DNA of 64,000 nt from Stappia sediminis (GTDB lineage Bacteria; Pseudomonadota; Alphaproteobacteria; Rhizobiales; Stappiaceae): positions 558,001-622,000 of the forward strand of contig NZ_WUMV01000001.1 of assembly GCF_009826895.1 (NCBI RefSeq), written 5' to 3'. The notes under the pieces are model-generated. The model saw only the letters and a list, made by a program, of their open reading frames with translations, was not told the DNA's origin and ran no database searches. Positions within the stretch are counted from its first letter, which is position 1; each line of letters begins with the position of its first letter. The position numbers were made by a program, and so were the translations under genes. This document shows, one piece after another, positions 1 to 64,000 of the stretch.

Positions 1-645
1 GACGGCGACGGCGAAGAAGAACAAAAGCACGACGCTTAGCCCGTCGATTTCCGATTTCCACGAGACGATACGGTCCGGCCCGGCGATGCGCCGGATGATC
101 CACGCAAGGCCTGCCGTGGCAATTAGCAAGCCGACGAGACGAAGGCCGAGCGAAAGCGGATCGATCGGCAGCGCATCGCCAAGGATGATCTCGCCGATAA
201 AGGGTGCTGTAACCGGCGTCGCCAACATGGCGACGATCAGGAGAGCAAGGCTCAGCCCCCCGTTCAGCCCAAGCAGGGATACGAATGCCGGCGCGGACAT
301 GATGGGCGGTGCGGCGGTAACGAGAAACAGTGCCACGCCTATCGCGGGCATGGTCTCGAGCAGGCCCATGCCCTTCACGGCGAAGCCTGATCCGAGAGGG
401 ACGGCGAGCATCATCCAGACCACGGCGAGAAGGACGAGCTTCGGGCGGCGCAGCCGTGCAAGAACGTCGATCGGCGCAACGCGCAGGAAGGCGAGAACAA
501 GGAGACAGAAGATCGCTTCCTCGACGAAGGGGCGCACCAGGGACGACAAGGGCGGCAGAGCCATTCCGAGGAACGCGCTTACCGCAACGGCAGGCGTACC
601 GCGATGGCCGAGCCAGCGAAGACCCTGTACTAAGGGTTTGAACAT
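1..645 (-). CDS. BASS-like (bile acid:sodium symporter type) transporter, C-terminus cut by window edge
   Basis: The frame is open from an ATG at 645 to the window edge (215 codons, no stop). The protein is very hydrophobic: successive segments such as LLVLAFLRVAP, LVLLAVVWMMLAVPLG, AIGVALFLVTAAPPIMSAP and LSLALLIVAMLATPV look like transmembrane helices. The AAPPIMSAPAF stretch and overall layout resemble bile acid:sodium symporter/arsenite-type carriers; this family assignment is by eye. A GGAGAG ribosome site lies about 12 bases upstream of the ATG. The gene is divergent from the flavoprotein at 738 with 92 bp between them. The substrate cannot be inferred. Confidence 0.65.
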   Translation of the reverse strand, partial: MFKPLVQGLRWLGHRGTPAVAVSAFLGMALPPLSSLVRPFVEEAIFCLLVLAFLRVAPIDVLARLRRPKLVLLAVVWMMLAVPLGSGFAVKGMGLLETMPAIGVALFLVTAAPPIMSAPAFVSLLGLNGGLSLALLIVAMLATPVTAPFIGEIILGDALPIDPLSLGLRLVGLLIATAGLAWIIRRIAGPDRIVSWKSEIDGLSVVLLFFFAVAV

Positions 646-737
646 TGGTGCTGATTCTCTCCGGTTGCTGGTTTCGCCGTCCACTCGGATGGCGCAGTAT
701 CCGGGAAAGGCACGGCAAGTGGCAAGGCTCTGAATAG

Positions 738-1988
738 GTGCGTAAAGTCGACGTTATCGTTCTGGGCGGAGGTATCGTCGGCATTACCGCCGCGATCTAC
801 CTGCGCATGAGCGGGCGCGACGTGCTGGTCGTGGAGCGTGGACGCCCCGGAGACGAAGCCTCGCGGGCCAATGCCGGCGTTTTGATGCGCGAGGGCCTTC
901 TGCCTTTCTCCTTTCCGGACGATCCGCTCAGGCTCATGGGCGCCGTCTTCAACGCATCGCCCCGGTATCGCTACGATCCGCGCGTTTTCTCGAAGTTGTT
1001 TACCTGGGCAAGGCGCTTGCGCGAGACATCGGAGCGGGACAATGGCATGCGCTATGCGAATGCCATGGCGGCGCTGCAGCGCACTTCGATCGTCGAGCAC
1101 AAGGCCCTTGCCAAACGCGCAAGCGCAGAGCGTTTCCTTCGCCCCTCCGGATGGATCAAGCTCTACCGAAGCGATGCCGGGCTTGAAGAAATCGATTCTG
1201 AGCTTCACTTCGCAAGGATCTTCGGCACGACCTATGAAGACCTGGATGAACAGCGTCTCTCCGCGCTCGAACCCAATCTATACGCCGGTGAATTCAGCCG
1301 GGCGCTCTACTTTCCCGAAAGCCTCTCGGTGTCGAGCCCCGGCGGGCTGACGAAGGCCTATGCCCGGCATTTTCGCGATGTGGGCGGTTTGGTCGAAATC
1401 GGCGACGCGCGATCGCTTGAAAGGGATGGCGGCCGCTGGACGGTGAACACGCTTAACGGCAGGGCGAGCGCTGACAATGTCGTAGTTGCGCTGGGCGCGT
1501 GGTCGCCGGAGGTTCTGGAACCGCTCGGCATCGAATTTCCGATGATGGCGTCGCGAGGTTACTATCGCCACTTCCGGCCGGACGGAGGCGTCAGCCTGAG
1601 GCGTCCCATCCACGATGTCGAGCAGGGTTACGTTCTGAGCCCGATGGAGCGGGGCCTGCGACTTACGACGGGGCACGATTTCACGTCCCTCGACGCGAAG
1701 CCCGAGACGGCTCAACTGCGCCGTAACCTGAAGGCGGTGCGGAAGGTATTTCCGCTTGGTCGTGAAGTTCAGGAAAAGCTGTGCTTTGCAGCAAGGCCGC
1801 TTCTTCCTGACAGCCTGCCGGTGGTCGGTCATGCGCCAGGTCATGAGGGGCTATGGCTGAATTTCGGCCATGCCGGACATGGCCTTACCACGGCGCCCGC
1901 GACGGCTGTGCTGCTCGCGCAGCTGATGAACGACGAAGAACCGTTCACCGATCCATCCCCGCTGTCGCCGCTGAGATTCCGCCTTTAA
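738..1988 (+). CDS. FAD-dependent D-amino-acid oxidase/dehydrogenase family protein (DAO/DadA-like)
   Basis: A 416-residue flavoprotein. The N-terminus carries the FAD-binding Rossmann motif G10-x-G12-x-x-G15 in VIVLGGGIVGITAAIYL, followed by a VVERG acidic strand end. The C-terminus has the DAO-family signature GLWLNFGHAGHGLTTAPAT, which packs on the flavin. The family oxidises amino or imino acids, passing electrons to oxygen or a quinone. The start is GTG at 738, placing the Rossmann strand a few residues from the N-terminus. Its neighbours (Lrp regulator, indolepyruvate oxidoreductase) suggest amino-acid catabolism, but the exact substrate is inference; glycine, D-amino acid or proline-type substrates are all possible. 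Confidence 0.8.
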   Translation: MRKVDVIVLGGGIVGITAAIYLRMSGRDVLVVERGRPGDEASRANAGVLMREGLLPFSFPDDPLRLMGAVFNASPRYRYDPRVFSKLFTWARRLRETSERDNGMRYANAMAALQRTSIVEHKALAKRASAERFLRPSGWIKLYRSDAGLEEIDSELHFARIFGTTYEDLDEQRLSALEPNLYAGEFSRALYFPESLSVSSPGGLTKAYARHFRDVGGLVEIGDARSLERDGGRWTVNTLNGRASADNVVVALGAWSPEVLEPLGIEFPMMASRGYYRHFRPDGGVSLRRPIHDVEQGYVLSPMERGLRLTTGHDFTSLDAKPETAQLRRNLKAVRKVFPLGREVQEKLCFAARPLLPDSLPVVGHAPGHEGLWLNFGHAGHGLTTAPATAVLLAQLMNDEEPFTDPSPLSPLRFRL

Positions 1989-2004
1989 ACCCCCAATCTG
2001 CGCT

Positions 2005-2484
2005 CTAGTTTTCCCGCAAGGGCAAAGCTGCGGTATCCTTGACCGTATGGACGACGATGCGTGACTGGACGTCGGAGACGAGCGTGTTGTCGAGGAGCTT
2101 GAGGCGCAGGAAATCGTCGTAATGCTTTATGTCGTCGGCAACGACCTTGAGCAGGTAGTCGACGGCGCCCGTGATCCGTTCGCAGATGACCACTTCCGGC
2201 CACCGTTGGATCAACTTGTCGAAGGTTTCCATGTTCTCGCGGCTCGGAACCGTGAGCTTGACGAAGGAATAGGCGACAAAGCTGAGGCCCACGGCCTCCC
2301 GGTCGACGACGGCGACGATATGACGGATGACGCCGGTTTCCTTGAGTTTCTTGATGCGCCGCCAGCAGGGCGTCTGGCTCATGCCGGCCTCGCGCGCGAT
2401 CTCGGCGATGGATAACGAAGCGTCACGCTGGAGAATCCGAAGGACTCGTATGTCCGACGGATCGAGGAGGATTTTTTCGCTCAT
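2005..2484 (-). CDS. Lrp/AsnC family transcriptional regulator
   Basis: 159 residues, the usual Lrp length. Residues 7-60 form the AsnC-type helix-turn-helix (DIRVLRILQRDASLSIAEI then SQTPCWRRIKKLKETGVI). The remainder is the RAM effector-binding domain (ICERITGAVDYLLKVVADD). It is transcribed divergently from the indolepyruvate oxidoreductase with about 160 bp between the starts, the classic arrangement for an Lrp protein sensing an amino acid and controlling its degradation gene. Control of the neighbour is therefore likely but inferred. The 3' end lies 16 bp from the convergent flavoprotein stop. Confidence 0.92.
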   Translation of the reverse strand: MSEKILLDPSDIRVLRILQRDASLSIAEIAREAGMSQTPCWRRIKKLKETGVIRHIVAVVDREAVGLSFVAYSFVKLTVPSRENMETFDKLIQRWPEVVICERITGAVDYLLKVVADDIKHYDDFLRLKLLDNTLVSDVQSRIVVHTVKDTAALPLREN

Positions 2485-2643
2485 TGGCCTATCGGCTGAA
2501 TAAACATTCCGCTTTTTGGGGTGGAGGGTAGCAGGATAGCACAGAAATCCCCCTCAAAAAGAACGAGATTAAGATCGAAAGAATTCTCGGTCGCAAAGCG
2601 CGTCAATTGTGCGTCCGCGTTGCGACGGAAGAGGAGGCCGTCG

Positions 2644-5600
2644 ATGAACGCCATTACGAAGCCGATTACACTGGACGACAAATATCTGGCCGTTGCGGGG
2701 CGGGTCTATCTGTCCGGCATACAGGCGCTTGTGCGTCTGCCGCTTGATCGCGTCCGGCTCGACCGGCAGGGGAATCTCAAGACAGGCGGCTTCATTTCCG
2801 GCTATCGCGGATCGCCGCTCGCCGGCTACGACAGCGAGCTTGAACGTGCGAAAAAGCACCTGAAACCTGCCGATATCGTCTTCAAACCCGGCGTGAACGA
2901 GGAACTTGGAGCAACCGCCGTCTGGGGCAGCCAAAAAGTGAGCCAGCACGGCAAGGGTTCCGACTTCGACGGCGTTTTCGGCATCTGGTACGGCAAGGCG
3001 CCCGGCGTCGACCGGGCGGGCGACGTCCTGCGCCAGGCGAACGCCAGCGGCACGGCGGCACATGGCGGCGTGCTGGCGCTCGCGGGCGACGATCACCTCG
3101 CGAAATCCTCCATCTTGCCGGCGCAAAGCGAATATTTCTTCGAGCATGTGGAAATGCCGGTCTTCAACCCCTCCGACATTCAGGAAGTGCTCGACTACGG
3201 CCTCCACGGGCTGGAAATGTCACGATTCGCGGGCCTTTGGAGCGGGCTTATCTGCCTTGCCGACACCATGGACGCCTCGGCGACGATTTCCGTCGATCCG
3301 GGCCGGCTGAGTTTTGTGCGGCCCGAAGACCGCGACCCGCGCAAGGACGAGGATCTGAACCGCGTTCTCCTGCTCGGCAACCGCATGGAGACGGAGCGTC
3401 TTCTGCGTGACGTCCGCATTCCGGCGGCCCAGGCCTACGTGCTCGCCAACCGGCTTGATCATGTCGCATTCGGAGCGATCAAGCCGCGTATCGGCATCGT
3501 CGCGACCGGCAAGGCCTATCGCGACCTGCGCCAGGCGCTCGATCTTCTGGGCATCGACGAGCGCAAGGCGCGCGAGATCGGCCTTGCGATCTACAAGGTC
3601 GCCATGCCCTGGCCATTGGAGCCGGTCGGCCTTTCGAAGTTCGCGCGCGGGATCGAGCGGCTTCTGGTCGTGGAGCACAAGCGCGCCTTCATGGAAGGCC
3701 AGATCAAGGATATCGCCTACGGCTGGGAGGAGCGGGCAAGGCCCGAAATCTGGGGTAAGAAGACGCCGGCCGGCGCTCCGTTCCTTTCCGACGTTCTGGA
3801 ACTGACGGTGCAGGAAATCGCGCAAGGGCTGCTGCGTTTCCTGCCCGGCGATTTCGTCACGCCGGACATGCGTTCCGTTACCGAGCGCATGGTCAAGCAG
3901 TCCATGTGGGCGCAAGGCCACGCGGAACGCGCGGCCCGCGTTCCCTACTTTTGCTCCGGTTGCCCGCATTCCACCTCGACCGTCGTGCCTGAAGGCGCGC
4001 GCGCGATGCCGGGCATCGGCTGCCATGCGATGACGGAAATTCCGGGGCGCACGACCGACGGCCAGATCGCCATGGGCGGTGAGGGCGTGCTTTGGGTCGG
4101 CCAGTCGGAGTTTTCCAACGACAAGCATGTGTTCGTGAACGTGGGCGACGGCACCTATTTCCATTCCGCCATCCTGGCGATCCGCCAGGCGCTGTCGTCC
4201 AAGGTCTCTATCACCTACAAGATCCTCTATAACGACGCCGTCGCGATGACGGGCGGACAGAAGCTCGACGGCACGCTGACGGTGCCGCAGCTTACCCGCC
4301 AGCTCGAAGCGGAAGGCGTGGAGCGCCTTTTCGTCATTTCCGACGAGCCGGAAAAATACATCGGCCGCCATGATCTCGCGCCCGGAACGGGGGTTGCGCA
4401 TCGTGACGAACTGATGCGTATCCAGAAGGACTTGCAGGAATATTCAGGCGTTTCGGTGATCGTTTACGATCAGACGTGTGCGGCCGAAAAGCGCCGCCGC
4501 CGCAAGCGCAAGGAATTTCCCGATCCGGACCTGCGCCTTTTCATCAACGACCGCGTTTGCGAGGCCTGCGGCGACTGTTCGGTGCAGTCGAACTGCATCG
4601 CCGTCGAGCCGGTTAAGACCGAATTCGGCGAAAAGCGGCGCATCAACCAGTCGAGCTGCAACAAGGATTTCTCCTGCGTGAAGGGTTTCTGCCCCTCTTT
4701 CGTGTGGGTAGAAGGCGCGGACTTGCGCAAATCCGAGGGCTCGGGCGTCGATATCGATGCGCTTCTGGCCGAACTGCCGGACGTTGAAATACCGGCGCTT
4801 GGCGCAACGCAGAACCTGTTGATCGCCGGGATCGGCGGCATGGGTGTGACGACGACGGCTGCCGTGCTTGCAATGGCGGCCCATGTGGACGGCAAGCAGG
4901 CTTCGACACTCGACATGACGGGCCTTGCCCAGAAGGGCGGGCCGGTGACCTCGCACGTGCGTTTCGCTGCCGCCGACAAGGCGATCGAAGGCCCGCGCGT
5001 ACCGACCGCAAGCCTCGACGTACTGCTTGCGACCGACATGGTGGTCGCCACCAACGCCGAGCAGTTGGCCCTGATCGACCGCAAGAAAACAGGCGCTTTC
5101 GCCAACACGCGCGTCGCGCCCACGGCGGAGTTCGTCATGAAGCAGACGCTCTCCTTCGACGAGATGCGCATGCAAAAGACGCTTGAGGAAGCCTGTCCGC
5201 TTTATCTTGCCGTGGATGCGGCGAGCATCGCCGAAAAGCTGCTGGGCGACGCCATTTACGCCAACATGCTTCTCGTTGGCATGGCGTGGCAGGCAGGCCG
5301 CCTGCCGCTGACGCTGGAAGCGGTGGAAACCGCGATCATGCTGAACGGTGCGGCGGTGAAGAATAACCTGCGCGCCTTCCGCGCTGGCCGGATTCTGGCG
5401 GTTTCTCCGGAAAAGATCGTCAAGGCGCTGCCCGGCAACGAAGGGCCGAAGCAGATGGATCTCGATGAGCGGATCGCCTTCCTGAAAGCTGAACTAACCG
5501 CTTATCAGGACGCGGCCTATGCTGAACGCTTTGCAAAGCTGGTGGAAGGAATTCACTTGGTGGATCAGGAGTTTGGCCCCGGAACGATGCGCCTGACTCG

Positions 5601-6129
5601 AACGATAGCCGACAACCTCTTCAAGGTGATGGCCTATAAGGACGAGTACGAGGTCGCGCGGCTTTACGCCGATCCCGAGTTCGAGAAGAAGGTGCGCGCT
5701 CAGTTCGCCAACCCGAAGAAACTGACGGTCATGCTGGCGCCGCCGCTAGTTTCAAGGACGCTCGATCCGAAGACCGGCCGCCCGGCAAAACGCGCATTCG
5801 GGCCGTGGATATTTACCGCTTTCCGGATGCTTGCGAAGCTGAAGGGCCTGCGCGGTACTGCACTCGACATCTTCGCGAAAACGGCGGAACGCAAGGCCGA
5901 ACGGGCCTTGATCGAAAGCTACACGGGCGATGTGAAGCAGATCGAAGGCCTGATCGGCACCGCGAATTACGGGCTTCTGGTGGAAATCGCCCGGGTACCG
6001 GATCTCGTGCGCGGGTTCGGCCCGATCAAGGAAGCGAATATGGAGAAGGCGGCGGCAAAGCGCGCCGATCTCTTCGCCCGGCTCGACAAGGAGCACGAGA
6101 AGGGCGTCTTCATGGACGCCGCCGAATAA
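2644..6129 (+). CDS. Indolepyruvate ferredoxin oxidoreductase, fused alpha-beta chain
   Basis: An 1161-residue single-chain 2-oxoacid:ferredoxin oxidoreductase that oxidatively decarboxylates aryl-pyruvates from aromatic amino-acid transamination to acyl-CoA. In order it has the N-terminal pyrimidine-type domain; the TPP site beginning GDG at 501-503 (VNVGDGTYFHSA, then YNDAVAMTGG); a ferredoxin-like cysteine cluster C639, C642, C645, C651, C672, C678, C683; a POR-gamma domain starting IGGMGVTTTA near 731 with DMTGLAQKGGPVTSH; and a C-terminal family extension. The ATG at 2644 was preferred over an upstream in-frame codon at 2521 because GAGGAGG precedes it at ideal spacing and the conserved region begins there. 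Archaeal enzymes split this into iorA and iorB; the fusion is known in proteobacteria. Confidence 0.92.
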   Translation: MNAITKPITLDDKYLAVAGRVYLSGIQALVRLPLDRVRLDRQGNLKTGGFISGYRGSPLAGYDSELERAKKHLKPADIVFKPGVNEELGATAVWGSQKVSQHGKGSDFDGVFGIWYGKAPGVDRAGDVLRQANASGTAAHGGVLALAGDDHLAKSSILPAQSEYFFEHVEMPVFNPSDIQEVLDYGLHGLEMSRFAGLWSGLICLADTMDASATISVDPGRLSFVRPEDRDPRKDEDLNRVLLLGNRMETERLLRDVRIPAAQAYVLANRLDHVAFGAIKPRIGIVATGKAYRDLRQALDLLGIDERKAREIGLAIYKVAMPWPLEPVGLSKFARGIERLLVVEHKRAFMEGQIKDIAYGWEERARPEIWGKKTPAGAPFLSDVLELTVQEIAQGLLRFLPGDFVTPDMRSVTERMVKQSMWAQGHAERAARVPYFCSGCPHSTSTVVPEGARAMPGIGCHAMTEIPGRTTDGQIAMGGEGVLWVGQSEFSNDKHVFVNVGDGTYFHSAILAIRQALSSKVSITYKILYNDAVAMTGGQKLDGTLTVPQLTRQLEAEGVERLFVISDEPEKYIGRHDLAPGTGVAHRDELMRIQKDLQEYSGVSVIVYDQTCAAEKRRRRKRKEFPDPDLRLFINDRVCEACGDCSVQSNCIAVEPVKTEFGEKRRINQSSCNKDFSCVKGFCPSFVWVEGADLRKSEGSGVDIDALLAELPDVEIPALGATQNLLIAGIGGMGVTTTAAVLAMAAHVDGKQASTLDMTGLAQKGGPVTSHVRFAAADKAIEGPRVPTASLDVLLATDMVVATNAEQLALIDRKKTGAFANTRVAPTAEFVMKQTLSFDEMRMQKTLEEACPLYLAVDAASIAEKLLGDAIYANMLLVGMAWQAGRLPLTLEAVETAIMLNGAAVKNNLRAFRAGRILAVSPEKIVKALPGNEGPKQMDLDERIAFLKAELTAYQDAAYAERFAKLVEGIHLVDQEFGPGTMRLTRTIADNLFKVMAYKDEYEVARLYADPEFEKKVRAQFANPKKLTVMLAPPLVSRTLDPKTGRPAKRAFGPWIFTAFRMLAKLKGLRGTALDIFAKTAERKAERALIESYTGDVKQIEGLIGTANYGLLVEIARVPDLVRGFGPIKEANMEKAAAKRADLFARLDKEHEKGVFMDAAE

Positions 6130-6149
6130 GCGGAACCGCACAAAGGGGA

Positions 6150-6228
6150 GGCGCCGAGGAGAATTCCGCAAACGCCCGAAAAGGTAATTTCGATGCCTTT
6201 GCGGGTGAAAGAGAATTCCTTCGGCGCC
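6150..6228. repeat. Imperfect inverted repeat / hairpin between convergent genes
   Basis: GGCGCCGAGGAGAATTC at 6150 is mirrored by GAATTCCTTCGGCGCC ending at 6228, with inner CCGCAAA (from 6166) and TTTGCGG (near 6198-6204) arms also complementary. One arm carries a few extra bases. It sits exactly between the convergent oxidoreductase and peptidase stops and may act as a shared transcription-termination structure, although no long T run follows. Confidence 0.45.
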
Positions 6229-6231
6229 GTT

Positions 6232-7245
6232 TCATCCGAAACGTTCAGCCCAGGACGGCTTCACGTCACCATCCCGAATTGTCGCCGCGTAAATTCCTCG
6301 CGCGATCGCCCGCGCCATAGTCGCTGCCGCGAGGGCACCAAGTTCGACCTGCTCGGCCAGCGGATCGACCAATCCCCGCTTGCCCGTCGAGACCGCAAAG
6401 ATCAGATCCCCATCAAGTGCCGTATGGGAAGGCCAGAGCGCGCGGGCGAAACCGTCATGCGCCATGACGGCGAGGCGTTTCAGCTCACCCTTGGACAGGA
6501 CAAGATCGGTCGCGATGACGGCGATGGTCGTATTGGCGCCGGGCGAGATCGTATCGAGCTTGGTGCGGATTTCGGAAGTATTGGAGGGAAGTGGTGAGGG
6601 AAGGCCAAGGCCGCCGAATTCCGATGACCGCTCGAAGGGGGCCGCCCAGAAGTGCCGGCCGTCGCCGACGGTCGCGGATCCGAGTGCGTTGACGGCGACA
6701 AGCGCGCCGACGGTGGCGCCCGATTTCGTGCGGGCCGAGGCGGAGCCGAGCCCGCCCTTCAGGTTTGCCGTGGTGCAGCCGATGCCGGCACCCGCCGTGC
6801 CGGTCTCGAAGTCCTGTCCCTTGCCGGAAAGGGCCGCTTCCAGCGCCTGCCGGCCAAGGGATTTGTAAGGGTTGTCCGGTCCCCAGTCCTTTTCGCCGCC
6901 GTTCAGGAGATCGAACAGGATCGCGGTGGGAACGATGGGCACGCGTGCCGGACCGACCGCGAAGCCGCGCCCCATTTCCGCCAATGCCGCCTGAACGCCC
7001 GAGCCTGCGTCGAGACCGAAGGCGGAGCCGCCGGAGAGCACCAGCGCGTCGACGGCAGGCACGGTCTGCTCCGGTTCCAGAAGGGCAACGTCGCGTGTGC
7101 CGGGAGCCCCGCCGTGGATCGCGACGGAGGCCGCCGCCGCCTCATCCGGCAGGACGACCGTGACGCCGGACTTGAGCTTCTCGTCGCCGGCATTGCCGAC
7201 GCGAAGGCCCGGAACGTCAGTAATGAGATTGCGCAGCTCGCTCAT
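6232..7245 (-). CDS. P1 family (DmpA/NylC-like, S58) self-processing peptidase
   Basis: 337 residues of the N-terminal-nucleophile family that includes DmpA aminopeptidase and the nylon-oligomer hydrolase NylC. Family features seen are VDALVLSGGSAFGLDA (residues 65-80), the glycine-rich GTAGAGIGCTTANLKGGLG (149-167) and the predicted autocleavage site N238-T239 in GANTTIAVIATD, where Thr239 would become the free N-terminal nucleophile. HTALDGDLIFAVSTG near 280 is also conserved. A GGAAACGA ribosome site precedes the ATG. Substrates in this family range from D- or beta-amino acid peptides to amide oligomers, so the substrate is unknown. The flavin reductase 54 bp upstream is on the same strand and may be co-transcribed. 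Confidence 0.88.
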   Translation of the reverse strand: MSELRNLITDVPGLRVGNAGDEKLKSGVTVVLPDEAAAASVAIHGGAPGTRDVALLEPEQTVPAVDALVLSGGSAFGLDAGSGVQAALAEMGRGFAVGPARVPIVPTAILFDLLNGGEKDWGPDNPYKSLGRQALEAALSGKGQDFETGTAGAGIGCTTANLKGGLGSASARTKSGATVGALVAVNALGSATVGDGRHFWAAPFERSSEFGGLGLPSPLPSNTSEIRTKLDTISPGANTTIAVIATDLVLSKGELKRLAVMAHDGFARALWPSHTALDGDLIFAVSTGKRGLVDPLAEQVELGALAAATMARAIARGIYAATIRDGDVKPSWAERFG

Positions 7246-7299
7246 ATTCGTTTCCGCCGGCCTGCCTGCCCAGCCTGCATGTCTGCAATGGGCGGCGCG

Positions 7300-7833
7300 T
7301 CAAAGCTTGTGGTAATCGCGGTCGAGATAGATGAGCGCGCCTTCGGCATTGCCGAGGCTGGTGGCGACCACATGGCCGAAGATGACCGAATGGGTGCCGG
7401 ATTCCAGGATCTCCGTCACCTCGCAATCGAGCGCGACGCGCGCGCCCTCCATGACGGGAGCGCCGGTGGCAAGCGTGAGCCAGGACGCGGTGGCGAAACG
7501 CTCGTCCATGGAAAAGCCCTTGCGGCCGGCGAAGGCATCGGAAACGTGTTGTGCGCTGGCGGGCAGGGTATTGAGGCACAATACCCGGTTCTTGCGGATG
7601 CCGGCGTTGAGCCGCGCATCGCGGTGAACGCAAAGGAGGATCGTCGGTGGCGTATCGGTGACGGGACAGACGGCGGAAACCGTGGCGGCGATGCGCCCGC
7701 CCGGACCGTCGGTGGTGACGACGTGGACGGCGGCGCCGATCCGGCTCATCGCCTCGCGAAACGCGGCGGCGTCGAGCGGCTTGCCCGTCGCTTCGGCGGT
7801 ATCTTCCTGCCGCAGTGTCCGCATGACCGTCAT
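7300..7833 (-). CDS. Flavin reductase-like (HpaC/RutF type) FMN-binding protein
   Basis: 177 residues. AFREAMSRIGAAVHVVTTDG, RIAATVSAVCPVTDTPPTILLCVH and NAGIRKNRVLCLNTL are hallmarks of the flavin reductase domain that supplies reduced FMN/FAD to two-component monooxygenases. The start was set at 7833 because GGGGGAGAGGGT immediately precedes that ATG; the frame upstream runs into repeat sequence and is not coding. No partner oxygenase lies beside it, so the client enzyme is unknown. RutF (pyrimidine degradation) and HpaC (hydroxyphenylacetate) share this domain and cannot be separated by eye. Confidence 0.82.
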   Translation of the reverse strand: MTVMRTLRQEDTAEATGKPLDAAAFREAMSRIGAAVHVVTTDGPGGRIAATVSAVCPVTDTPPTILLCVHRDARLNAGIRKNRVLCLNTLPASAQHVSDAFAGRKGFSMDERFATASWLTLATGAPVMEGARVALDCEVTEILESGTHSVIFGHVVATSLGNAEGALIYLDRDYHKL

Positions 7834-7861
7834 ACCCTCTCCCCCGGTCTCCGCGCTATCG

Positions 7862-8006
7862 CTAGAGCGCTTGCCCTGAAAGCGAAATCGCTTTCGTGAC
7901 AAGAAATCGCTCCAGAATCTATATCTTGAGCATATCCTCATCGCGAAATCCGATCCTGATTTCGCGGGATATGCTCTAGCCTTTTGACCGGCTTAAACCA
8001 AAAGGC
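7862..8006. repeat. Palindromic intergenic repeat (rhizobial REP/RIME-like), copy 1
   Basis: GAGCATATCC (7928-7937) pairs with GGATATGCTC (7967-7976), and inside them CGCGAAATC (7942-7950) pairs with GATTTCGCG (7958-7966), leaving a 7-base loop and a 4-base bulge. An upstream part, AAGCGAAATCGCTTTCGTGACAAG, is followed by the hairpin, and a second stem GCCTTTTG/CAAAAGGC (7979-7986/7999-8006) closes the region. A degenerate copy in the same order lies at 17513-17610. Such mosaic palindromes are typical of rhizobial intergenic spaces. Confidence 0.65.
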
Positions 8007-8171
8007 CGCGCAATGCATCATTACGTAACGACGCTTACGGTCCGGTTAAGCGACATCGTGGAACGGCGTGTATTGGATTAACGAACCGCTCAGATTGCAA
8101 GCACGCCCTGATGAATTTCAATATATTGCGCGTGGTCCCGTGATCCATGGCCAAGGCAATCGTAACAAACG

Positions 8172-9215
8172 CTATTCGGCCAATTCCGCGTGATGGTCCT
8201 GCCGGAAGGGGCGAAACATGCTTCGATATTTGGCAGGTGTCAGGCCCGTCGAGCGCTTGAATAGACGGCGGAAGAAGGCCGGATTTTCATAGCCCACGCG
8301 TGCGGCAACATCTTCGCTCGGGCAACTCTCGCGCTCCAGGATGCGTTTTGCTTTCTCGATGCGAAGATTTTGCACGTAGTGGATCAATGTCGATCCGGTC
8401 GCAGCCCCGAAACGGCGCTTGAGAGACCGTTCGGGAATGCCGGATCGGGAAACGGCTTGCGTGACCGCCGCAGGCTCCGCAAAATTTTCGGCCAGCCAGT
8501 CCTGAACCTTGCGCACGACCGAATCCGCATGCGGGCGATAGCGAACGAGGCTTGCGTAGGGTAGCTGGCCCTCGCCGTGCCACTTGAGCAGATAGACCTT
8601 TGCGATCCTCAGCGCTTCTTCCGGGTCGAGATGCCGGGCGATGATGTGAAGGGCAAGATCATGCCACGATGATGCCCCGCCCGCCGTAACAATGCGCCCG
8701 CCGGGGTCGGCGAAAACGAGGTTCGGCTCCGCCTGAAAACGCACCTTCGGATAGTGCGTCCTGAAAAGATCGGCATAGGCCCAGTGGGAGGTCGCCTCGC
8801 GCCCGTCGAGAAGCCCCGTGGCGGCAAGCAGGACGGACCCGGAGCAGGCGGAATAAAGATGCGCGCCTGCGCGGTATTTCGCACGGATCCAGTCGATCAA
8901 CTCCGGATAGCGGCCCGACAGGTCCTCATCCATCGCCAGCCAGAGTTCGGGCAGGATGAGGATGTCGCAGGGCGGATCGTCGCGAACGACAACGTCCGGA
9001 TGGACGGGAATGCCGTTACCGCAGCGGAATGTGTTCTTGCGCAAGGAGACGATGCGCGTGCGAAAGCTTTTTCCGCTCATCTCCGTCCCGACCATTTCCT
9101 GCCACAGGCGGCCTGCCGCCGCCAGAACGTCGATCATGCCGTAAAGCGCCGATCCCGCAGTCTCCGGCAGGGCGAGGATGAGCGTTTCAATGTCCCCGTC
9201 TTGCTTGTGCGCCAT
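8172..9215 (-). CDS. GlxA family transcriptional regulator (DJ-1/PfpI-like domain plus AraC HTH)
   Basis: 347 residues. The N-terminal ~200 residues form a DJ-1/PfpI-like domain with the nucleophile-elbow-like YSACSGSVLLAATGLLDG; the C-terminal ~100 residues are an AraC double helix-turn-helix ending in VGYENPAFFRRLFKRSTGLTPAKYR. GlxA-type regulators usually activate catabolic or detoxification genes. It is divergent from the OsmC-type gene (149 bp between starts), which is the most likely target, though this is inferred from position. The neighbouring palindromic repeat (7862-8006) lies downstream of its stop. Confidence 0.9.
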   Translation of the reverse strand: MAHKQDGDIETLILALPETAGSALYGMIDVLAAAGRLWQEMVGTEMSGKSFRTRIVSLRKNTFRCGNGIPVHPDVVVRDDPPCDILILPELWLAMDEDLSGRYPELIDWIRAKYRAGAHLYSACSGSVLLAATGLLDGREATSHWAYADLFRTHYPKVRFQAEPNLVFADPGGRIVTAGGASSWHDLALHIIARHLDPEEALRIAKVYLLKWHGEGQLPYASLVRYRPHADSVVRKVQDWLAENFAEPAAVTQAVSRSGIPERSLKRRFGAATGSTLIHYVQNLRIEKAKRILERESCPSEDVAARVGYENPAFFRRLFKRSTGLTPAKYRSMFRPFRQDHHAELAE

Positions 9216-9364
9216 GGCGCATCCGCTTTCGTGGCACGAATGGATCGTTTCCGACGATTATCGAACTGCCGTTACGTCTTGTCGAGCCTTATCCATATAG
9301 CGTCGCGGCAAGGGAATACGTGCCGTGGCGTGACACAAACCGACGAGCGACAAGGAGAATTGAA

Positions 9365-9943
9365 ATGACCGTGCAACCGATGGCCGGTGAAATGAAAACG
9401 ACGCTGAACGGCCTCGACGTCATGGCGGCGACGCAGACGATCGAAGCGATCAAGGCGGACAAAAGCCTTGCCCGCTTTCAGTTCCGGGCGAAGAACACCT
9501 GGGTCGGCGGCGGCGAAAACCGCTCCACGATCCGCGATTTCTACGGTGCGGGCCTGGAAGACGACTCGCGCAAGGTGGCCTTCGAATTCACCAACGGCGA
9601 ACCGCCGGTGCTGCTTGGCAACAACGAGGGTGGCAACCCGGTGGAGTACCTGCTGCATGCGCTGGCAGGCTGCGTGACGACGACCTTCGTGCTGCACGCC
9701 ATGGCGCGCGGCATCGAAATCCGCTCGCTTTCGACGGAGCTTGAGGGCGACATGGACCTGCGCGGCTTGCTCGGCCTCGATGACAGCGTGTCGCCGGGCT
9801 ATGAGGAAATCCGCATCAGGATGCATGTGGATGCCGCTTGCTCGGATGAGGAGCTGGAAGACCTCATGCGCTATGCGGAAGCCCATTCGCCGGTCTGCAA
9901 CACCGTGTGCCGCCCGGTTCCGGTGAAGCTGAGCCGCGCCTGA
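9365..9943 (+). CDS. OsmC family protein (peroxiredoxin-like)
   Basis: 192 residues. The two family cysteines are visible: C103 in LHALAGCVTTTFVLHA and C178 in SPVCNTVC; together they form the peroxidatic/resolving pair of Ohr/OsmC thiol peroxidases. An additional N-terminal ~40 residues precede the fold, as in the larger OsmC-like proteins. The start is ATG 9365 with AAGGAGAATTGAA upstream; an in-frame ATG at 9320 lacks a ribosome site. It is likely cytoplasmic. Divergent from the GlxA-type regulator at 9215. A MITE-like element begins 8 bp after the stop and separates it from its probable terminator. Confidence 0.88.
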   Translation: MTVQPMAGEMKTTLNGLDVMAATQTIEAIKADKSLARFQFRAKNTWVGGGENRSTIRDFYGAGLEDDSRKVAFEFTNGEPPVLLGNNEGGNPVEYLLHALAGCVTTTFVLHAMARGIEIRSLSTELEGDMDLRGLLGLDDSVSPGYEEIRIRMHVDAACSDEELEDLMRYAEAHSPVCNTVCRPVPVKLSRA

Positions 9944-9949
9944 GTGCGC

Positions 9950-10215
9950 TAGGGTCTGGACCTATAAAATTGACGGAAATGGTATGAGCCGATTTGGTTG
10001 GATACGAGGAGCAAGAGCTCAGGAAACCGTCCGGTTTTCCAGATCTTGCGACAACGTAGCCGGACAAATCGGCCATATCTTCCAGACACCGAAACGGCTT
10101 TGACCTGCCGCGTCGAAGGGCTTGAACGGGTGGCCAACCCGCTCCGCGCCCTTCTCCTTGCATCTCTTTGCCGTTTCCGGTGCCATTTGCATCAATTTTA
10201 TAGGTCCAGACCCTA
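9950..10215. mobile_element. MITE-like element, perfect terminal inverted repeats, TA flanks
   Basis: GGGTCTGGACCTATAAAA and the following bases at 9952-9973 are repeated exactly in inverse orientation at 10192-10213 (22 bp inside the TA dinucleotides, 24 bp including them). A weaker inverted match continues inward (CGGAAATGG against CAAATGG). TA is present immediately outside both ends (9950-9951, 10214-10215), the target duplication of IS630/Tc1-mariner elements. The 262-bp interior has no long reading frame, so it would be non-autonomous. It lies between the OsmC stop and a terminator-like hairpin. Confidence 0.8.
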
Positions 10216-10246
10216 ACATCGCCAGGCGGTTTCGCCTGCGATCAAC

Positions 10247-10289
10247 GCCGGTTTCCGGATGGGGGTTCCGTCCGGAGCGGGCTTTTTTT
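10247..10289 (+). terminator. Probable intrinsic terminator, displaced from osmC-like gene by the MITE
   Basis: TCCGGA at 10254-10259 pairs with TCCGGA at 10271-10276, with outer GCC/GGC pairing, and is followed by seven T residues (10283-10289). The only plus-strand gene upstream is the OsmC-type gene, now separated by the inserted repeat element. Confidence 0.45.
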
Positions 10290-10424
10290 GGGGTGGTGGG
10301 GCGGTGCGGTGGTCATTGGGGAATGCACCATTAGGGCAAGTTCCGGCAGCCGTGTGGTGATTTGTCGGAAGGGGCGAAAATTGTCCCTGTACCGGGTTGG
10401 GGTTGAGGTGTCATCAGTTGAAGC

Positions 10425-11582
10425 CTAATCCCTAGTAATGAAATTTGCGCGATCGAATAATTCGTCAAAAGTGAGAATTTCTAGTGTGCGGGTGTCGCGA
10501 CGATACAGTTCGAACGTGTCGCGCTTAACCGTTGCATCACGGAGATTACCAGCCTGATCGAACTCTGAGCTATTGCCAATAACAAGGATTGTTTTCGCAT
10601 CGCGTGTTCGAGCCTCAAGGCGGCGGGTGCCGCTTTTGTCAAAATGTTCGCCGGTTTGAGCAGCACTTAACCACTCCGCCTTTTGCTCAAGGACTTGCGA
10701 AATTGCATCCATAAACGCCGTGCTGAATCGCCAAGTGCCTGCGCGCCCCGACTTCTTAGTCTGGAATATGGGAGTGTCCGGCCGTTTGATTTCGACAAGT
10801 ACCGTGTAGTCAGTGAAATTCATAAGGAAATCAACGGTTGGCTTATTACGATTGTCTGTGCCCGCTGCACCTACAACCATTTCTCGGTCGAAAGGCCTCA
10901 TTATTCGGTAGTCGAGGCCGTAGCCGAAAACCCAACTCTCCCTTTCGAAGAAGTCTTGCCAATTGGTTTCAGACCAATCGCCTTCCTCTAGGTGGACACT
11001 GAACTCTTCAAGCGCCTGCCGGCGACCCAAGAGGAGGTTGATTTCCTCCGTCGTCAGGTCGGTGTGGAGTGATCGGAACAGGCGCTCGCGCTCGGAAGCA
11101 TCGAGTTGCTTGATTTTGTTTATGAGTGCGCGATCGGTGGCATCCGTGATGATCTTGGGCCCATCTGCGACGGATATGTCTTCTACCTGAAACCGGTCTT
11201 CATTAGACAGGTCGATAAACTTGATGCGATTCAGAAATTCTAGGAGCCTTTCAAATTCGTCAGACCTGAAAGTGAAGGCGTCTTTTTCGTCGCCCTGATA
11301 CCAATTGCCAACTCGGGACTTGAAAGTTTGCAGCGTCACCCGCTTGATGGATGCGCTATCTTGGCTAATGAGTGCCGTCACCTGCGTCTTTCGCTGATTG
11401 CCGGTAAGGCGCAAACAGAGAGCCCCTTCGACTTCGCCTAGAACAGCACGTTCAGTCCCTTCAAACACGGCGTAAGCCAATCGCAAACGCTCTTCGTTAA
11501 TCGCTCCATGTGTAAAGACCTTACTGAGGTACGTCTTGCCTTCCTTACGAAGCCAAAAAAATCTTTCGTCGTCTTCGCTCAT
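10425..11582 (-). CDS. sduA: Shedu anti-phage defence nuclease (SduA, DUF4263 family)
   Basis: 385 residues. The C-terminal half is the DUF4263 PD-(D/E)xK nuclease: ALEEFSVHLEEGDWSETNWQ (190-209) opens the domain and the catalytic residues are D251 (KPTVDFLM), E264 and K266 (TVLVEIKRPDTPIF), with a downstream Q297 in the helix. The N-terminal ~190 residues are a variable putative sensor region. Shedu is an established single-gene phage-defence system in which a tetrameric nuclease acts on DNA. A GGAAG ribosome site precedes the ATG. The gene is visibly AT-richer than its surroundings and stands between two palindromic repeat elements, suggesting acquisition by transfer. Confidence 0.88.
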   Translation of the reverse strand: MSEDDERFFWLRKEGKTYLSKVFTHGAINEERLRLAYAVFEGTERAVLGEVEGALCLRLTGNQRKTQVTALISQDSASIKRVTLQTFKSRVGNWYQGDEKDAFTFRSDEFERLLEFLNRIKFIDLSNEDRFQVEDISVADGPKIITDATDRALINKIKQLDASERERLFRSLHTDLTTEEINLLLGRRQALEEFSVHLEEGDWSETNWQDFFERESWVFGYGLDYRIMRPFDREMVVGAAGTDNRNKPTVDFLMNFTDYTVLVEIKRPDTPIFQTKKSGRAGTWRFSTAFMDAISQVLEQKAEWLSAAQTGEHFDKSGTRRLEARTRDAKTILVIGNSSEFDQAGNLRDATVKRDTFELYRRDTRTLEILTFDELFDRANFITRD

Positions 11583-11838
11583 GAGCTACTTCCGACCTCA
11601 CTGTTTCATAAAAAATAAGCCGTGTTGTGCCTCATGACACTGGCTGCATTCCTAACTTGGCAGAATTGCTAGTAAGTTCGATCCGCTCCGCTGTCCTATT
11701 GTCCTTAATGCAAGGAATAGCATATATCCGTTTTGGCTCACCCTTTTTGCGCGCATTGCACATTCCCTGCGCAAAAGCCCCATCGCCAAACTGAAGCTAT
11801 ACTCTTCCTAGGTGTGGTCGCTTTACCCAAGGTTGCAC
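11583..11838. other. AT-rich intergenic space between divergent Shedu and coiled-coil genes
   Basis: No reading frame with family character is present. The space holds the 5' region of the Shedu gene and, near 11791-11803, the sequence TGAAGCTATACT, whose first ten bases recur as a direct repeat at 11856-11865 in the promoter of the next gene. Confidence 0.5.
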
Positions 11839-11867
11839 TTGGCACACGGAACAGTTGAAGCTATAGT
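11839..11867 (+). promoter_or_regulatory. Sigma-70-type promoter for the coiled-coil membrane protein gene
   Basis: TTGGCA (11839-11844) and TATAGT (11862-11867) are separated by exactly 17 bases and stand 38 bp upstream of the ATG at 11906. TGAAGCTATA, overlapping the -10, is directly repeated 64 bp upstream, a possible operator or second promoter. Confidence 0.6.
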
Positions 11868-11905
11868 GGTATCTTATTTTCAAAATACATTTTTGGAGAT
11901 GAGTC

Positions 11906-12445
11906 ATGGATATTGCTACGATACTGAATTATGGCGTAATTGGTCTTGGATTTTTGCTAGCGTTCCTCGCGTTCAGATTGCTTTCAAAACCGAAGCTGAC
12001 TACTGCTGCCGCATCAAATGTGCGCTGGTTCTTGGCGTTTTCAGTCGTCGTGTGCTTACTAGGTCTAGCCAGTGAATGGTTGCGGAGATCTTTTGACGTT
12101 GCCGACGTGTCGCAACAAGTAGAAGCGTTGACGAAGGATAACGAAAGACTGGAGGCGGAGAACGCCAAGCTTTTGTCACAGGCAGAGCGATGGAACCATG
12201 CTTACCGATTCCTGATGACTTCCAGCCAAGCAGACACGGTATCAGCCGCTATCGAGGCGTATTCCACGGCCCGAAGTGAGATCGACAAGATTTTATCTCT
12301 GGTCGAACGCAGCTGTTCAGGAGGCTCGAGCGGAATAAATCCCGCTAATTATCCGGCAGTGCTGCGAACGGTCAATTCCGCCCGAAATGAACTCGCCACT
12401 GTTCAAAGCGCATTGGACGTTTGTAGTTCGTTAGCGCCGCAGTAG
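11906..12445 (+). CDS. Small two-TM membrane protein with coiled coil, function unknown
   Basis: 179 residues. Residues 6-26 (ILNYGVIGLGFLLAFLAF) and 41-57 (WFLAFSVVVCLLGLA) are hydrophobic enough to be transmembrane helices, followed by a heptad-like charged stretch at about 64-97 (QQVEALTKDNERLEAENAKL). The C-terminal half has two cysteines (CSGG and DVCSS). The ATG is preceded by TTTTTGGAGATGAGTC. I do not recognise a family. It is divergent from the Shedu gene, shares the AT-rich composition of that insert, and has its own promoter. Membrane helices joined to coiled coils recur among phage-defence effectors, so a defence role is possible but unproved. Confidence 0.75.
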   Translation: MDIATILNYGVIGLGFLLAFLAFRLLSKPKLTTAAASNVRWFLAFSVVVCLLGLASEWLRRSFDVADVSQQVEALTKDNERLEAENAKLLSQAERWNHAYRFLMTSSQADTVSAAIEAYSTARSEIDKILSLVERSCSGGSSGINPANYPAVLRTVNSARNELATVQSALDVCSSLAPQ

Positions 12446-12483
12446 TGACATTGCTGTCAGACCCCGACTTCGCCATTCATCCT

Positions 12484-12545
12484 CCAAACTCGGGAACACC
12501 CGAGTTTGGCGGGAGAGGTCGACGCGGAACGCGTCGGGTGAGGGG
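12484..12545. repeat. Palindromic repeat at right edge of the AT-rich insert
   Basis: CCAAACTCGGG (12484-12494) and CCCGAGTTTGG (12499-12509) form a perfect 11-bp stem with an AACA loop, followed by a second small palindrome GACGCG-GAA-CGCGTC and a purine-rich GGGTGAGGGGGAAA. There is no T run, so it looks like a REP-type repeat rather than a terminator. It lies between the coiled-coil gene and the AraC regulator's 3' end. Confidence 0.6.
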
Positions 12546-12565
12546 GAAACAGGTTTTCGCGCCGT

Positions 12566-13537
12566 TTAACCCGCCGCCCCTGACGTCACCTGCTGCAAGG
12601 GGCGGTGGGCGGAGCGGCGCATTTCGCCGGGCGTGACGTTGAACTGGCGCTTGAAGGCGCGGTTGAACGAAGCCTCGGAAGAGTAACCCACCTGCTCTGC
12701 GATCTCGATCAGCGGGTTTTGCGTGTCGACAATGTCGCGCCGCGCCAGGTGCATGCGCCAGGAAGTCACGTAGTTGAGGGGCGTCATGCCCATCAACCCG
12801 GTGAAGCGTTCGGCGAAGACGGTGCGCGACATGCCGGCCTCCTGCGCCATCGTCTCGACCGTCCAGGGCCGGGAGGGATCGCGGTGGATCTGGGAAAGGC
12901 TGCGGCCAAGCTTCGGATCGAGGATACCGGCAAGACAGCCCGCGGAATCGCCCGCATTGTCGACATAGGAACGAAGGACCTGGATGAAGACGATTTCCGT
13001 CAACCGGTCGACGATCGCATCCGCGCCCGGCTTGTCCTCCACGATTTCAGAGGAAACGAAGCGCATGACCGCTTCCAGCCAGTAACCGTTGACGGTGCGC
13101 GTGTCGGCGAGATGCATGTAGCTTGGCAGCGAACCGAGGAGGGGATGTCGCAGGCTGTCGTCGAACTCGAAATGGCCGCAAAGAAGCTTGCAGGCTTCCT
13201 CGTCCCCCTCTCCGCCGAAGACAAGCTCGCCCGACCCGGCATAGCCCGTCTGGTAGAGGACCTCGTCAAGCGCGGTGGCATTGCCTTCGCGCCGGTCGCT
13301 CAGGACATGGGCCGCGCCATGGGGAATGACGGCGATGTCGCCGGGCGCAAGGCGGATCGGCTGTTCCACATCGTCGACACGCAGCCAGCAACTGCCGCGA
13401 ATGGCCATGTGAAAGCGCGCCACATTGCCGTGCGAGGGCACCTTGATGCCCCACGGCGCGCTCAAGTTCGTGTGGAAATAGACCGAGCCGCGCAGCCGCA
13501 ACGCTTTCAGGATCTGGCTTAACGCATCATCGCCCAT
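12566..13537 (-). CDS. AraC family transcriptional regulator with N-terminal cupin
   Basis: 323 residues. The N-terminal half is a cupin_6-type sensor (HMAIRGSCWLRVDD, IRLAPGDIAVIPHGAAHVLSD); the C-terminal ~100 residues are the AraC double HTH (WTVETMAQEAGMSRTVFAERF and VGYSSEASFNRAFKRQFNVT). The start was set at 13537, where GAGGGAGTATCCG precedes the ATG; a longer frame to 13615 has no ribosome site. It is divergent from the small membrane protein at 13837, its probable target. The ligand is unknown; relatives respond to aldehydes, aromatic compounds or stress. Confidence 0.9.
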   Translation of the reverse strand: MGDDALSQILKALRLRGSVYFHTNLSAPWGIKVPSHGNVARFHMAIRGSCWLRVDDVEQPIRLAPGDIAVIPHGAAHVLSDRREGNATALDEVLYQTGYAGSGELVFGGEGDEEACKLLCGHFEFDDSLRHPLLGSLPSYMHLADTRTVNGYWLEAVMRFVSSEIVEDKPGADAIVDRLTEIVFIQVLRSYVDNAGDSAGCLAGILDPKLGRSLSQIHRDPSRPWTVETMAQEAGMSRTVFAERFTGLMGMTPLNYVTSWRMHLARRDIVDTQNPLIEIAEQVGYSSEASFNRAFKRQFNVTPGEMRRSAHRPLQQVTSGAAG

Positions 13538-13836
13538 CGGATACTCCCTCGGACGCCAGAACGGCCACGGCCCGGATCTGCCGGCGCCCGATTGCCGCTG
13601 CAGGCGCCGCCTCACTCAAAATTCACTGAACCGGAGCCTAAACGGTTTCTGGTAACGCCTTGATCACGAAACAGAGATCATGGCCGGACGATCGATCAAG
13701 AATGCCGACTTTTCGCACATGGACCAGACGTAGGAGCGAACGCATTGTGGCGCCTGTCCGGCCGACCTCCCGATCCCCGGCCCGATCCCCGGAATGCCCG
13801 AATTGGCCCCTTGGAACACAAGAAGGAACACGTTCA

Positions 13837-14211
13837 ATGGCTCTTCGTTTCGTTACCCAGAAAATCCACTCCTGGCTCGACTATCCGGTCGCCGTCAGCC
13901 TTGTCGCCATGCCGTTCATCCTCGGCCTTGGCACTTCCAACCCGATGGCCATGTGGCTTGCCGTCATCACCGGCGTCGCCGCCTTCATTCTCACCGTGCT
14001 CACCGACCATGAAACCGGCCTGATCCGGGTTCTGCCCTATTCGTTCCATCTTCTGGTCGACGGTCTCGTCGGCGTGACGTTCCTCGCAGCACCCTTCGTG
14101 CTGGGTTTTACCGGCATCGACGCCTGGTACTACTGGGCGAACGGCATCGCGGTGTGCATCGTCGTCGGCCTGCACAAGCCGGCCATGGATGCCATGGCGA
14201 TGGCTCGCTAA
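13837..14211 (+). CDS. Small four-helix integral membrane protein (SPW-repeat-like)
   Basis: 124 residues, nearly all membrane-embedded: about four hydrophobic segments (YPVAVSLVAMPFILGLG, MAMWLAVITGVAAFILTVL, FHLLVDGLVGVTFLAAPFVLG and YYWANGIAVCIVVGL). The two halves resemble each other (a small helix followed by PF[IV]LG), as in SPW-repeat membrane proteins. The start is ATG 13837 after AAGAAGGAACACG. It is divergent from the AraC regulator and ends just before a strong terminator, so it is a single-gene unit. Function unknown. Confidence 0.7.
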   Translation: MALRFVTQKIHSWLDYPVAVSLVAMPFILGLGTSNPMAMWLAVITGVAAFILTVLTDHETGLIRVLPYSFHLLVDGLVGVTFLAAPFVLGFTGIDAWYYWANGIAVCIVVGLHKPAMDAMAMAR

Positions 14212-14276
14212 GGGAAGCCTTCGCTCACGCGATGCCATTGCCCGTCATCGCGTGGGCCGCAGGCCCCGTCTCTGCA

Positions 14277-14311
14277 AGCCGGCTCCGGAAAAGCTCCGGA
14301 GCCGGCTTTTT
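14277..14311 (+). terminator. Strong intrinsic terminator
   Basis: AGCCGGCTCCGGA (14277-14289) pairs perfectly with TCCGGAGCCGGCT (14295-14307) over a 5-base loop and runs into TTTTT. It ends the small membrane protein transcript. Confidence 0.9.
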
Positions 14312-14418
14312 CGTGCCTTTCCTTGCGATTGACCGGTCGACGGGCGCGCGCGGATGGTCTAACAGGCCAAATGCGTGGATAATCCCTGACAGCGACGAGC
14401 CGACCGGAGTTCTTGACG

Positions 14419-15522
14419 ATGAGTGTGCGTAGCCTGGCGCGATTGACGGGAATTCTTGCGATACTGCTCGCAGGCCAGGCGCAGGCGGAGATCGTCATCG
14501 GCGTCGCCGGACCCATGTCCGGACAGTTCGCGGCCTTCGGCGAACAGATGCGCGCGGGCGCCGAACTGGCTGCAGCCGACATAAACGCGGACGGCGGCAT
14601 CAACGGCGAAAAGATCGTCCTGCGCATCGCGGACGACAAATGCACGGAAGAAGAAGCGCTCGCTCTCGCCAACCAGTTCGTCGGCATGGGCGCGAGATTC
14701 GTCGTCGGGCACGTATGCTTCAACGCCTCGATCGCCGCCTCCAGGGTCTATGCGGACAAGGAAATCATCCAGATTTCGCCGGCGACGACCAACAACGCCT
14801 ACACCGACGAACGCCCCGGGCCCGGCATCTTCCGCATTGCCCGGCGCGACGACGGGCAGGGCGTGACGGCCGGCGAATTCATGGCGCGCGAATTCGCCGA
14901 CAAACGCATCGCCATCGTCCATGACGGCTCGGTCTACGGCAAGGGACTGGCGGATGCCGCGCGCACGGCGATGAAAGCCGCCGGCAAGAGCGAAGAGCTT
15001 TACGAAAGCTACGAACCGGGGCGCAACGACTACAGCGTGCTCGTCTCCATGCTGAACCAGGAGGGCGTCGAGGCCGTCTTCATCGGCGGATATCACGCCG
15101 AGGCCGCCGTCATCCGCCGGCAGATGAGCGAGCGCGGGCTGGAAGATGCCGTGGTCATGGGCGGCGACGCCCTGATGGCGGCGGAATTCGGCGTGATCGC
15201 GGGAAAGGCGGCGGAAGGAACGCTGATCGTGCTGCCTGCGGACCCGATCCGCAATTCGGCCGCCGTTCCGGTCGTCGCCCGCCTGCAGCAGGAAGGCAGG
15301 ACGGCGGAAGGCTACACGCTCCACACCTATGCAGCGCTGGAAACGATCTCGCAGGCAGCCCGCAAGGCCGGCTCGACGGAGTTTCAGGCAATCGTCGAGG
15401 CGATGAACGGGACGACCTTCGATACGGTTCTCGGCGAATTTACCTTCGACGACAAGGGCGACTCCACCCGCGATGGCTATGCCGTCTACCGCTGGGCCGA
15501 CGGGCGGGCGGTGCCCGAATAG
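14419..15522 (+). CDS. Branched-chain amino-acid type ABC transporter substrate-binding protein (LivJ/K family)
   Basis: 367 residues. Residues 1-24 are a signal peptide with a small-residue cleavage site after AGQAQA. The mature protein begins EIVIGVAGPMSGQFAAFGEQMRAG, the typical Liv-family opening, and keeps the bilobal periplasmic binding fold with DDKCTEEEALALANQ, a disulfide-capable cysteine pair, and YGKGLADAARTAM. It is periplasmic and delivers amino acids or related compounds to a permease. No LivH/M/F/G genes lie nearby, so it is an orphan binding protein. The ATG at 14419 has GGAG upstream. Confidence 0.9.
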   Translation: MSVRSLARLTGILAILLAGQAQAEIVIGVAGPMSGQFAAFGEQMRAGAELAAADINADGGINGEKIVLRIADDKCTEEEALALANQFVGMGARFVVGHVCFNASIAASRVYADKEIIQISPATTNNAYTDERPGPGIFRIARRDDGQGVTAGEFMAREFADKRIAIVHDGSVYGKGLADAARTAMKAAGKSEELYESYEPGRNDYSVLVSMLNQEGVEAVFIGGYHAEAAVIRRQMSERGLEDAVVMGGDALMAAEFGVIAGKAAEGTLIVLPADPIRNSAAVPVVARLQQEGRTAEGYTLHTYAALETISQAARKAGSTEFQAIVEAMNGTTFDTVLGEFTFDDKGDSTRDGYAVYRWADGRAVPE

Positions 15523-15724
15523 GTTATCATTTCAGGGTATTGGCAGATTTTACGATTGCATTTCTCGCCGGTGTTTTCGGCCGGAATGCGTTTTGATTCG
15601 TTTTTTCGCGATTTTCTCTCAAATCCTGCGCGATAACCCTAACGAACGATAACGCAGGTCATTGATTTTCAAAGGTTCTTCGATTGCGTAAACTCCCTGT
15701 TAATCAAGGTCCGGCGGCAGGGGC

Positions 15725-16418
15725 ATGTTCGTGAGTATTCAAAAGCTGATTTGGATCATGGTGGCGGTCTATGCCGCTGTCTTAGTCACCCTCCTGAGTG
15801 GCAAGGTGCTGGCGGCTCCCGTCGAGGTGCCTTTTCAGGCGGGCAACGTGAAGCCAGGCACGATCCTGGTGAAGAATTCCGAGCGAAGGCTCTACCTCGT
15901 GCAGCGCGGCGGAAAAGCGCTTGCCTATCGCGTGGCCGTGGGAAAACGCGGCAAGGTGTGGACGGGCAGGACCTATATCACCGCCAAATACGTGAAGCCG
16001 GCATGGACGCCGCCTGCAGAGGTGAAACGCGACCTGCCGCATCTGCCGGACCTGATCGCGGGAGGCGCGCCGAACAACCCGATGGGTGTTGCGGCGATGA
16101 CGCTAGTGTGGTGGATTTGAAGTACGCCTCACAATTGCAGCCGCCGCCGGAGCGTATTTCAAATCCGAAAACCACACTAGAAACATACATTCGCTAGTCA
16201 CCCTTTTGAATCTGAAGTTCGTTCAGGGCATGCCGGGCATTGAGACGAACTTCAGATTCGGGTGACTAGCCGGCGGGCAATACGCGATCCACGGCACCAA
16301 CCGACCGCGATCGATCGGCCGCGCGGTGTCCTACGGCTGCATCAGGATGCACAATGAAGATATTTCCGACCTGTTCCAAAGGGTCAAAGTTCGAACGCCG
16401 GTAATTGCCGTCAATTGA
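15725..16418 (+). pseudogene. L,D-transpeptidase (YkuD/ErfK family), interrupted by a palindromic insertion
   Basis: The 5' part reads as an N-terminal membrane anchor/signal (KLIWIMVAVYAAVLVTLLSG) followed by TILVKNSERRLYLVQRGG and NNPMGVAAMTL, then goes out of frame in inserted DNA. The 3' part, from 16270, encodes GGQYAIHGTNRP, VSYGCIRMHNED and a normal C-terminus. Removing 163 bp (16107-16269) restores one frame of 176 residues, with catalytic H135 and C151. The surviving upstream product (131 residues, stop at 16118-16120) lacks both catalytic residues, so it should be inactive. The family cross-links peptidoglycan or attaches lipoproteins to it. An intact family member lies at 38932-39591. 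Confidence 0.85.
16103..16269. mobile_element. Paired palindromic element (REPIN-like), CTAG flanked, inserted in the L,D-transpeptidase gene
   Basis: Unit A (16103-16180) has CTAGTGTGGT/ACCACACTAG ends and an inner GGATTTGAA/TTCAAATCC stem with a 4-base bulge. Unit B (16194-16269) has CTAGTCACCC/GGGTGACTAG ends and an inner 15-bp stem GAATCTGAAGTTCGT/ACGAACTTCAGATTC with a TTTT bulge on the opposite side. B is therefore an inverted relative of A, 13 bp away. CTAG stands at both outer ends, as a 4-bp target duplication would. There is no reading frame inside, so it is non-autonomous. Confidence 0.85.
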
Positions 16419-16464
16419 CCGGGGTAAAAACAGGAACAGACTTGTTTCACGTGTTTCGACTTTG

Positions 16465-16494
16465 ACGGCCGTTTTCCGAACGGCCGTTTTTCTT
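16465..16494 (+). terminator. Intrinsic terminator of the L,D-transpeptidase gene
   Basis: ACGGCCGTT (16465-16473) pairs with AACGGCCGT (16479-16487) over a TTCCG loop and runs into TTTTTCTTT. Confidence 0.88.
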
Positions 16495-16605
16495 TGCGTA
16501 AGAATCGCTTGCGTGGCTTATTTTATTTTGAGGAACAGAGTCAGATTCTTGAGAATTTCATTCAGGTTGGGATCCAGGCCCTAAAACGGCATGGGAGATC
16601 GTTTC

Positions 16606-17418
16606 ATGAGCGAAGTGGCCAGCCAATTTGTCGGAAGCATCCCCGAGAATTACGACGGTGGCCTCGGGCCGAACATTTTTCACGACTATGGCGAGGACCT
16701 TGCCCGACGTGCCGGCACAACCGGAGCGGCCAGCGTGCTGGAACTGGCGGGAGGCACCGGCATCGTCAGCAGGAAACTCCGCGACGTCCTGGCTCCCGAT
16801 GTGCGCCTGGTGGTGACCGATCTCAATCCACCAATGCTGGAAGTGGCGCGGAGCAAGTTCGGCGACGGCGAACGGGTCGAGTTCATGCCGGCCGACGCTA
16901 TGGACCTGCCATTCGATGACGCCGCTTTCGACCTGATCGTGTGCCAGTTCGGCGTCATGTTCTTCCCCGACAAGATCGTTTCGTATCAGGAAGCGGCGCG
17001 CGTGTTGAAACCCGGTGGGCGTTACATTTTCAACGTCTGGGGCACCAATGCGGCCAATCCCTTTTCGCAATGTGCCTACGATGTCGGGGCGCGCTTCTTC
17101 CCCGACGATCCGCCCGGCTTCTACCTGGTGCCGTTCTCCTATCACGACCTGCAGGCCGTGCGGGCGGATCTGCAGGCGGCAGGGTTGACGGCGATCGAGC
17201 ACGAGACGATTACGCTGCGAAAGACTGTGACGGACGTGGCAGGTTTTGCCCGGGGAATCGTGTTTGGAAACCCGTTGATCGAGGAGATTCGCCAGCGAGA
17301 CGGCGTCGATGCGGATGAATTTTTAAAGGCCCTCATCGCGGAATTCGACGACCGCTTCGGCCCCGAGCCATTCGTGATGCCGCTCGAGGCGACTGTTTTT
17401 ACCGCGCAACGCCCCTGA
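16606..17418 (+). CDS. Class I SAM-dependent methyltransferase
   Basis: 270 residues. Motif I is VLELAGGTGIVSRKL, motif II VVTDLNPPMLEVARSK, and FMPADAMDLPFDDAAFDLIVCQFGVMFF covers motifs III-IV, followed by EAARVLKPGGRYIFNVWG. This is the UbiE/Methyltransf_11 type acting on small molecules. Two in-frame ATGs exist; 16606 was chosen because GGGAGA lies 8 bp upstream. It stands alone after the terminator of the broken transpeptidase. The substrate cannot be inferred. Confidence 0.88.
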   Translation: MSEVASQFVGSIPENYDGGLGPNIFHDYGEDLARRAGTTGAASVLELAGGTGIVSRKLRDVLAPDVRLVVTDLNPPMLEVARSKFGDGERVEFMPADAMDLPFDDAAFDLIVCQFGVMFFPDKIVSYQEAARVLKPGGRYIFNVWGTNAANPFSQCAYDVGARFFPDDPPGFYLVPFSYHDLQAVRADLQAAGLTAIEHETITLRKTVTDVAGFARGIVFGNPLIEEIRQRDGVDADEFLKALIAEFDDRFGPEPFVMPLEATVFTAQRP

Positions 17419-17512
17419 ACGCCTTCCTGCGCGGCGCCCGGTCACTGTCGGTCGAATGCGGACATCCGCCAACCGCCATCAAAGGGTCCGGACCCGAGCC
17501 CGCTCTCAATGA

Positions 17513-17610
17513 AGGCGGGTTCGCTTTCGTGATAAGAAGCCGTTACGGTTTCAATGCGTTGGAGCATATTCCTGTCGTAAGGACGATCAGGTTTTGACGG
17601 AATATGCCCT
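17513..17610. repeat. Palindromic intergenic repeat (rhizobial REP/RIME-like), copy 2, degenerate
   Basis: The order of blocks matches the copy at 7862-7980: TTCGCTTTCGTGATAAGAA, then GGAGCATATTCC, then GATCAGGTTTTGACGGAATATGCCC. GCATATTCC (17564-17572) and GGAATATGC (17599-17607) form the stem. It ends directly before the lrgA ribosome site and so must lie in or overlap its promoter/leader. Confidence 0.6.
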
Positions 17611-17622
17611 GGGAGAAGATTT

Positions 17623-18012
17623 GTGCTGGGTGCGCTGACGCTCATCTTCGCCTGCCAGCTTGCGGGCGAACTTCTGGTCGCGGTAACCGGACTGCCGGTT
17701 CCAGGCCCCGTCATCGGCATGGTGCTGCTGCTTGGCGGGCTGATCGTGCGTGGCGGTATCCCGGAGCCGCTTGCCGCCGTCGGCGGCGCGCTGCTTTCCA
17801 ACCTTGCGCTTCTATTCGTTCCGGCAGGCGTCGGCGTGATGCTGCATGTTGCGCTGATCGGGCGAGAAGCCCTGCCCATCACCGTGGCGCTTCTTGTCAG
17901 CACTGCTGCGACCATCGCCGTTACCGCGCTCGTCATGAACGCGCTGCAACGCCCAAAGGCCGAAGGCGATGCCGGCCCCCATGACGATGGCGGCGGGGGC
18001 GAGGCGCGATGA
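17623..18012 (+). CDS. lrgA: CidA/LrgA family protein
   Basis: 129 residues with four hydrophobic helices and the family opening ALTLIFACQLAGELLVAVTGLPVPGPVIGMVLLL. LrgA/CidA proteins are small holin-like inner-membrane proteins; with LrgB they modulate murein hydrolase activity and have more recently been linked to export or uptake of small carboxylates such as pyruvate. The GTG start has GGGAGAAGA 5-6 bp upstream. Its stop overlaps the lrgB start (ATGA at 18009-18012), so the two are translationally coupled. The C-terminal tail is glycine- and aspartate-rich. Confidence 0.9.
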   Translation: MLGALTLIFACQLAGELLVAVTGLPVPGPVIGMVLLLGGLIVRGGIPEPLAAVGGALLSNLALLFVPAGVGVMLHVALIGREALPITVALLVSTAATIAVTALVMNALQRPKAEGDAGPHDDGGGGEAR

Positions 18013-18728
18013 CGGGACAGCTTGCAGACATCTGGGTCTATCTCGCCGCGCGCCCGCTCCTGTCTCTCACGCTGACGCTGATCGCCTATCAGGCGGGGCT
18101 TTGGGCGTCGCGCAAGGCGGGAATGCACCCGCTGGCAAACCCCGTGCTGATCGCGGTGATCCTGCTCGTCGCTCTGCTGGCGGGCACCGGCACGCCCTAT
18201 GCCACCTATTTCGAGGGTGCGCAGTTCGTGCATTTCCTGCTGGGTCCGGCGACAGTGGCGCTGGCGCTGCCGCTCTACCGCCAGATCGAACGCGTGAAGA
18301 CATCCGCGCTCGCCATCGCGGTCAGCCTGATCGCGGGAACGCTGACCGCGATCCTCACTGCCGTCGGCACGGCGTGGCTTCTTGGCGCTTCGCAGGCGAC
18401 GCTTGTGTCGATCGCGCCGAAATCCGTGACCGCGCCGGTCGCCATGGGCATATCGGAGCAGCTTGGAGGATTGCCGTCACTGACGGCGGTGCTCGTGATC
18501 CTGACCGGCATACTGGGGGCCGCCGTCGGCCCGCTCGTGCTTAACCTCGTGCGCGTGAAGGACTGGGCGGCAAGGGGATTTGCGCTCGGAACCGCCTCTC
18601 ACGGGATCGGCACGGCGCGCGCGTTGCAGGTCAACGAACTGGCCGGCGCATTCGCCGGCCTCGCCATGGGGCTCAACGCGCTCGCGACGTCGCTTTTGCT
18701 GCCGCTCCTGTGGCGGCTTTTATTCTAG
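18009..18728 (+). CDS. lrgB: LrgB family protein
   Basis: 239 residues, mostly transmembrane. LrgB family signatures include YATYFEGAQFVHFLLGPATVALALPLYRQ, SIAPKSVTAPVAMGISEQLGG and the conserved GTASHGIGTARALQVNE near the C-terminus. It overlaps lrgA by four bases and completes the LrgAB pair. Partner of LrgA in the inner membrane; the transported substrate or trigger is not visible. Confidence 0.92.
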   Translation: MTGQLADIWVYLAARPLLSLTLTLIAYQAGLWASRKAGMHPLANPVLIAVILLVALLAGTGTPYATYFEGAQFVHFLLGPATVALALPLYRQIERVKTSALAIAVSLIAGTLTAILTAVGTAWLLGASQATLVSIAPKSVTAPVAMGISEQLGGLPSLTAVLVILTGILGAAVGPLVLNLVRVKDWAARGFALGTASHGIGTARALQVNELAGAFAGLAMGLNALATSLLLPLLWRLLF

Positions 18729-18753
18729 GTCCGCGACCTAACGCCTGAAGGGC

Positions 18754-19065
18754 TCAATCGTCCCAGGTATAGCGGCGGATATACCGGTTATACCGGTGGT
18801 CGTGATAATTGTAGGAATTGCGGTTTTCGTTGACTGTCGTTTGCTTGAGCTCAAGCGCAAGCGGCGTCTGCCCGCCCGGATTGACAACCACGCGCTCCAC
18901 CGGCGGCATGCCGCGGAACACCCTGACGCCCGCCTCGATGGTGACCACGGCGCCGCGATGCGGCTCGGTCTCGATACGGAAGGTGGAACTATCGGCAAAG
19001 GCCGGCGCGGAGGCGAATACAGCCACCGCCAGCGCGGGGGCAAGTTTCGAAATGCGGCTCGTCAT
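18754..19065 (-). CDS. Small secreted/periplasmic protein, unknown
   Basis: 103 residues. MTSRISKLAPALAVAVFASAPAFA is a clear signal peptide. The mature part contains RIETEPHRGAVVTIEAGVRVFRGMPPVERVVVNPGG and ends in a tyrosine/arginine/asparagine-rich tail (NSYNYHDHRYNRYIRR). ATG 19065 follows AGGGAGTGCAGACA. It stands alone, convergent with lrgB. I do not recognise a domain. Confidence 0.72.
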   Translation of the reverse strand: MTSRISKLAPALAVAVFASAPAFADSSTFRIETEPHRGAVVTIEAGVRVFRGMPPVERVVVNPGGQTPLALELKQTTVNENRNSYNYHDHRYNRYIRRYTWDD

Positions 19066-19279
19066 TGTCTGCACTCCCTGTAACGCAGTACTCATACATT
19101 TGTCGGGCCCGCGGACCTTTTCGACCGGAGGCATATTTACTTTACATTAACTATTAACGCAGAGATTCGCCCGTTTGGCAATTACAGGATGCAGGCCAAG
19201 GCATTGCAGCCGCTGCGACATTGGGCCGTGAAGCCCGGTCATGACGGGGGTGGAAATGCCTGATTGTGATGGGGCAGGC

Positions 19280-19365
19280 TGGTGCGGACGACGGGACTTG
19301 AACCCGTATGCCTTATCGGCGGCAGATTTTAAGTCTGCTGTGTATACCAATTCCACCACGTCCGC
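19280..19365 (-). tRNA. tRNA-Leu, anticodon UAA
   Basis: On the minus strand the gene starts GCGGACG and ends CGTCCGC-A-CCA, giving a 7-bp acceptor stem with encoded CCA (19280-19282). The anticodon arm GCAGA-CTTAAAA-TCTGC has the anticodon TAA (plus-strand TTA at 19329-19331). GGTTCAAGTCC is the T arm. The long variable arm is that of a class II leucine tRNA. Confidence 0.95.
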
Positions 19366-19568
19366 GTGCATGGCAATGCAGCCCGCGCTTTTTTCAGATG
19401 CCGCAGGCCTCACGTCAAGCCTTCCAGAGCGGGCCGAGCGTGAATTGCCGCTACCGCCCACGCATAAATTTGCGATCCGACGCTGAACTTCGGCTCATTT
19501 GCGTTTATATGTCAGTGATCGGGTTCGGGCGCGAAGCCGCAGCCCACACAGCTGGAAATGAAGACGTG

Positions 19569-20390
19569 ATGGTGACCTATGCGGACGCGGCGACATTGCC
19601 GCTGAAAAACACCGGCCAGATCCGCCTCTACGACCTTGAGGATTTCAAGGCCATGAAAAAGGCCGGGCAGATGACGGCGACCTGCCTCGACGAACTGGCG
19701 AGCCTTGTGAAGCCGGGCGCGACGACGCAGGAAATCGACGATTACGTCTATGATTTCGCGATGCGCCACGGCGCGCTTCCCGCCACGCTGAACTACCGTG
19801 GCTATACGAAATCCACCTGCACGTCCGTCAACCACGTCGTGTGCCACGGCATCCCCAACGACAAGGCGCTGCGCGAAGGCGATATCGTCAATATCGACGT
19901 GACGCTTATCGTCGACGGCTGGCACGGCGATTCAAGCCGCATGTACCCGGTGGGCCGCATCAAGCGCGCGGCCGAACGGCTGATAGACGTCACCCACGAA
20001 TCGCTGACGCGCGGGATCGCGGCGGCCAAGCCCGGCAACACGACCGGAGACATCGGCGCGGCGATCCAGGAATTCGTGGAAGCCGAGCGCTGCTCGGTCG
20101 TGCGCGATTTCTGCGGTCACGGCGTCGGCAGGCTTTTCCACGACACGCCGAACATCCTGCACTACGGCAGGCCGGGCGACGGCGTGGAACTGAAACCGGG
20201 GATGATCTTCACCATCGAGCCGATGGTCAATCTCGGCCGGCCGCACGTGAAGGTGCTTGCCGACGGCTGGACGGCGGTAACCCGCGACCGCTCGCTCTCC
20301 GCCCAGTTCGAACATACCATCGGCATCACGCCCGATGGTTGCGAAGTCTTTACCTATTCGCCTTCGGGTATGGACAAGCCGGACTTTTAG
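19569..20390 (+). CDS. map: Type I methionine aminopeptidase
   Basis: 273 residues. It removes the initiator methionine from nascent proteins. Metal ligands are recognisable: two aspartates in NIDVTLIVDGWHGDSS, histidine in GHGVGRLFHD, glutamate in FTIEPMV and glutamate in QFEHTIGIT. The substrate-site NHVVCHGIP is intact. ATG 19569 was preferred to 19509 because GGAAATGAAG precedes it and the protein then has the usual length. It is followed closely by radC on the same strand. Confidence 0.93.
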   Translation: MVTYADAATLPLKNTGQIRLYDLEDFKAMKKAGQMTATCLDELASLVKPGATTQEIDDYVYDFAMRHGALPATLNYRGYTKSTCTSVNHVVCHGIPNDKALREGDIVNIDVTLIVDGWHGDSSRMYPVGRIKRAAERLIDVTHESLTRGIAAAKPGNTTGDIGAAIQEFVEAERCSVVRDFCGHGVGRLFHDTPNILHYGRPGDGVELKPGMIFTIEPMVNLGRPHVKVLADGWTAVTRDRSLSAQFEHTIGITPDGCEVFTYSPSGMDKPDF

Positions 20391-20534
20391 GCGGAAAAAT
20401 CCCTCCGCATCCGGAGCGCGTCCTGTTTATTCGCAACCTTGTATAGCGCTCCGGCTTATTTGTTTGCCGCATGTCCCCGTCCCGGAACCGGAGCGCATTT
20501 TTGGGGGACATGCGCCAGCACGAAGGGGGCGAGA

Positions 20535-21245
20535 TTGGGAAAGCGGGAGACCGGCTCGCCGGACGCAGCATCCGAACCTCATTATCTGGGCCACCGCGAA
20601 AGACTGCGGCAGCGCTTTCGCGAAAACGGCCATGAAACGCTGCAGGATTACGAACTTCTCGAGCTGCTCCTGTTTTCGGCAATCAAGCGCGCGGACACCA
20701 AGCCCATCGCCAAGGCGCTGATCGCCCGCTTCGGCTCCTTCGCGGAAGTGGTCTCCGCGCCGCGCGGGCGGCTTCTGGAGGTGAAGGGCGTCGGCGAACG
20801 CGTTGTCGACGAACTGAAACTCGCCCATGCGCTGGCGCAGCGTTTCCTGAAAAGCGAGATCAGCACGCGCGAAACGCTTTCCTCCTGGAACGCGGTGCTC
20901 GACTACATCCGCACGGCGATGGCCTTTTCCGACCGCGAGGAGTTTCGTGTCCTCTTCCTCGACAAGAAGAACGCGCTGATCGCCGATGAAGTGCAGCAGC
21001 GCGGAACGGTCGATCATACGCCCGTCTATCCGCGCGAGGTGGTCAAGCGGGCTCTGGAACTTTCGGCCAGCGCGCTGGTGCTCGTCCACAACCACCCATC
21101 GGGCGATCCGGCACCGTCGGAAGCCGACATCCGCATGACGCGCCAGATCGGCGAGATCGCGACGGCGATGGGAATCGTCCTGCATGATCATGTCGTGGTC
21201 GGCCGCTCCGGCCACGCAAGTTTCCGCTCGCTGAAATTATTGTAA
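20535..21245 (+). CDS. radC: RadC family JAB-domain protein
   Basis: 236 residues. An N-terminal helix-hairpin-helix region ([39 protein letters not shown]) is followed by an MPN/JAB metalloprotease-like domain with the zinc motif [14 protein letters not shown]. The historic DNA-repair assignment is not well supported for this family and the true role is uncertain. No in-frame ATG is available; TTG 20535 is proposed because GAAGGGGG lies 7 bp upstream, and an alternative TTG at 20439 is possible. Confidence 0.88.
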
Positions 21246-21372
21246 GTGGCCAAATCGCCTCCGATTGCATGGTAGTGACGATGGTAAACCGGCCGAATTT
21301 GGAAGGCGCTCGCTTGTCGAATTCCCGAAACACGTTGAAAAATCCGATGAAGTGCCTCTCCGTTAAGGCCAC

Positions 21373-23724
21373 ATGAGGAATTGCGATGTACATTTTCTGG
21401 CACCCTCGGATTTGAGACAAGGCGTGGAATACAGGCACGAGATGGGATCGGCGAAATCCGCCCGGGCCGGGCGGGACGACGAATTGACGACCGTCCTGCA
21501 GGCGAGCGTGCGTTTCCGCCGCCGTCAGGCCTTCTGGTATTTCGCGTTTCTTTTTACGGTCGTGATCGTCGCGCTCGCCGGCGCCATCGGCATCGTCATC
21601 TGGGCAGTGGTCCATTCCGAAAACGAGAACCTGAAGCGCGAAACGGCGCTGGTGGCGCGCGCGCTCACGCAGCAGCAGTCCCAGATCGTCAAGGAGCTCG
21701 AACGATTCGCCGTCTCAAGCGCCACCTACCGCAATATCGACACCGCCTATTCCTCCGAATGGGCGCATGCGCGCCTTGCCCGCCCGATCGGCGAAATCTA
21801 CAAGCACGACATCGTCGTGGTCCTGAACCGCCGCCGGCGTCCGCTGTTCGCCTATGTGGACGGCTTCGTGTGGCTGCCGTCGGTCTATACGACCAAGCTC
21901 GCCGACCAGCTGGACGACGCGGTCGCCGAAATCCAGACCGCCTATCGCGCCAATCTCGTCTCGCGGCAGAACTACGGCTTCGCCTATGACGGCTCGCCGG
22001 CCGACGTCGCGCAAAGCCGCCTGATATCGCTGGACGGCGCGCCGTCGATCGCCGCCGTCTTCGCCATCGTTCCCGAACTCGACCAGGTTGAGGTGCGCGA
22101 CGACGACCCGAGCGTGATCGTCTCCATCCGCCATGTGGACGATACGCTGCTTGCCGATATCGCCGGATATGCGCAGCTTCGCGACGTGACCTTCAGCCCG
22201 GTGAAGCCGGAACGTCCGGAACGGCTGGAGCTTGGCGGGCCGAAGGGCATCGCGATCGGCTATCTGACCTGGGCGCCGACGGGCGGGGCGCTCGGCCTGC
22301 TTGTCGATCTCGCGCCCGCCTTCGTGCTGGCGGTGCTGATCGTGCTCGCGGTGACGGGCCTGATCCTGAAGCGGGCGATGCGCACCACGGACGAGCTGAC
22401 CTACAGCGAGGCGCGCGCCCGCCAGTCCGCCCTTCACGACGCGCTGAGCGGGCTGCCGAACCGTGTCTTCTTCGACGAACTGGCGCGAAAGAGGCTGGAT
22501 GAGGCCGCCCGGACGAGCAAGCTTGCCGCGCTGATCTACCTCGATATCGACCACTTCAAGGACGTCAACGACACGCTCGGACACCCGGTCGGCGACGGGC
22601 TGATCCGCGAAGTGGCGCAGCGCCTGCGCGGCCATGTGCCTGGAACCGACGTGGTCGCGCGCATCAGCGGCGACGAATTCCTGATCCTTTTGAGCGGAAG
22701 GGACAGCCGCGCGGCACTTCTCAACGCTTGCACGAGCCTCAGCAAGCGCATCACGAAGGACCTCACGGTCGACAACATGGCGCTGCCGACGACGGTGAGC
22801 ATGGGTGTCACATTTTTCCCCGATCACGGCACGGACCTGACGCAGCTCCTGCGCCGGGCCGACATCGCGCTCTACCAGGCGAAGGATCGAGGACGCGGCA
22901 GATGCGTTCTCTTCGAACCGCACATGGACGAGACGCTGAAAGAGCGCCGGCTGATGGAAAAGGAGATGCGCCGGGCGCTGGAGCGCAATGAGTTCTTCCT
23001 CCGCTACCAGCCGATCGTCACGGGCGACGGTTCGCGGATCGTGGGGGCGGAGGCGCTCATCCGCTGGCGGCATCCAAAGCGAGGGGAAATCCTGCCAGCC
23101 GCGTTCCTGCCGATCGCGGAAGGCACGGACCTGATGTGGTCGATCGGCGCATGGGTTTTGCGGAGCGCGCTCAAGGATGCGCTTTCCTGGCCGGAGCTGA
23201 CGATCGCCGTCAACGTGTCGCCCAGCCAGATCCGCCACCCGGATTTCGTGCCGAACGTAAGCCGCCTGCTTGAGGAACTCGGCTTCCCGGCCAGCCGGCT
23301 GGAGCTGGAGATCACGGAAGCGGCGGTGATGGACCACACCGATGCCGTGAAATCCAAACTCGACGAGTTGCACGATCTCGGCGTGCGCATCGCGCTCGAC
23401 GATTTCGGGACGGGCTATTCGAGCCTGAGCTATCTTCGCCAGTTCCAGTTCGACAAGTTCAAGATCGACCGTTCGTTCGTTATGAACCTGGAGCACGAGG
23501 CGGAATCGGCCGCGATCGTGGAAGCCCTCGTCAACCTGGCGGATGCGCTTGGAATGGCGGTGACGGCGGAAGGCATCGAAGCCCGCGAGCAGCACGACTT
23601 CCTGAAAGAGATCGGCTGCGAATTCCTGCAAGGCTTCTATTTCGGCAAGCCGATGCTGGCCGGCGAACTCGGGCAGCGGGTTTTGGCCGGCGAGGGTCCC
23701 TCGCGTCTCATTGCCAAGGGGTGA
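21373..23724 (+). CDS. CHASE4-like/GGDEF/EAL cyclic-di-GMP signalling protein 1
   Basis: 783 residues. TM helix at about 54-77, a periplasmic sensor of CHASE4 type up to about 310 (SSEWAHARLARPIGEIYKHD), a second TM helix near 315-335, a GGDEF domain with SGDEF at 432-436 and an EAL domain with EAL at 560-562, DDFGTGYSS from 676 and AEGIEA. The catalytic signatures of both domains are essentially intact, with S for the first G of GGDEF; the product-inhibition RxxD is absent (PGTD). It could be bifunctional or a net phosphodiesterase. An alternative start at 21442 is possible. It is followed by a paralogue at 23870. Confidence 0.92.
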   Translation: MRNCDVHFLAPSDLRQGVEYRHEMGSAKSARAGRDDELTTVLQASVRFRRRQAFWYFAFLFTVVIVALAGAIGIVIWAVVHSENENLKRETALVARALTQQQSQIVKELERFAVSSATYRNIDTAYSSEWAHARLARPIGEIYKHDIVVVLNRRRRPLFAYVDGFVWLPSVYTTKLADQLDDAVAEIQTAYRANLVSRQNYGFAYDGSPADVAQSRLISLDGAPSIAAVFAIVPELDQVEVRDDDPSVIVSIRHVDDTLLADIAGYAQLRDVTFSPVKPERPERLELGGPKGIAIGYLTWAPTGGALGLLVDLAPAFVLAVLIVLAVTGLILKRAMRTTDELTYSEARARQSALHDALSGLPNRVFFDELARKRLDEAARTSKLAALIYLDIDHFKDVNDTLGHPVGDGLIREVAQRLRGHVPGTDVVARISGDEFLILLSGRDSRAALLNACTSLSKRITKDLTVDNMALPTTVSMGVTFFPDHGTDLTQLLRRADIALYQAKDRGRGRCVLFEPHMDETLKERRLMEKEMRRALERNEFFLRYQPIVTGDGSRIVGAEALIRWRHPKRGEILPAAFLPIAEGTDLMWSIGAWVLRSALKDALSWPELTIAVNVSPSQIRHPDFVPNVSRLLEELGFPASRLELEITEAAVMDHTDAVKSKLDELHDLGVRIALDDFGTGYSSLSYLRQFQFDKFKIDRSFVMNLEHEAESAAIVEALVNLADALGMAVTAEGIEAREQHDFLKEIGCEFLQGFYFGKPMLAGELGQRVLAGEGPSRLIAKG

Positions 23725-23763
23725 ACGCAGGCGTTATTGCCGCTGCGTACGGTTCACCCCCTT
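23718..23763 (+). terminator. Hairpin at the end of the first GGDEF/EAL gene
   Basis: GGGGTGAAC (23718-23726) pairs with GTTCACCCC (23752-23760), with an inner GCAG/CTGC pair. It overlaps the stop codon and is followed by only a short CTT, so termination may be partial. Confidence 0.4.
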
Positions 23764-23869
23764 CCGACTCACTCCGCAATTCTTCAATATAAACCGCTGC
23801 TTAACTATCCTTGTCGGCAATTTCTTAAACCGGCGCGGTGATAGTTCGCCTTAGGGGGCATTATACCAT

Positions 23870-26131
23870 ATGCATTTGGACAGGCGTCAAAACAGCAGCA
23901 GACTCGCGAACGCGATTCTTTTTCCCGTGGTCGGCGTGGTCATGCTTACCGTCCTGCTTGCCGTCGTCCTGATCTCATGGACGTCGCGCACCGCCGACCG
24001 CTCCGCACTCGAGAACGAAAGCAACCTGATCCTCAGCGGATTGCAGCTCCAGGGCGATCTCCTCGCCAAGGAGCAGGAAAGCGCGGCCGTCTGGGACGCG
24101 GCCTATTTCAGCACGCGCGGGCGCTCCTTCGACCCGACGTGGCTGCATGTGAACATCGGCCAGCGGCTCTTCGACAGCTACGGGCACGACCATACGCTGA
24201 TCATCGGCGAGAACCGCAGCCCGATCTATTATTCGCATGGCGCCATAATGACGGTCGGCTTCGAGGATGAAGCGTTCCTGGCGCAGATCCGTCCGCTCGT
24301 CGCACGCACGCGCGCTCGCTTCATCATCCAATTCGCGCGCGACGAATACGGCCGCGACATCTTCATGCCGACGCGCGACGGGCGCGCCCAGGCGATCTAC
24401 GAAACCGGCTACGCCGCCATCGATGGCAAGCCGGCGCTCGTGAGCGTCACCGCCATATCGCCCAAGCTGCACGGCGTGGCCGGCGAACGCCATGCGCCGG
24501 CCGTGCTGGTGAGCGTCAAGGTTCTTTCCGGCGAACGCCTGGAAGACTTTTCGATCATGACCGGGATCGAAGGTCTCAACATGCATATCGGCGGCCTGCC
24601 GCATGCGAACGAGACGGCCCTTGAAATCGACGCGCCGACGGGACAGGCCATCGGCCATATCACCTGGACGCCGCAATATCCGGGCGCCGACATCCTGGAA
24701 AGCGTCACGCCCGTCCTGACGTTCCTTTCCTTCGCCATCGCGATCCTGACGACTGCGGTCCTCATCTACACGCGCCAGAGCACGAAACGGCTCGCCGAAA
24801 GCGAAGCGCGGGCGAAGTTCGCAAGCCTTCACGACGGGCTGACGGGGCTTGCCAACCGCGATCTCCTGACGAAACGTTTCGAGGAGCTGCTGTCGGACGA
24901 AAGCGGAGCGAACGGCTTTCTCGGCGTGGTCTATATCGACCTCGACCATTTCAAGGATATCAACGACACGCTGGGCCATGCCGCCGGCGACGAGGTGATC
25001 TGCGAGGCGGCGCGCCGGCTTCGCGTGATCGTTCCCTCAAGCGCTTTGCTGGCGCGCATCAGCGGCGACGAGTTCGCGCTGCTCGTACCCGAGTGCGAGA
25101 GCCGCGACGACCTGGACGACCTTCTCAAACGCATCCAGGACCGCTTCGCCTCGCCGATGTATACCAGCAACACGCATCTCTACGTGAGCCTGAGCATCGG
25201 CGCGGCTGTCGCGCCGGACGACGGCGCATCGATGGGCGAACTGCTGCGCAAGGCCGACATCGCGCTTTATTCGGCGAAGGCTAACGGGCGCGGCCGGCAC
25301 ACCTTCTTCACCACCGCCATGGAGGAGCAGGTCAGGGCGCGCGAGAACCTTGCCCGCGAATTGCGCCGGGCAATCGACCACGACCAGCTTTCGCTGGTCT
25401 ACCAGCCGCAGACGACGATCAACGGCCGCAAGGTTCTCGCCGTGGAAGCGCTGGTACGCTGGAACCACCCGACGCGCGGCCAGATCAGCCCGGCGAGCTT
25501 CATTCCCCTGGCGGAGGAAACGGGCCTGATCAACGACCTCGGCCTGTGGGTCCTCAGACGCGCCTGCCGCGACGCCGCGCGCTGGCCGCACCTGAAGCTT
25601 GCCGTCAACATCTCGCCGATCCAGTTCCGCCATCCGCAATTCATCGAGCGGCTGGCCTCGATCCTCTCGGCAACGGGGTTCAATCCGCATCGGCTCGAAA
25701 TCGAGGTGACGGAAAACGTCTTTTCCCACGAGGACCCGCTGGTCCTGCAGATGCTGCAGCGGGTGCAGCAAAAGGGCATTCGCGTCGCGCTCGACGATTT
25801 CGGCACGGGCTATTCGAGCCTGAGCTACCTGCGCCAGTTCCCCTTCGATACGCTGAAGATCGACCGCGGGTTCATCGCAGGGCTTGAGACCTCGCCGCAT
25901 GCCTCGGCGATCCTCGGCACCATCATCAACCTCGGCGAGGCGCTGGGCATGTCGGTCGTGGCCGAAGGCATCGAGACCGAGCATCAGGCCTCCTTCCTCA
26001 GGCTCACGAACTGCGACCGCCTGCAGGGATATTATCTCTCGCGTCCCGTGCCGGCAGACGAGATCGGCGATGTGGAGATCAGGCTCGCGCGCCAGGAATA
26101 CATAGAGATCGACGCCCGCAAACACGCGTAA
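23870..26131 (+). CDS. CHASE4-like/GGDEF/EAL cyclic-di-GMP signalling protein 2
   Basis: 753 residues, paralogous to the preceding gene and of the same layout. TM helix at 18-38, periplasmic CHASE4-type sensor (AVWDAAYFSTRGRSFDPTWL) to about 275, second TM near 285-303, GGDEF domain with SGDEF at 398-402, and EAL domain with EAL at 526-528 and DDFGTGYSS from 642. The I-site RxxD is absent here too. The sensor domains of the two proteins differ far more than the catalytic ones, which suggests they read different signals. AGGGGG lies about 13 bp before the ATG. Confidence 0.93.
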   Translation: MHLDRRQNSSRLANAILFPVVGVVMLTVLLAVVLISWTSRTADRSALENESNLILSGLQLQGDLLAKEQESAAVWDAAYFSTRGRSFDPTWLHVNIGQRLFDSYGHDHTLIIGENRSPIYYSHGAIMTVGFEDEAFLAQIRPLVARTRARFIIQFARDEYGRDIFMPTRDGRAQAIYETGYAAIDGKPALVSVTAISPKLHGVAGERHAPAVLVSVKVLSGERLEDFSIMTGIEGLNMHIGGLPHANETALEIDAPTGQAIGHITWTPQYPGADILESVTPVLTFLSFAIAILTTAVLIYTRQSTKRLAESEARAKFASLHDGLTGLANRDLLTKRFEELLSDESGANGFLGVVYIDLDHFKDINDTLGHAAGDEVICEAARRLRVIVPSSALLARISGDEFALLVPECESRDDLDDLLKRIQDRFASPMYTSNTHLYVSLSIGAAVAPDDGASMGELLRKADIALYSAKANGRGRHTFFTTAMEEQVRARENLARELRRAIDHDQLSLVYQPQTTINGRKVLAVEALVRWNHPTRGQISPASFIPLAEETGLINDLGLWVLRRACRDAARWPHLKLAVNISPIQFRHPQFIERLASILSATGFNPHRLEIEVTENVFSHEDPLVLQMLQRVQQKGIRVALDDFGTGYSSLSYLRQFPFDTLKIDRGFIAGLETSPHASAILGTIINLGEALGMSVVAEGIETEHQASFLRLTNCDRLQGYYLSRPVPADEIGDVEIRLARQEYIEIDARKHA

Positions 26132-26218
26132 GGCGTTTCTTTGAGCGGTGTGAATGCGCTCCAGCGGCCCCGGCTGCCGCCAAATCCGGCCCGGAACCCT
26201 CGGTATACATGCAAGGCG

Positions 26219-27166
26219 TCAAGAGCCTTTCATGCGCTCCTCAAGCGTGCGCTCCAGATAAAGGATCGCCGCAAACGGCCCCGCGCTTTCAGCCAGTGCC
26301 GAGGCAACGTCGCAAACCGAAAGGCCGCGCCGCCCGAAACGGTCCCTGACGGCGTCTTCCACCCATTTCAGATGTTGTTCGCGCCGCCTGAGGTCTAACT
26401 TGCCGGCGGACAGTGATACGGCCGAATGGGCATCGCAGGCGGCAACGAGATCGTCGACGCCTGTACCGTCGCTGGCGGATACCATGACAACGCGGGGCGA
26501 GGGGCGATCGTGCGACAGCCTTGCAAGCGACAGCGCGCCTTCCACATCGGCGCGGGCACGGCGGGCGGGCGCGCCCATATCCGCCTTGGTGACCGCCACG
26601 ACGTCCGGAAGCTCCATGATGCCCGCCTTCATGAATTGCAGGCTGTCGCCGGAACCGGGTTGAATGCAAAGGACCACCGTGTCGACGGCAAAGGCGACAT
26701 CGGCCTCCGACTGGCCGATGCCGACCGATTCCACGATCACCCGGTCCATGACGGCACGCATGAGCGCAATGCCGGCGACAGCATGATCCGACAGCCCGCC
26801 CAGACGATCCCGCGCGGCCATGGAGCGCACGAAGACGCCCGTGTCCTCGGGGTCGGTGCGAAGCCTTGTCCGGTCTCCCAGAAGCGCGCCTCCGGTGAGT
26901 TGGGAGGAGGGGTCGACGGCGATGACGCCGACCGTTTCGCCGCGCCCGCGAAAGGCGGCGATGAGGGCGTTCGTCAGCGTCGATTTGCCGACACCCGGCG
27001 GGCCCGTGAGGCCGATGACCGTGCCTTTCGGATCGAGGGCGGCTTCGTCCAGGAAGGTGGCAAGCTCCGCCGTGCCATCCTCCGTCTCCACGGCCGAGAG
27101 CGCGCGCGCAAGACCTGCCTTGCCGCCGGCGCGCAAGTCATCGAGCGTTTGCGGCCTTCGCTTCAT
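26219..27166 (-). CDS. meaB: MeaB/ArgK-type methylmalonyl-CoA mutase-associated GTPase
   Basis: 315 residues of the G3E GTPase class. Walker A is GLTGPPGVGKSTLTNAL, switch regions include VDPSSQLTGGALLGDRTR, the ESVGIGQSEADVA stretch matches the family's E[TS]VG[VI]GQSE, and the NKxD position reads VTKAD. The family loads and protects the adenosylcobalamin of methylmalonyl-CoA mutase. The mutase itself is not in this window. The start lies 5 bp after the ppdK stop, so it is read from the ppdK transcript. Confidence 0.92.
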   Translation of the reverse strand: MKRRPQTLDDLRAGGKAGLARALSAVETEDGTAELATFLDEAALDPKGTVIGLTGPPGVGKSTLTNALIAAFRGRGETVGVIAVDPSSQLTGGALLGDRTRLRTDPEDTGVFVRSMAARDRLGGLSDHAVAGIALMRAVMDRVIVESVGIGQSEADVAFAVDTVVLCIQPGSGDSLQFMKAGIMELPDVVAVTKADMGAPARRARADVEGALSLARLSHDRPSPRVVMVSASDGTGVDDLVAACDAHSAVSLSAGKLDLRRREQHLKWVEDAVRDRFGRRGLSVCDVASALAESAGPFAAILYLERTLEERMKGS

Positions 27167-27171
27167 TCCGC

Positions 27172-29856
<2,685 letters not shown>

Positions 29857-30243
29857 CTGGTATGCCCCCGTGTGATCGAGCAATTCACGGTGGAGATACG
29901 ATCCGTTTTTTCCGCTACGGACACCGCCACTGGCCATCCCTTAAATGATGCAGTGCGGGAAACAAAGCCGTTTTACAAAACTTTTTAAATCGCGCCCGAG
30001 CGAATAAAAGGCGAAAGCCCAATCGGTTGAAGCACTTGCAATAGCAAGCCGAAACATATTACCGATTTTGATCGAAGCGGGCCAACAAGCCACATTGACG
30101 CCATGCTGGGCGGTCATTGAAACTCGGTTATAACTACGAGTCGGCCCGGAGCCTTTTGAAGGCCGGGGGCCGCTCCAATCCGGCGTCCCGCAAGCCCGAT
30201 GCCGCCTCGGGACGCCGTAGACAAAGAATGGACGAATGTGCCG
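29857..30243. other. Divergent intergenic region, ppdK / TPR gene
   Basis: 387 bp shared by the divergent ppdK and TPR-protein genes. AT-richer in its middle (TTTTACAAAACTTTTTAAA near 29971). I see no convincing operator or small RNA. Some of the right end may be coding if the TPR protein starts upstream of 30244 (in-frame ATG at 30199). Confidence 0.4.
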
Positions 30244-32058
30244 ATGATGCGTGCTCCCTTCCCGACTTTTCGCCCGAGCGCCCCCGGCCGCGACCGCCTG
30301 AAAGGGTTGTTGCTCGGCACGGGCGCAGTCGCGCTGGCGGGTGCGCTCATTGCCGCCTCTCCCCTTGCCGCGAAAGCCGAGGTGAGCGATACGCAGGAGA
30401 TCGGCACGGCGGAAGGCCTTCCCATCACGCTCAGCGGAAGCTACCTCTCGGGCCGCCTTGCGGGCAAAAGCCGAGACATCGCCAATGCCGCCGCCTTCTT
30501 TCAGGAGGCGCTCGACACCGACCCGGGCAATGCTTTCCTGCTCGACCGGACATTCGTCCTGCATGTCGCCAACGGCGATATCGACCGCGCGCTCGACCTG
30601 GCGGAGAGGCTGACAGCGGATCAGCCGGACCATTTCCTGGCCCGTATCGCCCTGGCGGCGGATGCCATCCACATGCAGGATTTCGACCGGGCGGTGAAAC
30701 TGCTCGACCGGGGCACGCGCGGCCCCCTGGCCGAACTCACAGGCCGCCTCATACGCGCCTGGGCGCTGGCGGCACAAGGCAAGACCGACGAGGCGCTTGA
30801 ATCCATAGCAGCGCTTGACGGGCCAGACTGGTTCAACGTCTTCACGACACATCATGCCGGGCTGATCCAGGAGCTTGCCGGGCGCAGCGATGCCGCACTC
30901 GACAATTTCAACGCCGCTTTCGCGACCGATCCGGGCGCCCTGCGCGTGGTCGAGGCGCTGGCACGGGCGAGGGCCAGGGCAGGCGACAAGGCCGGCGCGC
31001 TCAAGGTGATCGACGGTTATGGCAAGATCATCCCCGGCCATCCGGTCATGCAGCAACTGCGCGCACGGATCGAGGAAGGCGGCGAGATCGCGCCCATGGT
31101 CGACGCGCATGACCGCGGGGCGGCGGAAGTGCTCTACGGCCTTGGAGCGGCCCTTGGCCGCGACGGCGGCGAGGAGCTTTCTGCAGCCTACCTCCAGCTT
31201 GCCATCCATCTCGACCCCAAGGCGGATATCGCGCTGATCGCGCTTGCCAACCTCTTCCAGCGCATCGACGATCAGGCCCGTTCCATCGAACTTCTGGGAC
31301 GGGTGGACGAAAAGTCGCCCCTGAAGCGGGACGCGGAAATCCAGATCGGGCTCAACTACAATTCGCTCGACAATCTGGCGCAAGCGCGCGCGCATCTGGA
31401 AAAGCTGGTCGAAAGCGATCCGAGCGACCTGGAAGCGGTGACCGCACTGGGCAACGTTCTGCGCGCCCACCAGCTTTTCGAGGAAGCGGGGCAGGCCTAT
31501 TCGCAAGGGATCCAGACGATCGACGCAGATCCGGGCGAGCAGAACTGGACGCTCTACTACTACCGCGGCATCTGCTACGAGCGCATGAAGGACTGGGGGA
31601 AGGCGGAAGCCGACTTCCGCAAGGGGCTCGAGCTTTCGCCCGACCAGCCGCTCGTCCTCAACTACCTCGGCTATTCGCTGGTCGACCGGGGCCTGAAGCT
31701 GGACGAGGCGCTGGACATGATCCGCAAGGCCGTGGAGCTTCGCCCGCAGGACGGCTACATCGTCGACAGCCTCGGCTGGGCGTACTATCGGCTCGGCCGT
31801 CACGAGGAAGCTGTTGTGGAGCTGGAGAAAGCCGTTCAGCTGCGCCCCGAGGACCCGATCATCAACGACCACCTGGGCGATGCCTACTGGAAGGTGGGAC
31901 GCAGGCTCGAGGCGCGCTTCCAGTGGAACCACGCGCGCGACCTTGGACCGGAGGAAGAGGAACTGACAAAGATCCTCGACAAGATCGCAAACGGCCTGAG
32001 CGAGACGACCACCGAAAACGGCGCAATCACGCCGCCGGAGAAGAAGAACGGCGGCTGA
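30244..32058 (+). CDS. Tetratricopeptide-repeat protein, secreted
   Basis: About 604 residues. An N-terminal hydrophobic segment (LLLGTGAVALAGALIAASPLAAKA) looks like a signal peptide or anchor. From there to the end it is helical repeat: many 34-residue TPR units such as AAAFFQEALDTDPGNAFLLD, AEADFRKGLELSPDQPLVLNYLG and AVVELEKAVQLRPEDPIINDHLGDAYWKVG. It resembles the TPR proteins encoded just before ispE in many Hyphomicrobiales. A scaffolding role in the periplasm is likely; partners are unknown. The start is uncertain (30199, 30244 or 30247). ispE begins 6 bp after the stop. Confidence 0.85.
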   Translation: MMRAPFPTFRPSAPGRDRLKGLLLGTGAVALAGALIAASPLAAKAEVSDTQEIGTAEGLPITLSGSYLSGRLAGKSRDIANAAAFFQEALDTDPGNAFLLDRTFVLHVANGDIDRALDLAERLTADQPDHFLARIALAADAIHMQDFDRAVKLLDRGTRGPLAELTGRLIRAWALAAQGKTDEALESIAALDGPDWFNVFTTHHAGLIQELAGRSDAALDNFNAAFATDPGALRVVEALARARARAGDKAGALKVIDGYGKIIPGHPVMQQLRARIEEGGEIAPMVDAHDRGAAEVLYGLGAALGRDGGEELSAAYLQLAIHLDPKADIALIALANLFQRIDDQARSIELLGRVDEKSPLKRDAEIQIGLNYNSLDNLAQARAHLEKLVESDPSDLEAVTALGNVLRAHQLFEEAGQAYSQGIQTIDADPGEQNWTLYYYRGICYERMKDWGKAEADFRKGLELSPDQPLVLNYLGYSLVDRGLKLDEALDMIRKAVELRPQDGYIVDSLGWAYYRLGRHEEAVVELEKAVQLRPEDPIINDHLGDAYWKVGRRLEARFQWNHARDLGPEEEELTKILDKIANGLSETTTENGAITPPEKKNGG

Positions 32059-32064
32059 CCGCCG

Positions 32065-32976
32065 ATGCTGCTGCCTGCAAAAGGCGACGGCGGGCCGGGC
32101 ACCGGCGGGCTGACGGCCGTCGAAACCGCCCGCGCCAAGGTCAACCTCGCGCTGCATGTTACCGGGCAGCGCGCGGACGGATATCACCTCCTGGACAGCC
32201 TCGTCGTTTTCCCCGATATCGGCGACGTGGTTTCCATCTCGCGGGAAACGCAGGGGCTGACGGTCACCGGGCCATACGCGCATGCGCTTGGCGGCGGCGG
32301 GGAGGATGACAACCTCGTGGTGAGAGCCGCCAAATTGCTGGCGGAAGCCACAGGGCGCGATCCTCGAAGCATCTCTCTGGCACTGGAAAAAATCCTGCCT
32401 GTCGCATCGGGAATCGGCGGCGGCTCGGCGGACGCAGCGGCAACGCTTCGGCTTCTGAGGCGTGAATGGGCACTGGACATATCCGATGCCACCGTTCAGC
32501 AGTTGGCATTGCAGCTCGGCGCGGACGTTCCGATGTGCCTATTGTCCGAACCGGCGAGGGTATCGGGCATCGGCGAGAACATCGAACTCATAAGAAATAT
32601 GCCCGCCTGCGGCATTCTCCTTGTCAATCCGGGTGTCGGGGTATCGACGCCGGAAGTGTTCCGGGCGCTCAGGCGCCGGGACAATCCTCCCTTGCCGGGC
32701 ATTCCCGTGGCCGGATTCGCTGAATTCGACGCTCTTCTCGGCTGGCTTTCGCAAACGCGCAACGACCTTGAGCCGGCGGCAACGGGGCTCGCGCCCGAAA
32801 TCGCCGAAGTGCTCTCCATGCTGGAGGGGCAAGAGGAGGCGGCGTTCGCGCGCATGTCCGGATCCGGGGCGACATGCTTCGCACTGACCCGGCACCGCGC
32901 GGAAGCGGAAGAGCTGGCGGGACGAATCGCCGCTTCCCACCCGCACTGGTGGGCCGCCGCCGGAAAATTATCCTGA
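32065..32976 (+). CDS. ispE: 4-diphosphocytidyl-2-C-methyl-D-erythritol kinase
   Basis: 303 residues. GHMP-kinase features: TARAKVNLALHVTGQRADGYH at 21-41 with catalytic-site K25, the glycine-rich ATP loop LPVASGIGGGSADAAATL at 111-128, and GADVPMC with D154-region catalytic aspartate. It phosphorylates CDP-methylerythritol in the non-mevalonate isoprenoid pathway. Six bases separate it from the TPR gene, so the pair is one transcript. The product feeds the polyprenyl synthase encoded at 59399. Confidence 0.95.
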   Translation: MLLPAKGDGGPGTGGLTAVETARAKVNLALHVTGQRADGYHLLDSLVVFPDIGDVVSISRETQGLTVTGPYAHALGGGGEDDNLVVRAAKLLAEATGRDPRSISLALEKILPVASGIGGGSADAAATLRLLRREWALDISDATVQQLALQLGADVPMCLLSEPARVSGIGENIELIRNMPACGILLVNPGVGVSTPEVFRALRRRDNPPLPGIPVAGFAEFDALLGWLSQTRNDLEPAATGLAPEIAEVLSMLEGQEEAAFARMSGSGATCFALTRHRAEAEELAGRIAASHPHWWAAAGKLS

Positions 32977-33514
32977 CGCATCGCCGCCAGGCATTTCATC
33001 CGATTCCATTCATTGCCCCCCGAATCCCGGCTAAAGAGGCCTCTGCAACGGCACGATCGGCGTCTTCCGGCAACCGGAACACCCCTGATTTTAAATCTTT
33101 CCTTTCTTCCGAGGCGGTCGGCCGGCGTTATAGCGTGCATATACACAAGTACGTGAGATAAACGTGTATCCAAATATCACCCAGCGTGAAAAACCAACGG
33201 CGCCCAAGCGGACTGCGTATGCAAACTGTGTTTAACGTAAGGTATTCAAAAGACTGAGGAAAAATTATAGGCAAAATGAATTACTCGTGATCCACGCGTG
33301 ATGAGCGTGTAACGGCACTTATCGTTGTTGCAGAGACGCAACAGGATGCCCGATGCGCAACTCGGAACGCCTCAAGGTGATTGCAACAGCACGTATAAGC
33401 TGACTACAAAATGCCATGAGCTTCGCGGGGAGCGGGCTCTTTCGCATCGCGTTAGGCAGCGCTTGCCGCCAAAAGCGTGCAACAGCAACTGAATATGATC
33501 GAAAAGGTCAGGAC
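32977..33514. other. Long non-coding region upstream of the porin gene
   Basis: 538 bp without a convincing gene. It becomes AT-rich between about 33120 and 33290 and contains small inverted repeats (for example GTTGC-AGAGA-CGCAAC near 33328). Porin genes of this group commonly have long leaders and multiple regulators, so a long 5' untranslated region or an undetected small RNA is plausible, but I see no terminator here that would mark one. Confidence 0.4.
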
Positions 33515-34771
33515 ATGAACATCAAGAGCATCCTTCTCGGCGCCGCGGCTGCTGCCGCTGCTGCTTCGGGCGCCCAGGCAGCCGATCTCCCGGCCGCTCC
33601 GGAGCCGGTCGACTACGTCCGCGTCTGCGACGCTTACGGCTCGGGCTTCTACAACCTGCCGGGCACCGAAACCTGCCTCCGCGTTCAGGGTCGTATCCGT
33701 ACGGAATTCCGCGTCTTCAACTTCGCTGACGATGATGATGCGGGCTCCGGCTTCCAGGATCGCGATGAGGACAGCACGCACTTCCGTAGCCGCGGATACG
33801 TCCGCCTCGACACGCGCGCCCAGACCGAATACGGCCTGCTGCGCACCTTCGCTTCGCTCTGGATCCAGGACCAGACCAGCGGCACCGCTCCGAACCTCGA
33901 ATTCGGCTTCGTCCAGTTCGGTGGCCTGACGGCCGGTAAAGCCCTGTCGAACTTCGAGTTCTTCACCGGCTACACCTTCGCCATCCCGCAAGCCTGGGGC
34001 GGCTCTGATATCTTCACGATCAATCAGTTTGCCTATACGCAGTCCTTCGGCAACGGCGTGTCCGCGACCTTGGCCATCGAAGACGGTGCCCAGACCCGCC
34101 AGCAGCTCGCTGTTGCCAATCCGAACACTTTCGGACCCGACTACCTTGATGCTTACGGCGGTCACCGTCTGCCGGACGTCGTCGCCAATCTCCGCGTCGA
34201 CCAGGGCTGGGGCTCCGCTTTCCTCGCCGGTAAGCTGCATCAGGTGTGGAACGACAGTTCCGTCTCCGCTCCCGACGATCTCGGTGCCACCGGCTTCCAA
34301 AATGGCACTTCGGTCGCCCTTGGCGGCACCGACTCCGAACTGGGTTGGGGCATCATCGGTGGCGTGCTCATCAACCTGCCGTTCATCGCTCCGGGCGATC
34401 AGCTGGCCTTCCAGGTCGGCTACGGTGAAGGCGCCACGGGCTCCATCGTTTCCGGTGTTCCGGGTGCGACCGATGGTGTGATCGAAGCGGACGGCGACAT
34501 CGAGCTGACGGAAGCCTTCTCCATCGGTGGTGGTTTCACCCACAACTGGACGCCGCACTGGAGCACGAACTTCAACGCCAACTACACGGACATTGATGCG
34601 GAACTCGACGAGTTCGACATTGAGTCCACGTCGGTCCAGGGCAACCTGGTGTGGAGCCCGGCCAGCGGCTTCCTGATCGGCGCCGAGCTGAACTATACCT
34701 ACCGCGACCCGGGCGAAGGTTCTAACTACGACGAGCTGACGGGCGCGATCCGCGTGCAGCGCACGTTCTGA
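33515..34771 (+). CDS. Outer-membrane porin, Porin_2 / Omp2b type
   Basis: 418 residues. Signal peptide MNIKSILLGAAAAAAAASGAQA is followed by ADLPAAPEPVDYVRVCDAYG and GFYNLPGTETCLRVQGRIR, the cysteine-containing opening seen in Brucella Omp2b and rhizobial RopA porins. The rest is alternating beta-strand pattern ending YRDPGEGSNYDELTGAIRVQRTF, with the C-terminal phenylalanine required for outer-membrane insertion. It should form a trimeric 16-strand channel. ATG 33515 follows AAAAGGTCAGGAC. Two GC-rich hairpins follow the stop. Confidence 0.94.
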   Translation: MNIKSILLGAAAAAAAASGAQAADLPAAPEPVDYVRVCDAYGSGFYNLPGTETCLRVQGRIRTEFRVFNFADDDDAGSGFQDRDEDSTHFRSRGYVRLDTRAQTEYGLLRTFASLWIQDQTSGTAPNLEFGFVQFGGLTAGKALSNFEFFTGYTFAIPQAWGGSDIFTINQFAYTQSFGNGVSATLAIEDGAQTRQQLAVANPNTFGPDYLDAYGGHRLPDVVANLRVDQGWGSAFLAGKLHQVWNDSSVSAPDDLGATGFQNGTSVALGGTDSELGWGIIGGVLINLPFIAPGDQLAFQVGYGEGATGSIVSGVPGATDGVIEADGDIELTEAFSIGGGFTHNWTPHWSTNFNANYTDIDAELDEFDIESTSVQGNLVWSPASGFLIGAELNYTYRDPGEGSNYDELTGAIRVQRTF

Positions 34772-34796
34772 TCCGCTTGACGGATAAAGACTTCGC

Positions 34797-34820
34797 GACC
34801 CGGCATTCCTCCGCCGGGTC
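34797..34820 (+). terminator. Hairpin after porin gene
   Basis: GACCCGGC (34797-34804) pairs with GCCGGGTC (34813-34820) over an 8-base loop. It is followed by CGAAAA rather than T residues, so it may be an mRNA-stabilising 3' hairpin. Confidence 0.5.
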
Positions 34821-34878
34821 CGAAAACCTGGAAAGGGAATTTACGGCCTGAGTGCCGGAGCCTCTTTTCAGTCAATCA

Positions 34879-34906
34879 GGCCCGCTGGCGTCCAACCCAG
34901 CGGGCC
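34879..34906 (+). terminator. Second hairpin after porin gene
   Basis: GGCCCGCTGG (34879-34888) pairs with CCAGCGGGCC (34897-34906) over an 8-base loop and is followed by TCCCCTATTT. A plausible but T-poor terminator. Confidence 0.5.
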
Positions 34907-35083
34907 TCCCCTATTTCAGGGCCTTGCTTTTTGTAGTTGCCGAAGGGCCACGCGGAGGCCCTAGTCGCGGATTTCCCGGATTGCGGCGACGCAAAATATA
35001 TTGGTGATTGGGTGATTCCCGGTGTAAACCGGCTGTTGCCGGGCCTTCCGGCGACCTTCAGGAACAGCCATCGCGTCCGGTTC

Positions 35084-36529
35084 GTGCCCAACCTCCGCCC
35101 CGTCCTCAATATCCTCGGACTTCTGATTTTCGGCCTCGGCGCCGGAATGCTGCTGCCGGTCGCCGTCGATGTCGCCGCGCGCAATCCGGACTGGCAGGCC
35201 TTTGTCATCTCGGCGCTTATCACTTCCCTTTGCGGCTTGCTATTGGCCGTGTCCTGCTCCGGGCACCTGACGGAGGGGCTGACGATCCGCCAGGCGTTCC
35301 TGCTGACGGGCTTAGCCTGGCTGGTGCTGCCGGCCTTCGGTGCGCTGCCGTTCCTCTGGCTCGGGATTTCCTACACGGACGCAATTTTCGAGGCGGTATC
35401 CGGTTTCACGACGACCGGGTCGACGATCCTGACAGGGCTGGACGGCCTGCCGCCTGGCCTATTGCTCTGGCGTTCGGTGCTGCAGTGGATGGGCGGCGTC
35501 GGCATCATCGTCATGGCGCTCGTGCTGCTGCCTTACCTTCAAGTCGGCGGCATGCAGCTTTTCAAGACCGAAAGTTCCGACCAGAGCGAGAAGGTCGTCG
35601 CCCGTTCTGCCGATCTGGTCCGTCTCATCGCGCTTGTCTACGTTGGGCTGACGGCACTTTGTGCCGTGCTCTACTGGATTACCGGAATGGATACGTTCGA
35701 TGCGGTGAACCACGCGATGACGACGCTATCCACCGGCGGCTATTCCACCCATGACGCTTCCTTCGGCTATTTCACCAATCCGCTGACGGGGTGGATCTGC
35801 ATTGTCTTCATGCTTGCCGGTGCCTTTCCCTTCAGCATCCTGATACAGGCAATTCGGGGCCGCCCGCTGCTGATCTGGCGCGACGCACAGGTGCGCGCGC
35901 TCGTGGGCATGCTGGCGATCATCTCTTTCGCGGCAGCGATCTATCTCGGCCTGACCCAGAGGATCGGCCTGCATGAAGCGCTGCTGAGGACCGCATTCAA
36001 TTTCACCTCGATCGTCACCACCACGGGCTTCGCTTTCGGCGATTACGCGGCCTGGGGCGCGCCGATCGTCGGCATCGCGCTTGTGCTCACCTTTTCCGGC
36101 GGCTGCACCGGCTCGACGTCAGGCGGGATCAAGATGTTCCGCTTCATCATTTTCTTCGGCACGCTGCGCAACCACCTGCGCATGATGGTGCGGGCGCACC
36201 GTGTCGTTTCCACGCGCTACATGGGAACGCAGGTGACGCCGGACATCGCCTTTTCGGTCCTTGCCTTCCTCGTCGCCTATCTCGGTTCCGTCGGCATCAT
36301 CACGCTGCTTTTGACATTCTTCGGCCTCGACCTCCTGACGGCGATCACGGGAGCAGCGACCGCGCTTGGCAATGTCGGTCCGGGCCTTGGCGACGTCATC
36401 GGCCCGGCGGGCAACTTCTCCTCGCTGCCGGACGATGCCAAATGGGTGCTTTCGTTCGCCATGCTTCTCGGGCGGCTGGAGCTTTTCACGGTAATCGTGC
36501 TTCTCGATCCCGAATTCTGGTCGCGATAA
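35084..36529 (+). CDS. trkH: TrkH family potassium uptake protein, copy 1
   Basis: 481 residues. It has the four pore-helix/selectivity repeats of TrkH/KtrB, including [34 protein letters not shown] and [10 protein letters not shown], embedded in paired membrane helices. The GTG at 35084 gives the same length and opening (LRPVLNILG) as the neighbouring paralogue; no ATG is available upstream. TrkH is the inner-membrane K+ channel subunit and normally needs TrkA, which is not in this window. Confidence 0.92.
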   Translation: MPNLRPVLNILGLLIFGLGAGMLLPVAVDVAARNPDWQAFVISALITSLCGLLLAVSCSGHLTEGLTIRQAFLLTGLAWLVLPAFGALPFLWLGISYTDAIFEAVSGFTTTGSTILTGLDGLPPGLLLWRSVLQWMGGVGIIVMALVLLPYLQVGGMQLFKTESSDQSEKVVARSADLVRLIALVYVGLTALCAVLYWITGMDTFDAVNHAMTTLSTGGYSTHDASFGYFTNPLTGWICIVFMLAGAFPFSILIQAIRGRPLLIWRDAQVRALVGMLAIISFAAAIYLGLTQRIGLHEALLRTAFNFTSIVTTTGFAFGDYAAWGAPIVGIALVLTFSGGCTGSTSGGIKMFRFIIFFGTLRNHLRMMVRAHRVVSTRYMGTQVTPDIAFSVLAFLVAYLGSVGIITLLLTFFGLDLLTAITGAATALGNVGPGLGDVIGPAGNFSSLPDDAKWVLSFAMLLGRLELFTVIVLLDPEFWSR

Positions 36530-36681
36530 AGCTTGCGTTGAGCGGCTTTGGCGCAACGCCGGTGCAATTAATCGCGCAAACAAGGGGGATTACGGCCTTT
36601 GCGCCTTGCTCCGCCATCCGGCCCCGGCCTAAGGTGCCGCGCTCAAATAACCCTTCAAACCGGACCTGAGACGACCGCCAC

Positions 36682-38127
36682 GTGCTCTCGCTTCGCCCTG
36701 TTCTCAACATCCTCGGCTTTCTTTACGTGGGTCTTGCAACGGCGATGCTGATTCCGGCCGTGGTGGATCTGGCGGCGCGCAACGCCGATTGGCAGGCCTT
36801 TGTCTTCTCCTCGCTGATTACCGGGCTGCTCGGCCTTCTGCTGTCGGTGGCACTTGGCGGAGCGCTCTCCGAAGGGCTCAACACGCGCCAGACCTTCGTG
36901 CTGACGACCCTTGCCTGGATAACGCTGCCGGCCTTTGGTGCGCTGCCGTTCCTGTGGCTCGGCGTCGGCTATGCCGATGCCGTCTTCGAGGCGGTTTCGG
37001 GCTTCACCACGACCGGGTCGACGGTGCTGAGCGGGCTCGATTCTCTGCCCCCCGGCCTTCTCGTCTGGCGCTCGCTCATGCAGTGGATGGGGGGAGTGGG
37101 CATCGTCGTCATGGCGATCGTGCTGCTGCCGTTCCTGAGGATCGGCGGCATGCAGCTGTTCCAGACGGAAAGCTCCGACCGCAGCGAGAAGATCGTCTCG
37201 CGCTCGGTCGAGCTTATCCGGCTAATCGGCCTGTCGTACCTTTTCCTGACGACCTGCTGCATGTTCGCCTACTGGGCGACGGGGATGTCTCCCTTCGATG
37301 CGATCAACCACGCCTTCACGACGATCGCCACAGGCGGCTATTCGACGCACGACGTATCCTTCAGCTACTTCAAGAACCCGGCAACGGCGTGGTTCGCCGT
37401 GCTCTTCATGATCGTCGGAGCGCTGCCCTTCGTGCTGCTGATCCAGGCGCTAAGGGGGCAGCCGTTCATGCTCTGGCGCGATCCGCAGGTGCGCGCATTC
37501 CTGGGGTTCGTCATCATCGTCTCGCTCAGCGTGACGATCTACCTCGGCATCAAGCACCGCGTGCCTTTCGACGACGCTCTTTTGATGTCGACCTTCAACA
37601 TGATCTCCGTCGTCACCGGCACCGGCTACGCCTATGGGGACTACACGACCTGGGGTGCGCCCATCGTCGTCCTGGCACTGTTGCTGAAGTTCGTGGGCGG
37701 CTGCACCGGATCGACGACTGGCGGTATCAAGGTGTTCCGCTTCCTCGTCTTCTTCGGCACGGTGCGCGCGCACCTGCGGCGCATGGTAAGGCCGAACCGC
37801 GTGATTTCCGAGGAATACGGCGCGAGCCGGCTGACTTCGGAATTATCGTTTTCGGTGCTTGCCTTTCTCGTGGTCTATATGGGCGCGGTCGGCGTCTTCA
37901 CGCTGATCCTCTCTGCATTCGACCTCGACCTCATCACCGCTCTTTCGGCCGCCGCGACCGCCGTCGGTAACGTCGGCCCCGGACTTGGCCCCGTCATCGG
38001 CCCCACCGGCAACTTCGCGCCCTTGCCCGACGGGGCGAAATGGATCCTTTCTTTCGCCATGCTGATCGGGCGTCTTGAACTTTTCACCGTCATCATTCTG
38101 CTCGATCCCGATTTCTGGTCGCGCTGA
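36682..38127 (+). CDS. trkH: TrkH family potassium uptake protein, copy 2
   Basis: 481 residues from a GTG start, a full-length paralogue of the preceding gene and very similar throughout (for example [22 protein letters not shown] and SGGCTGSTSG-type loop read here as [11 protein letters not shown]). All four selectivity repeats are intact ([37 protein letters not shown]). 152 bp separate the two. sfsA follows with a 26-bp gap, so the three may share transcription. Two channels may differ in affinity or in their TrkA partner. Confidence 0.92.
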
Positions 38128-38153
38128 TCGTTTCCCTCAGGAGGAATTTGCCC

Positions 38154-38861
38154 GTGCTTTTCCCGGCTCCGCTCGTTTCCGGCCGTCTTGTCAAGCGCTA
38201 CAAGCGGTTTCTGGCCGATGTTGTGCTGGATGATACGGGCGAAGAGATCACCGCGCATTGCGCCAACCCCGGCTCCATGCTGGGGCTGAATGCGCCGGGC
38301 TCGCGAGTGTGGCTGTCACGCTCCGACAACCCGGCGCGCAAGCTCAAGTTCTCCTGGGAACTGGTGGAGGCGGATGGTGCGCTTGTGGGCATCAATACCG
38401 CCCATCCGAACGGGCTTGTCGAAGAAGCGCTTCAGGCAGGGCGGATCGAAGCGCTCAGCGATTTCGCTTCCCTGAAGCGGGAGGTGAAATACGGCAGGAA
38501 CTCGCGCATCGACATCCTGCTGACGGGCGAAGAGGGCGCGAAGACCTATGTGGAGGTCAAGAACGTCCACCTGATGCGCGAAGGCGGGCTTGCGGAATTC
38601 CCGGATTCCGTCACCGCGCGCGGAGCGAAGCATCTGGTCGAGATGGGAGACATGGTGGCCGAGGGCCATCGCGCGGCGATGGTCTATCTGGTCCAGCGGC
38701 CGGATTGCGACGTGCTGAAACTTGCCCGCGATATCGACCCGGCATATGGCGAGGCGTTCGATGCGGCGCGCAAGCGCGGTGTGGAGATCCATGCCATCGG
38801 CTGCAGCATTTCGCCTGCGGAGATAATCGCCGACCGTATTGTGCGGATCGACGAGGGGTAG
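38154..38861 (+). CDS. sfsA: SfsA family DNA/RNA nuclease-like protein
   Basis: 235 residues. SfsA motifs [43 protein letters not shown] and the nuclease-like [14 protein letters not shown] with [15 protein letters not shown] are all present. The family was named for sugar fermentation stimulation in E. coli, but its fold is that of a PD-(D/E)xK nuclease; the biological role is unclear. The GTG at 38154 lies 8 bp after AGGAGGAA; an in-frame TTG at 38148 is too close to that site. Confidence 0.92.
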
Positions 38862-38931
38862 GGCAGAAATAAGGGCGGCACTCTGAAGCGGTCATGCCTC
38901 GGAGCGTCCGAACCCTGCTTCTTCGCTGCAT

Positions 38932-39591
38932 TCACGCCTGTAGAACGACGATCGGCGTATCGTTCGGCACGCGCGAGGCAAGGTCGATCACGTCCTGATT
39001 GAGAAGGCGCACGCAGCCGGAGGAAACCGCCTTGCCGATCGACCATTCCTCCAGGGTGCCATGCACGCGGTATAGCGTGTCTCGCCCGCCTTCGAAGATA
39101 TATAGCGCGCGGGCGCCAAGCGGGTTTTGAAGGCCGGGCGGCATGCCGTTTCTGAATTTCTCCAATTCCGGCTGGCGGTCTACCATTTCGGAAGGCGGTG
39201 TCCAGGTCGGCCAAGCCTTCTTGTAGGCGATCCGCGCGCGTCCGCCCCAGGAAAAGCCGTCGCGCCCGATGCCGCAGCCGTAGCGCAGCGCCTTGCCGTT
39301 TTCCATCACCAGATAGAGATAGCGGTTTGGCGTATCGACGACGAGCGTGCCGGCCCGTTCCGGTGTCGGATAGTCAACGACGCGGCGGTAGTAGGCGGGA
39401 TCGACCTTGTTGAGATCCACGGCGGGAACCGGAAATTCCTCATTCGGTTGGGGGCCGTACATCGTCAGATAATAGGGATCCTGAGCGGGAGAAAGCGGCG
39501 CACGCTGCTGAGTGCCGACGCACCCCGCCAGCATCAGGCTTGCGGCGCCGGTCACGAAATGGCGCCGGTTTATGGAAATCTTGTTCGTCAT
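38932..39591 (-). CDS. L,D-transpeptidase (ErfK/YbiS family), predicted Tat-type lipoprotein
   Basis: 219 residues. The N-terminus combines an RRHF twin-arginine-like motif (residues 9-12) with a lipobox LAGC (C24), suggesting an exported lipoprotein. The YkuD domain contains RAGTLVVDTPNRYLYLVMENG and the catalytic H177 (YRVHGT) and C193 (SSGCVRL). It cross-links peptidoglycan or anchors proteins to it in the periplasm. It is the intact counterpart of the disrupted family member at 15725-16418. Start 39591 was chosen because the signal sequence begins there. Confidence 0.93.
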   Translation of the reverse strand: MTNKISINRRHFVTGAASLMLAGCVGTQQRAPLSPAQDPYYLTMYGPQPNEEFPVPAVDLNKVDPAYYRRVVDYPTPERAGTLVVDTPNRYLYLVMENGKALRYGCGIGRDGFSWGGRARIAYKKAWPTWTPPSEMVDRQPELEKFRNGMPPGLQNPLGARALYIFEGGRDTLYRVHGTLEEWSIGKAVSSGCVRLLNQDVIDLASRVPNDTPIVVLQA

Positions 39592-39719
39592 GATGTCTCT
39601 ACGTTGCATTCGGATGCAATCAAATCGCCAATTGCGGCAGGGTGGCGGCAAGGCGAAGCGTGCAGGGCTGATCTTCCGTATGCGAATGGCTCAGCCCTCG
39701 GCCGCGCGGACCTTCAGCT

Positions 39720-40052
39720 TCAAGCGTCGAGATGCCGGGGAGGCGGCGTATCCGCAATCCGAGCGACCTCTTCGCCGAGCGAAACGCTGATCCCGTAAAA
39801 GATGTTCCGAACGCCGGGCGATGCCATGCCGGGCTTCGTCGCATGAACAATGACGTCGAGGCAGATCTTGCCTTGGCAGGCCCTGTGCCCCGAATGTGTG
39901 GACGAAACGGAAGAGGCGAGCGCGACCGCCTCGACCCGCGCATCGGGCGCTCGTTCCATGCCCTTCGCCATGCTTGCCATGAAGGGATGCGCGGCCACCA
40001 GCGCAAACAACAGCAGGCAAAGGGCCGGTATATGTGCGAGGCGCGAGATCAT
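39720..40052 (-). CDS. Small secreted protein, unknown
   Basis: 110 residues. The N-terminus (LAHIPALCLLLFALVAAHPFMASMA) is a signal peptide or anchor. The mature part has a Cys/His-rich stretch, SGHRACQGKICLDVIVH, that could bind a metal. No family recognised. Its start codon and ribosome site (TGAGG) are both inside a perfect hairpin described separately, so translation is probably controlled. Codon usage looks chromosomal. An overlapping open frame on the opposite strand is a less likely gene. Confidence 0.55.
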   Translation of the reverse strand: MISRLAHIPALCLLLFALVAAHPFMASMAKGMERAPDARVEAVALASSVSSTHSGHRACQGKICLDVIVHATKPGMASPGVRNIFYGISVSLGEEVARIADTPPPRHLDA

Positions 40053-40090
40053 TACCGTCGTTTACCTCAACGTGAGGAACGACGGTAATG
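40050..40090 (-). promoter_or_regulatory. 39-41 bp palindrome enclosing ribosome site and start codon
   Basis: Read on the minus strand, CATTACCGTCGTT pairs with AACGACGGTAATG, and inside them CCTCA pairs with TGAGG over a CGT loop. The last three bases are the ATG of the gene at 40052 and TGAGG is its only ribosome site, so the RNA hairpin would sequester both. As DNA, it is equally an ideal operator. Its core TTTACCTCAACGTGAGGA closely matches the palindrome upstream of 43217. Confidence 0.7.
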
Positions 40091-40097
40091 ACTCCTG

Positions 40098-40113
40098 CTC
40101 ACGATATCGTGAG
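40098..40113. terminator. Perfect 16-bp palindrome downstream of gpt
   Basis: CTCACGATATCGTGAG is a perfect palindrome between the gpt stop and the next gene on the minus strand. It could be a weak gpt terminator (no T run follows on the minus strand) or an operator half of the regulatory region at 40050-40090. Confidence 0.4.
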
Positions 40114-40127
40114 AAAATTCGCCAGGC

Positions 40128-40637
40128 TTAGCCCGCCGTGCCGTGAGAAATCGGCGGCTGGAACTGCCAACCCATGTCCCAAGGGAAATAGATCCAGGTG
40201 TCCTGCGAAACCTCGGTGACGAAAGTGTCGACCATCGGCCGGCCCGTGGGTTTGGCATAGACGGTGGCGAAGTGGGCTTCGGGTAGCATGTCACGCACGA
40301 CTTTCGCCGTCTTGCCGGTGTCGGTCAGATCGTCGATGACGAGCACCGCCTTGCCCTTGCCGCCGTCGAGGTTGATAACCTTCGGGTCGATCGGCTTGAG
40401 GACCTTGAGCGCGCCTTGCTCGTCATAGTCGTGATAGGAGGCGATGCAGACGCTCTCTATCAATCGAATGCCAAGCTCACGGGCCACGATCGCCGCCGGC
40501 ACGAGGCCGCCGCGGGTGATGCAGACGATAGCTTCCCACTTTCCCTGGCCCGACAGGCGCCAGGCGAGCGCGCGGCAATCGCGGTGAAACTGGTCCCAGG
40601 AGACGGGAAAGGCTTTTTGTTGTTGCGGGTTTTCCAT
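40128..40637 (-). CDS. gpt: Xanthine (xanthine-guanine) phosphoribosyltransferase
   Basis: 169 residues. The PRPP-binding loop is [37 protein letters not shown] and [12 protein letters not shown] are XGPRT-specific, the latter being the purine-contacting C-terminal stretch. It salvages xanthine and guanine to their nucleotides in the cytoplasm. ATG 40637 follows GGAAGAAG. The cinA-like gene 32 bp upstream is on the same strand and is probably co-transcribed. Confidence 0.93.
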
Positions 40638-40669
40638 TGTCTTCTTCCGGCAATGCAAGTGGCTGGAGA

Positions 40670-41431
40670 CTATTCGGATTTGACGGCGGCGGCGACAGCG
40701 TCGGCAACCGCGCCGGTCGCACGGGTAAGAAGCTCCTCGTCGCGGGAGCGTACGACCACCTGGGTGTTGAAGCGACCGTCTATCGAGCGGGGATAAGAGC
40801 CGATCATGACACCTGGATGGGCGTCCTGGATGTCCTTCAAAGCGCCTGCGATACGGCTTTCCGGCAGGTCGGCATTGACGGTGCGCGAAAGCATTTTGCG
40901 TCCGGTCCTGAGGGTTGGCGCGATAGCGTCGAGCATGGCCTGCATGATGGAGGGAATGCCCGCCATCACGTGGACATTGCCGATGCGAAAGCCGGGCGCC
41001 TTGGAGACGGCGTTCTCGATCAGGTCCGCACCTTCCGGGATACGCGTCATCTTCAGGCGCGCCTCGGTCAGTTGGCCTTCCGGGTAGAAGTTCTTCAAGA
41101 TCGCCACCGCGCGAGGATCGAAATCGATGTCGACGCCGAAGGCCTTGGCGATGGCATCGGCGGTTATGTCGTCATGAGTGGGGCCGATGCCGCCGGATGT
41201 GAACACATAGGTGTAGCGGGCGCGAAGATCGTTGACGGCCTCCACGATACGCTCCTCGACGTCCGGCACCACGCGAACCTCGGCAAGGTCGATGCCGAGT
41301 TCGGTCAGATATTCGGCCAGGTAGCCGATGTTCTTGTCCTTGGTGCGCCCGGACAGGATCTCGTCGCCGATAACGAGGAAACCGGCCGTAACGGTTTCCT
41401 GACCCTGTTCGGCTGTCTGATCCTTGCTCAT
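40670..41431 (-). CDS. CinA N-terminal-like molybdopterin-binding (MoCF) domain protein
   Basis: 253 residues. [23 protein letters not shown] opens the MoeA/MogA-like fold, with [25 protein letters not shown] as the signature loop and [21 protein letters not shown] after it. CinA proteins with the C-terminal PncC deamidase are longer; this one has only the N-terminal domain, the version linked to NAD or FAD nucleotide hydrolysis. Start 41431 follows GTGAAGGGC. It precedes gpt by 32 bp. Confidence 0.88.
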
Positions 41432-41540
41432 GCCCTTCACTTTCCCCGACGGTTGCGCGATTGCCGGAAATGAGAGCAAATCCCTTTACCGGAAGTGCCG
41501 CTCAGGCTCAAGGCACGGATGCGTCATGCGGGCGTTTGCC

Positions 41541-42719
41541 TCACTCCGGTTTCCAGCCGAAGAGCCAGTCGTAGCGGGCAAGCATTTTCTCCTGGGGCAT
41601 GCGGGCGAGCACCGCATCGCGCGCGAGCGAGCCCGGATAGCCGAGATGATAGATGCGATCGTTTTCCGCTGCCGTGCGCATCACCTTGTCCACGCGCGTC
41701 CGGCGCGTTTCCTCGTATTCGGAAAGGGCCGACGGAACGTCATCCGCTTCGCGCAGGCATGAGGCGATAACGGCGGCATCCTCGATCGCCATGGCCGCCC
41801 CTTGGGCGACAAAGGGAAGCATCGCGTGCCCGGCATCGCCCAGGAGCGCAACCCGCCCGTCGACCCGGATGTCACCCGGCTCCATGGCGCAAAGCGCCCA
41901 TTTGAGCCAGCTTTCCGGCAGGTCGAGCAAATGCACGAGCTCTTTCGGCCAGTCGGCGAAACGCGGCAGGAGTCTGTTCTTGTCGGCGGGCGTGGACCAG
42001 CCTTCTTCTTCCCATTCCTCCTGGATGATGGCGACGATGTTGAAGGTGCTTCCGCCCTGGAGCGGGTAATGCACCACATGGGCTTTCGACCCCATCCATA
42101 GACCGGTGCAATCACGCCATTCCGCCGGAACGTCGTCCATCGGCACCACCGCGCGATAGGCCGTACGCCCGGTAAACGCCGCCTGACGCATTTTCATGAC
42201 GCGCCGGCGCACGGTCGACCACACGCCGTCGGCCCCTATCAAGGCCGGCGCGCGCAAGTGATCCCGCCCTTGTTCTGTTTCCAGATGAACCAGAACCCCC
42301 GTTTCGTCCTGTTCGGCATCGCGAAGGGAAACGCCAAGCCGCAGGCTTATTCCGGATTGTGCGGAGACCGCGTCAAGCAGGATGGACTGCAAATCCGCCC
42401 GGTGGATGAGGAGATACGGGGCGCCGTGACGTTCCTCGATCACATCGCCAAGCGGCACGCGCGCGATATCCTTGCCCGAGCGGGCGGACATGAGCCGGAC
42501 CGCCTCGGGGCGGAAGGCGGCCGCACGCAATTCATCCTCAAGGCCGAGCCCGCGCAGGACGTGGATCGCATTCGGAGAAAGCTGGAGTCCCGCACCTACG
42601 GCCTCAAGCTTCGCCGTGCGCTCGATGATCGTGACCGGTTGTCCGGCGCCTGCGATAGCAAGGGCGGCGGTGAGGCCGCCGATGCCACCCCCGGCGATCA
42701 CTATCGGAGAATCGCTCAT
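41541..42719 (-). CDS. Class A FAD-dependent monooxygenase (salicylate/3-hydroxybenzoate hydroxylase-like)
   Basis: 392 residues. FAD Rossmann motif VIAGGGIGGLTAALAIAGAG at 6-25, the DG motif GADGVWSTVR near 163-172 and the GD motif LLGDAGHAMLPFVAQGAAMAIEDA near 298-320. These define single-component aromatic hydroxylases using NAD(P)H. The substrate pocket cannot be read by eye, so salicylate, 3-hydroxybenzoate, kynurenine-type or nicotinate substrates are open. GGAGCCGGGAAT precedes the ATG. The zinc-finger gene 48 bp upstream lies on the same strand. Confidence 0.9.
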   Translation of the reverse strand: MSDSPIVIAGGGIGGLTAALAIAGAGQPVTIIERTAKLEAVGAGLQLSPNAIHVLRGLGLEDELRAAAFRPEAVRLMSARSGKDIARVPLGDVIEERHGAPYLLIHRADLQSILLDAVSAQSGISLRLGVSLRDAEQDETGVLVHLETEQGRDHLRAPALIGADGVWSTVRRRVMKMRQAAFTGRTAYRAVVPMDDVPAEWRDCTGLWMGSKAHVVHYPLQGGSTFNIVAIIQEEWEEEGWSTPADKNRLLPRFADWPKELVHLLDLPESWLKWALCAMEPGDIRVDGRVALLGDAGHAMLPFVAQGAAMAIEDAAVIASCLREADDVPSALSEYEETRRTRVDKVMRTAAENDRIYHLGYPGSLARDAVLARMPQEKMLARYDWLFGWKPE

Positions 42720-42767
42720 ATTCCCGGCTCCGCGCGGCGTCGCTCAGAAGAGGGCTCTACCGCGCCT

Positions 42768-43013
42768 TCAGGCGGCTTCCGGCGACCAGAGGCAGTCTTC
42801 CGGGTCCGCCTGGTATTCCGCAAGCTTCCCGTTGAAGCGGTAAAGCGTGGAGCAATAGGGGCAAACGATCTCTTCGTCCTTGCCCATGTCCAGGAAGACA
42901 TGCGGATGATCGAACGGCGGCCTTGCCCCGACGCACTGGAATTCCTTCGCGCCGATCTGGATGACCTCTATGCCGCGATCGTTCTGGAAATGAGGGACGA
43001 CTTTGTCCGCCAT
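42768..43013 (-). CDS. zf-CHCC zinc-finger protein (NDUFS6-like)
   Basis: 81 residues. The zinc ligands C27-x8-H36-x14-C51-x2-C54 are seen in KEFQCVGARPPFDHPH and EEIVCPYCSTLYRF. This is the domain of the mitochondrial complex I accessory subunit NDUFS6 and its alphaproteobacterial homologues. A role with respiratory complex I is the likely inference, although no nuo genes are nearby. Start is ATG 43013 or GTG 43022; neither has a clear ribosome site. Confidence 0.88.
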   Translation of the reverse strand: MADKVVPHFQNDRGIEVIQIGAKEFQCVGARPPFDHPHVFLDMGKDEEIVCPYCSTLYRFNGKLAEYQADPEDCLWSPEAA

Positions 43014-43194
43014 GGATGTCACTGCCCGTGTTGCGTATCATGGTCTTTCGCGCGGACAATACCCATGCCGCGCCGCCTTGGGTAGGGGTAAGGTGCCGTT
43101 TTTTCGCCTGTATCTTTCCGGCCGGGGCCCAACTCTTTCCGGGCTTTCCTATTTCGCCGCCAGCTACTATCTTACGGGACTCCCAATTTGCCGT

Positions 43195-43208
43195 TTACGT
43201 CAACGTAA
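43195..43208. promoter_or_regulatory. MerR-type palindromic operator upstream of the alpha/beta hydrolases
   Basis: TTACGT-CA-ACGTAA is a perfect palindrome directly abutting the AAGG ribosome site of the gene at 43217. It resembles operators of MerR-family regulators of acyl-CoA/branched-chain catabolism (LiuR-like), but no such regulator is encoded nearby, so the identity is inference. 18 of 21 bases of its extended form agree with the site at 40061-40081. Confidence 0.5.
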
Positions 43209-43216
43209 GGATCGTC

Positions 43217-43966
43217 ATGCCGAGCTTTTCCTCCGATGGCCTCAGGATCGCCTTTCTCGACGAGGGTGAGGGCGAGCCGATCCTGCTGATCCACGGGTTC
43301 GCCTCCAACAAGGCGGTCAACTGGGTCTACACGGGCTGGGTGGACATGCTCGTGAAAGACGGGCGGCGGGTGATCGCGATCGACAATCGCGGACATGGCG
43401 AAAGCGAGGGCACCCACGACCCGGCCGATTACGGTGCGCCGGCAATGGCGGAGGATGCTTTTCGCCTGCTCGACCATCTCGGCATCGAATCCGCCGACGT
43501 GATGGGCTATTCGATGGGAGCGCGCATTTCCGCATTCCTGACGCTCAACCATCCAGAACGGGTGAAACGCGTGGTCTTCGGTGGGCTCGGCTACGGAATG
43601 ATCTCCGGCGTCGGCAGCCCGGAGCCTATCGCCGAAGCGCTGGAGGCGAAAAGCCTTGCCGATGTGAGCGATCCGACCGGCAGGGCATTCCGCGCCTTCG
43701 CGGACCAAACGAAGTCCGATCGCATGGCGCTTGCCGCCTGCATGCGCTCCTCCCGACAGAAGATCAGCGAGGAAGAGGTTTCGCGCATCGAACAGCCGGT
43801 GCTCGTCGCCGTCGGCACGAAAGACGATATCGCCGGTTCGCCGCAGAAACTTGCAGCACTCATGCCGAATGCGAAAGTGCTGGAGATCACGGGCCGCGAC
43901 CATATGCTCGCCGTCGGCGACAAGGTCTACAAGGCGGGCGTGCGCGAGTTCCTGGAGCAAAGCTGA
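43217..43966 (+). CDS. Alpha/beta hydrolase 1
   Basis: 249 residues. The oxyanion region is PILLIHGFASNK, the nucleophile elbow GYSMGARISAF (Ser in G-x-S-x-G), an acid-position D in VAVGTKDDIAG and the catalytic His in TGRDHMLAVGD. The start is ATG 43217 directly behind the palindromic site with AAGG. Its stop overlaps the start of a second hydrolase (TGATG at 43964-43968), so the two are coupled. Substrate unknown; the control site suggests acyl or ester catabolism but is not proof. Confidence 0.9.
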   Translation: MPSFSSDGLRIAFLDEGEGEPILLIHGFASNKAVNWVYTGWVDMLVKDGRRVIAIDNRGHGESEGTHDPADYGAPAMAEDAFRLLDHLGIESADVMGYSMGARISAFLTLNHPERVKRVVFGGLGYGMISGVGSPEPIAEALEAKSLADVSDPTGRAFRAFADQTKSDRMALAACMRSSRQKISEEEVSRIEQPVLVAVGTKDDIAGSPQKLAALMPNAKVLEITGRDHMLAVGDKVYKAGVREFLEQS

Positions 43967-44835
43967 TGGAGGCAAGGCGCGTGGATTTCATTGGCGCGAA
44001 TGGAAACCGCCTTGTCGCGGATAAATACGGCTCTTCAGGACGCCCGGTCTTGCTGCTTCATGGCGGCGGACAGACACGGCACGCCTGGGACGCGACGGGA
44101 AAACATCTGGCCGAAGGCGGGTTGCAAGCCTGGTCGGCGGACCAGCGTGGCCACGGCGACAGCGAATGGGAGCCCGAGGGCAAATACGCCTTTGACGACT
44201 TCGCGCGCGATGTCGTCGTCATGTCGGACCGCATCGCCGAGGAGACCGGAGAACGCCCCATCGTCATCGGCGCATCGCTCGGCGGCATCGCAGGGATGCT
44301 GGCGGAGGGCAAACTCAGGCCCGGCACCCTGTCGGCCCTTGTGCTGGTCGACATCACGCCGAGGGTGGACCCCAACGGCGTTTCCAGGATCATCGACTTC
44401 ATGGCCGACAAAATGCACGAGGGTTTCGCGACCGTCGAAGAGGCGGCGGATGCGATCGCGAGCTACCTGCCGCACCGCGCGCGCCCCTCAACCCTGGACG
44501 GGCTGAAGAAGAATCTCCGTCTTCACGACGACGGGCGCTACCGCTGGCACTGGGACCCGAAGTTCATCGAAAGCCGGCATGCCGAAGACGCGCATCCCGG
44601 CAAGCTCGAGAACGACCTCGTGGCTGCCGCGGAAGCGCTGCGCGTTCCCTCGCTCCTCGTTCGCGGAAAGCGCTCGGAGCTTGTCAGCGACGACCATGTC
44701 GAGGAGTTTCTGTCGCTGGTTCCGCATGCCGAATTTCACGACGTCCAGGGGGCGGGACACATGGTCGCCGGCGACAAGAACGACGCTTTCGCCGATGCCG
44801 TTATCGGCTTCCTGACGCGCCTTCAGGCGGCCTGA
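43966..44835 (+). CDS. Alpha/beta hydrolase 2
   Basis: 289 residues. LLLHGGGQTRHAW holds the oxyanion HGGG, GASLGGIAGML the nucleophile Ser, and GAGHMVAGDKND the catalytic His. The fold and spacing match esterases/lipases or C-C hydrolases related to peroxidase-type (non-haem haloperoxidase) hydrolases. It overlaps the previous hydrolase by one base. The two have only the fold in common, so they are not recent duplicates and may act on successive substrates. Confidence 0.9.
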   Translation: MEARRVDFIGANGNRLVADKYGSSGRPVLLLHGGGQTRHAWDATGKHLAEGGLQAWSADQRGHGDSEWEPEGKYAFDDFARDVVVMSDRIAEETGERPIVIGASLGGIAGMLAEGKLRPGTLSALVLVDITPRVDPNGVSRIIDFMADKMHEGFATVEEAADAIASYLPHRARPSTLDGLKKNLRLHDDGRYRWHWDPKFIESRHAEDAHPGKLENDLVAAAEALRVPSLLVRGKRSELVSDDHVEEFLSLVPHAEFHDVQGAGHMVAGDKNDAFADAVIGFLTRLQAA

Positions 44836-45197
44836 ATGGGTGTGTTGCATGGGGTTACGCTACGTTCAGAAATAGATTCAACGAACTGGAAACGCAGAGT
44901 CATTTGAGGCGTCTGCGACGTTTTCATGCAGTTCAGAATCAGATTCAAGTTCGCCTTGCGGACCTGAGAAAGCGATTCAAGGAACGCCGGCCATGGCTTG
45001 CCGGGGAATCCGAAATCCCGATTGCGCTTCACCGCTGTGAATTCGACGTTTTTCATGTAGCCGGACGGCTATTCGGCGTTGACACATGCCCAACGAAAAA
45101 CACTTGCAATATGAGCGGGATAGAGCGAGTGCACCTCAACTCGCGTCTTTGGTTCTACCCGGTTGCTCGCCTGGCCCGCCCTGGGGCGCAAGCGGCT
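44836..45197. other. 362-bp intergenic region with an 18-bp imperfect direct repeat
   Basis: GTTCAGAAATAGATTCAA at 44864-44881 recurs at 44931-44948 as GTTCAGAATCAGATTCAA (16 of 18 bases). CAGATTCAA also echoes the stem of the palindromic element at 16194-16269. Short open frames here lack ribosome sites and family character, so I call no gene. Confidence 0.45.
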
Positions 45198-46019
45198 TTA
45201 CCGGCCTGAAAAGCGTGGGGCGCGCTTTTCCAGGAAGGCGCTTCTGCCTTCCGCGAAATCCGCACTGTCGAAACAGGCGTCGGCCATGGCTTGAACCATG
45301 TCCCAGTCGGCCTCTTCCGGGTCGCCGGTGACTGCATCGATCGCCGCCTTGGCGGCCTTCAAGGTCAACGGTGCGTGTCCGGCGATCGCCTGAAGGAATT
45401 CGGCGATTTCGATTTCCAGCGCTCCCGCCGCGACCTCGCGATCGATCAGGCCGATGCGCAATGCCTCTTCGCTGCCGATGCGGGCCGCCGTGTAGAAGAG
45501 CAGTTTCGCGCGGGCAGGACCGATGAGCTTCACGATGTCACGCACGGCTTTCGGCGGGTAGCCGACGCCGAGCTTTCCGGCAGGAATTCCGAACCGGCTG
45601 CCGGCCTCGGCGATGCGGATATCGCAGGCTGCGGCAAGGCCAAGGCCACCGCCCAGGCAAAACCCGCGGATCATGGCAACCGTCGGCTTCGGGCACTCAC
45701 GCAAGGCGGAAAAGGCGGCGGCATTGGAATCCTCATATGCGCGCGCGGATGCCGCATCCTTCCTGACCGTTTCGAATTCGGAAATATCCGCTCCAGCGAC
45801 GAAGGTCTCGTCGCCAGCGCCTTTCAGCACGACGACGCGTACAGCTTCGTCACCGGCAAGGCCGGCAAGCGCTTTCGGGATCGCCTGCCACATGGCAAGC
45901 GTTACCGCGTTCCGGCGCGACGGATTGTCGATCGTGATCCAGCCTATCGGGCCTTTCACGGCGGTTGTGATGCGGCCTTGATCCCGTTCAGGTTTCGAAG
46001 GTGTGTCGGAAGGGGGCAT
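45198..46019 (-). CDS. Enoyl-CoA hydratase/isomerase family protein
   Basis: 273 residues. Crotonase motifs FVAGADISEF (first oxyanion glycine-alanine region), FCLGGGLGLAAACDIRIAE (second) and ARFGIPAGKLGVGYPP-type stretch read here as SRFGIPAGKLGVGYPP. The family hydrates enoyl-CoAs or performs related CoA-thioester chemistry in fatty-acid or amino-acid degradation. It stands alone between the hydrolase pair and cysE. No ribosome site is obvious before the ATG at 46019; an in-frame later start is possible. Confidence 0.88.
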   Translation of the reverse strand: MPPSDTPSKPERDQGRITTAVKGPIGWITIDNPSRRNAVTLAMWQAIPKALAGLAGDEAVRVVVLKGAGDETFVAGADISEFETVRKDAASARAYEDSNAAAFSALRECPKPTVAMIRGFCLGGGLGLAAACDIRIAEAGSRFGIPAGKLGVGYPPKAVRDIVKLIGPARAKLLFYTAARIGSEEALRIGLIDREVAAGALEIEIAEFLQAIAGHAPLTLKAAKAAIDAVTGDPEEADWDMVQAMADACFDSADFAEGRSAFLEKRAPRFSGR

Positions 46020-46223
46020 ATGACGATCCGTGCTTGAATTCCAGGAAACAAGACCCCATAGGGCCGCGACGGGCCGCGGTGGTCAATTGGGCCGATGATC
46101 GAGGTGGCGGGCTTTCCGGCCTGAACCGAGAGGTAAGAGAAAAGAAACCCTTTTCGCTTGGTTTGGTGGATGATTGGCCTATGTTAGTCGCAAATGCGCA
46201 TGGCTTGAGAAGGAGAGTTGCCC

Positions 46224-47051
46224 ATGCCGCAGTCATCGAATCCCGCTGGTGCGGTCGAACTGCCGCGCCACGACCCGGTCTGGGAACGGCTTCGTGACGA
46301 AGCGAACGCGATGGTGGCCTCCGAGCCGGCACTTGCGTCCTTCGTCTATGAGACCGTCCTCAATCACGAGCAGCTTGAGGAAGCCGTCATCCATCGGATC
46401 GCGGAACGCCTGGGGCATGTCGTCGTATCCGCCAGCCTGATCCGCCAGACCTACCTGGAGGCGCTGGCCGACGAACCCCAGCTCGGTGCGGCATTTCGCG
46501 CCGATATGGCAGCCGTCTATGATCGCGACCCTGCCTGCACCCGCTTTCTGGAACCCGTTCTTTATTTCAAGGGCTTTCACGCGATCCAGACACACCGCCT
46601 GGCGAACTGGCTCTGGCGCAAGGGGCGTGAGGACTTCGCGCTTTACCTGCAAAGCCGTTCCTCGGAAGTGTTCCAGGTCGACGTACATCCGGGCGTGCCG
46701 ATGGGACGCGGCATGTTCATCGACCACGCGACCGGCGTGGTGATCGGCGGAACGGCGGTGATCGAGGACAATGTCTCGATCCTGCAGAATGTGACGCTGG
46801 GCGGCACGGGCAAGGTGTCGGGCGACCGTCACCCGAAGATCCGCCACGGGGTGCTGATCGGCGCCGGCGCGAAGGTGCTTGGCAACATCGAGGTCGGCCA
46901 TTGCTCAAAGGTCGCGTCCGGTTCGGTCGTGTTGAAGGACGTCCCGCCCAACTCGACGGTTGCCGGCGTCCCGGCGAAAGTCGTCGGTGAGGCGGGATGC
47001 GCGGAACCTTCAGTCTCGATGGATCAGCTTCTGGGATCCGGAAGCAACTGA
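46224..47051 (+). CDS. cysE: Serine O-acetyltransferase
   Basis: 275 residues. An N-terminal helical SATase domain (LASFVYETVLNHEQLEEAVIHRIAERLG) precedes left-handed beta-helix hexapeptides with catalytic-site DVHPGVPMGRGMFIDHATGVVIGG and VTLGGTGKVSGDRHPKI. It makes O-acetylserine for cysteine synthesis and normally binds CysK through its C-terminus. ATG 46224 follows GAAGGAGAGTTGCCC. DUF3126 follows downstream behind a stem-loop (47090-47156). Confidence 0.94.
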   Translation: MPQSSNPAGAVELPRHDPVWERLRDEANAMVASEPALASFVYETVLNHEQLEEAVIHRIAERLGHVVVSASLIRQTYLEALADEPQLGAAFRADMAAVYDRDPACTRFLEPVLYFKGFHAIQTHRLANWLWRKGREDFALYLQSRSSEVFQVDVHPGVPMGRGMFIDHATGVVIGGTAVIEDNVSILQNVTLGGTGKVSGDRHPKIRHGVLIGAGAKVLGNIEVGHCSKVASGSVVLKDVPPNSTVAGVPAKVVGEAGCAEPSVSMDQLLGSGSN

Positions 47052-47089
47052 GGCCGTCAGCCGGAACGCGTGGTTTTTGGATACGAGGC

Positions 47090-47156
47090 TTGGAAAAGAT
47101 GGCCAACCCGGTTGGCAGCGCGCCACGAATGTGTAGGGTCGCGCCATCCTTTCCAA
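47090..47156 (+). promoter_or_regulatory. Stem-loop in the cysE-DUF3126 spacer
   Basis: TTGGAAAAGATGGC (47090-47103) pairs with GCCATCCTTTCCAA (47143-47156) with a single mismatch that would be a G-U pair in RNA. CCAACC-C-GGTTGG forms an inner hairpin. It ends 27 bp before the DUF3126 start and could stabilise, process or regulate the downstream message. Confidence 0.5.
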
Positions 47157-47183
47157 CTTTTAAGCCGACGATGGAGGCGCACC

Positions 47184-47402
47184 GTGAAGCCCGATGAAAT
47201 CCGCAAGATCGAAGCCTATCTGAAACAGAAATTCGAAACGCCGAAGCTTCAGGTCCGCGCGCGCCCGAAGAAGGACGATTCCGCCGAAGTCTATATCGGA
47301 GATGAATTCATCGGCGTGATCTTCCGCGACGATGAGGATGAGGATCTGAGCTGGAATTTCCAGATGGCGATCCTGGAAATCGACCTCGACGAAGTGAGCT
47401 GA
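47184..47402 (+). CDS. DUF3126 family protein
   Basis: 72 residues. MKPDEIRKIEAYLKQKFETPKL and DDEDEDLSWNFQMAILEIDLDE match the small acidic DUF3126 family, which sits next to cysE across Hyphomicrobiales. Function unknown; the conserved linkage suggests a tie to cysteine synthesis. The start is GTG 47184 behind GGAGG. An intrinsic terminator follows the stop. Confidence 0.88.
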   Translation: MKPDEIRKIEAYLKQKFETPKLQVRARPKKDDSAEVYIGDEFIGVIFRDDEDEDLSWNFQMAILEIDLDEVS

Positions 47403-47430
47403 ACAGCAAGAGGCGGTCGATTGCCCAAGA

Positions 47431-47459
47431 AAGCCCGGGTCAGCCGGGCTTTTTTATTT
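47431..47459 (+). terminator. Intrinsic terminator after DUF3126 gene
   Basis: AAGCCCGG (47431-47438) pairs with CCGGGCTT (47444-47451) over a 5-base loop and runs into TTTTTTATTT. It overlaps the 3' end of the convergent gene and may serve both strands. Confidence 0.88.
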
Positions 47460-48164
47460 CTGCGGCAGGAACGAGACGATCAGCGCGGCGATGCTTCTTT
47501 CGAGCGCACGCCAATCCCTCAGATGCACGGGCCTGAATCTGTAGCTCGCCATCAGCTCCGGTCCCACCCTGAACTCGCTTCTGCATTCGGCCGACAGACG
47601 TGCATCGGCGGGAATGAAACATCGGGCCGCGAATGTTCCCTCCTCCGGCGAAAAGGCGATGAAGTCGCTCGCATCGCTACCTTCTTCCGAGAGAGGCAAA
47701 CGGGAAAGGCCGTCCCCGCTTTCAGTTGCCGGCCCGCTTGCCAGCGAGCGGTAGACCGTCTCCAGACGCTCGTAGGTGCCGGGGGTCCGCCGGTCGGCCT
47801 GAAGCGATATCAGCACCCTCGGTGAAGTGGCGCCGGTATCGTTGAAGGCGGACGCCAGGCGCGGTTCATAGCCGCTCATTTCCGGCCAGACGACGGCCAG
47901 CTCAATGTTTTCCAGTTCGATTGCCGAACGACGCTGCGCACGGTCACGGATCATGTTGGCCGGTATGTCGAGCCTCTGCCCCGACAGATTGACCGCAATC
48001 GCCTGTTTGTTCGACGTAAATGCGGATGTCACGCCCGAATAGTCGAGCAAGGCGCCGATCTTCAGCAAAATCGCGACCGTGCCGACCATCGCCAGTGCGA
48101 TGACGACGCCGGTGAACCTTCCGGAAAGGCTTCCGGCGGAGCGCGGGAGCGTGACCGACGCCAT
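47454..48164 (-). CDS. Hypothetical membrane-anchored protein
   Basis: 236 residues. One hydrophobic segment near the N-terminus (FTGVVIALAMVGTVAILLKIGALLD) anchors a soluble domain that includes LDIPANMIRDRAQRR, LASAFNDTGATSPRVLISLQ and a C-terminal RFRPVHLRDWRALERSIAALIVSFL. I do not recognise the fold; homologues seem restricted to related alphaproteobacteria, which is my impression rather than a search result. The start is uncertain (48164, 48173 or GTG 48194). Convergent with DUF3126. Confidence 0.7.
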   Translation of the reverse strand: MASVTLPRSAGSLSGRFTGVVIALAMVGTVAILLKIGALLDYSGVTSAFTSNKQAIAVNLSGQRLDIPANMIRDRAQRRSAIELENIELAVVWPEMSGYEPRLASAFNDTGATSPRVLISLQADRRTPGTYERLETVYRSLASGPATESGDGLSRLPLSEEGSDASDFIAFSPEEGTFAARCFIPADARLSAECRSEFRVGPELMASYRFRPVHLRDWRALERSIAALIVSFLPQK

Positions 48165-48390
48165 CAGAGGCATTCCAAGCAAAAACGAACACAAGGTCGC
48201 CAGGCGTGGCGCGCCGGGACGGCCACGGCGAGTGTTGTGTCAAATCGGGAATGCGGAGGCCTCGGTACGTAGCCGATATTCATGATTAACTGCTTGTAAA
48301 CGGGACAGCGAAAGCGGCACGCCGATTGCACTTGACCCCTTGAACCACATTCTTCAGCTTTCTACGGAATGGTAAACAAGGAGTAAACGC

Positions 48391-48717
48391 GTGTTGTCCG
48401 AGCTTTTCATTGCGGCGTATATCGGCTGCTCAGGCTTTGTGGCGGCCGGCATCCTGGGGAGTTTCTACCAGCTTGTCACCGGGGAGCCGCCCAAGTTCGC
48501 GCTGCAGCTCGAGACGTGGCTCAAAGGCATGTCGTCATTGCTGATGTGCATTTTCGCCGGGCCGTTCATCATCATGCGCAATGCCATTCGCGGACGCCGC
48601 ATAGAGCAGAGGCCCATCGGCTGGCTCGTGGCTTCATCGACGATCGCCGGAATGTGGAGCATCTGTTCGGGCCTTGTCGTCATGCAGTTCGCGCTTGGAT
48701 TTGCCCAGCAATTCTGA
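48391..48717 (+). CDS. Small three-TM membrane protein, unknown
   Basis: 108 residues. Three hydrophobic helices: ELFIAAYIGCSGFVAAGILGSF, SLLMCIFAGPFIIMRNAI and IGWLVASSTIAGMWSICSGLVVMQFAL. GTG 48391 follows AAGGAGTAAACGC, a very strong ribosome site. No family recognised with certainty. It lies 69 bp upstream of the carbonic anhydrase gene on the same strand. Confidence 0.72.
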   Translation: MLSELFIAAYIGCSGFVAAGILGSFYQLVTGEPPKFALQLETWLKGMSSLLMCIFAGPFIIMRNAIRGRRIEQRPIGWLVASSTIAGMWSICSGLVVMQFALGFAQQF

Positions 48718-48786
48718 CCGGACCATGCGCGTCAAACCGCATGGCCCGCTATGATCGTCGATCGTTCAACCCCTTGAGGGAGATGC

Positions 48787-49317
48787 ATGATGCCGATGTA
48801 CAGCCTTGAGGGTATTCGGCCCCGGTTTCCCGATAGCGGGGAGTATTGGGTCGCGCCCACCGCCGTCATCATCGGCGATGTCGTTTTGAAGGAGGAGGCA
48901 AGCGTCTGGTTCGGCGCGGTCCTTCGCGGAGACAGGGAGCGAATTACGCTCGGAAAACGCACGAACGTGCAGGACGGTTGCGTGTGTCACACGGACATGG
49001 GTTATCCGCTCAAGGTCGGCAACGACTGTACGATCGGCCACAACGCAATCCTGCATGGCTGCACCGTCGGCGACAACTGCCTGATCGGCATGGGGGCGAC
49101 GGTCCTGAACGGTGCGAAGATCGGTCGGAATTGCCTGATCGGTGCCAATGCCCTTGTGCCCGAGGGCAAGGTGATCCCTGACCGCTCCCTTGTTGTCGGT
49201 GCGCCCGGGAAAGTCGTGCGGATGCTCGACGACAATGCGATCGAGGGGCTTAAGGCTTCCGCCGCCGGGTATGTCGGAAACTGGCGCCGATTTCAGGCAG
49301 ATCTTATCGAAATCTGA
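48787..49317 (+). CDS. Gamma-type carbonic anhydrase family protein
   Basis: 176 residues forming a left-handed beta-helix of hexapeptides. Metal-binding histidines are in VCHTDMG and [16 protein letters not shown]. The family comprises YrdA/CaiE-like carbonic anhydrases, many of them inactive or subunits of respiratory complex I in mitochondria. GAGGGAG lies about 7 bp upstream of the start. Activity cannot be assumed. Confidence 0.92.
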
Positions 49318-49475
49318 AATGCTGGCGCTCCAGCCGAATTGGTACCTGTGGTTCCCCGTAAGGTCGAATTGGAAGAGCCGGTCCCGAGGGACCGGCTCTC
49401 AAGCCCGGCCGTGATAAGGGTGGGGAGGGGACGCGACCGGGCAAGCCTCGTCTTTTGCAGCTCCCGCAGGCGCAA

Positions 49476-50093
49476 TCAGTTTCCGATACTCGCCACCGTG
49501 CTGACGCGAGTGTCCGAGATCCGCGCCCAGCGGGCCGGATTCTTCGCGGACTGACGTTTCACGTATCGATATGGCGTGGAATACCAGGGCAGAACCACTT
49601 CGAGCTGATTGTCGAGGATGATGTCCCCCTTGTCCGTACGCACGGTGAGTACGGCGTGTCCTGCGTTGTTGCGGTCTTTCACGACGGTGATCAGCAACGC
49701 ACTGCGCGGCCAGCCGCGCGAAACGAGCTCGCGCTGCTTTTCGAGAACGTATTCCTCGCAGTCGCCTGTACCGTTTCGCGGATAGGTCCAATATTCCTCG
49801 ACGCCGTACAATTCGGCGTCGGTGACAGGCCTGATCCTCCGGTTGACCGAGGAATTGATCGCCAACAATTCGTTCCAAAGACCTTCGGTCAGCCTTACGA
49901 CGACTGGCGATCCCCGGTTCGCGCGGCATTCATCGGGATATTCCCTGCAAAAGCCCTGATGGCCGACCGGCGTGGAAGCCGCCCCGTGAACGTTCATGAA
50001 ACGGCCTGTTTCGGCCTCTGCCGTGAAGGTTCCGGCAATCACGAAGAAGATTGTCGCGGCGCCTGTCACAAGTCTGTTTGACGTATTTATCAT
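49476..50093 (-). CDS. BTLCP (bacterial transglutaminase-like cysteine peptidase), secreted
   Basis: 205 residues. A signal peptide (LVTGAATIFFVIAGTFTAEA) is followed by the peptidase C93 triad: Cys in GTGDCEEYVLEKQRELV, His in NAGHAVLTVRTDKG and Asp in IILDNQ. Such enzymes work in the periplasm, the best known (LapG) cleaving surface adhesins under c-di-GMP control; this shorter type is less characterised. ATG 50093 follows GGGGAGGGC. An AT-rich palindromic region lies upstream. Confidence 0.88.
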   Translation of the reverse strand: MINTSNRLVTGAATIFFVIAGTFTAEAETGRFMNVHGAASTPVGHQGFCREYPDECRANRGSPVVVRLTEGLWNELLAINSSVNRRIRPVTDAELYGVEEYWTYPRNGTGDCEEYVLEKQRELVSRGWPRSALLITVVKDRNNAGHAVLTVRTDKGDIILDNQLEVVLPWYSTPYRYVKRQSAKNPARWARISDTRVSTVASIGN

Positions 50094-50199
50094 AGTAAAG
50101 CCCTCCCCGTAGGCTGGCTTCACTGTGGCATCTTGATTTTTATATCACGATAAGCGTCGAATATGCTTTTTAGTATAAGTAAAATCAATATTTATGATA

Positions 50200-50217
50200 T
50201 ATTTATTCGAATAAATA
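50200..50217. promoter_or_regulatory. 18-bp AT-rich perfect palindrome between divergently regulated genes
   Basis: TATTTATTCGAATAAATA is a perfect palindrome inside a stretch from about 50140 to 50250 that is very AT-rich for this genome. It lies upstream of the BTLCP peptidase gene. It could be a repressor operator or a binding zone for MucR/H-NS-like proteins. Confidence 0.5.
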
Positions 50218-50349
50218 CCAAATTTGATTCAAATTCTAATTGCTTGTCCAAATATGCCGTAACGGCAATTGGTGCGTGATGATCGGTGAGAACCGGAACG
50301 GCTCTCACGCGCGAACGCGAGCAAATCCGGAACGGGAGCGAAATCGCAA

Positions 50350-50376
50350 TAAAAAACGCCCGGCGCGAACCGGGCG
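50350..50376 (-). terminator. Intrinsic terminator of the PilZ gene
   Basis: On the minus strand, CGCCCGG-TTCGCG-CCGGGCG (50376 to 50357) runs into TTTTTTA. It lies 55 bp after the PilZ stop. Confidence 0.88.
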
Positions 50377-50431
50377 GCTGGGAGAGAGGCGCAGGAAACT
50401 GCCCCTTATGCTCTGAAGACGGCGCGAGGCC

Positions 50432-51052
50432 TCAGGAAATATGATGCTCGAGGAGGTCCCGGTTCTGTATCGCGGCAAATTCCACGGCAATGCCGTCCTC
50501 TGTGTGGCGCACGACACGGGCGCGCATCTTGCCAAGTGCGATCGACAGTCCGATTTCCGGCCGGACATCCGTCTTGAGCGCGGCACCGGACAGGGAAACG
50601 TCGATGATCCGGCTCTTGTACTCGCGCCCGTCCGGCAGGACGATCTTCGTGAAAGGTTTCTTCGGAACGAAGCGCTCGTGCCGGCGGTCTTCCGGCAGGT
50701 TGAGCATGTCGCGGTTGGCGAGCCAGGTGAGAACGTTCGCAAGCTTGTCGCGCTTGCGCGGCGTTGCGACGACCGACATCGCGAATCCGCCTTCGATCTC
50801 GCGTACGATTTCGCCTTCGATCCGGCCGATGTGGTCGATATAGGCGATCACCTTTTCGCCGACCCGCCCCTTGACCGGCGTGATCATCGCCGCGCCGCCC
50901 GGAGACATGTTTGTCACATGGCATGGGTATTCGCGGCGATCTTCCAGCATGAAACGGCCAAGAAGGTTCACCTTGACGCGGCTGTGACGGCGTTTGTCCG
51001 AATTCCTTGCGGCAATCGTGCGCGCAATGTCGACTGCTTTTGCGCTCTCCAT
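50432..51052 (-). CDS. Double PilZ-domain protein (c-di-GMP receptor)
   Basis: 206 residues with two PilZ modules. The first has RRHSR (21-25) and TNMSPGGAAM, the second RRHERFVPKK and IDVSLSGAAL; these are the RxxxR and (D/N)xSxxG elements that grip c-di-GMP. In the first the aspartate is replaced by asparagine, so affinity may differ. It would be a cytoplasmic effector for the diguanylate-signalling proteins at 21373 and 23870. A terminator follows the stop. Confidence 0.9.
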   Translation of the reverse strand: MESAKAVDIARTIAARNSDKRRHSRVKVNLLGRFMLEDRREYPCHVTNMSPGGAAMITPVKGRVGEKVIAYIDHIGRIEGEIVREIEGGFAMSVVATPRKRDKLANVLTWLANRDMLNLPEDRRHERFVPKKPFTKIVLPDGREYKSRIIDVSLSGAALKTDVRPEIGLSIALGKMRARVVRHTEDGIAVEFAAIQNRDLLEHHIS

Positions 51053-51202
51053 CCGTCACTAACCTTGCTGAAGGCTGGCGGTCTATCCCGCCATTCAGGG
51101 AACGTCCACAAGGTTAGTTCCGTTCGGTTAACAAGCGGTAAGTGTCCGGGGCTGGCCGGATCACGAATTTGCAACCGTTGGGTGATCGCGCGTTTTTCCC
51201 CG

Positions 51203-51838
51203 TCACACCTTGCCGCCGTCCAGCACGGTGAGATGGCCGACCTGACGTCCTCCCGCCACGGTACTTGTGGCCAGGGGAGGGTACTGATGGTCTCCGACCG
51301 CGGGAACGGAAGAAGTGAGGCCGGACGAAAGGAAGGCCGGCTTTTCATCCGGCCAGAGCAGGCGGACGCTTTTGATCGACTGCGAAAGGATCGGATGCAG
51401 GCCCGCCCAGTAAGGCTGCTGAAGCGCCACGCACGAGCCCAGTACCCGGCTGCAACCTTCGCCAGGTACGTGCAGCGGCAGAAGGAGCATTTCCATATCT
51501 ATCGTATGTTCGCGCTCCGTGTGGCCGGAAATCCCGAGAACAGCGGCACCCGCATCATCGCTCACCGCCGCAAGCAGGGTCGCGAGCGCCTGATCGTCCT
51601 CTCCACGCCAGCCACGAAGTATGTTGCGGCTCTTGAGCTCGCGGCAGTGCAGGGAGCAAAGCCGCGTTCCGGCAAGCCGGAAACGATAGGTCACTGGATC
51701 GATCACCTCGAGAATGAAGGTGTCGCCCAAAAGGTTGCGGATCTGGCCGGGCTCAACCTCGCTGCGGTCTGGCGCCGGGCGGTGACCGCGAAGATTGTCC
51801 CAATATTCATAAAGGCTTCGCGTCGTAGAATGCTTCAT
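51203..51838 (-). CDS. PAS_5-type PAS domain protein
   Basis: 211 residues. LYEYWDNLRGHRPAPDRSEVEP and LLGDTFILEVIDPVTYRFRLAGTRLCSLHCREL match the PAS_5 family common in Hyphomicrobiales, where the protein consists of a single PAS-like domain with a conserved EYW..LRG opening. Ligand and partner are unknown. It lacks an output domain, so it probably acts by binding another protein. It and the PilZ gene are tandem on the minus strand, 150 bp apart. Confidence 0.82.
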   Translation of the reverse strand: MKHSTTRSLYEYWDNLRGHRPAPDRSEVEPGQIRNLLGDTFILEVIDPVTYRFRLAGTRLCSLHCRELKSRNILRGWRGEDDQALATLLAAVSDDAGAAVLGISGHTEREHTIDMEMLLLPLHVPGEGCSRVLGSCVALQQPYWAGLHPILSQSIKSVRLLWPDEKPAFLSSGLTSSVPAVGDHQYPPLATSTVAGGRQVGHLTVLDGGKV

Positions 51839-52086
51839 TTCTGTCCCTGTCCCAATCCAAACGTTTTTTTAATATCGGGACCGTTCACCTGTCCGATTGC
51901 GGGACACCTGAACGGCTGCGAGCCCGGTTCGCAGACTGAGAAGCACGCGCCATGCCAGCATTTTCCTTTTTTCGTTAACTCTTTGTTAGCGTTAATAAAT
52001 GGTTTCGATTGAAAAGGGGGAACGATTTGGTAAGGGTAAGGTCACTGATCTATCCACGGACAGCACTTCAAAGGGCCCTGCCCAGT

Positions 52087-52172
52087 TTTCCGCATATGTC
52101 CGAAAGGACAGGTGGGCGCGGAAATCGAACCGCCCGGATGACGCCACATCGGCGCGCCGGGCGGATTTTTTT
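52087..52172 (+). ncRNA. Candidate small RNA ending in an intrinsic terminator
   Basis: TTTCCGC (52087-52093) pairs with GCGGAAA (52118-52124), enclosing TGTCC-GAAA-GGACA (52097-52110), a hairpin with a GNRA loop. A terminator follows: CCGCCCGG (52130-52137) pairs with CCGGGCGG (52157-52164) and runs into TTTTTTT. No plus-strand gene lies upstream to own this terminator: 51839-52086 is otherwise empty. An 86-codon open frame running through it has no ribosome site of note and reads through the terminator. The 5' end is unknown (perhaps near 52000). Confidence 0.45.
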
Positions 52173-52302
52173 ATTCGGGTGTTTTTTCCAGTCCGCAACG
52201 CTACGTCTGTCGTCCGGTTTTCCGTCACGCGGGCGGTGTGCGGGTTGAATGCGGCGTGAAGCCCGCGTATTTGGTCGGTGGATAATCACAAGCGGACCGC
52301 AT

Positions 52303-53055
52303 ATGACCGAGTACGAACACCAGCCGCTGCCACCACGCGGTGAGCCCGCGCTCAATATTCCGTCGGTCGTGGCGGTATTGTCGCTTGTGCTTATCGCGAT
52401 CCATGCAATCCGGGTTTATGCGCTCGGCTATGATGCAGAAACGTATTTCCTGCTGCTTTTCGCGTTTCTGCCGATCCGCTACGCGCACGATGCACTGGGC
52501 GGCCAGGTTTTGCCGGGCGGCGAATTCGCGGACGTCTGGACATTCCTCAGCTATGCCTTCCTGCACGGCGGAGGCATGCATCTGTTCTTCAACCTGCTTT
52601 GGATGGTGGTGTTCGGCAGCGCGCTCGCGCGCCGCTTTCACGCCACACGTTTTCTCCTGTTTTCGGCCCTTTGCGCGATCGGCGGGGCGCTTGCGCATCT
52701 TGTTACCCATTTCGGCGAAGCCGTGCCCATGGTCGGAGCGTCGGCGGCAATTTCGGGCCAGATGGCGGGCGCATCGCGCTTCGTCTTTGAAATGGGAGGC
52801 CCGCTTGGCGTTATTCGCCGGACGGATGAAGCAGCCTATCGCGTTCCCGCAATGGGCCTCGCCCAATCCCTTGCAAACCGGCAGGTGCTTGCATTTCTGG
52901 GCGTCTGGTTCGGGGTAAATATCCTCTTCGGCGTGTGGTCGACGCCAATTGCGGGTGAGGGCGCATCCGTTGCGTGGGAGGCGCATATCGGCGGATTTCT
53001 GGCAGGCCTTGCCCTTTTTCCACTGTTCGACCCTATTCCCCGCCGGAGCACCTGA
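52303..53055 (+). CDS. Rhomboid family intramembrane serine protease
   Basis: 250 residues with about six hydrophobic helices. TFLSYAFLHGGGMHLFFNLLWM is the rhomboid L1/TM2 signature, the nucleophile is S147 in VGASAAISGQM and the general-base histidine H228 in WEAHIGGFLAGL. The usual GxSG is GASA here, a substitution seen in some active members. Substrate unknown. ATG 52303 follows AAGCGGACCGC. Confidence 0.9.
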   Translation: MTEYEHQPLPPRGEPALNIPSVVAVLSLVLIAIHAIRVYALGYDAETYFLLLFAFLPIRYAHDALGGQVLPGGEFADVWTFLSYAFLHGGGMHLFFNLLWMVVFGSALARRFHATRFLLFSALCAIGGALAHLVTHFGEAVPMVGASAAISGQMAGASRFVFEMGGPLGVIRRTDEAAYRVPAMGLAQSLANRQVLAFLGVWFGVNILFGVWSTPIAGEGASVAWEAHIGGFLAGLALFPLFDPIPRRST

Positions 53056-53299
53056 CGGCTCGCTGCCGTTCATGACGCTGGGTCTATTTGGTTGCGCAAT
53101 CACGGAAATTTGTCACAATGAGTGCGATGTAGCGTGTCCGGCGCGCTCTTGGAAGGCTGGAGCATCCTGCGTTCGAGCGAACCTGGAAGCAATCCTCCGG
53201 CCTTTCGAATCCGGCCAGCCCGCGCGATTTTCGGCGCAACCTGCCGATGCGGGCTGAACCTGCAGGGCGCTGGACCGGTCTCTGACGGAGGAGCTTGCC

Positions 53300-53731
53300 A
53301 TGACGGTTGCCGCGATACTGAACGAGAAAGGCCGCGACATTTACACCGAAAGCGCCGACAAGACGCTTCGTGAAATCTGCACGCTGCTCGGCAAACACGG
53401 TATCGGTGCAATTCTCATCGCCGAAAAAGGTAACATTCTCAAAGGCATCATTTCCGAACGCGATATCGTACGGGCAATCGCCAGGGACGGCGACGGCGCG
53501 CTCGACCAACCGGTGAAGGCCTATATGACGAAAGAGGTGATCACCGCGAGGGAAGAGGACACGCTGAACGAGGTTATGGGGGTCATGACTTCCGGGCGCT
53601 TCCGACACTTGCCGGTGGTGACGAACGGCCGGCTGACCGGGCTTATCTCCATCGGCGACGTGGTGAAATACCGTATCGCGCAAATCGAGCGCGAGGCGGA
53701 CGAAATGCGCCACTACATCGCGATGAGCTGA
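53300..53731 (+). CDS. Tandem CBS-domain protein
   Basis: 143 residues consisting of two CBS domains, the typical small alphaproteobacterial CBS protein: RDIYTESADKTLREICTLLGKHGIGAILIAEKGNILKGIISERDIVRAIA and VKAYMTKEVITAREEDTLNEVMGVMTSGRFRHLPVV. Such proteins bind adenosine nucleotides or SAM and modulate a partner. GGAGGAG stands 7 bp before the ATG. It stands alone on its strand. Confidence 0.93.
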   Translation: MTVAAILNEKGRDIYTESADKTLREICTLLGKHGIGAILIAEKGNILKGIISERDIVRAIARDGDGALDQPVKAYMTKEVITAREEDTLNEVMGVMTSGRFRHLPVVTNGRLTGLISIGDVVKYRIAQIEREADEMRHYIAMS

Positions 53732-53765
53732 AAATCTTCAAAGGAAGCTTCCGGTTTGCCGCGCG

Positions 53766-55004
53766 TCAGCTTGCCTCGCGCAGCCAGCGGCGAGGGTCGG
53801 TTTCGGCGGTGAGCGCCGGATTGCCGGAAAGTGCGTCCACGAGATCCTGGACGGCATCCAGCGAGTGGACGGAGCGGAATTCGTCGACATGAGGAAGCAT
53901 GGCGCGCACGCCGCGCGCCTTTGCCTCGAACCCTTCGAAACGAAGCAACGGGTTCAGCCAGATCAGCCGTCGGCAGGAGCGGTGAAGTCGATCCATCTCG
54001 CGCTCCAGATCCTCATCCGTATCGCGCTCCAGCCCGTCGGTGATCAGAAGCACGATCGGCCCGCCGGAAAGAACGCGCCGGGACCAGTTTTTGTTGAAAT
54101 CATGCAGCGCAGTGGCGATGCGCGTTCCGCCCGACCAGTCTTCGACGCCATCCGAGCAGGCTTCCAGCGCCTCGTCCGGATCCTTCATCCTGAGTTGGCG
54201 GGTCACATTGGTAAGGCGCGTGCCAAAAAGGAACGTATGAACGTTTCGCCGCTCTTCCGACAGCGCATGCAGGAAATGCAGGAGAAGCCTGGAATACTGG
54301 CTCATGGAGCCGGAGATATCGCATAGCGCGACCAGGGGAGGGCGGCGCTCGTCCGGCTTGCGGTGCTTGAGCGCGATGATATCGCCGCCGGCACGCAAGG
54401 AAGCGCGAAGCGAGCGGCGCGGGTCGATGCGCCCGCGGGGCGCGGGAACGAGGCGGCGTTGACGCACTTTCTCCATCGAAAGCACCATCCCCCGGAGCGC
54501 TTTTTGCGCTTCGCGGATTTCCTCCGCCGTCATCTGCGCGAAATCCTTTTTCTGAAGGACCTCCTTGCCGGAAACGGTAAAGCGGGCGTCGACCTCTACT
54601 TCTTCCTTTTCGCGTGTTTGCTCACGCTCCTGCATTTTCTGAAATGCCTGGGCGATGCGCGTCTGGCCGGCCTTCGGCTTTTCAGGTCCAGCCTGAGGCG
54701 GAGCGACGGGCGAAAGCAACGCCAGCATTTTTTCGACAAGGCCGCGGCTTTTCCAGTAGATGCGGAACGCCTCGTCGAAAAGGATGCGATGTTCGCGCTT
54801 GCGCACGAAGACGGCATGCAGCGTCCAGTAAAGGTCCTCGCGGCTGGTGATGCCGGAGGTTTCGACCGCGCGCACCGCATCAACGACGCTGGCCGGGCCG
54901 ACAGGCAGGCCCGCCTTTCGCAGCGTGCGGGCGAAATGAACGATATTGTCGACGATCCGCCCGTCGCTGCGGGTCAATTCGCTTTCGCTGCCACTTTCGC
55001 GCAT
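53766..55004 (-). CDS. VWA-domain protein (CoxE-like)
   Basis: 412 residues. A helical N-terminal region (LREDLYWTLHAVFVRKREHRILFDEAFRIYW) precedes a von Willebrand A domain with MIDAS D229-I-S231-G-S233 in ALCDISGSMSQYS and TDGLERDTDEDLEREM. It overlaps the MoxR ATPase cluster: its ATG is one base past that gene's stop, so they are coupled. In cox clusters this pair acts as a metal-insertion or assembly chaperone; here no CO dehydrogenase is present. Confidence 0.92.
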   Translation of the reverse strand: MRESGSESELTRSDGRIVDNIVHFARTLRKAGLPVGPASVVDAVRAVETSGITSREDLYWTLHAVFVRKREHRILFDEAFRIYWKSRGLVEKMLALLSPVAPPQAGPEKPKAGQTRIAQAFQKMQEREQTREKEEVEVDARFTVSGKEVLQKKDFAQMTAEEIREAQKALRGMVLSMEKVRQRRLVPAPRGRIDPRRSLRASLRAGGDIIALKHRKPDERRPPLVALCDISGSMSQYSRLLLHFLHALSEERRNVHTFLFGTRLTNVTRQLRMKDPDEALEACSDGVEDWSGGTRIATALHDFNKNWSRRVLSGGPIVLLITDGLERDTDEDLEREMDRLHRSCRRLIWLNPLLRFEGFEAKARGVRAMLPHVDEFRSVHSLDAVQDLVDALSGNPALTAETDPRRWLREAS

Positions 55005-55005
55005 C

Positions 55006-55941
55006 TCAGACGGCCGGCGCTTTTTCGGGCTGTATTTCCTTGCGGATATCCTCGACGATCTGGCGGGTTCTCGAGCCGCGTACGCGCTCGATATCGTCCT
55101 GGTACTTCAAAAGGACACCGAGCGTGTCCGAAGCCGTTTCGGGATCGAGCGCGATTTCCTCAAGTTCGGTCAGGGCGGTTGCCCAATCGAGCGTTTCGGC
55201 AACGCCCGGCTGCTTGAAGAGGTCCTCGTCCGCACGCAACTTCTGAACGAATGCGACAACCTCGCTTGACAGCCGTTCCGGCGCGCCGGGCACCTTGCGG
55301 CGGACGATCTGCAGTTCCCGCTGCGCATCCGGATAATCGACCCAGTGATAAAGACAGCGGCGTTTGAGCGCATCATGGATTTCGCGCGTGCGGTTCGTCG
55401 TGATGATGACGATCGGCGGTTCGTTGGCGCGTATCGTGCCAAGCTCCGGGATCGTCACCTGATTGTCGGCAAGAATCTCAAGCAGGAACGCCTCGAACGC
55501 CTCGTCGGCGCGGTCCAGCTCGTCGATAAGGAGCACAGGCGGACCCGACAGGGACGGTTGCAGCGCCTGAAGCACGGGGCGCTTGATGAGGAAACGCTCG
55601 GAAAAGACGTTCTTCGACAATTCCTCGTGATCCGTGTCGCCGGCAGCTTCCGAGACGCGGATTTCGACCATCTGCGCGGCATAGTTCCACTCGTAAACCG
55701 CGGTGGAAACATCAAGCCCTTCGTAACACTGGAGCCGGATCAGGTCGCGGCCGAGGGCTCCTGCCAGCACTTTGGCGATCTCCGTCTTGCCGACGCCCGC
55801 CTCGCCCTCCAGAAAGAGCGGACGCTTCATGGCAAGCGCCAGATGCAGCACCGTCGCCAACGATCTGTCGGCCACGTACCCTTCACTGTCGAGCAGGGCG
55901 AGTGTCTCGTCGATCGAGGCGGGCAATCGATTGTCGTTCAT
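55006..55941 (-). CDS. MoxR family AAA+ ATPase (CoxD-like)
   Basis: 311 residues. Walker A is GEAGVGKT (46-53), Walker B LLIDELDRAD (137-146), and TTNRTREIHDALKRRCLYHWVDYP is the sensor/arginine-finger region of MoxR proteins. It works with a VWA partner to insert cofactors or remodel large complexes. Start 55941 follows CAGGATAGAGTC; the frame extends further upstream without family sequence. It is divergent from the photolyase gene (142 bp). Confidence 0.92.
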   Translation of the reverse strand: MNDNRLPASIDETLALLDSEGYVADRSLATVLHLALAMKRPLFLEGEAGVGKTEIAKVLAGALGRDLIRLQCYEGLDVSTAVYEWNYAAQMVEIRVSEAAGDTDHEELSKNVFSERFLIKRPVLQALQPSLSGPPVLLIDELDRADEAFEAFLLEILADNQVTIPELGTIRANEPPIVIITTNRTREIHDALKRRCLYHWVDYPDAQRELQIVRRKVPGAPERLSSEVVAFVQKLRADEDLFKQPGVAETLDWATALTELEEIALDPETASDTLGVLLKYQDDIERVRGSRTRQIVEDIRKEIQPEKAPAV

Positions 55942-56083
55942 GACTCTATCCTGATTTCGCAAGTTCGGGCGCTTGTCGAGCGGCCGGATCCGTATCCGGC
56001 GGGGACAAGCCGTTGAACCGAAGGCATCACAGCTTCGTAACGATTGCAAATATTTATAATCCGGCATCTTCGGGGCAACCACC

Positions 56084-57604
56084 TTGGCCGCACTGCGCTT
56101 CATTCTCGGCGACCAGCTTTCGCGCGACATTGCCTCGCTCAGCGACCTGGAGCCGGGTGACGTGATTTTCATGTGCGAACTGATGAGTGAGGCGACCTAT
56201 GTGCGCCATCACAAGAAGAAGATCGCCTTCATCCTATCCGCCATGCGCCACTTCGCCGAAAGCCTTGAGGGCGAGGGGATCGAGGTCGACTATGTGCGGC
56301 TCGACGATCCGCAAAACACCGGCAGCTTCACGGGTGAGCTGAAGCGGGCGGTCGTGCGCCACGCACCGCAGCGGATTATCGTCACGCATCCGGGCGAATG
56401 GCGGGTGCTGGAAGAGATGAAGACATGGGAAAGCCGACTTGGAATTCCAGTCGAAATCCGCCCCGACGGGCGGTTTTTCGCAAGCCTTGAAGACTTCAGG
56501 CGTTTCGCCGAAGGGCGCAAGGAATTGCGCATGGAGTGGTTCTACCGCGAAATGCGCCGCAAGACCGGGCTGTTGATGGAAGGTGACAAGCCGGCAGGCA
56601 GCGCCTGGAATTTCGACAGGGAAAACCGCAAGAGCCTTCCGGCGGACATGAAGCTCCCCGAACGGATTGGCTTCCAGCCGGATGAAACGACGAGAATGGT
56701 GATCGAACTCGTCGATGGAGGGTTTGACGGCCATATGGGCAAGGCGACCGGTATGGGTTTCCCGGTCACGCGGGACGAGGCGCTGATGGCGCTGGATCAT
56801 TTCATCGAGGCTTGCCTGCCGTTCTTTGGCGACTATCAGGACGCGATGAAGGAGGGCGCGCCTTTTCTTTTTCATTCTCTGTTGTCGGCGCCGCTCAACG
56901 TGGGCCTGCTTTGCCCGCGAGAAATCTGCCGCGAGGCGGAGGATGCCTGGCGCGAAGGCCGGGCGCCGCTCAACGCTGTCGAAGGCTTCATTCGCCAGAT
57001 CCTCGGTTGGCGCGAATACGTTCGCGGTCTCTATTGGCTCAAGATGCCGGATTATCCGAAGAGCAATTTCTTCGGCGCGGATCGCGACCTGCCGTGGTTC
57101 TACTGGTCGGGAGAAACCGATATGGCCTGCATGGCCGCCGCGATTGGCGAAACGCGGGAGAATGCATACGCACACCATATCCAGCGCCTCATGCTGACGG
57201 GAAATTTCGCGCTTCTTGCGGGTATCGATCCGGCACAGGTGGAGGAATGGTACCTTGCCGTATATGCCGACGCCTACGAATGGGTGGAACTGCCGAACAC
57301 GCACGGCATGGCGCTTTTCGCCGACGGCGGGCTGATGGCCTCCAAGCCCTATGCGGCTTCGGCAAACTATATTCAGCGCATGTCCGACTATTGCACGGGT
57401 TGCCGATATTCGCCGAAGGCGAAGGACATGCAGAACCTTTGCCCGTTCAATGCCCTTTATTGGGACTTCATGGCGCGAAACCGGGAAAAGCTGGGGGCGA
57501 ACCCGCGTTTGGGCATGGTCTATCGCACGCTCGACAGGATGGATAAAGCGCGAATGAACACATTGCGGAAACGAGCGCGCGAGTTTCTGAACTCGCTTGA
57601 GTAG
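56084..57604 (+). CDS. Iron-sulfur (6-4) photolyase (FeS-BCP; PhrB/CryB type)
   Basis: 506 residues. RFILGDQLSRDIASL opens the family; the FAD region includes FRRFAEGRKELRMEWFYREMRRK and GYWLKMPDYPKSNFF-type stretch read here as YWLKMPDYPKSNFFGA. Four cysteines C349, C437, C440 and C453 (DMACMAAAI, SDYCTGCRYS, NLCPFNALYW) line up with the 4Fe-4S ligands of Agrobacterium PhrB, one residue offset. It repairs (6-4) photoproducts using light. The start is TTG 56084; no ATG is usable. Divergent from the MoxR gene. Confidence 0.93.
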   Translation: MAALRFILGDQLSRDIASLSDLEPGDVIFMCELMSEATYVRHHKKKIAFILSAMRHFAESLEGEGIEVDYVRLDDPQNTGSFTGELKRAVVRHAPQRIIVTHPGEWRVLEEMKTWESRLGIPVEIRPDGRFFASLEDFRRFAEGRKELRMEWFYREMRRKTGLLMEGDKPAGSAWNFDRENRKSLPADMKLPERIGFQPDETTRMVIELVDGGFDGHMGKATGMGFPVTRDEALMALDHFIEACLPFFGDYQDAMKEGAPFLFHSLLSAPLNVGLLCPREICREAEDAWREGRAPLNAVEGFIRQILGWREYVRGLYWLKMPDYPKSNFFGADRDLPWFYWSGETDMACMAAAIGETRENAYAHHIQRLMLTGNFALLAGIDPAQVEEWYLAVYADAYEWVELPNTHGMALFADGGLMASKPYAASANYIQRMSDYCTGCRYSPKAKDMQNLCPFNALYWDFMARNREKLGANPRLGMVYRTLDRMDKARMNTLRKRAREFLNSLE

Positions 57605-57692
57605 GATCAGTTGCCGGCGGAATGTACCGATGCGTGATGTATCGTTTTGAACTACGCTCGCATCGGCTGTGGATTCGCCGGGGAGGTCGATT

Positions 57693-58088
57693 ATGCGTTT
57701 GATTGCCGCACGCATGGTGATGCTGCAGATATGCCTTTCCGCCATGCCTGCCAATGCGGAGGCGACAGAAGACGCAAACGGTGGAGCGGGAGGAGAACCT
57801 GCGGCGAATGTCGTTTCCGTTCCCGGCAAGAGCGACCTGGAACTTGGCAGGCAATTGGCGCAGGAGAATTGCGCAAGATGCCATGCTACCGGCGAGAGTG
57901 GCGAAAGCCCGCTGACGGGCGCCCCGGCTTTTCGGGATCTCTCGAAGCGTTATCCGGTGGAAACCCTCGAAGAAGCACTGGCCGAAGGCATTATCACCGG
58001 GCACCCGGACATGCCGGAATTTATCCTCCAGCCCGACGAGATCGCCGCATTCATCGGATATCTGAAGACGATACAGACGGGAGAGTGA
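57693..58088 (+). CDS. Secreted c-type cytochrome
   Basis: 131 residues. The signal peptide (MVMLQICLSAMPANAEA) precedes a cytochrome c domain with a CARCH haem-binding motif and a Met ligand in HPDMPEF. IITGHPDMPEFILQPDEIAAFIGYLKTIQ is the usual C-terminal helix. It is a periplasmic single-haem electron carrier, donor and acceptor unknown. GGGGAGGTCGATT precedes ATG 57693. It follows the photolyase gene by 88 bp on the same strand, though a functional link is only positional. Confidence 0.9.
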   Translation: MRLIAARMVMLQICLSAMPANAEATEDANGGAGGEPAANVVSVPGKSDLELGRQLAQENCARCHATGESGESPLTGAPAFRDLSKRYPVETLEEALAEGIITGHPDMPEFILQPDEIAAFIGYLKTIQTGE

Positions 58089-58108
58089 CGCAGCTCCCGG
58101 ACGCTACC

Positions 58109-58891
58109 TCAAGCCTGTCTGGCAGGGATGACGAGTCCCACGCCGTCACGCATGACGGCGCGCGCCTCATCCGTGAAATCCGATCCCTCGCCCTTGTGCA
58201 GGACGAAACCCGGAAGAAGGCGAAGCGGCGCGCGGGAAGCGCGTACGGCGCGAAGGATCACCCGCGTGGCGGCAGATTGTGGACGTGGGCGCAAGGGGAT
58301 CACGTCGATCGCGCCGAAGCGACCGTCCAGAACGTTCAGGAGTTCGCCGAGCCCGTCCGCACGGAAGATCACCGTCAGGCTTCCTCCTTCGCGCAGGATG
58401 TCGGTTGCCGTTTTCGCCCATGGCTCCAGCCCTTGCGCACCGAGCATATGCGCGGACGCACGCGCGTTTGCAGGGGAAGCGCGAAACCGGCCGCCCGTAT
58501 AGTACGGCGGGTTCATGATCACATGATCGGCGAAGCCGGGCGTCAGGCCTCTGGCGTGTCTTTCGGCGCCGCGCGCTTCGATATCCGCTTCCAGGATCGA
58601 GATTCGTTCGGCGAAATGTGCGTTCTCCGCAAAACGAAGCGCATTTTCCGCAAGTGCGAGGACATGCGCGTCGCTGTCGACCAGGGTGATGGTGACGCCC
58701 GAAAGCCTGGCGGCCACGCAAAAGCCTGCCGTGCCGACGCCCGATCCGAGGTCCACGACATGGCCTGTCGTGCCTTCCGGTACGGCGGCGGCGAGATAGA
58801 CGGCATCGAGGCCCGCGCGATGGCGGCCCCTGGCCGGCTGCTCGATCATGACCTGTCCGCCGAGGAATGCGTCGCGGGTCGTGCCGGTCAT
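58109..58891 (-). CDS. TrmN6/YfiC-type methyltransferase (tRNA1 A37 N6-methyltransferase-like)
   Basis: 260 residues. SAM motif I is HVVDLGSGVGTAGFCVA, and the catalytic NPPY motif, HVIMNPPYYTGG, is that of N6-adenine methyltransferases. DAFLGGQVMIEQPARGRHRAGLDAVYLAAAV matches YfiC/TrmN6 openings. The start overlaps the DUF2007 stop (ATGA at 58888-58891). The RNA substrate is an inference from family. Confidence 0.85.
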   Translation of the reverse strand: MTGTTRDAFLGGQVMIEQPARGRHRAGLDAVYLAAAVPEGTTGHVVDLGSGVGTAGFCVAARLSGVTITLVDSDAHVLALAENALRFAENAHFAERISILEADIEARGAERHARGLTPGFADHVIMNPPYYTGGRFRASPANARASAHMLGAQGLEPWAKTATDILREGGSLTVIFRADGLGELLNVLDGRFGAIDVIPLRPRPQSAATRVILRAVRASRAPLRLLPGFVLHKGEGSDFTDEARAVMRDGVGLVIPARQA

Positions 58892-59127
58892 GATTTCGGT
58901 TGCGAGGTGGGATCGATCTCCGCGCCGAGACCGGCGTCGCGCAGGACACGCCTGGCCTGGTTCATTCTCTCGGCATCGACCAGCACACGGCGCGGCAGGA
59001 CGCCTAGCGAGCCTTCGAGAACGCTCATGTTGGTGTCGAGCACCATATGCTCGATCCGCGCTTCGTCCAGAAGCGCTTCGATGAATGAAATGAGCACCAT
59101 GTCATTGGTTCGGATGAGTTCTTCCAT
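58888..59127 (-). CDS. DUF2007 family protein
   Basis: 79 residues. MEELIRTNDMVLISFIEALLDEARIEHMVLD followed by LPRRVLVDAERMNQARRVLRDAGL is the DUF2007 pattern, a small PII-like fold signalling domain. GAGGGA precedes ATG 59127; a longer open frame upstream is non-coding. Its stop overlaps the methyltransferase start by four bases. Confidence 0.88.
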   Translation of the reverse strand: MEELIRTNDMVLISFIEALLDEARIEHMVLDTNMSVLEGSLGVLPRRVLVDAERMNQARRVLRDAGLGAEIDPTSQPKS

Positions 59128-59398
59128 TCCCTCGTCTCGTCCGCGAATCCCCTTTGATCCCACGATAGACGATGATGCGGCGTGGTTCGATCCAACAATT
59201 GAGCGGGTTTGACACTCTGTGAAGCCGCTCCCGTCTTGCCGCAGGACGTTCTGGCTCCTATTGTCCGGCGAAAATTGGAACTGAAACTCGAGCAAGGGAA
59301 ATCCCGGCCGGGAGTTCAGTCGTAAACACTCGATAGAGCGATGCGTCGCCGGACGGTTCAGACCCGCCGGGGCGGATTGATCCAAAAGGGCCATTCAC

Positions 59399-60415
59399 GT
59401 GGGCGTTGTTGCTTCCATTTCGGGCGAAAAAAGCAAGGATCCGAGCATCCAGCCATTGGTCGACCTCGTCGACGGCGGCATGCAGGCCGTAAACGAGCTG
59501 ATCCTGTCGAAGGCCGGGTCGAACGTGGAGATGATTCCCGAGGTGGCACGCCACCTGATCTCCTCGGGGGGCAAGAGGCTGCGGCCGATGCTGACGCTCG
59601 CGCTGGCCGACATGTTCGGCTACCGTGGCGACGGGCACGTTACGCTCGCGGCCAGTGTGGAGTTCATGCATACGGCGACGCTATTGCATGACGATGTGGT
59701 CGACGAAAGCGACATGCGCCGGGGCAAGCTTGCCGCGCGCAAGCTCTGGGGCAATCAGGCGAGCGTGCTGGTCGGCGACTATCTGCTGGGTCAGGCCTTC
59801 AAGATGATGGTCGACGTCGGTTCGCTGGAGGCCTTGCGCATTCTGTCCGAAGCGTCGGCGGTGATAGCCGAGGGCGAGGTGATGCAGCTGGGCGCGGCCC
59901 ACAATATCGCGACCGATGAAAGCCGCTACATGAAGGTTGTGGAGGCGAAAACGGCGGCACTTTTCGCTGCCGCTGCCGAAGTCGGGCCGGTGATATCCGA
60001 AGCGCCCGATGGCATGCAGCAGGCCGCCCGCCGCTACGGGATGGATCTTGGCCTCGCATTTCAGCTCGTTGACGATGCGCTCGACTACGGCGGTTCGGCG
60101 GATGCGCTCGGCAAGCAGGTCGGCGACGATTTCAGGGAAGGCAAGATCACGCTTCCCGTGATTCTGTCCGTGCAACGCGGGTCGGACGGGGACCGGGCGT
60201 TCTGGAAACGCTGCCTTGAAACGCATGAACTCGAAGACGGCGATCTGGACCACGCGATCGAATTGATAAAGCGAACGGATGCGCTTGCCGACACGATCGA
60301 ACGTGCGCGCGGCTTCGGAAGCACCGCGCTTTCCGCGCTCCAGCCGCTGCCGGAAGGCGACATCCGCGATGCGCTCGCGGAAGCCGTCGAGTTCTGTATT
60401 TCCCGGGTTTACTGA
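59399..60415 (+). CDS. ddsA: Polyprenyl diphosphate synthase (decaprenyl/octaprenyl type)
   Basis: 338 residues. First aspartate-rich motif LLHDDVVDESDMRR with DDVVD, and second QLVDDALDYGG with DDALD; GGKRLRPML is the substrate loop. The family makes the ubiquinone side chain; alphaproteobacteria usually make the decaprenyl form (Q10), but chain length cannot be seen. GTG 59399 follows AAAAGGGCCATTCAC. Uses precursors from the pathway of ispE at 32065. Confidence 0.92.
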   Translation: MGVVASISGEKSKDPSIQPLVDLVDGGMQAVNELILSKAGSNVEMIPEVARHLISSGGKRLRPMLTLALADMFGYRGDGHVTLAASVEFMHTATLLHDDVVDESDMRRGKLAARKLWGNQASVLVGDYLLGQAFKMMVDVGSLEALRILSEASAVIAEGEVMQLGAAHNIATDESRYMKVVEAKTAALFAAAAEVGPVISEAPDGMQQAARRYGMDLGLAFQLVDDALDYGGSADALGKQVGDDFREGKITLPVILSVQRGSDGDRAFWKRCLETHELEDGDLDHAIELIKRTDALADTIERARGFGSTALSALQPLPEGDIRDALAEAVEFCISRVY

Positions 60416-60417
60416 GG

Positions 60418-60441
60418 ATAGGGCGGGAACTCCCGCCCTAT
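60418..60441. terminator. Hairpin between convergent ddsA and hisI
   Basis: ATAGGGCGGGA (60418-60428) pairs with TCCCGCCCTAT (60431-60441) around a minimal loop. No T run follows on either strand, so it may block transcripts without classic termination. Confidence 0.5.
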
Positions 60442-60451
60442 GCATTCCGTT

Positions 60452-60907
60452 TCAGGACTTTCCGTACACGTCCTTCGGATCGTAGACGCGCTCGCCGCCC
60501 GCAAGCACGAGTCCGACTCCACCGTCAGGCCGCTTTTCCACCTTCCGGAAGAAGCAGGAGCGGTAGCCCACGTGGCAGGTCGCGCCGTTTCCTTTAACGC
60601 GCACCCGAAGCTCGATCGCGTCCTGGTCGCAGTCGGTGCGGATTTCCACAACCTTTTGAACCTGCCCGGACGTTTCGCCCTTCTTCCAGAAGCTTTGCCT
60701 GGAACGGCTCCAGTACCACGCCTCGCCGGTGTCGATGGTCCGCCTCAGCGCTTCGGCATTCATGTAGCCGACCATAAGTATCGTCCCATCGTCCGCGTTG
60801 GTAACGACGCAAACGATAAGACCGTTATCGTCGAATTTGGGCTGAAGCCGATCGCCGGTTTCGATTTCGGACCTGGTGCCGCGTTCGGCGAAGATCGTAT
60901 CGCTCAT
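60452..60907 (-). CDS. hisI: Phosphoribosyl-AMP cyclohydrolase
   Basis: 151 residues. AWYWSRSRQSFWKKGETSGQ, EIRTDCDQDAIELRV and NGATCHVGYRSCF carry the zinc and magnesium ligands of HisI. Third step of histidine synthesis. ATG 60907 follows AAGGATCAGGC. It is 26 bp after folE on the same strand and not beside other his genes in this window. Confidence 0.93.
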   Translation of the reverse strand: MSDTIFAERGTRSEIETGDRLQPKFDDNGLIVCVVTNADDGTILMVGYMNAEALRRTIDTGEAWYWSRSRQSFWKKGETSGQVQKVVEIRTDCDQDAIELRVRVKGNGATCHVGYRSCFFRKVEKRPDGGVGLVLAGGERVYDPKDVYGKS

Positions 60908-60933
60908 GCCTGATCCTTCTTCGCCACGGTCAA

Positions 60934-61569
60934 TCAGCGTCCTCCGCGCACCAGCGTCATGAAACGAACCTGCTCGGCCGGATCGTCCTGGAAGACGCCC
61001 GTGAACTGGGTCGTTATCGTCGAAACGCCCTGTTTGCGGATGCCGCGCATGCTCATGCACTGGTGCTCGGCCTCGATCATGACGGCGGTGCCGCGCGGGC
61101 TCAGGTGCTCGTCAATGGCGGAGACGATCTGCGCCGTCAAGTTCTCCTGTGTTTGCAGGCGGCGGGCGAAAATATCGACCACGCGCGCGATCTTGGACAG
61201 GCCGACGACGCCGCTTGACGGATAATAGGCGATATGCGCCACGCCCACGAAGGGCAGCACGTGATGCTCGCAATGGGAATTGAAGGGGATGTCGCGGACA
61301 AGGATGATGTCCTCGTAACCGCCGACTTCCTCGAAAGTGCGCTTCAGATGATCGGCCGGATCTTCGAAATAGCCGCCGAAAATCTCGCCGTAGGCCTTTA
61401 CCACGCGTGCGGGCGTGTCCACCAGTCCTTCACGGTCGGGGTCATCGCCCATCCAGGCGAGGAGGGTGCGCACGGCCGCTTCGGCCTCTTCACGGCTTGG
61501 ACGCTCGACCGCGCGACCGGACGTATCATTGTCGGTCGTCTTGCCGATCGGCTTCAAAATGGCGTCCAT
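60934..61569 (-). CDS. folE: GTP cyclohydrolase I
   Basis: 211 residues. Zinc ligands are visible in [17 protein letters not shown] (Cys and His) and the distal cysteine in [14 protein letters not shown]. It converts GTP to dihydroneopterin triphosphate for folate. ATG 61569 follows AGGAGGTCCTT. It leads a folE-hisI unit and is divergent from the IscU-like scaffold gene. Confidence 0.95.
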
Positions 61570-61791
61570 AAGGACCTCCTGATCAGAACCATTCCTCAAT
61601 CCTACGCTCCAGCGCGTGTGTTGGACCATCTCGCGGCGCGGCTTGAATCACTCCAAATACGACGCATATGGCATTTGCGTGATACGGATGCTTCTTTAAC
61701 ATCCGGGGACTTGCGTTTCGATATCACGCTGCGATCTATATAAGGGAGATCGAAAACCTGTGAAGTCACCCGGCTTCACGAAGAGGCGAGC

Positions 61792-62247
61792 ATGCTCGAC
61801 GATATCTACAACGCCAAGATCCTTGATTTTGCCGGCAATATACCCCGGTTGGGGCATCTGGAAAAGCCGGACGCTTCCGCTAAGGCGCATTCGAAACTTT
61901 GCGGATCGACCGTTTCCGTGGACATCAAGGCCGAAGACGGCGTCGTGACCGACTTCGCCCATGACGTGAAGGCCTGTGCCCTGGGCCAGGCCGCATCCGC
62001 CATCATGGCGCGCCATGTGGTCGGCGCAAGCTTCGACGAATTGCGGGACCTGCGCGAAACCATGCGAAAAATGCTGAAGGAAAACGGACCGCCGCCGGAA
62101 GGCCGGTTCGAGGACTGCAAGTACCTGGAACCCGTGCGCGACTACAAGGCACGTCATGCTTCGACCATGCTGACTTTCGATGCGGTGGTCGATGCAATCG
62201 ACCGGATCGACAGGAAAGCGGGCCTGGAGGAAGTCGTTTCCGGCTGA
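61792..62247 (+). CDS. NifU/IscU-like iron-sulfur cluster scaffold protein
   Basis: 151 residues. Three conserved cysteines at SKLCGSTV, VKACALGQAAS and FEDCKYLEPV match the SufU/IscU scaffold. The family assembles or transfers Fe-S clusters. The neighbour photolyase and oxidoreductase contain such clusters, but a direct link is inference. It is divergent from folE, an arrangement known in related genomes. ATG 61792 has a modest GAGGCGAGC upstream. Confidence 0.9.
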   Translation: MLDDIYNAKILDFAGNIPRLGHLEKPDASAKAHSKLCGSTVSVDIKAEDGVVTDFAHDVKACALGQAASAIMARHVVGASFDELRDLRETMRKMLKENGPPPEGRFEDCKYLEPVRDYKARHASTMLTFDAVVDAIDRIDRKAGLEEVVSG

Positions 62248-62269
62248 AATCCAGAAGGAATATCAACAA

Positions 62270-62305
62270 AAAGGGCCGCGCGGTGCGCGGCCCTTTCTCT
62301 TTTTC
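62270..62305. terminator. Bidirectional intrinsic terminator
   Basis: AAAGGGCCGCGC (62270-62281) pairs perfectly with GCGCGGCCCTTT (62285-62296) over a GGT loop. T-rich sequence follows on the plus strand (TTTCTCTTTTT) and on the minus strand (TTTTTGTTG), serving the convergent scaffold and BCCT genes. Confidence 0.88.
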
Positions 62306-62315
62306 GCGACAAGCT

Positions 62316-63932
62316 TCAGCGGGGTTCGGTAATAAGTCCCTTGACGATCGCATAGCATGCAAGAAGCAGGATGAGCGTGAAGGGAAGCCCGGTCGATACC
62401 GCCGCCGCCTGCAACGCGCCGAGGCCGCCTCCCAGAAGCAGTGCGATCGCCACGAGCCCTTCAAAGCAAGCCCAGAACACGCGCTGCGGCACGGGGGCGT
62501 CGACCTTGCCGCCCGCGGTGATCGTATCGATCACCAGGGAGCCTGAGTCCGAAGACGTCACGAAGAACACGATCACCAGAACGATGCCGAGGAACGACGT
62601 GATCTGCGCCAGCGGCAACTGATCGAGCATGACGAAGAGCTTGAGCTCAAGGGATGCGTCGGAAACGGCGGTGTATCCGTCGTTGACGATCTGGCTGATG
62701 GCCGTGCCGCCGAAAGCGGTCATCCAGAAGACCGATACGAGCGAGGGAATGATCAGCACGCAGGTAATGAATTCGCGCACCGTACGCCCGCGCGAGACAC
62801 GCGCGATGAACATGCCGACGAACGGCGACCAGGAAATCCACCATGCCCAGTAGAACGCCGTCCAGCCCTGGCGGAAGTTGTCGTCCGCCCGGCCGAACGG
62901 GTTGGAGAGCGAGGGAAGATATTCGGCATAGGCGCCGAGGTTCGCGAAGAAACCGCGAATGATTTCTCCCGTCGGGCCGACGATGGTCACGAACAGCAAG
63001 AGCAGCGCGGCAAGCACCATGTTGATTTCCGACAGGCGCTTGACGCCCGCATCGAGGCCGGCAACGACAGAAATAAGCGCGACCGCCGTGATGCCGATGA
63101 TCAGGAAGACCTTGGACGTGTCCGTCACGGTCCAGCCGAAGAGGAACTCAAGGCCCGCGTTTGCCTGTTCGGCGCCGAAGCCGAGAGACGTCGCAAGGCC
63201 GAAGAGCGTGGCAAAGACCGCCAGCGTGTCGATGATGTGTCCCGTCCAGCCCCACACCCGTTCGCCGAAGATCGGGTAAAAGATCGAGCGGATCGTCAGC
63301 GGCAAGCCCTTGTTATAGGAGAAAAGGGCAAGCGCCAGCGCGACGACGGCATATATAGCCCACGGGTGCAGGCCCCAGTGGAAGATCGTCGCCGCCATGC
63401 CAAGGCGCTGGGCTTCCGTTTGGTCACCTGCGGCACCTGCCAGCGGCGCCCAGCTGTCCGGCGACCCGGCTCCTTCGGCAAAGGACGAGGAGAAATGCGA
63501 GATCGGTTCGGAAACGCCGTAGAACATGAGCCCGATGCCCATGCCGGCGGCAAAGAGCATCGCGAACCAGCCGGAATAGGAATATTCCGGAACGGCTTCC
63601 GTCCCGCCAAGGCGAACCTTGCCGAGCGGGGTAACGATCAGCACAAGGCAGAGAATGACGAAAACGTTCGCCGCGGACAGGAAGAACCAGTCGAAGATTG
63701 ACGTGATCGTGCCGCGCAGATCGTTGAAGAACGGACCGGCGGCCTCCTGGAAGGCGAGGGTCAGGAATACGAAAGCGACGATCGTGAGCCCGGAAATCAT
63801 GAAGACCGGGTTGTGGATGTCGAGGCCGAACGGCCCGATGCTGGCTTGTATGTTGTCCTGGCCTACCTCGTATTCGGTATCGATAACATTGGCTTCCCCG
63901 TCGGGGCTTAGCATGTCGGCTTGATCGGACAT
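62316..63932 (-). CDS. BCCT family transporter (betaine/choline/carnitine type)
   Basis: 538 residues, about 12 transmembrane helices. The BCCT signature is GWTAFYWAWWISWSPFVGMFIARVSRGRTVREF, with the substrate-cage tryptophans WAWWISWSP, and GMGIGLMFYGVSEPISHF is another core motif. It imports quaternary ammonium compounds, dimethylsulfoniopropionate or similar solutes by sodium or proton symport, for osmoprotection or carbon. The N-terminus has a hydrophilic tail of about 40 residues. The specific substrate is unknown. Confidence 0.94.
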   Translation of the reverse strand: MSDQADMLSPDGEANVIDTEYEVGQDNIQASIGPFGLDIHNPVFMISGLTIVAFVFLTLAFQEAAGPFFNDLRGTITSIFDWFFLSAANVFVILCLVLIVTPLGKVRLGGTEAVPEYSYSGWFAMLFAAGMGIGLMFYGVSEPISHFSSSFAEGAGSPDSWAPLAGAAGDQTEAQRLGMAATIFHWGLHPWAIYAVVALALALFSYNKGLPLTIRSIFYPIFGERVWGWTGHIIDTLAVFATLFGLATSLGFGAEQANAGLEFLFGWTVTDTSKVFLIIGITAVALISVVAGLDAGVKRLSEINMVLAALLLLFVTIVGPTGEIIRGFFANLGAYAEYLPSLSNPFGRADDNFRQGWTAFYWAWWISWSPFVGMFIARVSRGRTVREFITCVLIIPSLVSVFWMTAFGGTAISQIVNDGYTAVSDASLELKLFVMLDQLPLAQITSFLGIVLVIVFFVTSSDSGSLVIDTITAGGKVDAPVPQRVFWACFEGLVAIALLLGGGLGALQAAAVSTGLPFTLILLLACYAIVKGLITEPR

Positions 63933-63985
63933 CGTCTCTTACTCTTTTGTTGGATATTTGACGAAAGGGTGCGGCGTATGGGCGC

Positions 63986-64000
63986 TTAGCGCACGACCAG
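63986..64000 (-). other. Possible 3' end of a gene continuing past the window
   Basis: On the minus strand four codons (Leu-Val-Val-Arg) precede a TAA stop at 63986-63988. This may be the end of a gene upstream of the BCCT transporter, but it is too short to assign. Confidence 0.2.

Follow-up and report, generated by a model that had tools for sequence, protein, structure and literature searches.

A young YkuD pseudogene in Stappia sediminis, interrupted at a CTAG site by a paired-palindrome element with a terminus of IS630 type

Results

The interrupted YkuD gene

An L,D-transpeptidase (YkuD) gene, which codes for a cell-wall enzyme, lies at positions 15725-16418 on the forward strand of the window, the whole 64-kb stretch of Stappia sediminis DNA that was analysed. 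Reading of the sequence showed that the gene is interrupted by 163 bp (16107-16269) and that the insert, here named E1, is bounded by copies of CTAG at 16103-16106 and 16266-16269. The features of the locus, with the evidence for each, are given below.

15725-16105, + strand: YkuD 5' fragment, codons 1-127 (open reading frame and Pfam); the open frame runs to the TGA at 16118-16120
16103-16106, + strand: left CTAG (TA at 16104-16105), target site copy (sequence and copy alignments)
16106-16266, + strand: mobile element E1, 161 bp if the duplication is TA; 16107-16269 if CTAG is counted
16103-16180, + strand: palindrome A (CTAGTGTGGT...ACCACACTAG) (alignment, folding and covariation)
16181-16193, + strand: 13-bp linker between palindromes A and B (sequence and alignment)
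16194-16269, + strand: palindrome B (CTAGTCACCC...GGGTGACTAG) (alignment, folding and covariation); its right end matches an IS630 terminus
16208-16212, + strand: GAATC in the left arm of palindrome B, a GANTC (CcrM-type) methylation site; partner GATTC at 16255-16259
16266-16269, + strand: right CTAG (TA at 16267-16268), second target site copy (sequence and alignments)
16270-16418, + strand: YkuD 3' fragment with the HGT...YGC active-site motif and the stop codon (sequence, homologues and Pfam)

The upstream open reading frame (15725-16120) encodes 131 aa and terminates at a TGA inside the insert (16118-16120). In the Pfam search, residues 46-119 of this fragment aligned with positions 3-82 of the 146-position YkuD profile PF03734 (E 4.6e-9), and the 48 residues of the downstream fragment aligned with positions 97-145 (E 2.3e-12). 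Since the two halves cover complementary parts of the profile, the gene break is proven by homology and not by the open reading frame. A spanning frame alone is weak evidence, because one of at least 110 aa also appeared in 18 of 31 other joined E1 flanks in this GC-rich DNA. Codons counted by hand placed the catalytic residues H135 and C151 past the premature stop. This agrees with the numbering in the preliminary description, which had noted that the retained upstream frame lacks the active site, and the 131-aa product would accordingly be inactive.

Homologous loci were then compared across the insertion site. The gene was uninterrupted in 60 of 104 loci (motif running through the site; codons ACN-CTN-GCC or a variant), some of these being one genome present in two collections, and it was interrupted in two, L021 and L045, which are one record fetched twice; the search motif did not fit the other 42, which were left unjudged. 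No judged relative carries E1 at this position. The earlier reading of an L,D-transpeptidase gene broken by a precise and young insertion of a paired palindromic element was thus borne out by the separate Pfam matches and the uninterrupted relatives, and the S. sediminis gene is a young pseudogene. A second, intact allele was absent from the own-genome matches listed (sorted by E-value). Among the same listed matches, the N-terminal YkuD protein has eight weaker ones elsewhere in the genome, which may be paralogues covering for the broken gene.

The ABC-transporter binding protein encoded upstream of the YkuD gene is also found upstream in the sister species (G001, introduced below), in G002 and in Stappia indica (L048); it was not detected at L024, the fourth locus tested, and none of the four stretches from relatives showed the downstream methyltransferase. 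Just downstream of the YkuD gene, at 16433-16500, there is a weak match to a suhB/mmgR-like small RNA (16.3 bits against a gathering score of 41), and a match downstream of the G001 gene scored 25.2 bits.

Structure and covariation of the element

The window copy of E1 folds as DNA at -51 kcal/mol, compared with a mean of -18.4 for shuffled sequences (z -11.2). An alignment was built from 29 copies, namely the window copy and 28 of 36 that were fetched, after eight nested, partial or diverged copies had been dropped. The consensus consists of two palindromes and a linker, with CTAG at all four palindrome feet; the first bases of the aligned copies are CTAG in 17 of the 29 and GTAG in one.

The arms of the palindromes were examined for paired changes. 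Among the 29 near copies, 25 cells had changed in both arms, compared with 7.4 in shuffles, and among 22 wider copies, which include other families of the order, 78 had done so, compared with 27.3; the shuffles ignore relatedness, seven rows belong to both sets, and the window copy served to define the structure. An example from the wider copies is the outer part of palindrome B, where GTCACC/GGTGAC becomes GTGTCC/GGACAC on both sides. These figures support selection on the hairpins, short of proof. The left-arm GAATC was kept in all 22 wider copies and in 23 of the 29 near copies (seven rows in common), and GANTC sits in both arms of palindrome B, not in or at its terminal loop.

At the feet of palindrome A (alignment columns 2 and 80), 8 of 28 copies carry CCAG/CTGG for CTAG on both sides. 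A T-to-C bias of this kind would fit very-short-patch repair and the rarity of CTAG.

No Rfam family matched E1 at its gathering score; microRNA matches below that score were set aside as chance hairpins. A prior description naming E1 was not found in the literature covered, which mostly excludes subscription papers.

Dispersal and insertion polymorphism

A search of the genome for further copies located E1 at 17 distinct places, derived from 24 match rows of which the rest were reverse self-matches or second halves. Fourteen of these copies are full length or nearly so, one of them being split by a nested element, and the initial idea of an isolated element therefore fell away. E1 matches were present in 13 of 61 genomes, the own genome included, and, counting short matches, in 19 of 297 genomes and 12 of 122 genera of the order; per-genome match counts are lower bounds, for E2 (below) as for E1, and copy numbers are meaningless in the 297-genome sample, where two candidates per genome were scored. 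Six genomes from four families outside the own family gave an E1 match of at least 118 bp, and the plasmid search found full-length E1 on nine Roseibium/Labrenzia plasmids. Of the other copies found, the one most similar to the window copy is in another species (96%); its best identity within the own genome is 92%.

Sites lacking the element were sought by joining the flanks of 11 E1 insertions and searching these in S. sediminis (G000), Hongsoonwoonella zoysiae SY4-7 (G001, NZ_JABRXF010000001.1), with which it is grouped in one genus, and G002. Nine joined flanks gave a one-piece match across the junction in G000 or G001 (one also in G002), which represents the site without E1, while the matches of L125 and L128 were essentially one-sided. 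Six of the nine empty junctions were aligned, L130, L144 and L145 being left out, and L127 alone was readable base by base: its empty counterpart (L249) reads GG-CTAG-CATGG with one CTAG, whereas at the filled site E1 has a CTAG on either side. At the other five, short indels or sequence divergence affected the junction. Two insertions are common to G000 and G001 (L126/L142 and L135/L151), so the E1 family was active both before and after the split. E1 has no coding capacity, occurs in many copies and is a dispersed mobile element.

Other E1 copies were considered as gene disruptors. Spanning frames were seen in nine joined flanks, and the six pieces searched from four of these gave no Pfam hit; no further disrupted gene is claimed.

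At some CTAG ends the TAG doubles as a stop codon: an SDR gene of Roseibium terminates at the first CTAG of its neighbouring E1 copy (L311:1501-1504), and an IS630 transposase gene terminates at the element's own final CTAG (L310:2029-2032). E1 begins with G after the TA, so a TAG stop within a CTAG would survive its insertion, and such stop codons are possibly a harmless landing place for E1.

Kinship with IS630 elements

In the plasmid search, the last 32 bp of E1 alone matched nine Rhizobium, Allorhizobium and Agrobacterium records at 93.8%; five of these have an annotated IS630-family transposase gene there and four have no annotation. Three further plasmid records matched one E1 palindrome. 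Two Rhizobium plasmid loci delimit an insertion sequence of about 1.16 kb (1165 bp) with CTAG on both sides, and its protein carries DDE_3 (PF13358, E 6.9e-21) together with several HTH families. The right-end consensus of E1 agrees with the end of this element at 30 of 31 bases and then diverges, and the window copy agrees at 28 of 29. The left ends are weakly alike; no plasmid insertion sequence with the E1 left end was found, the short left-end search giving a chance match only.

Related transposase sequences were also found among the genomes. In the E1-bearing genome G031, of the genus Stappia, a decayed piece of an IS630 element is 77.5% identical over 356 bp and ends similarly; its amino-acid identity to the Rhizobium transposase is 85% over 108 residues. 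G169 has full-length IS630 transposase copies (amino-acid identity 93%), and both of the short E1 matches in this genome lie at such genes; the pattern used for ends gave no match at four transposon copies of G169. DDE_3 (PF13358) was absent from seven of ten genomes searched (G000, G001, G002, G006, G011, G034 and G016), and a relative of the Rhizobium transposase was absent from 13 of 20, including the own genome. Solo right-end matches in G011, G021 and G031 were rejected as autonomous partners, as they look like shortened or decayed copies, with no transposase among the frames listed; a Roseomonas plasmid end match was rejected too, no transposase being annotated within the 3.6 kb examined.

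Because its right end is nearly identical to an IS630 terminus, E1 was filed as an IS630-family MITE. We consider it very probable (roughly 0.88) that E1 is a non-autonomous element of this family, composed of two palindromes and a linker, which inserted at the TA of a CTAG in the YkuD gene. An IS630-type transposase acting in trans would have placed E1 at this TA, across the codons for Leu127 and Ala128, and the insertion would have duplicated the TA inside a preferred CTAG target. Since none was found in the own genome, we infer that the transposase came from elsewhere, either a plasmid or an insertion sequence since lost. IS630 elements duplicate TA. The kinship therefore favours a TA duplication, although the site sequence alone fits TA or CTAG equally; of the 4-bp CTAG duplication proposed at the outset, the CTAG at both ends stood and the 4-bp size was not established.

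A second element at the same site in the sister species

In H. zoysiae, an unrelated element, E2, of about 260 bp with ends GGTGATGGGCCCATAAATAAGG / CCTTATTTATGGGTCCATCACC, interrupts the same gene at the identical position. One nucleotide has been lost shortly upstream of E2, and the resulting frameshift leads to a stop before the insert. The left E2 flank reads CTG where TA would give CTA, which we take as one later substitution. E2 is dispersed: 12 of 41 genomes contain it, and with half-matches counted it gave 24 rows in G000 and 19 rows in G001. Its copies are in many cases, though not all, flanked by TA in YTAR contexts (L191, L192, L202, L206). An insertion sequence of G031 (L244, DUF4096 and DDE_Tnp_1) has an end that matches the end of the G002 E2 copies over 23 bp at 96%; the E2 in the H. 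zoysiae gene has a variant end, and blastn gave no similarity between E2 and the L244 element beyond the ends. E2 is taken here as putatively IS5/IS427-like. The YkuD gene was apparently lost twice, once in each sister species.

The two interrupted genes were compared for selection. Between G000 and G001, dN was 0.048 and dS 0.352 over the first 120 codons; over the 48 codons after the insert, dN was 0.038 and dS 0.745, which indicates purifying selection. Given this selection on the downstream half, both breaks look young, and if neither species translates the second part after insertion, most of the divergence is older than the two insertions. The gene break is caught early.

Rarity of CTAG and the double hit

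CTAG is scarce in the window: base composition predicts 224 sites and 22 were observed, of which four are part of E1 and ten lie in one AT-richer island. That island (GC 49-53% at 10-12 kb) also holds a gene for the Shedu anti-phage protein SduA (10425-11582, - strand; PADLOC PDLC00392, E 1.9e-144; Pfam SduA_C, E 1.6e-28), likely an acquired defence gene.

Scaled up very roughly from the window, a genome would have some 600-1300 CTAG sites. For the insertions not known as shared, about 15 of E1 in one genome and 13 of E2 in the other, these rough counts lead to an expectation of some 0.15 to 0.33 chance double hits. CTAG being this rare, the double hit may be a coincidence; it is worth noting but does not prove that the site is special. 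Besides the YkuD gene, there are four places where one family lies at a CTAG of another: L134 is an E1 copy with an E2 relative nested in it, L130 is one that retains a short piece of such a relative, and at L159 and L160 the E1 copies are adjoined by an E2-like or IS5 element. From this arrangement, CTAG ends left by earlier insertions appear to serve later ones. In L130 (801-979), a short CTAGGGTCCAGACCCTAG palindrome is situated at the inner CTAG of the E1 copy and looks like the leftover of a near-precise loss of an element like the one nested in L134.

Discussion

The assignment of E1 to the IS630 family was weighed against other ways in which the locus could have arisen. Mobilisation by an IS5/IS427-type (DUF4096) transposase, with the IS630 match reflecting convergence on CTAG-flanked ends, has some points in its favour: DUF4096 matched 10 of the 11 genomes searched (both matches in the own genome contain stop codons), several such elements have TA in CTAG/YTAR contexts, and IS427-group elements of Paracoccus mostly generate 2-bp repeats (PMC3281130). 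We regard it as unlikely, because the IS5-type ends seen (GGGTCAGGACCC, GGCCTGTGGGGATT and GGTCGTGTGGACAAA) differ from those of E1, whereas the IS630 end matches at 30 of 31 bases. With its two linked hairpins and a conserved tetranucleotide at each hairpin foot, E1 also recalls a REPIN moved by a REP-associated tyrosine transposase (RAYT). Y1_Tnp (PF01797) had no match in any of nine genomes searched, while 5 of 14 control genomes were positive; together with the target duplication at the one clean empty site (L127/L249) and the existence of an IS630 element with the same end, this makes a REPIN-like origin extremely unlikely.

Two further explanations concern the state of the gene and not the class of the element. 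It is conceivable that the YkuD gene still works, the insert being removed or bypassed by hairpin loss between the CTAG repeats or at the RNA level, so that the allele would act as a switch. Short direct repeats enclose the insert, itself a pair of strong hairpins, the E1 copy at L130 shows an apparent excision remnant of an IS5-type element, and the downstream half bears the mark of purifying selection although both species are interrupted. Recent, independent insertions would give the same dN/dS, however, the H. zoysiae copy with its early frameshift looks like decay, and the own-genome matches listed hold no intact second allele; we judge a working gene very improbable. An assembly or sequencing artefact might be suspected at a repeat in a draft genome of 22 contigs, but it is scarcely credible here: the contig around the locus is 735 kb long, the insert differs in sequence from the other copies found, and it sits at a typical CTAG target with both target copies intact.

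The preferred reading, a non-autonomous IS630-family element, was compared with known repeats. RUP of Streptococcus pneumoniae, with IS630-Spn1, resembles E1 in being non-coding, about 100-170 bp long, directed to TA and present in many copies, as well as in sharing an end with an IS630 element and in being able to inactivate genes (PMC2229807). E1 differs in having two separate palindromes and a linker with only one end matching IS630 closely, and its full-length matching IS630 is found only outside the own bacterial family (a fragment is in G031). YPAL/RU-2 of Yersinia are of similar size, palindromic and mobile between related genomes, but YPAL is described with duplications of 3 to 26 bp, ends without TA and different hosts (PMC2229807). 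The palindromic elements of Rickettsia likewise lie inside protein genes; they are described as fused in frame (PMC2229807, PMC10969869), whereas translation into E1 meets a stop within a few codons.

The CIR (CcrM-associated intergenic repeats) of Caulobacter and Brucella are described as alphaproteobacterial, formed by two long inverted repeats and a linker, with TA at the termini and a conserved GANTC, and they resemble E1 in these features (PMC2229807, PMC10969869). E1 has 163 bp compared with about 110, carries GANTC in the stem arms and not in the terminal loop, and sits inside a gene, while CIR are described as strictly intergenic (PMC2229807, PMC10969869) and their mobility as unclear (PMC2229807). 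The architecture of E1 resembles the plan of an IS630-type MITE and is CIR-like in its two palindromes, TA ends and GANTC. A bolder proposal is that CIR-like paired-palindrome repeats are IS630-family MITEs, and that in CTAG-poor genomes unrelated families end up at the same few CTAG sites and at the CTAG ends that earlier insertions bring with them. We offer this only tentatively and think it rather doubtful; if true, it would solve how such repeats move.

For the YkuD gene itself, the biology is that of ordinary pseudogene formation, with likely paralogues in reserve. The locus is a clear example from nature of two sister species in which unrelated elements have broken one gene at the same dinucleotide. 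The paired-palindrome repeat family of this alphaproteobacterial order gains a plausible motor in IS630, and the polymorphic E1 insertions are material with which that motor can be tested.
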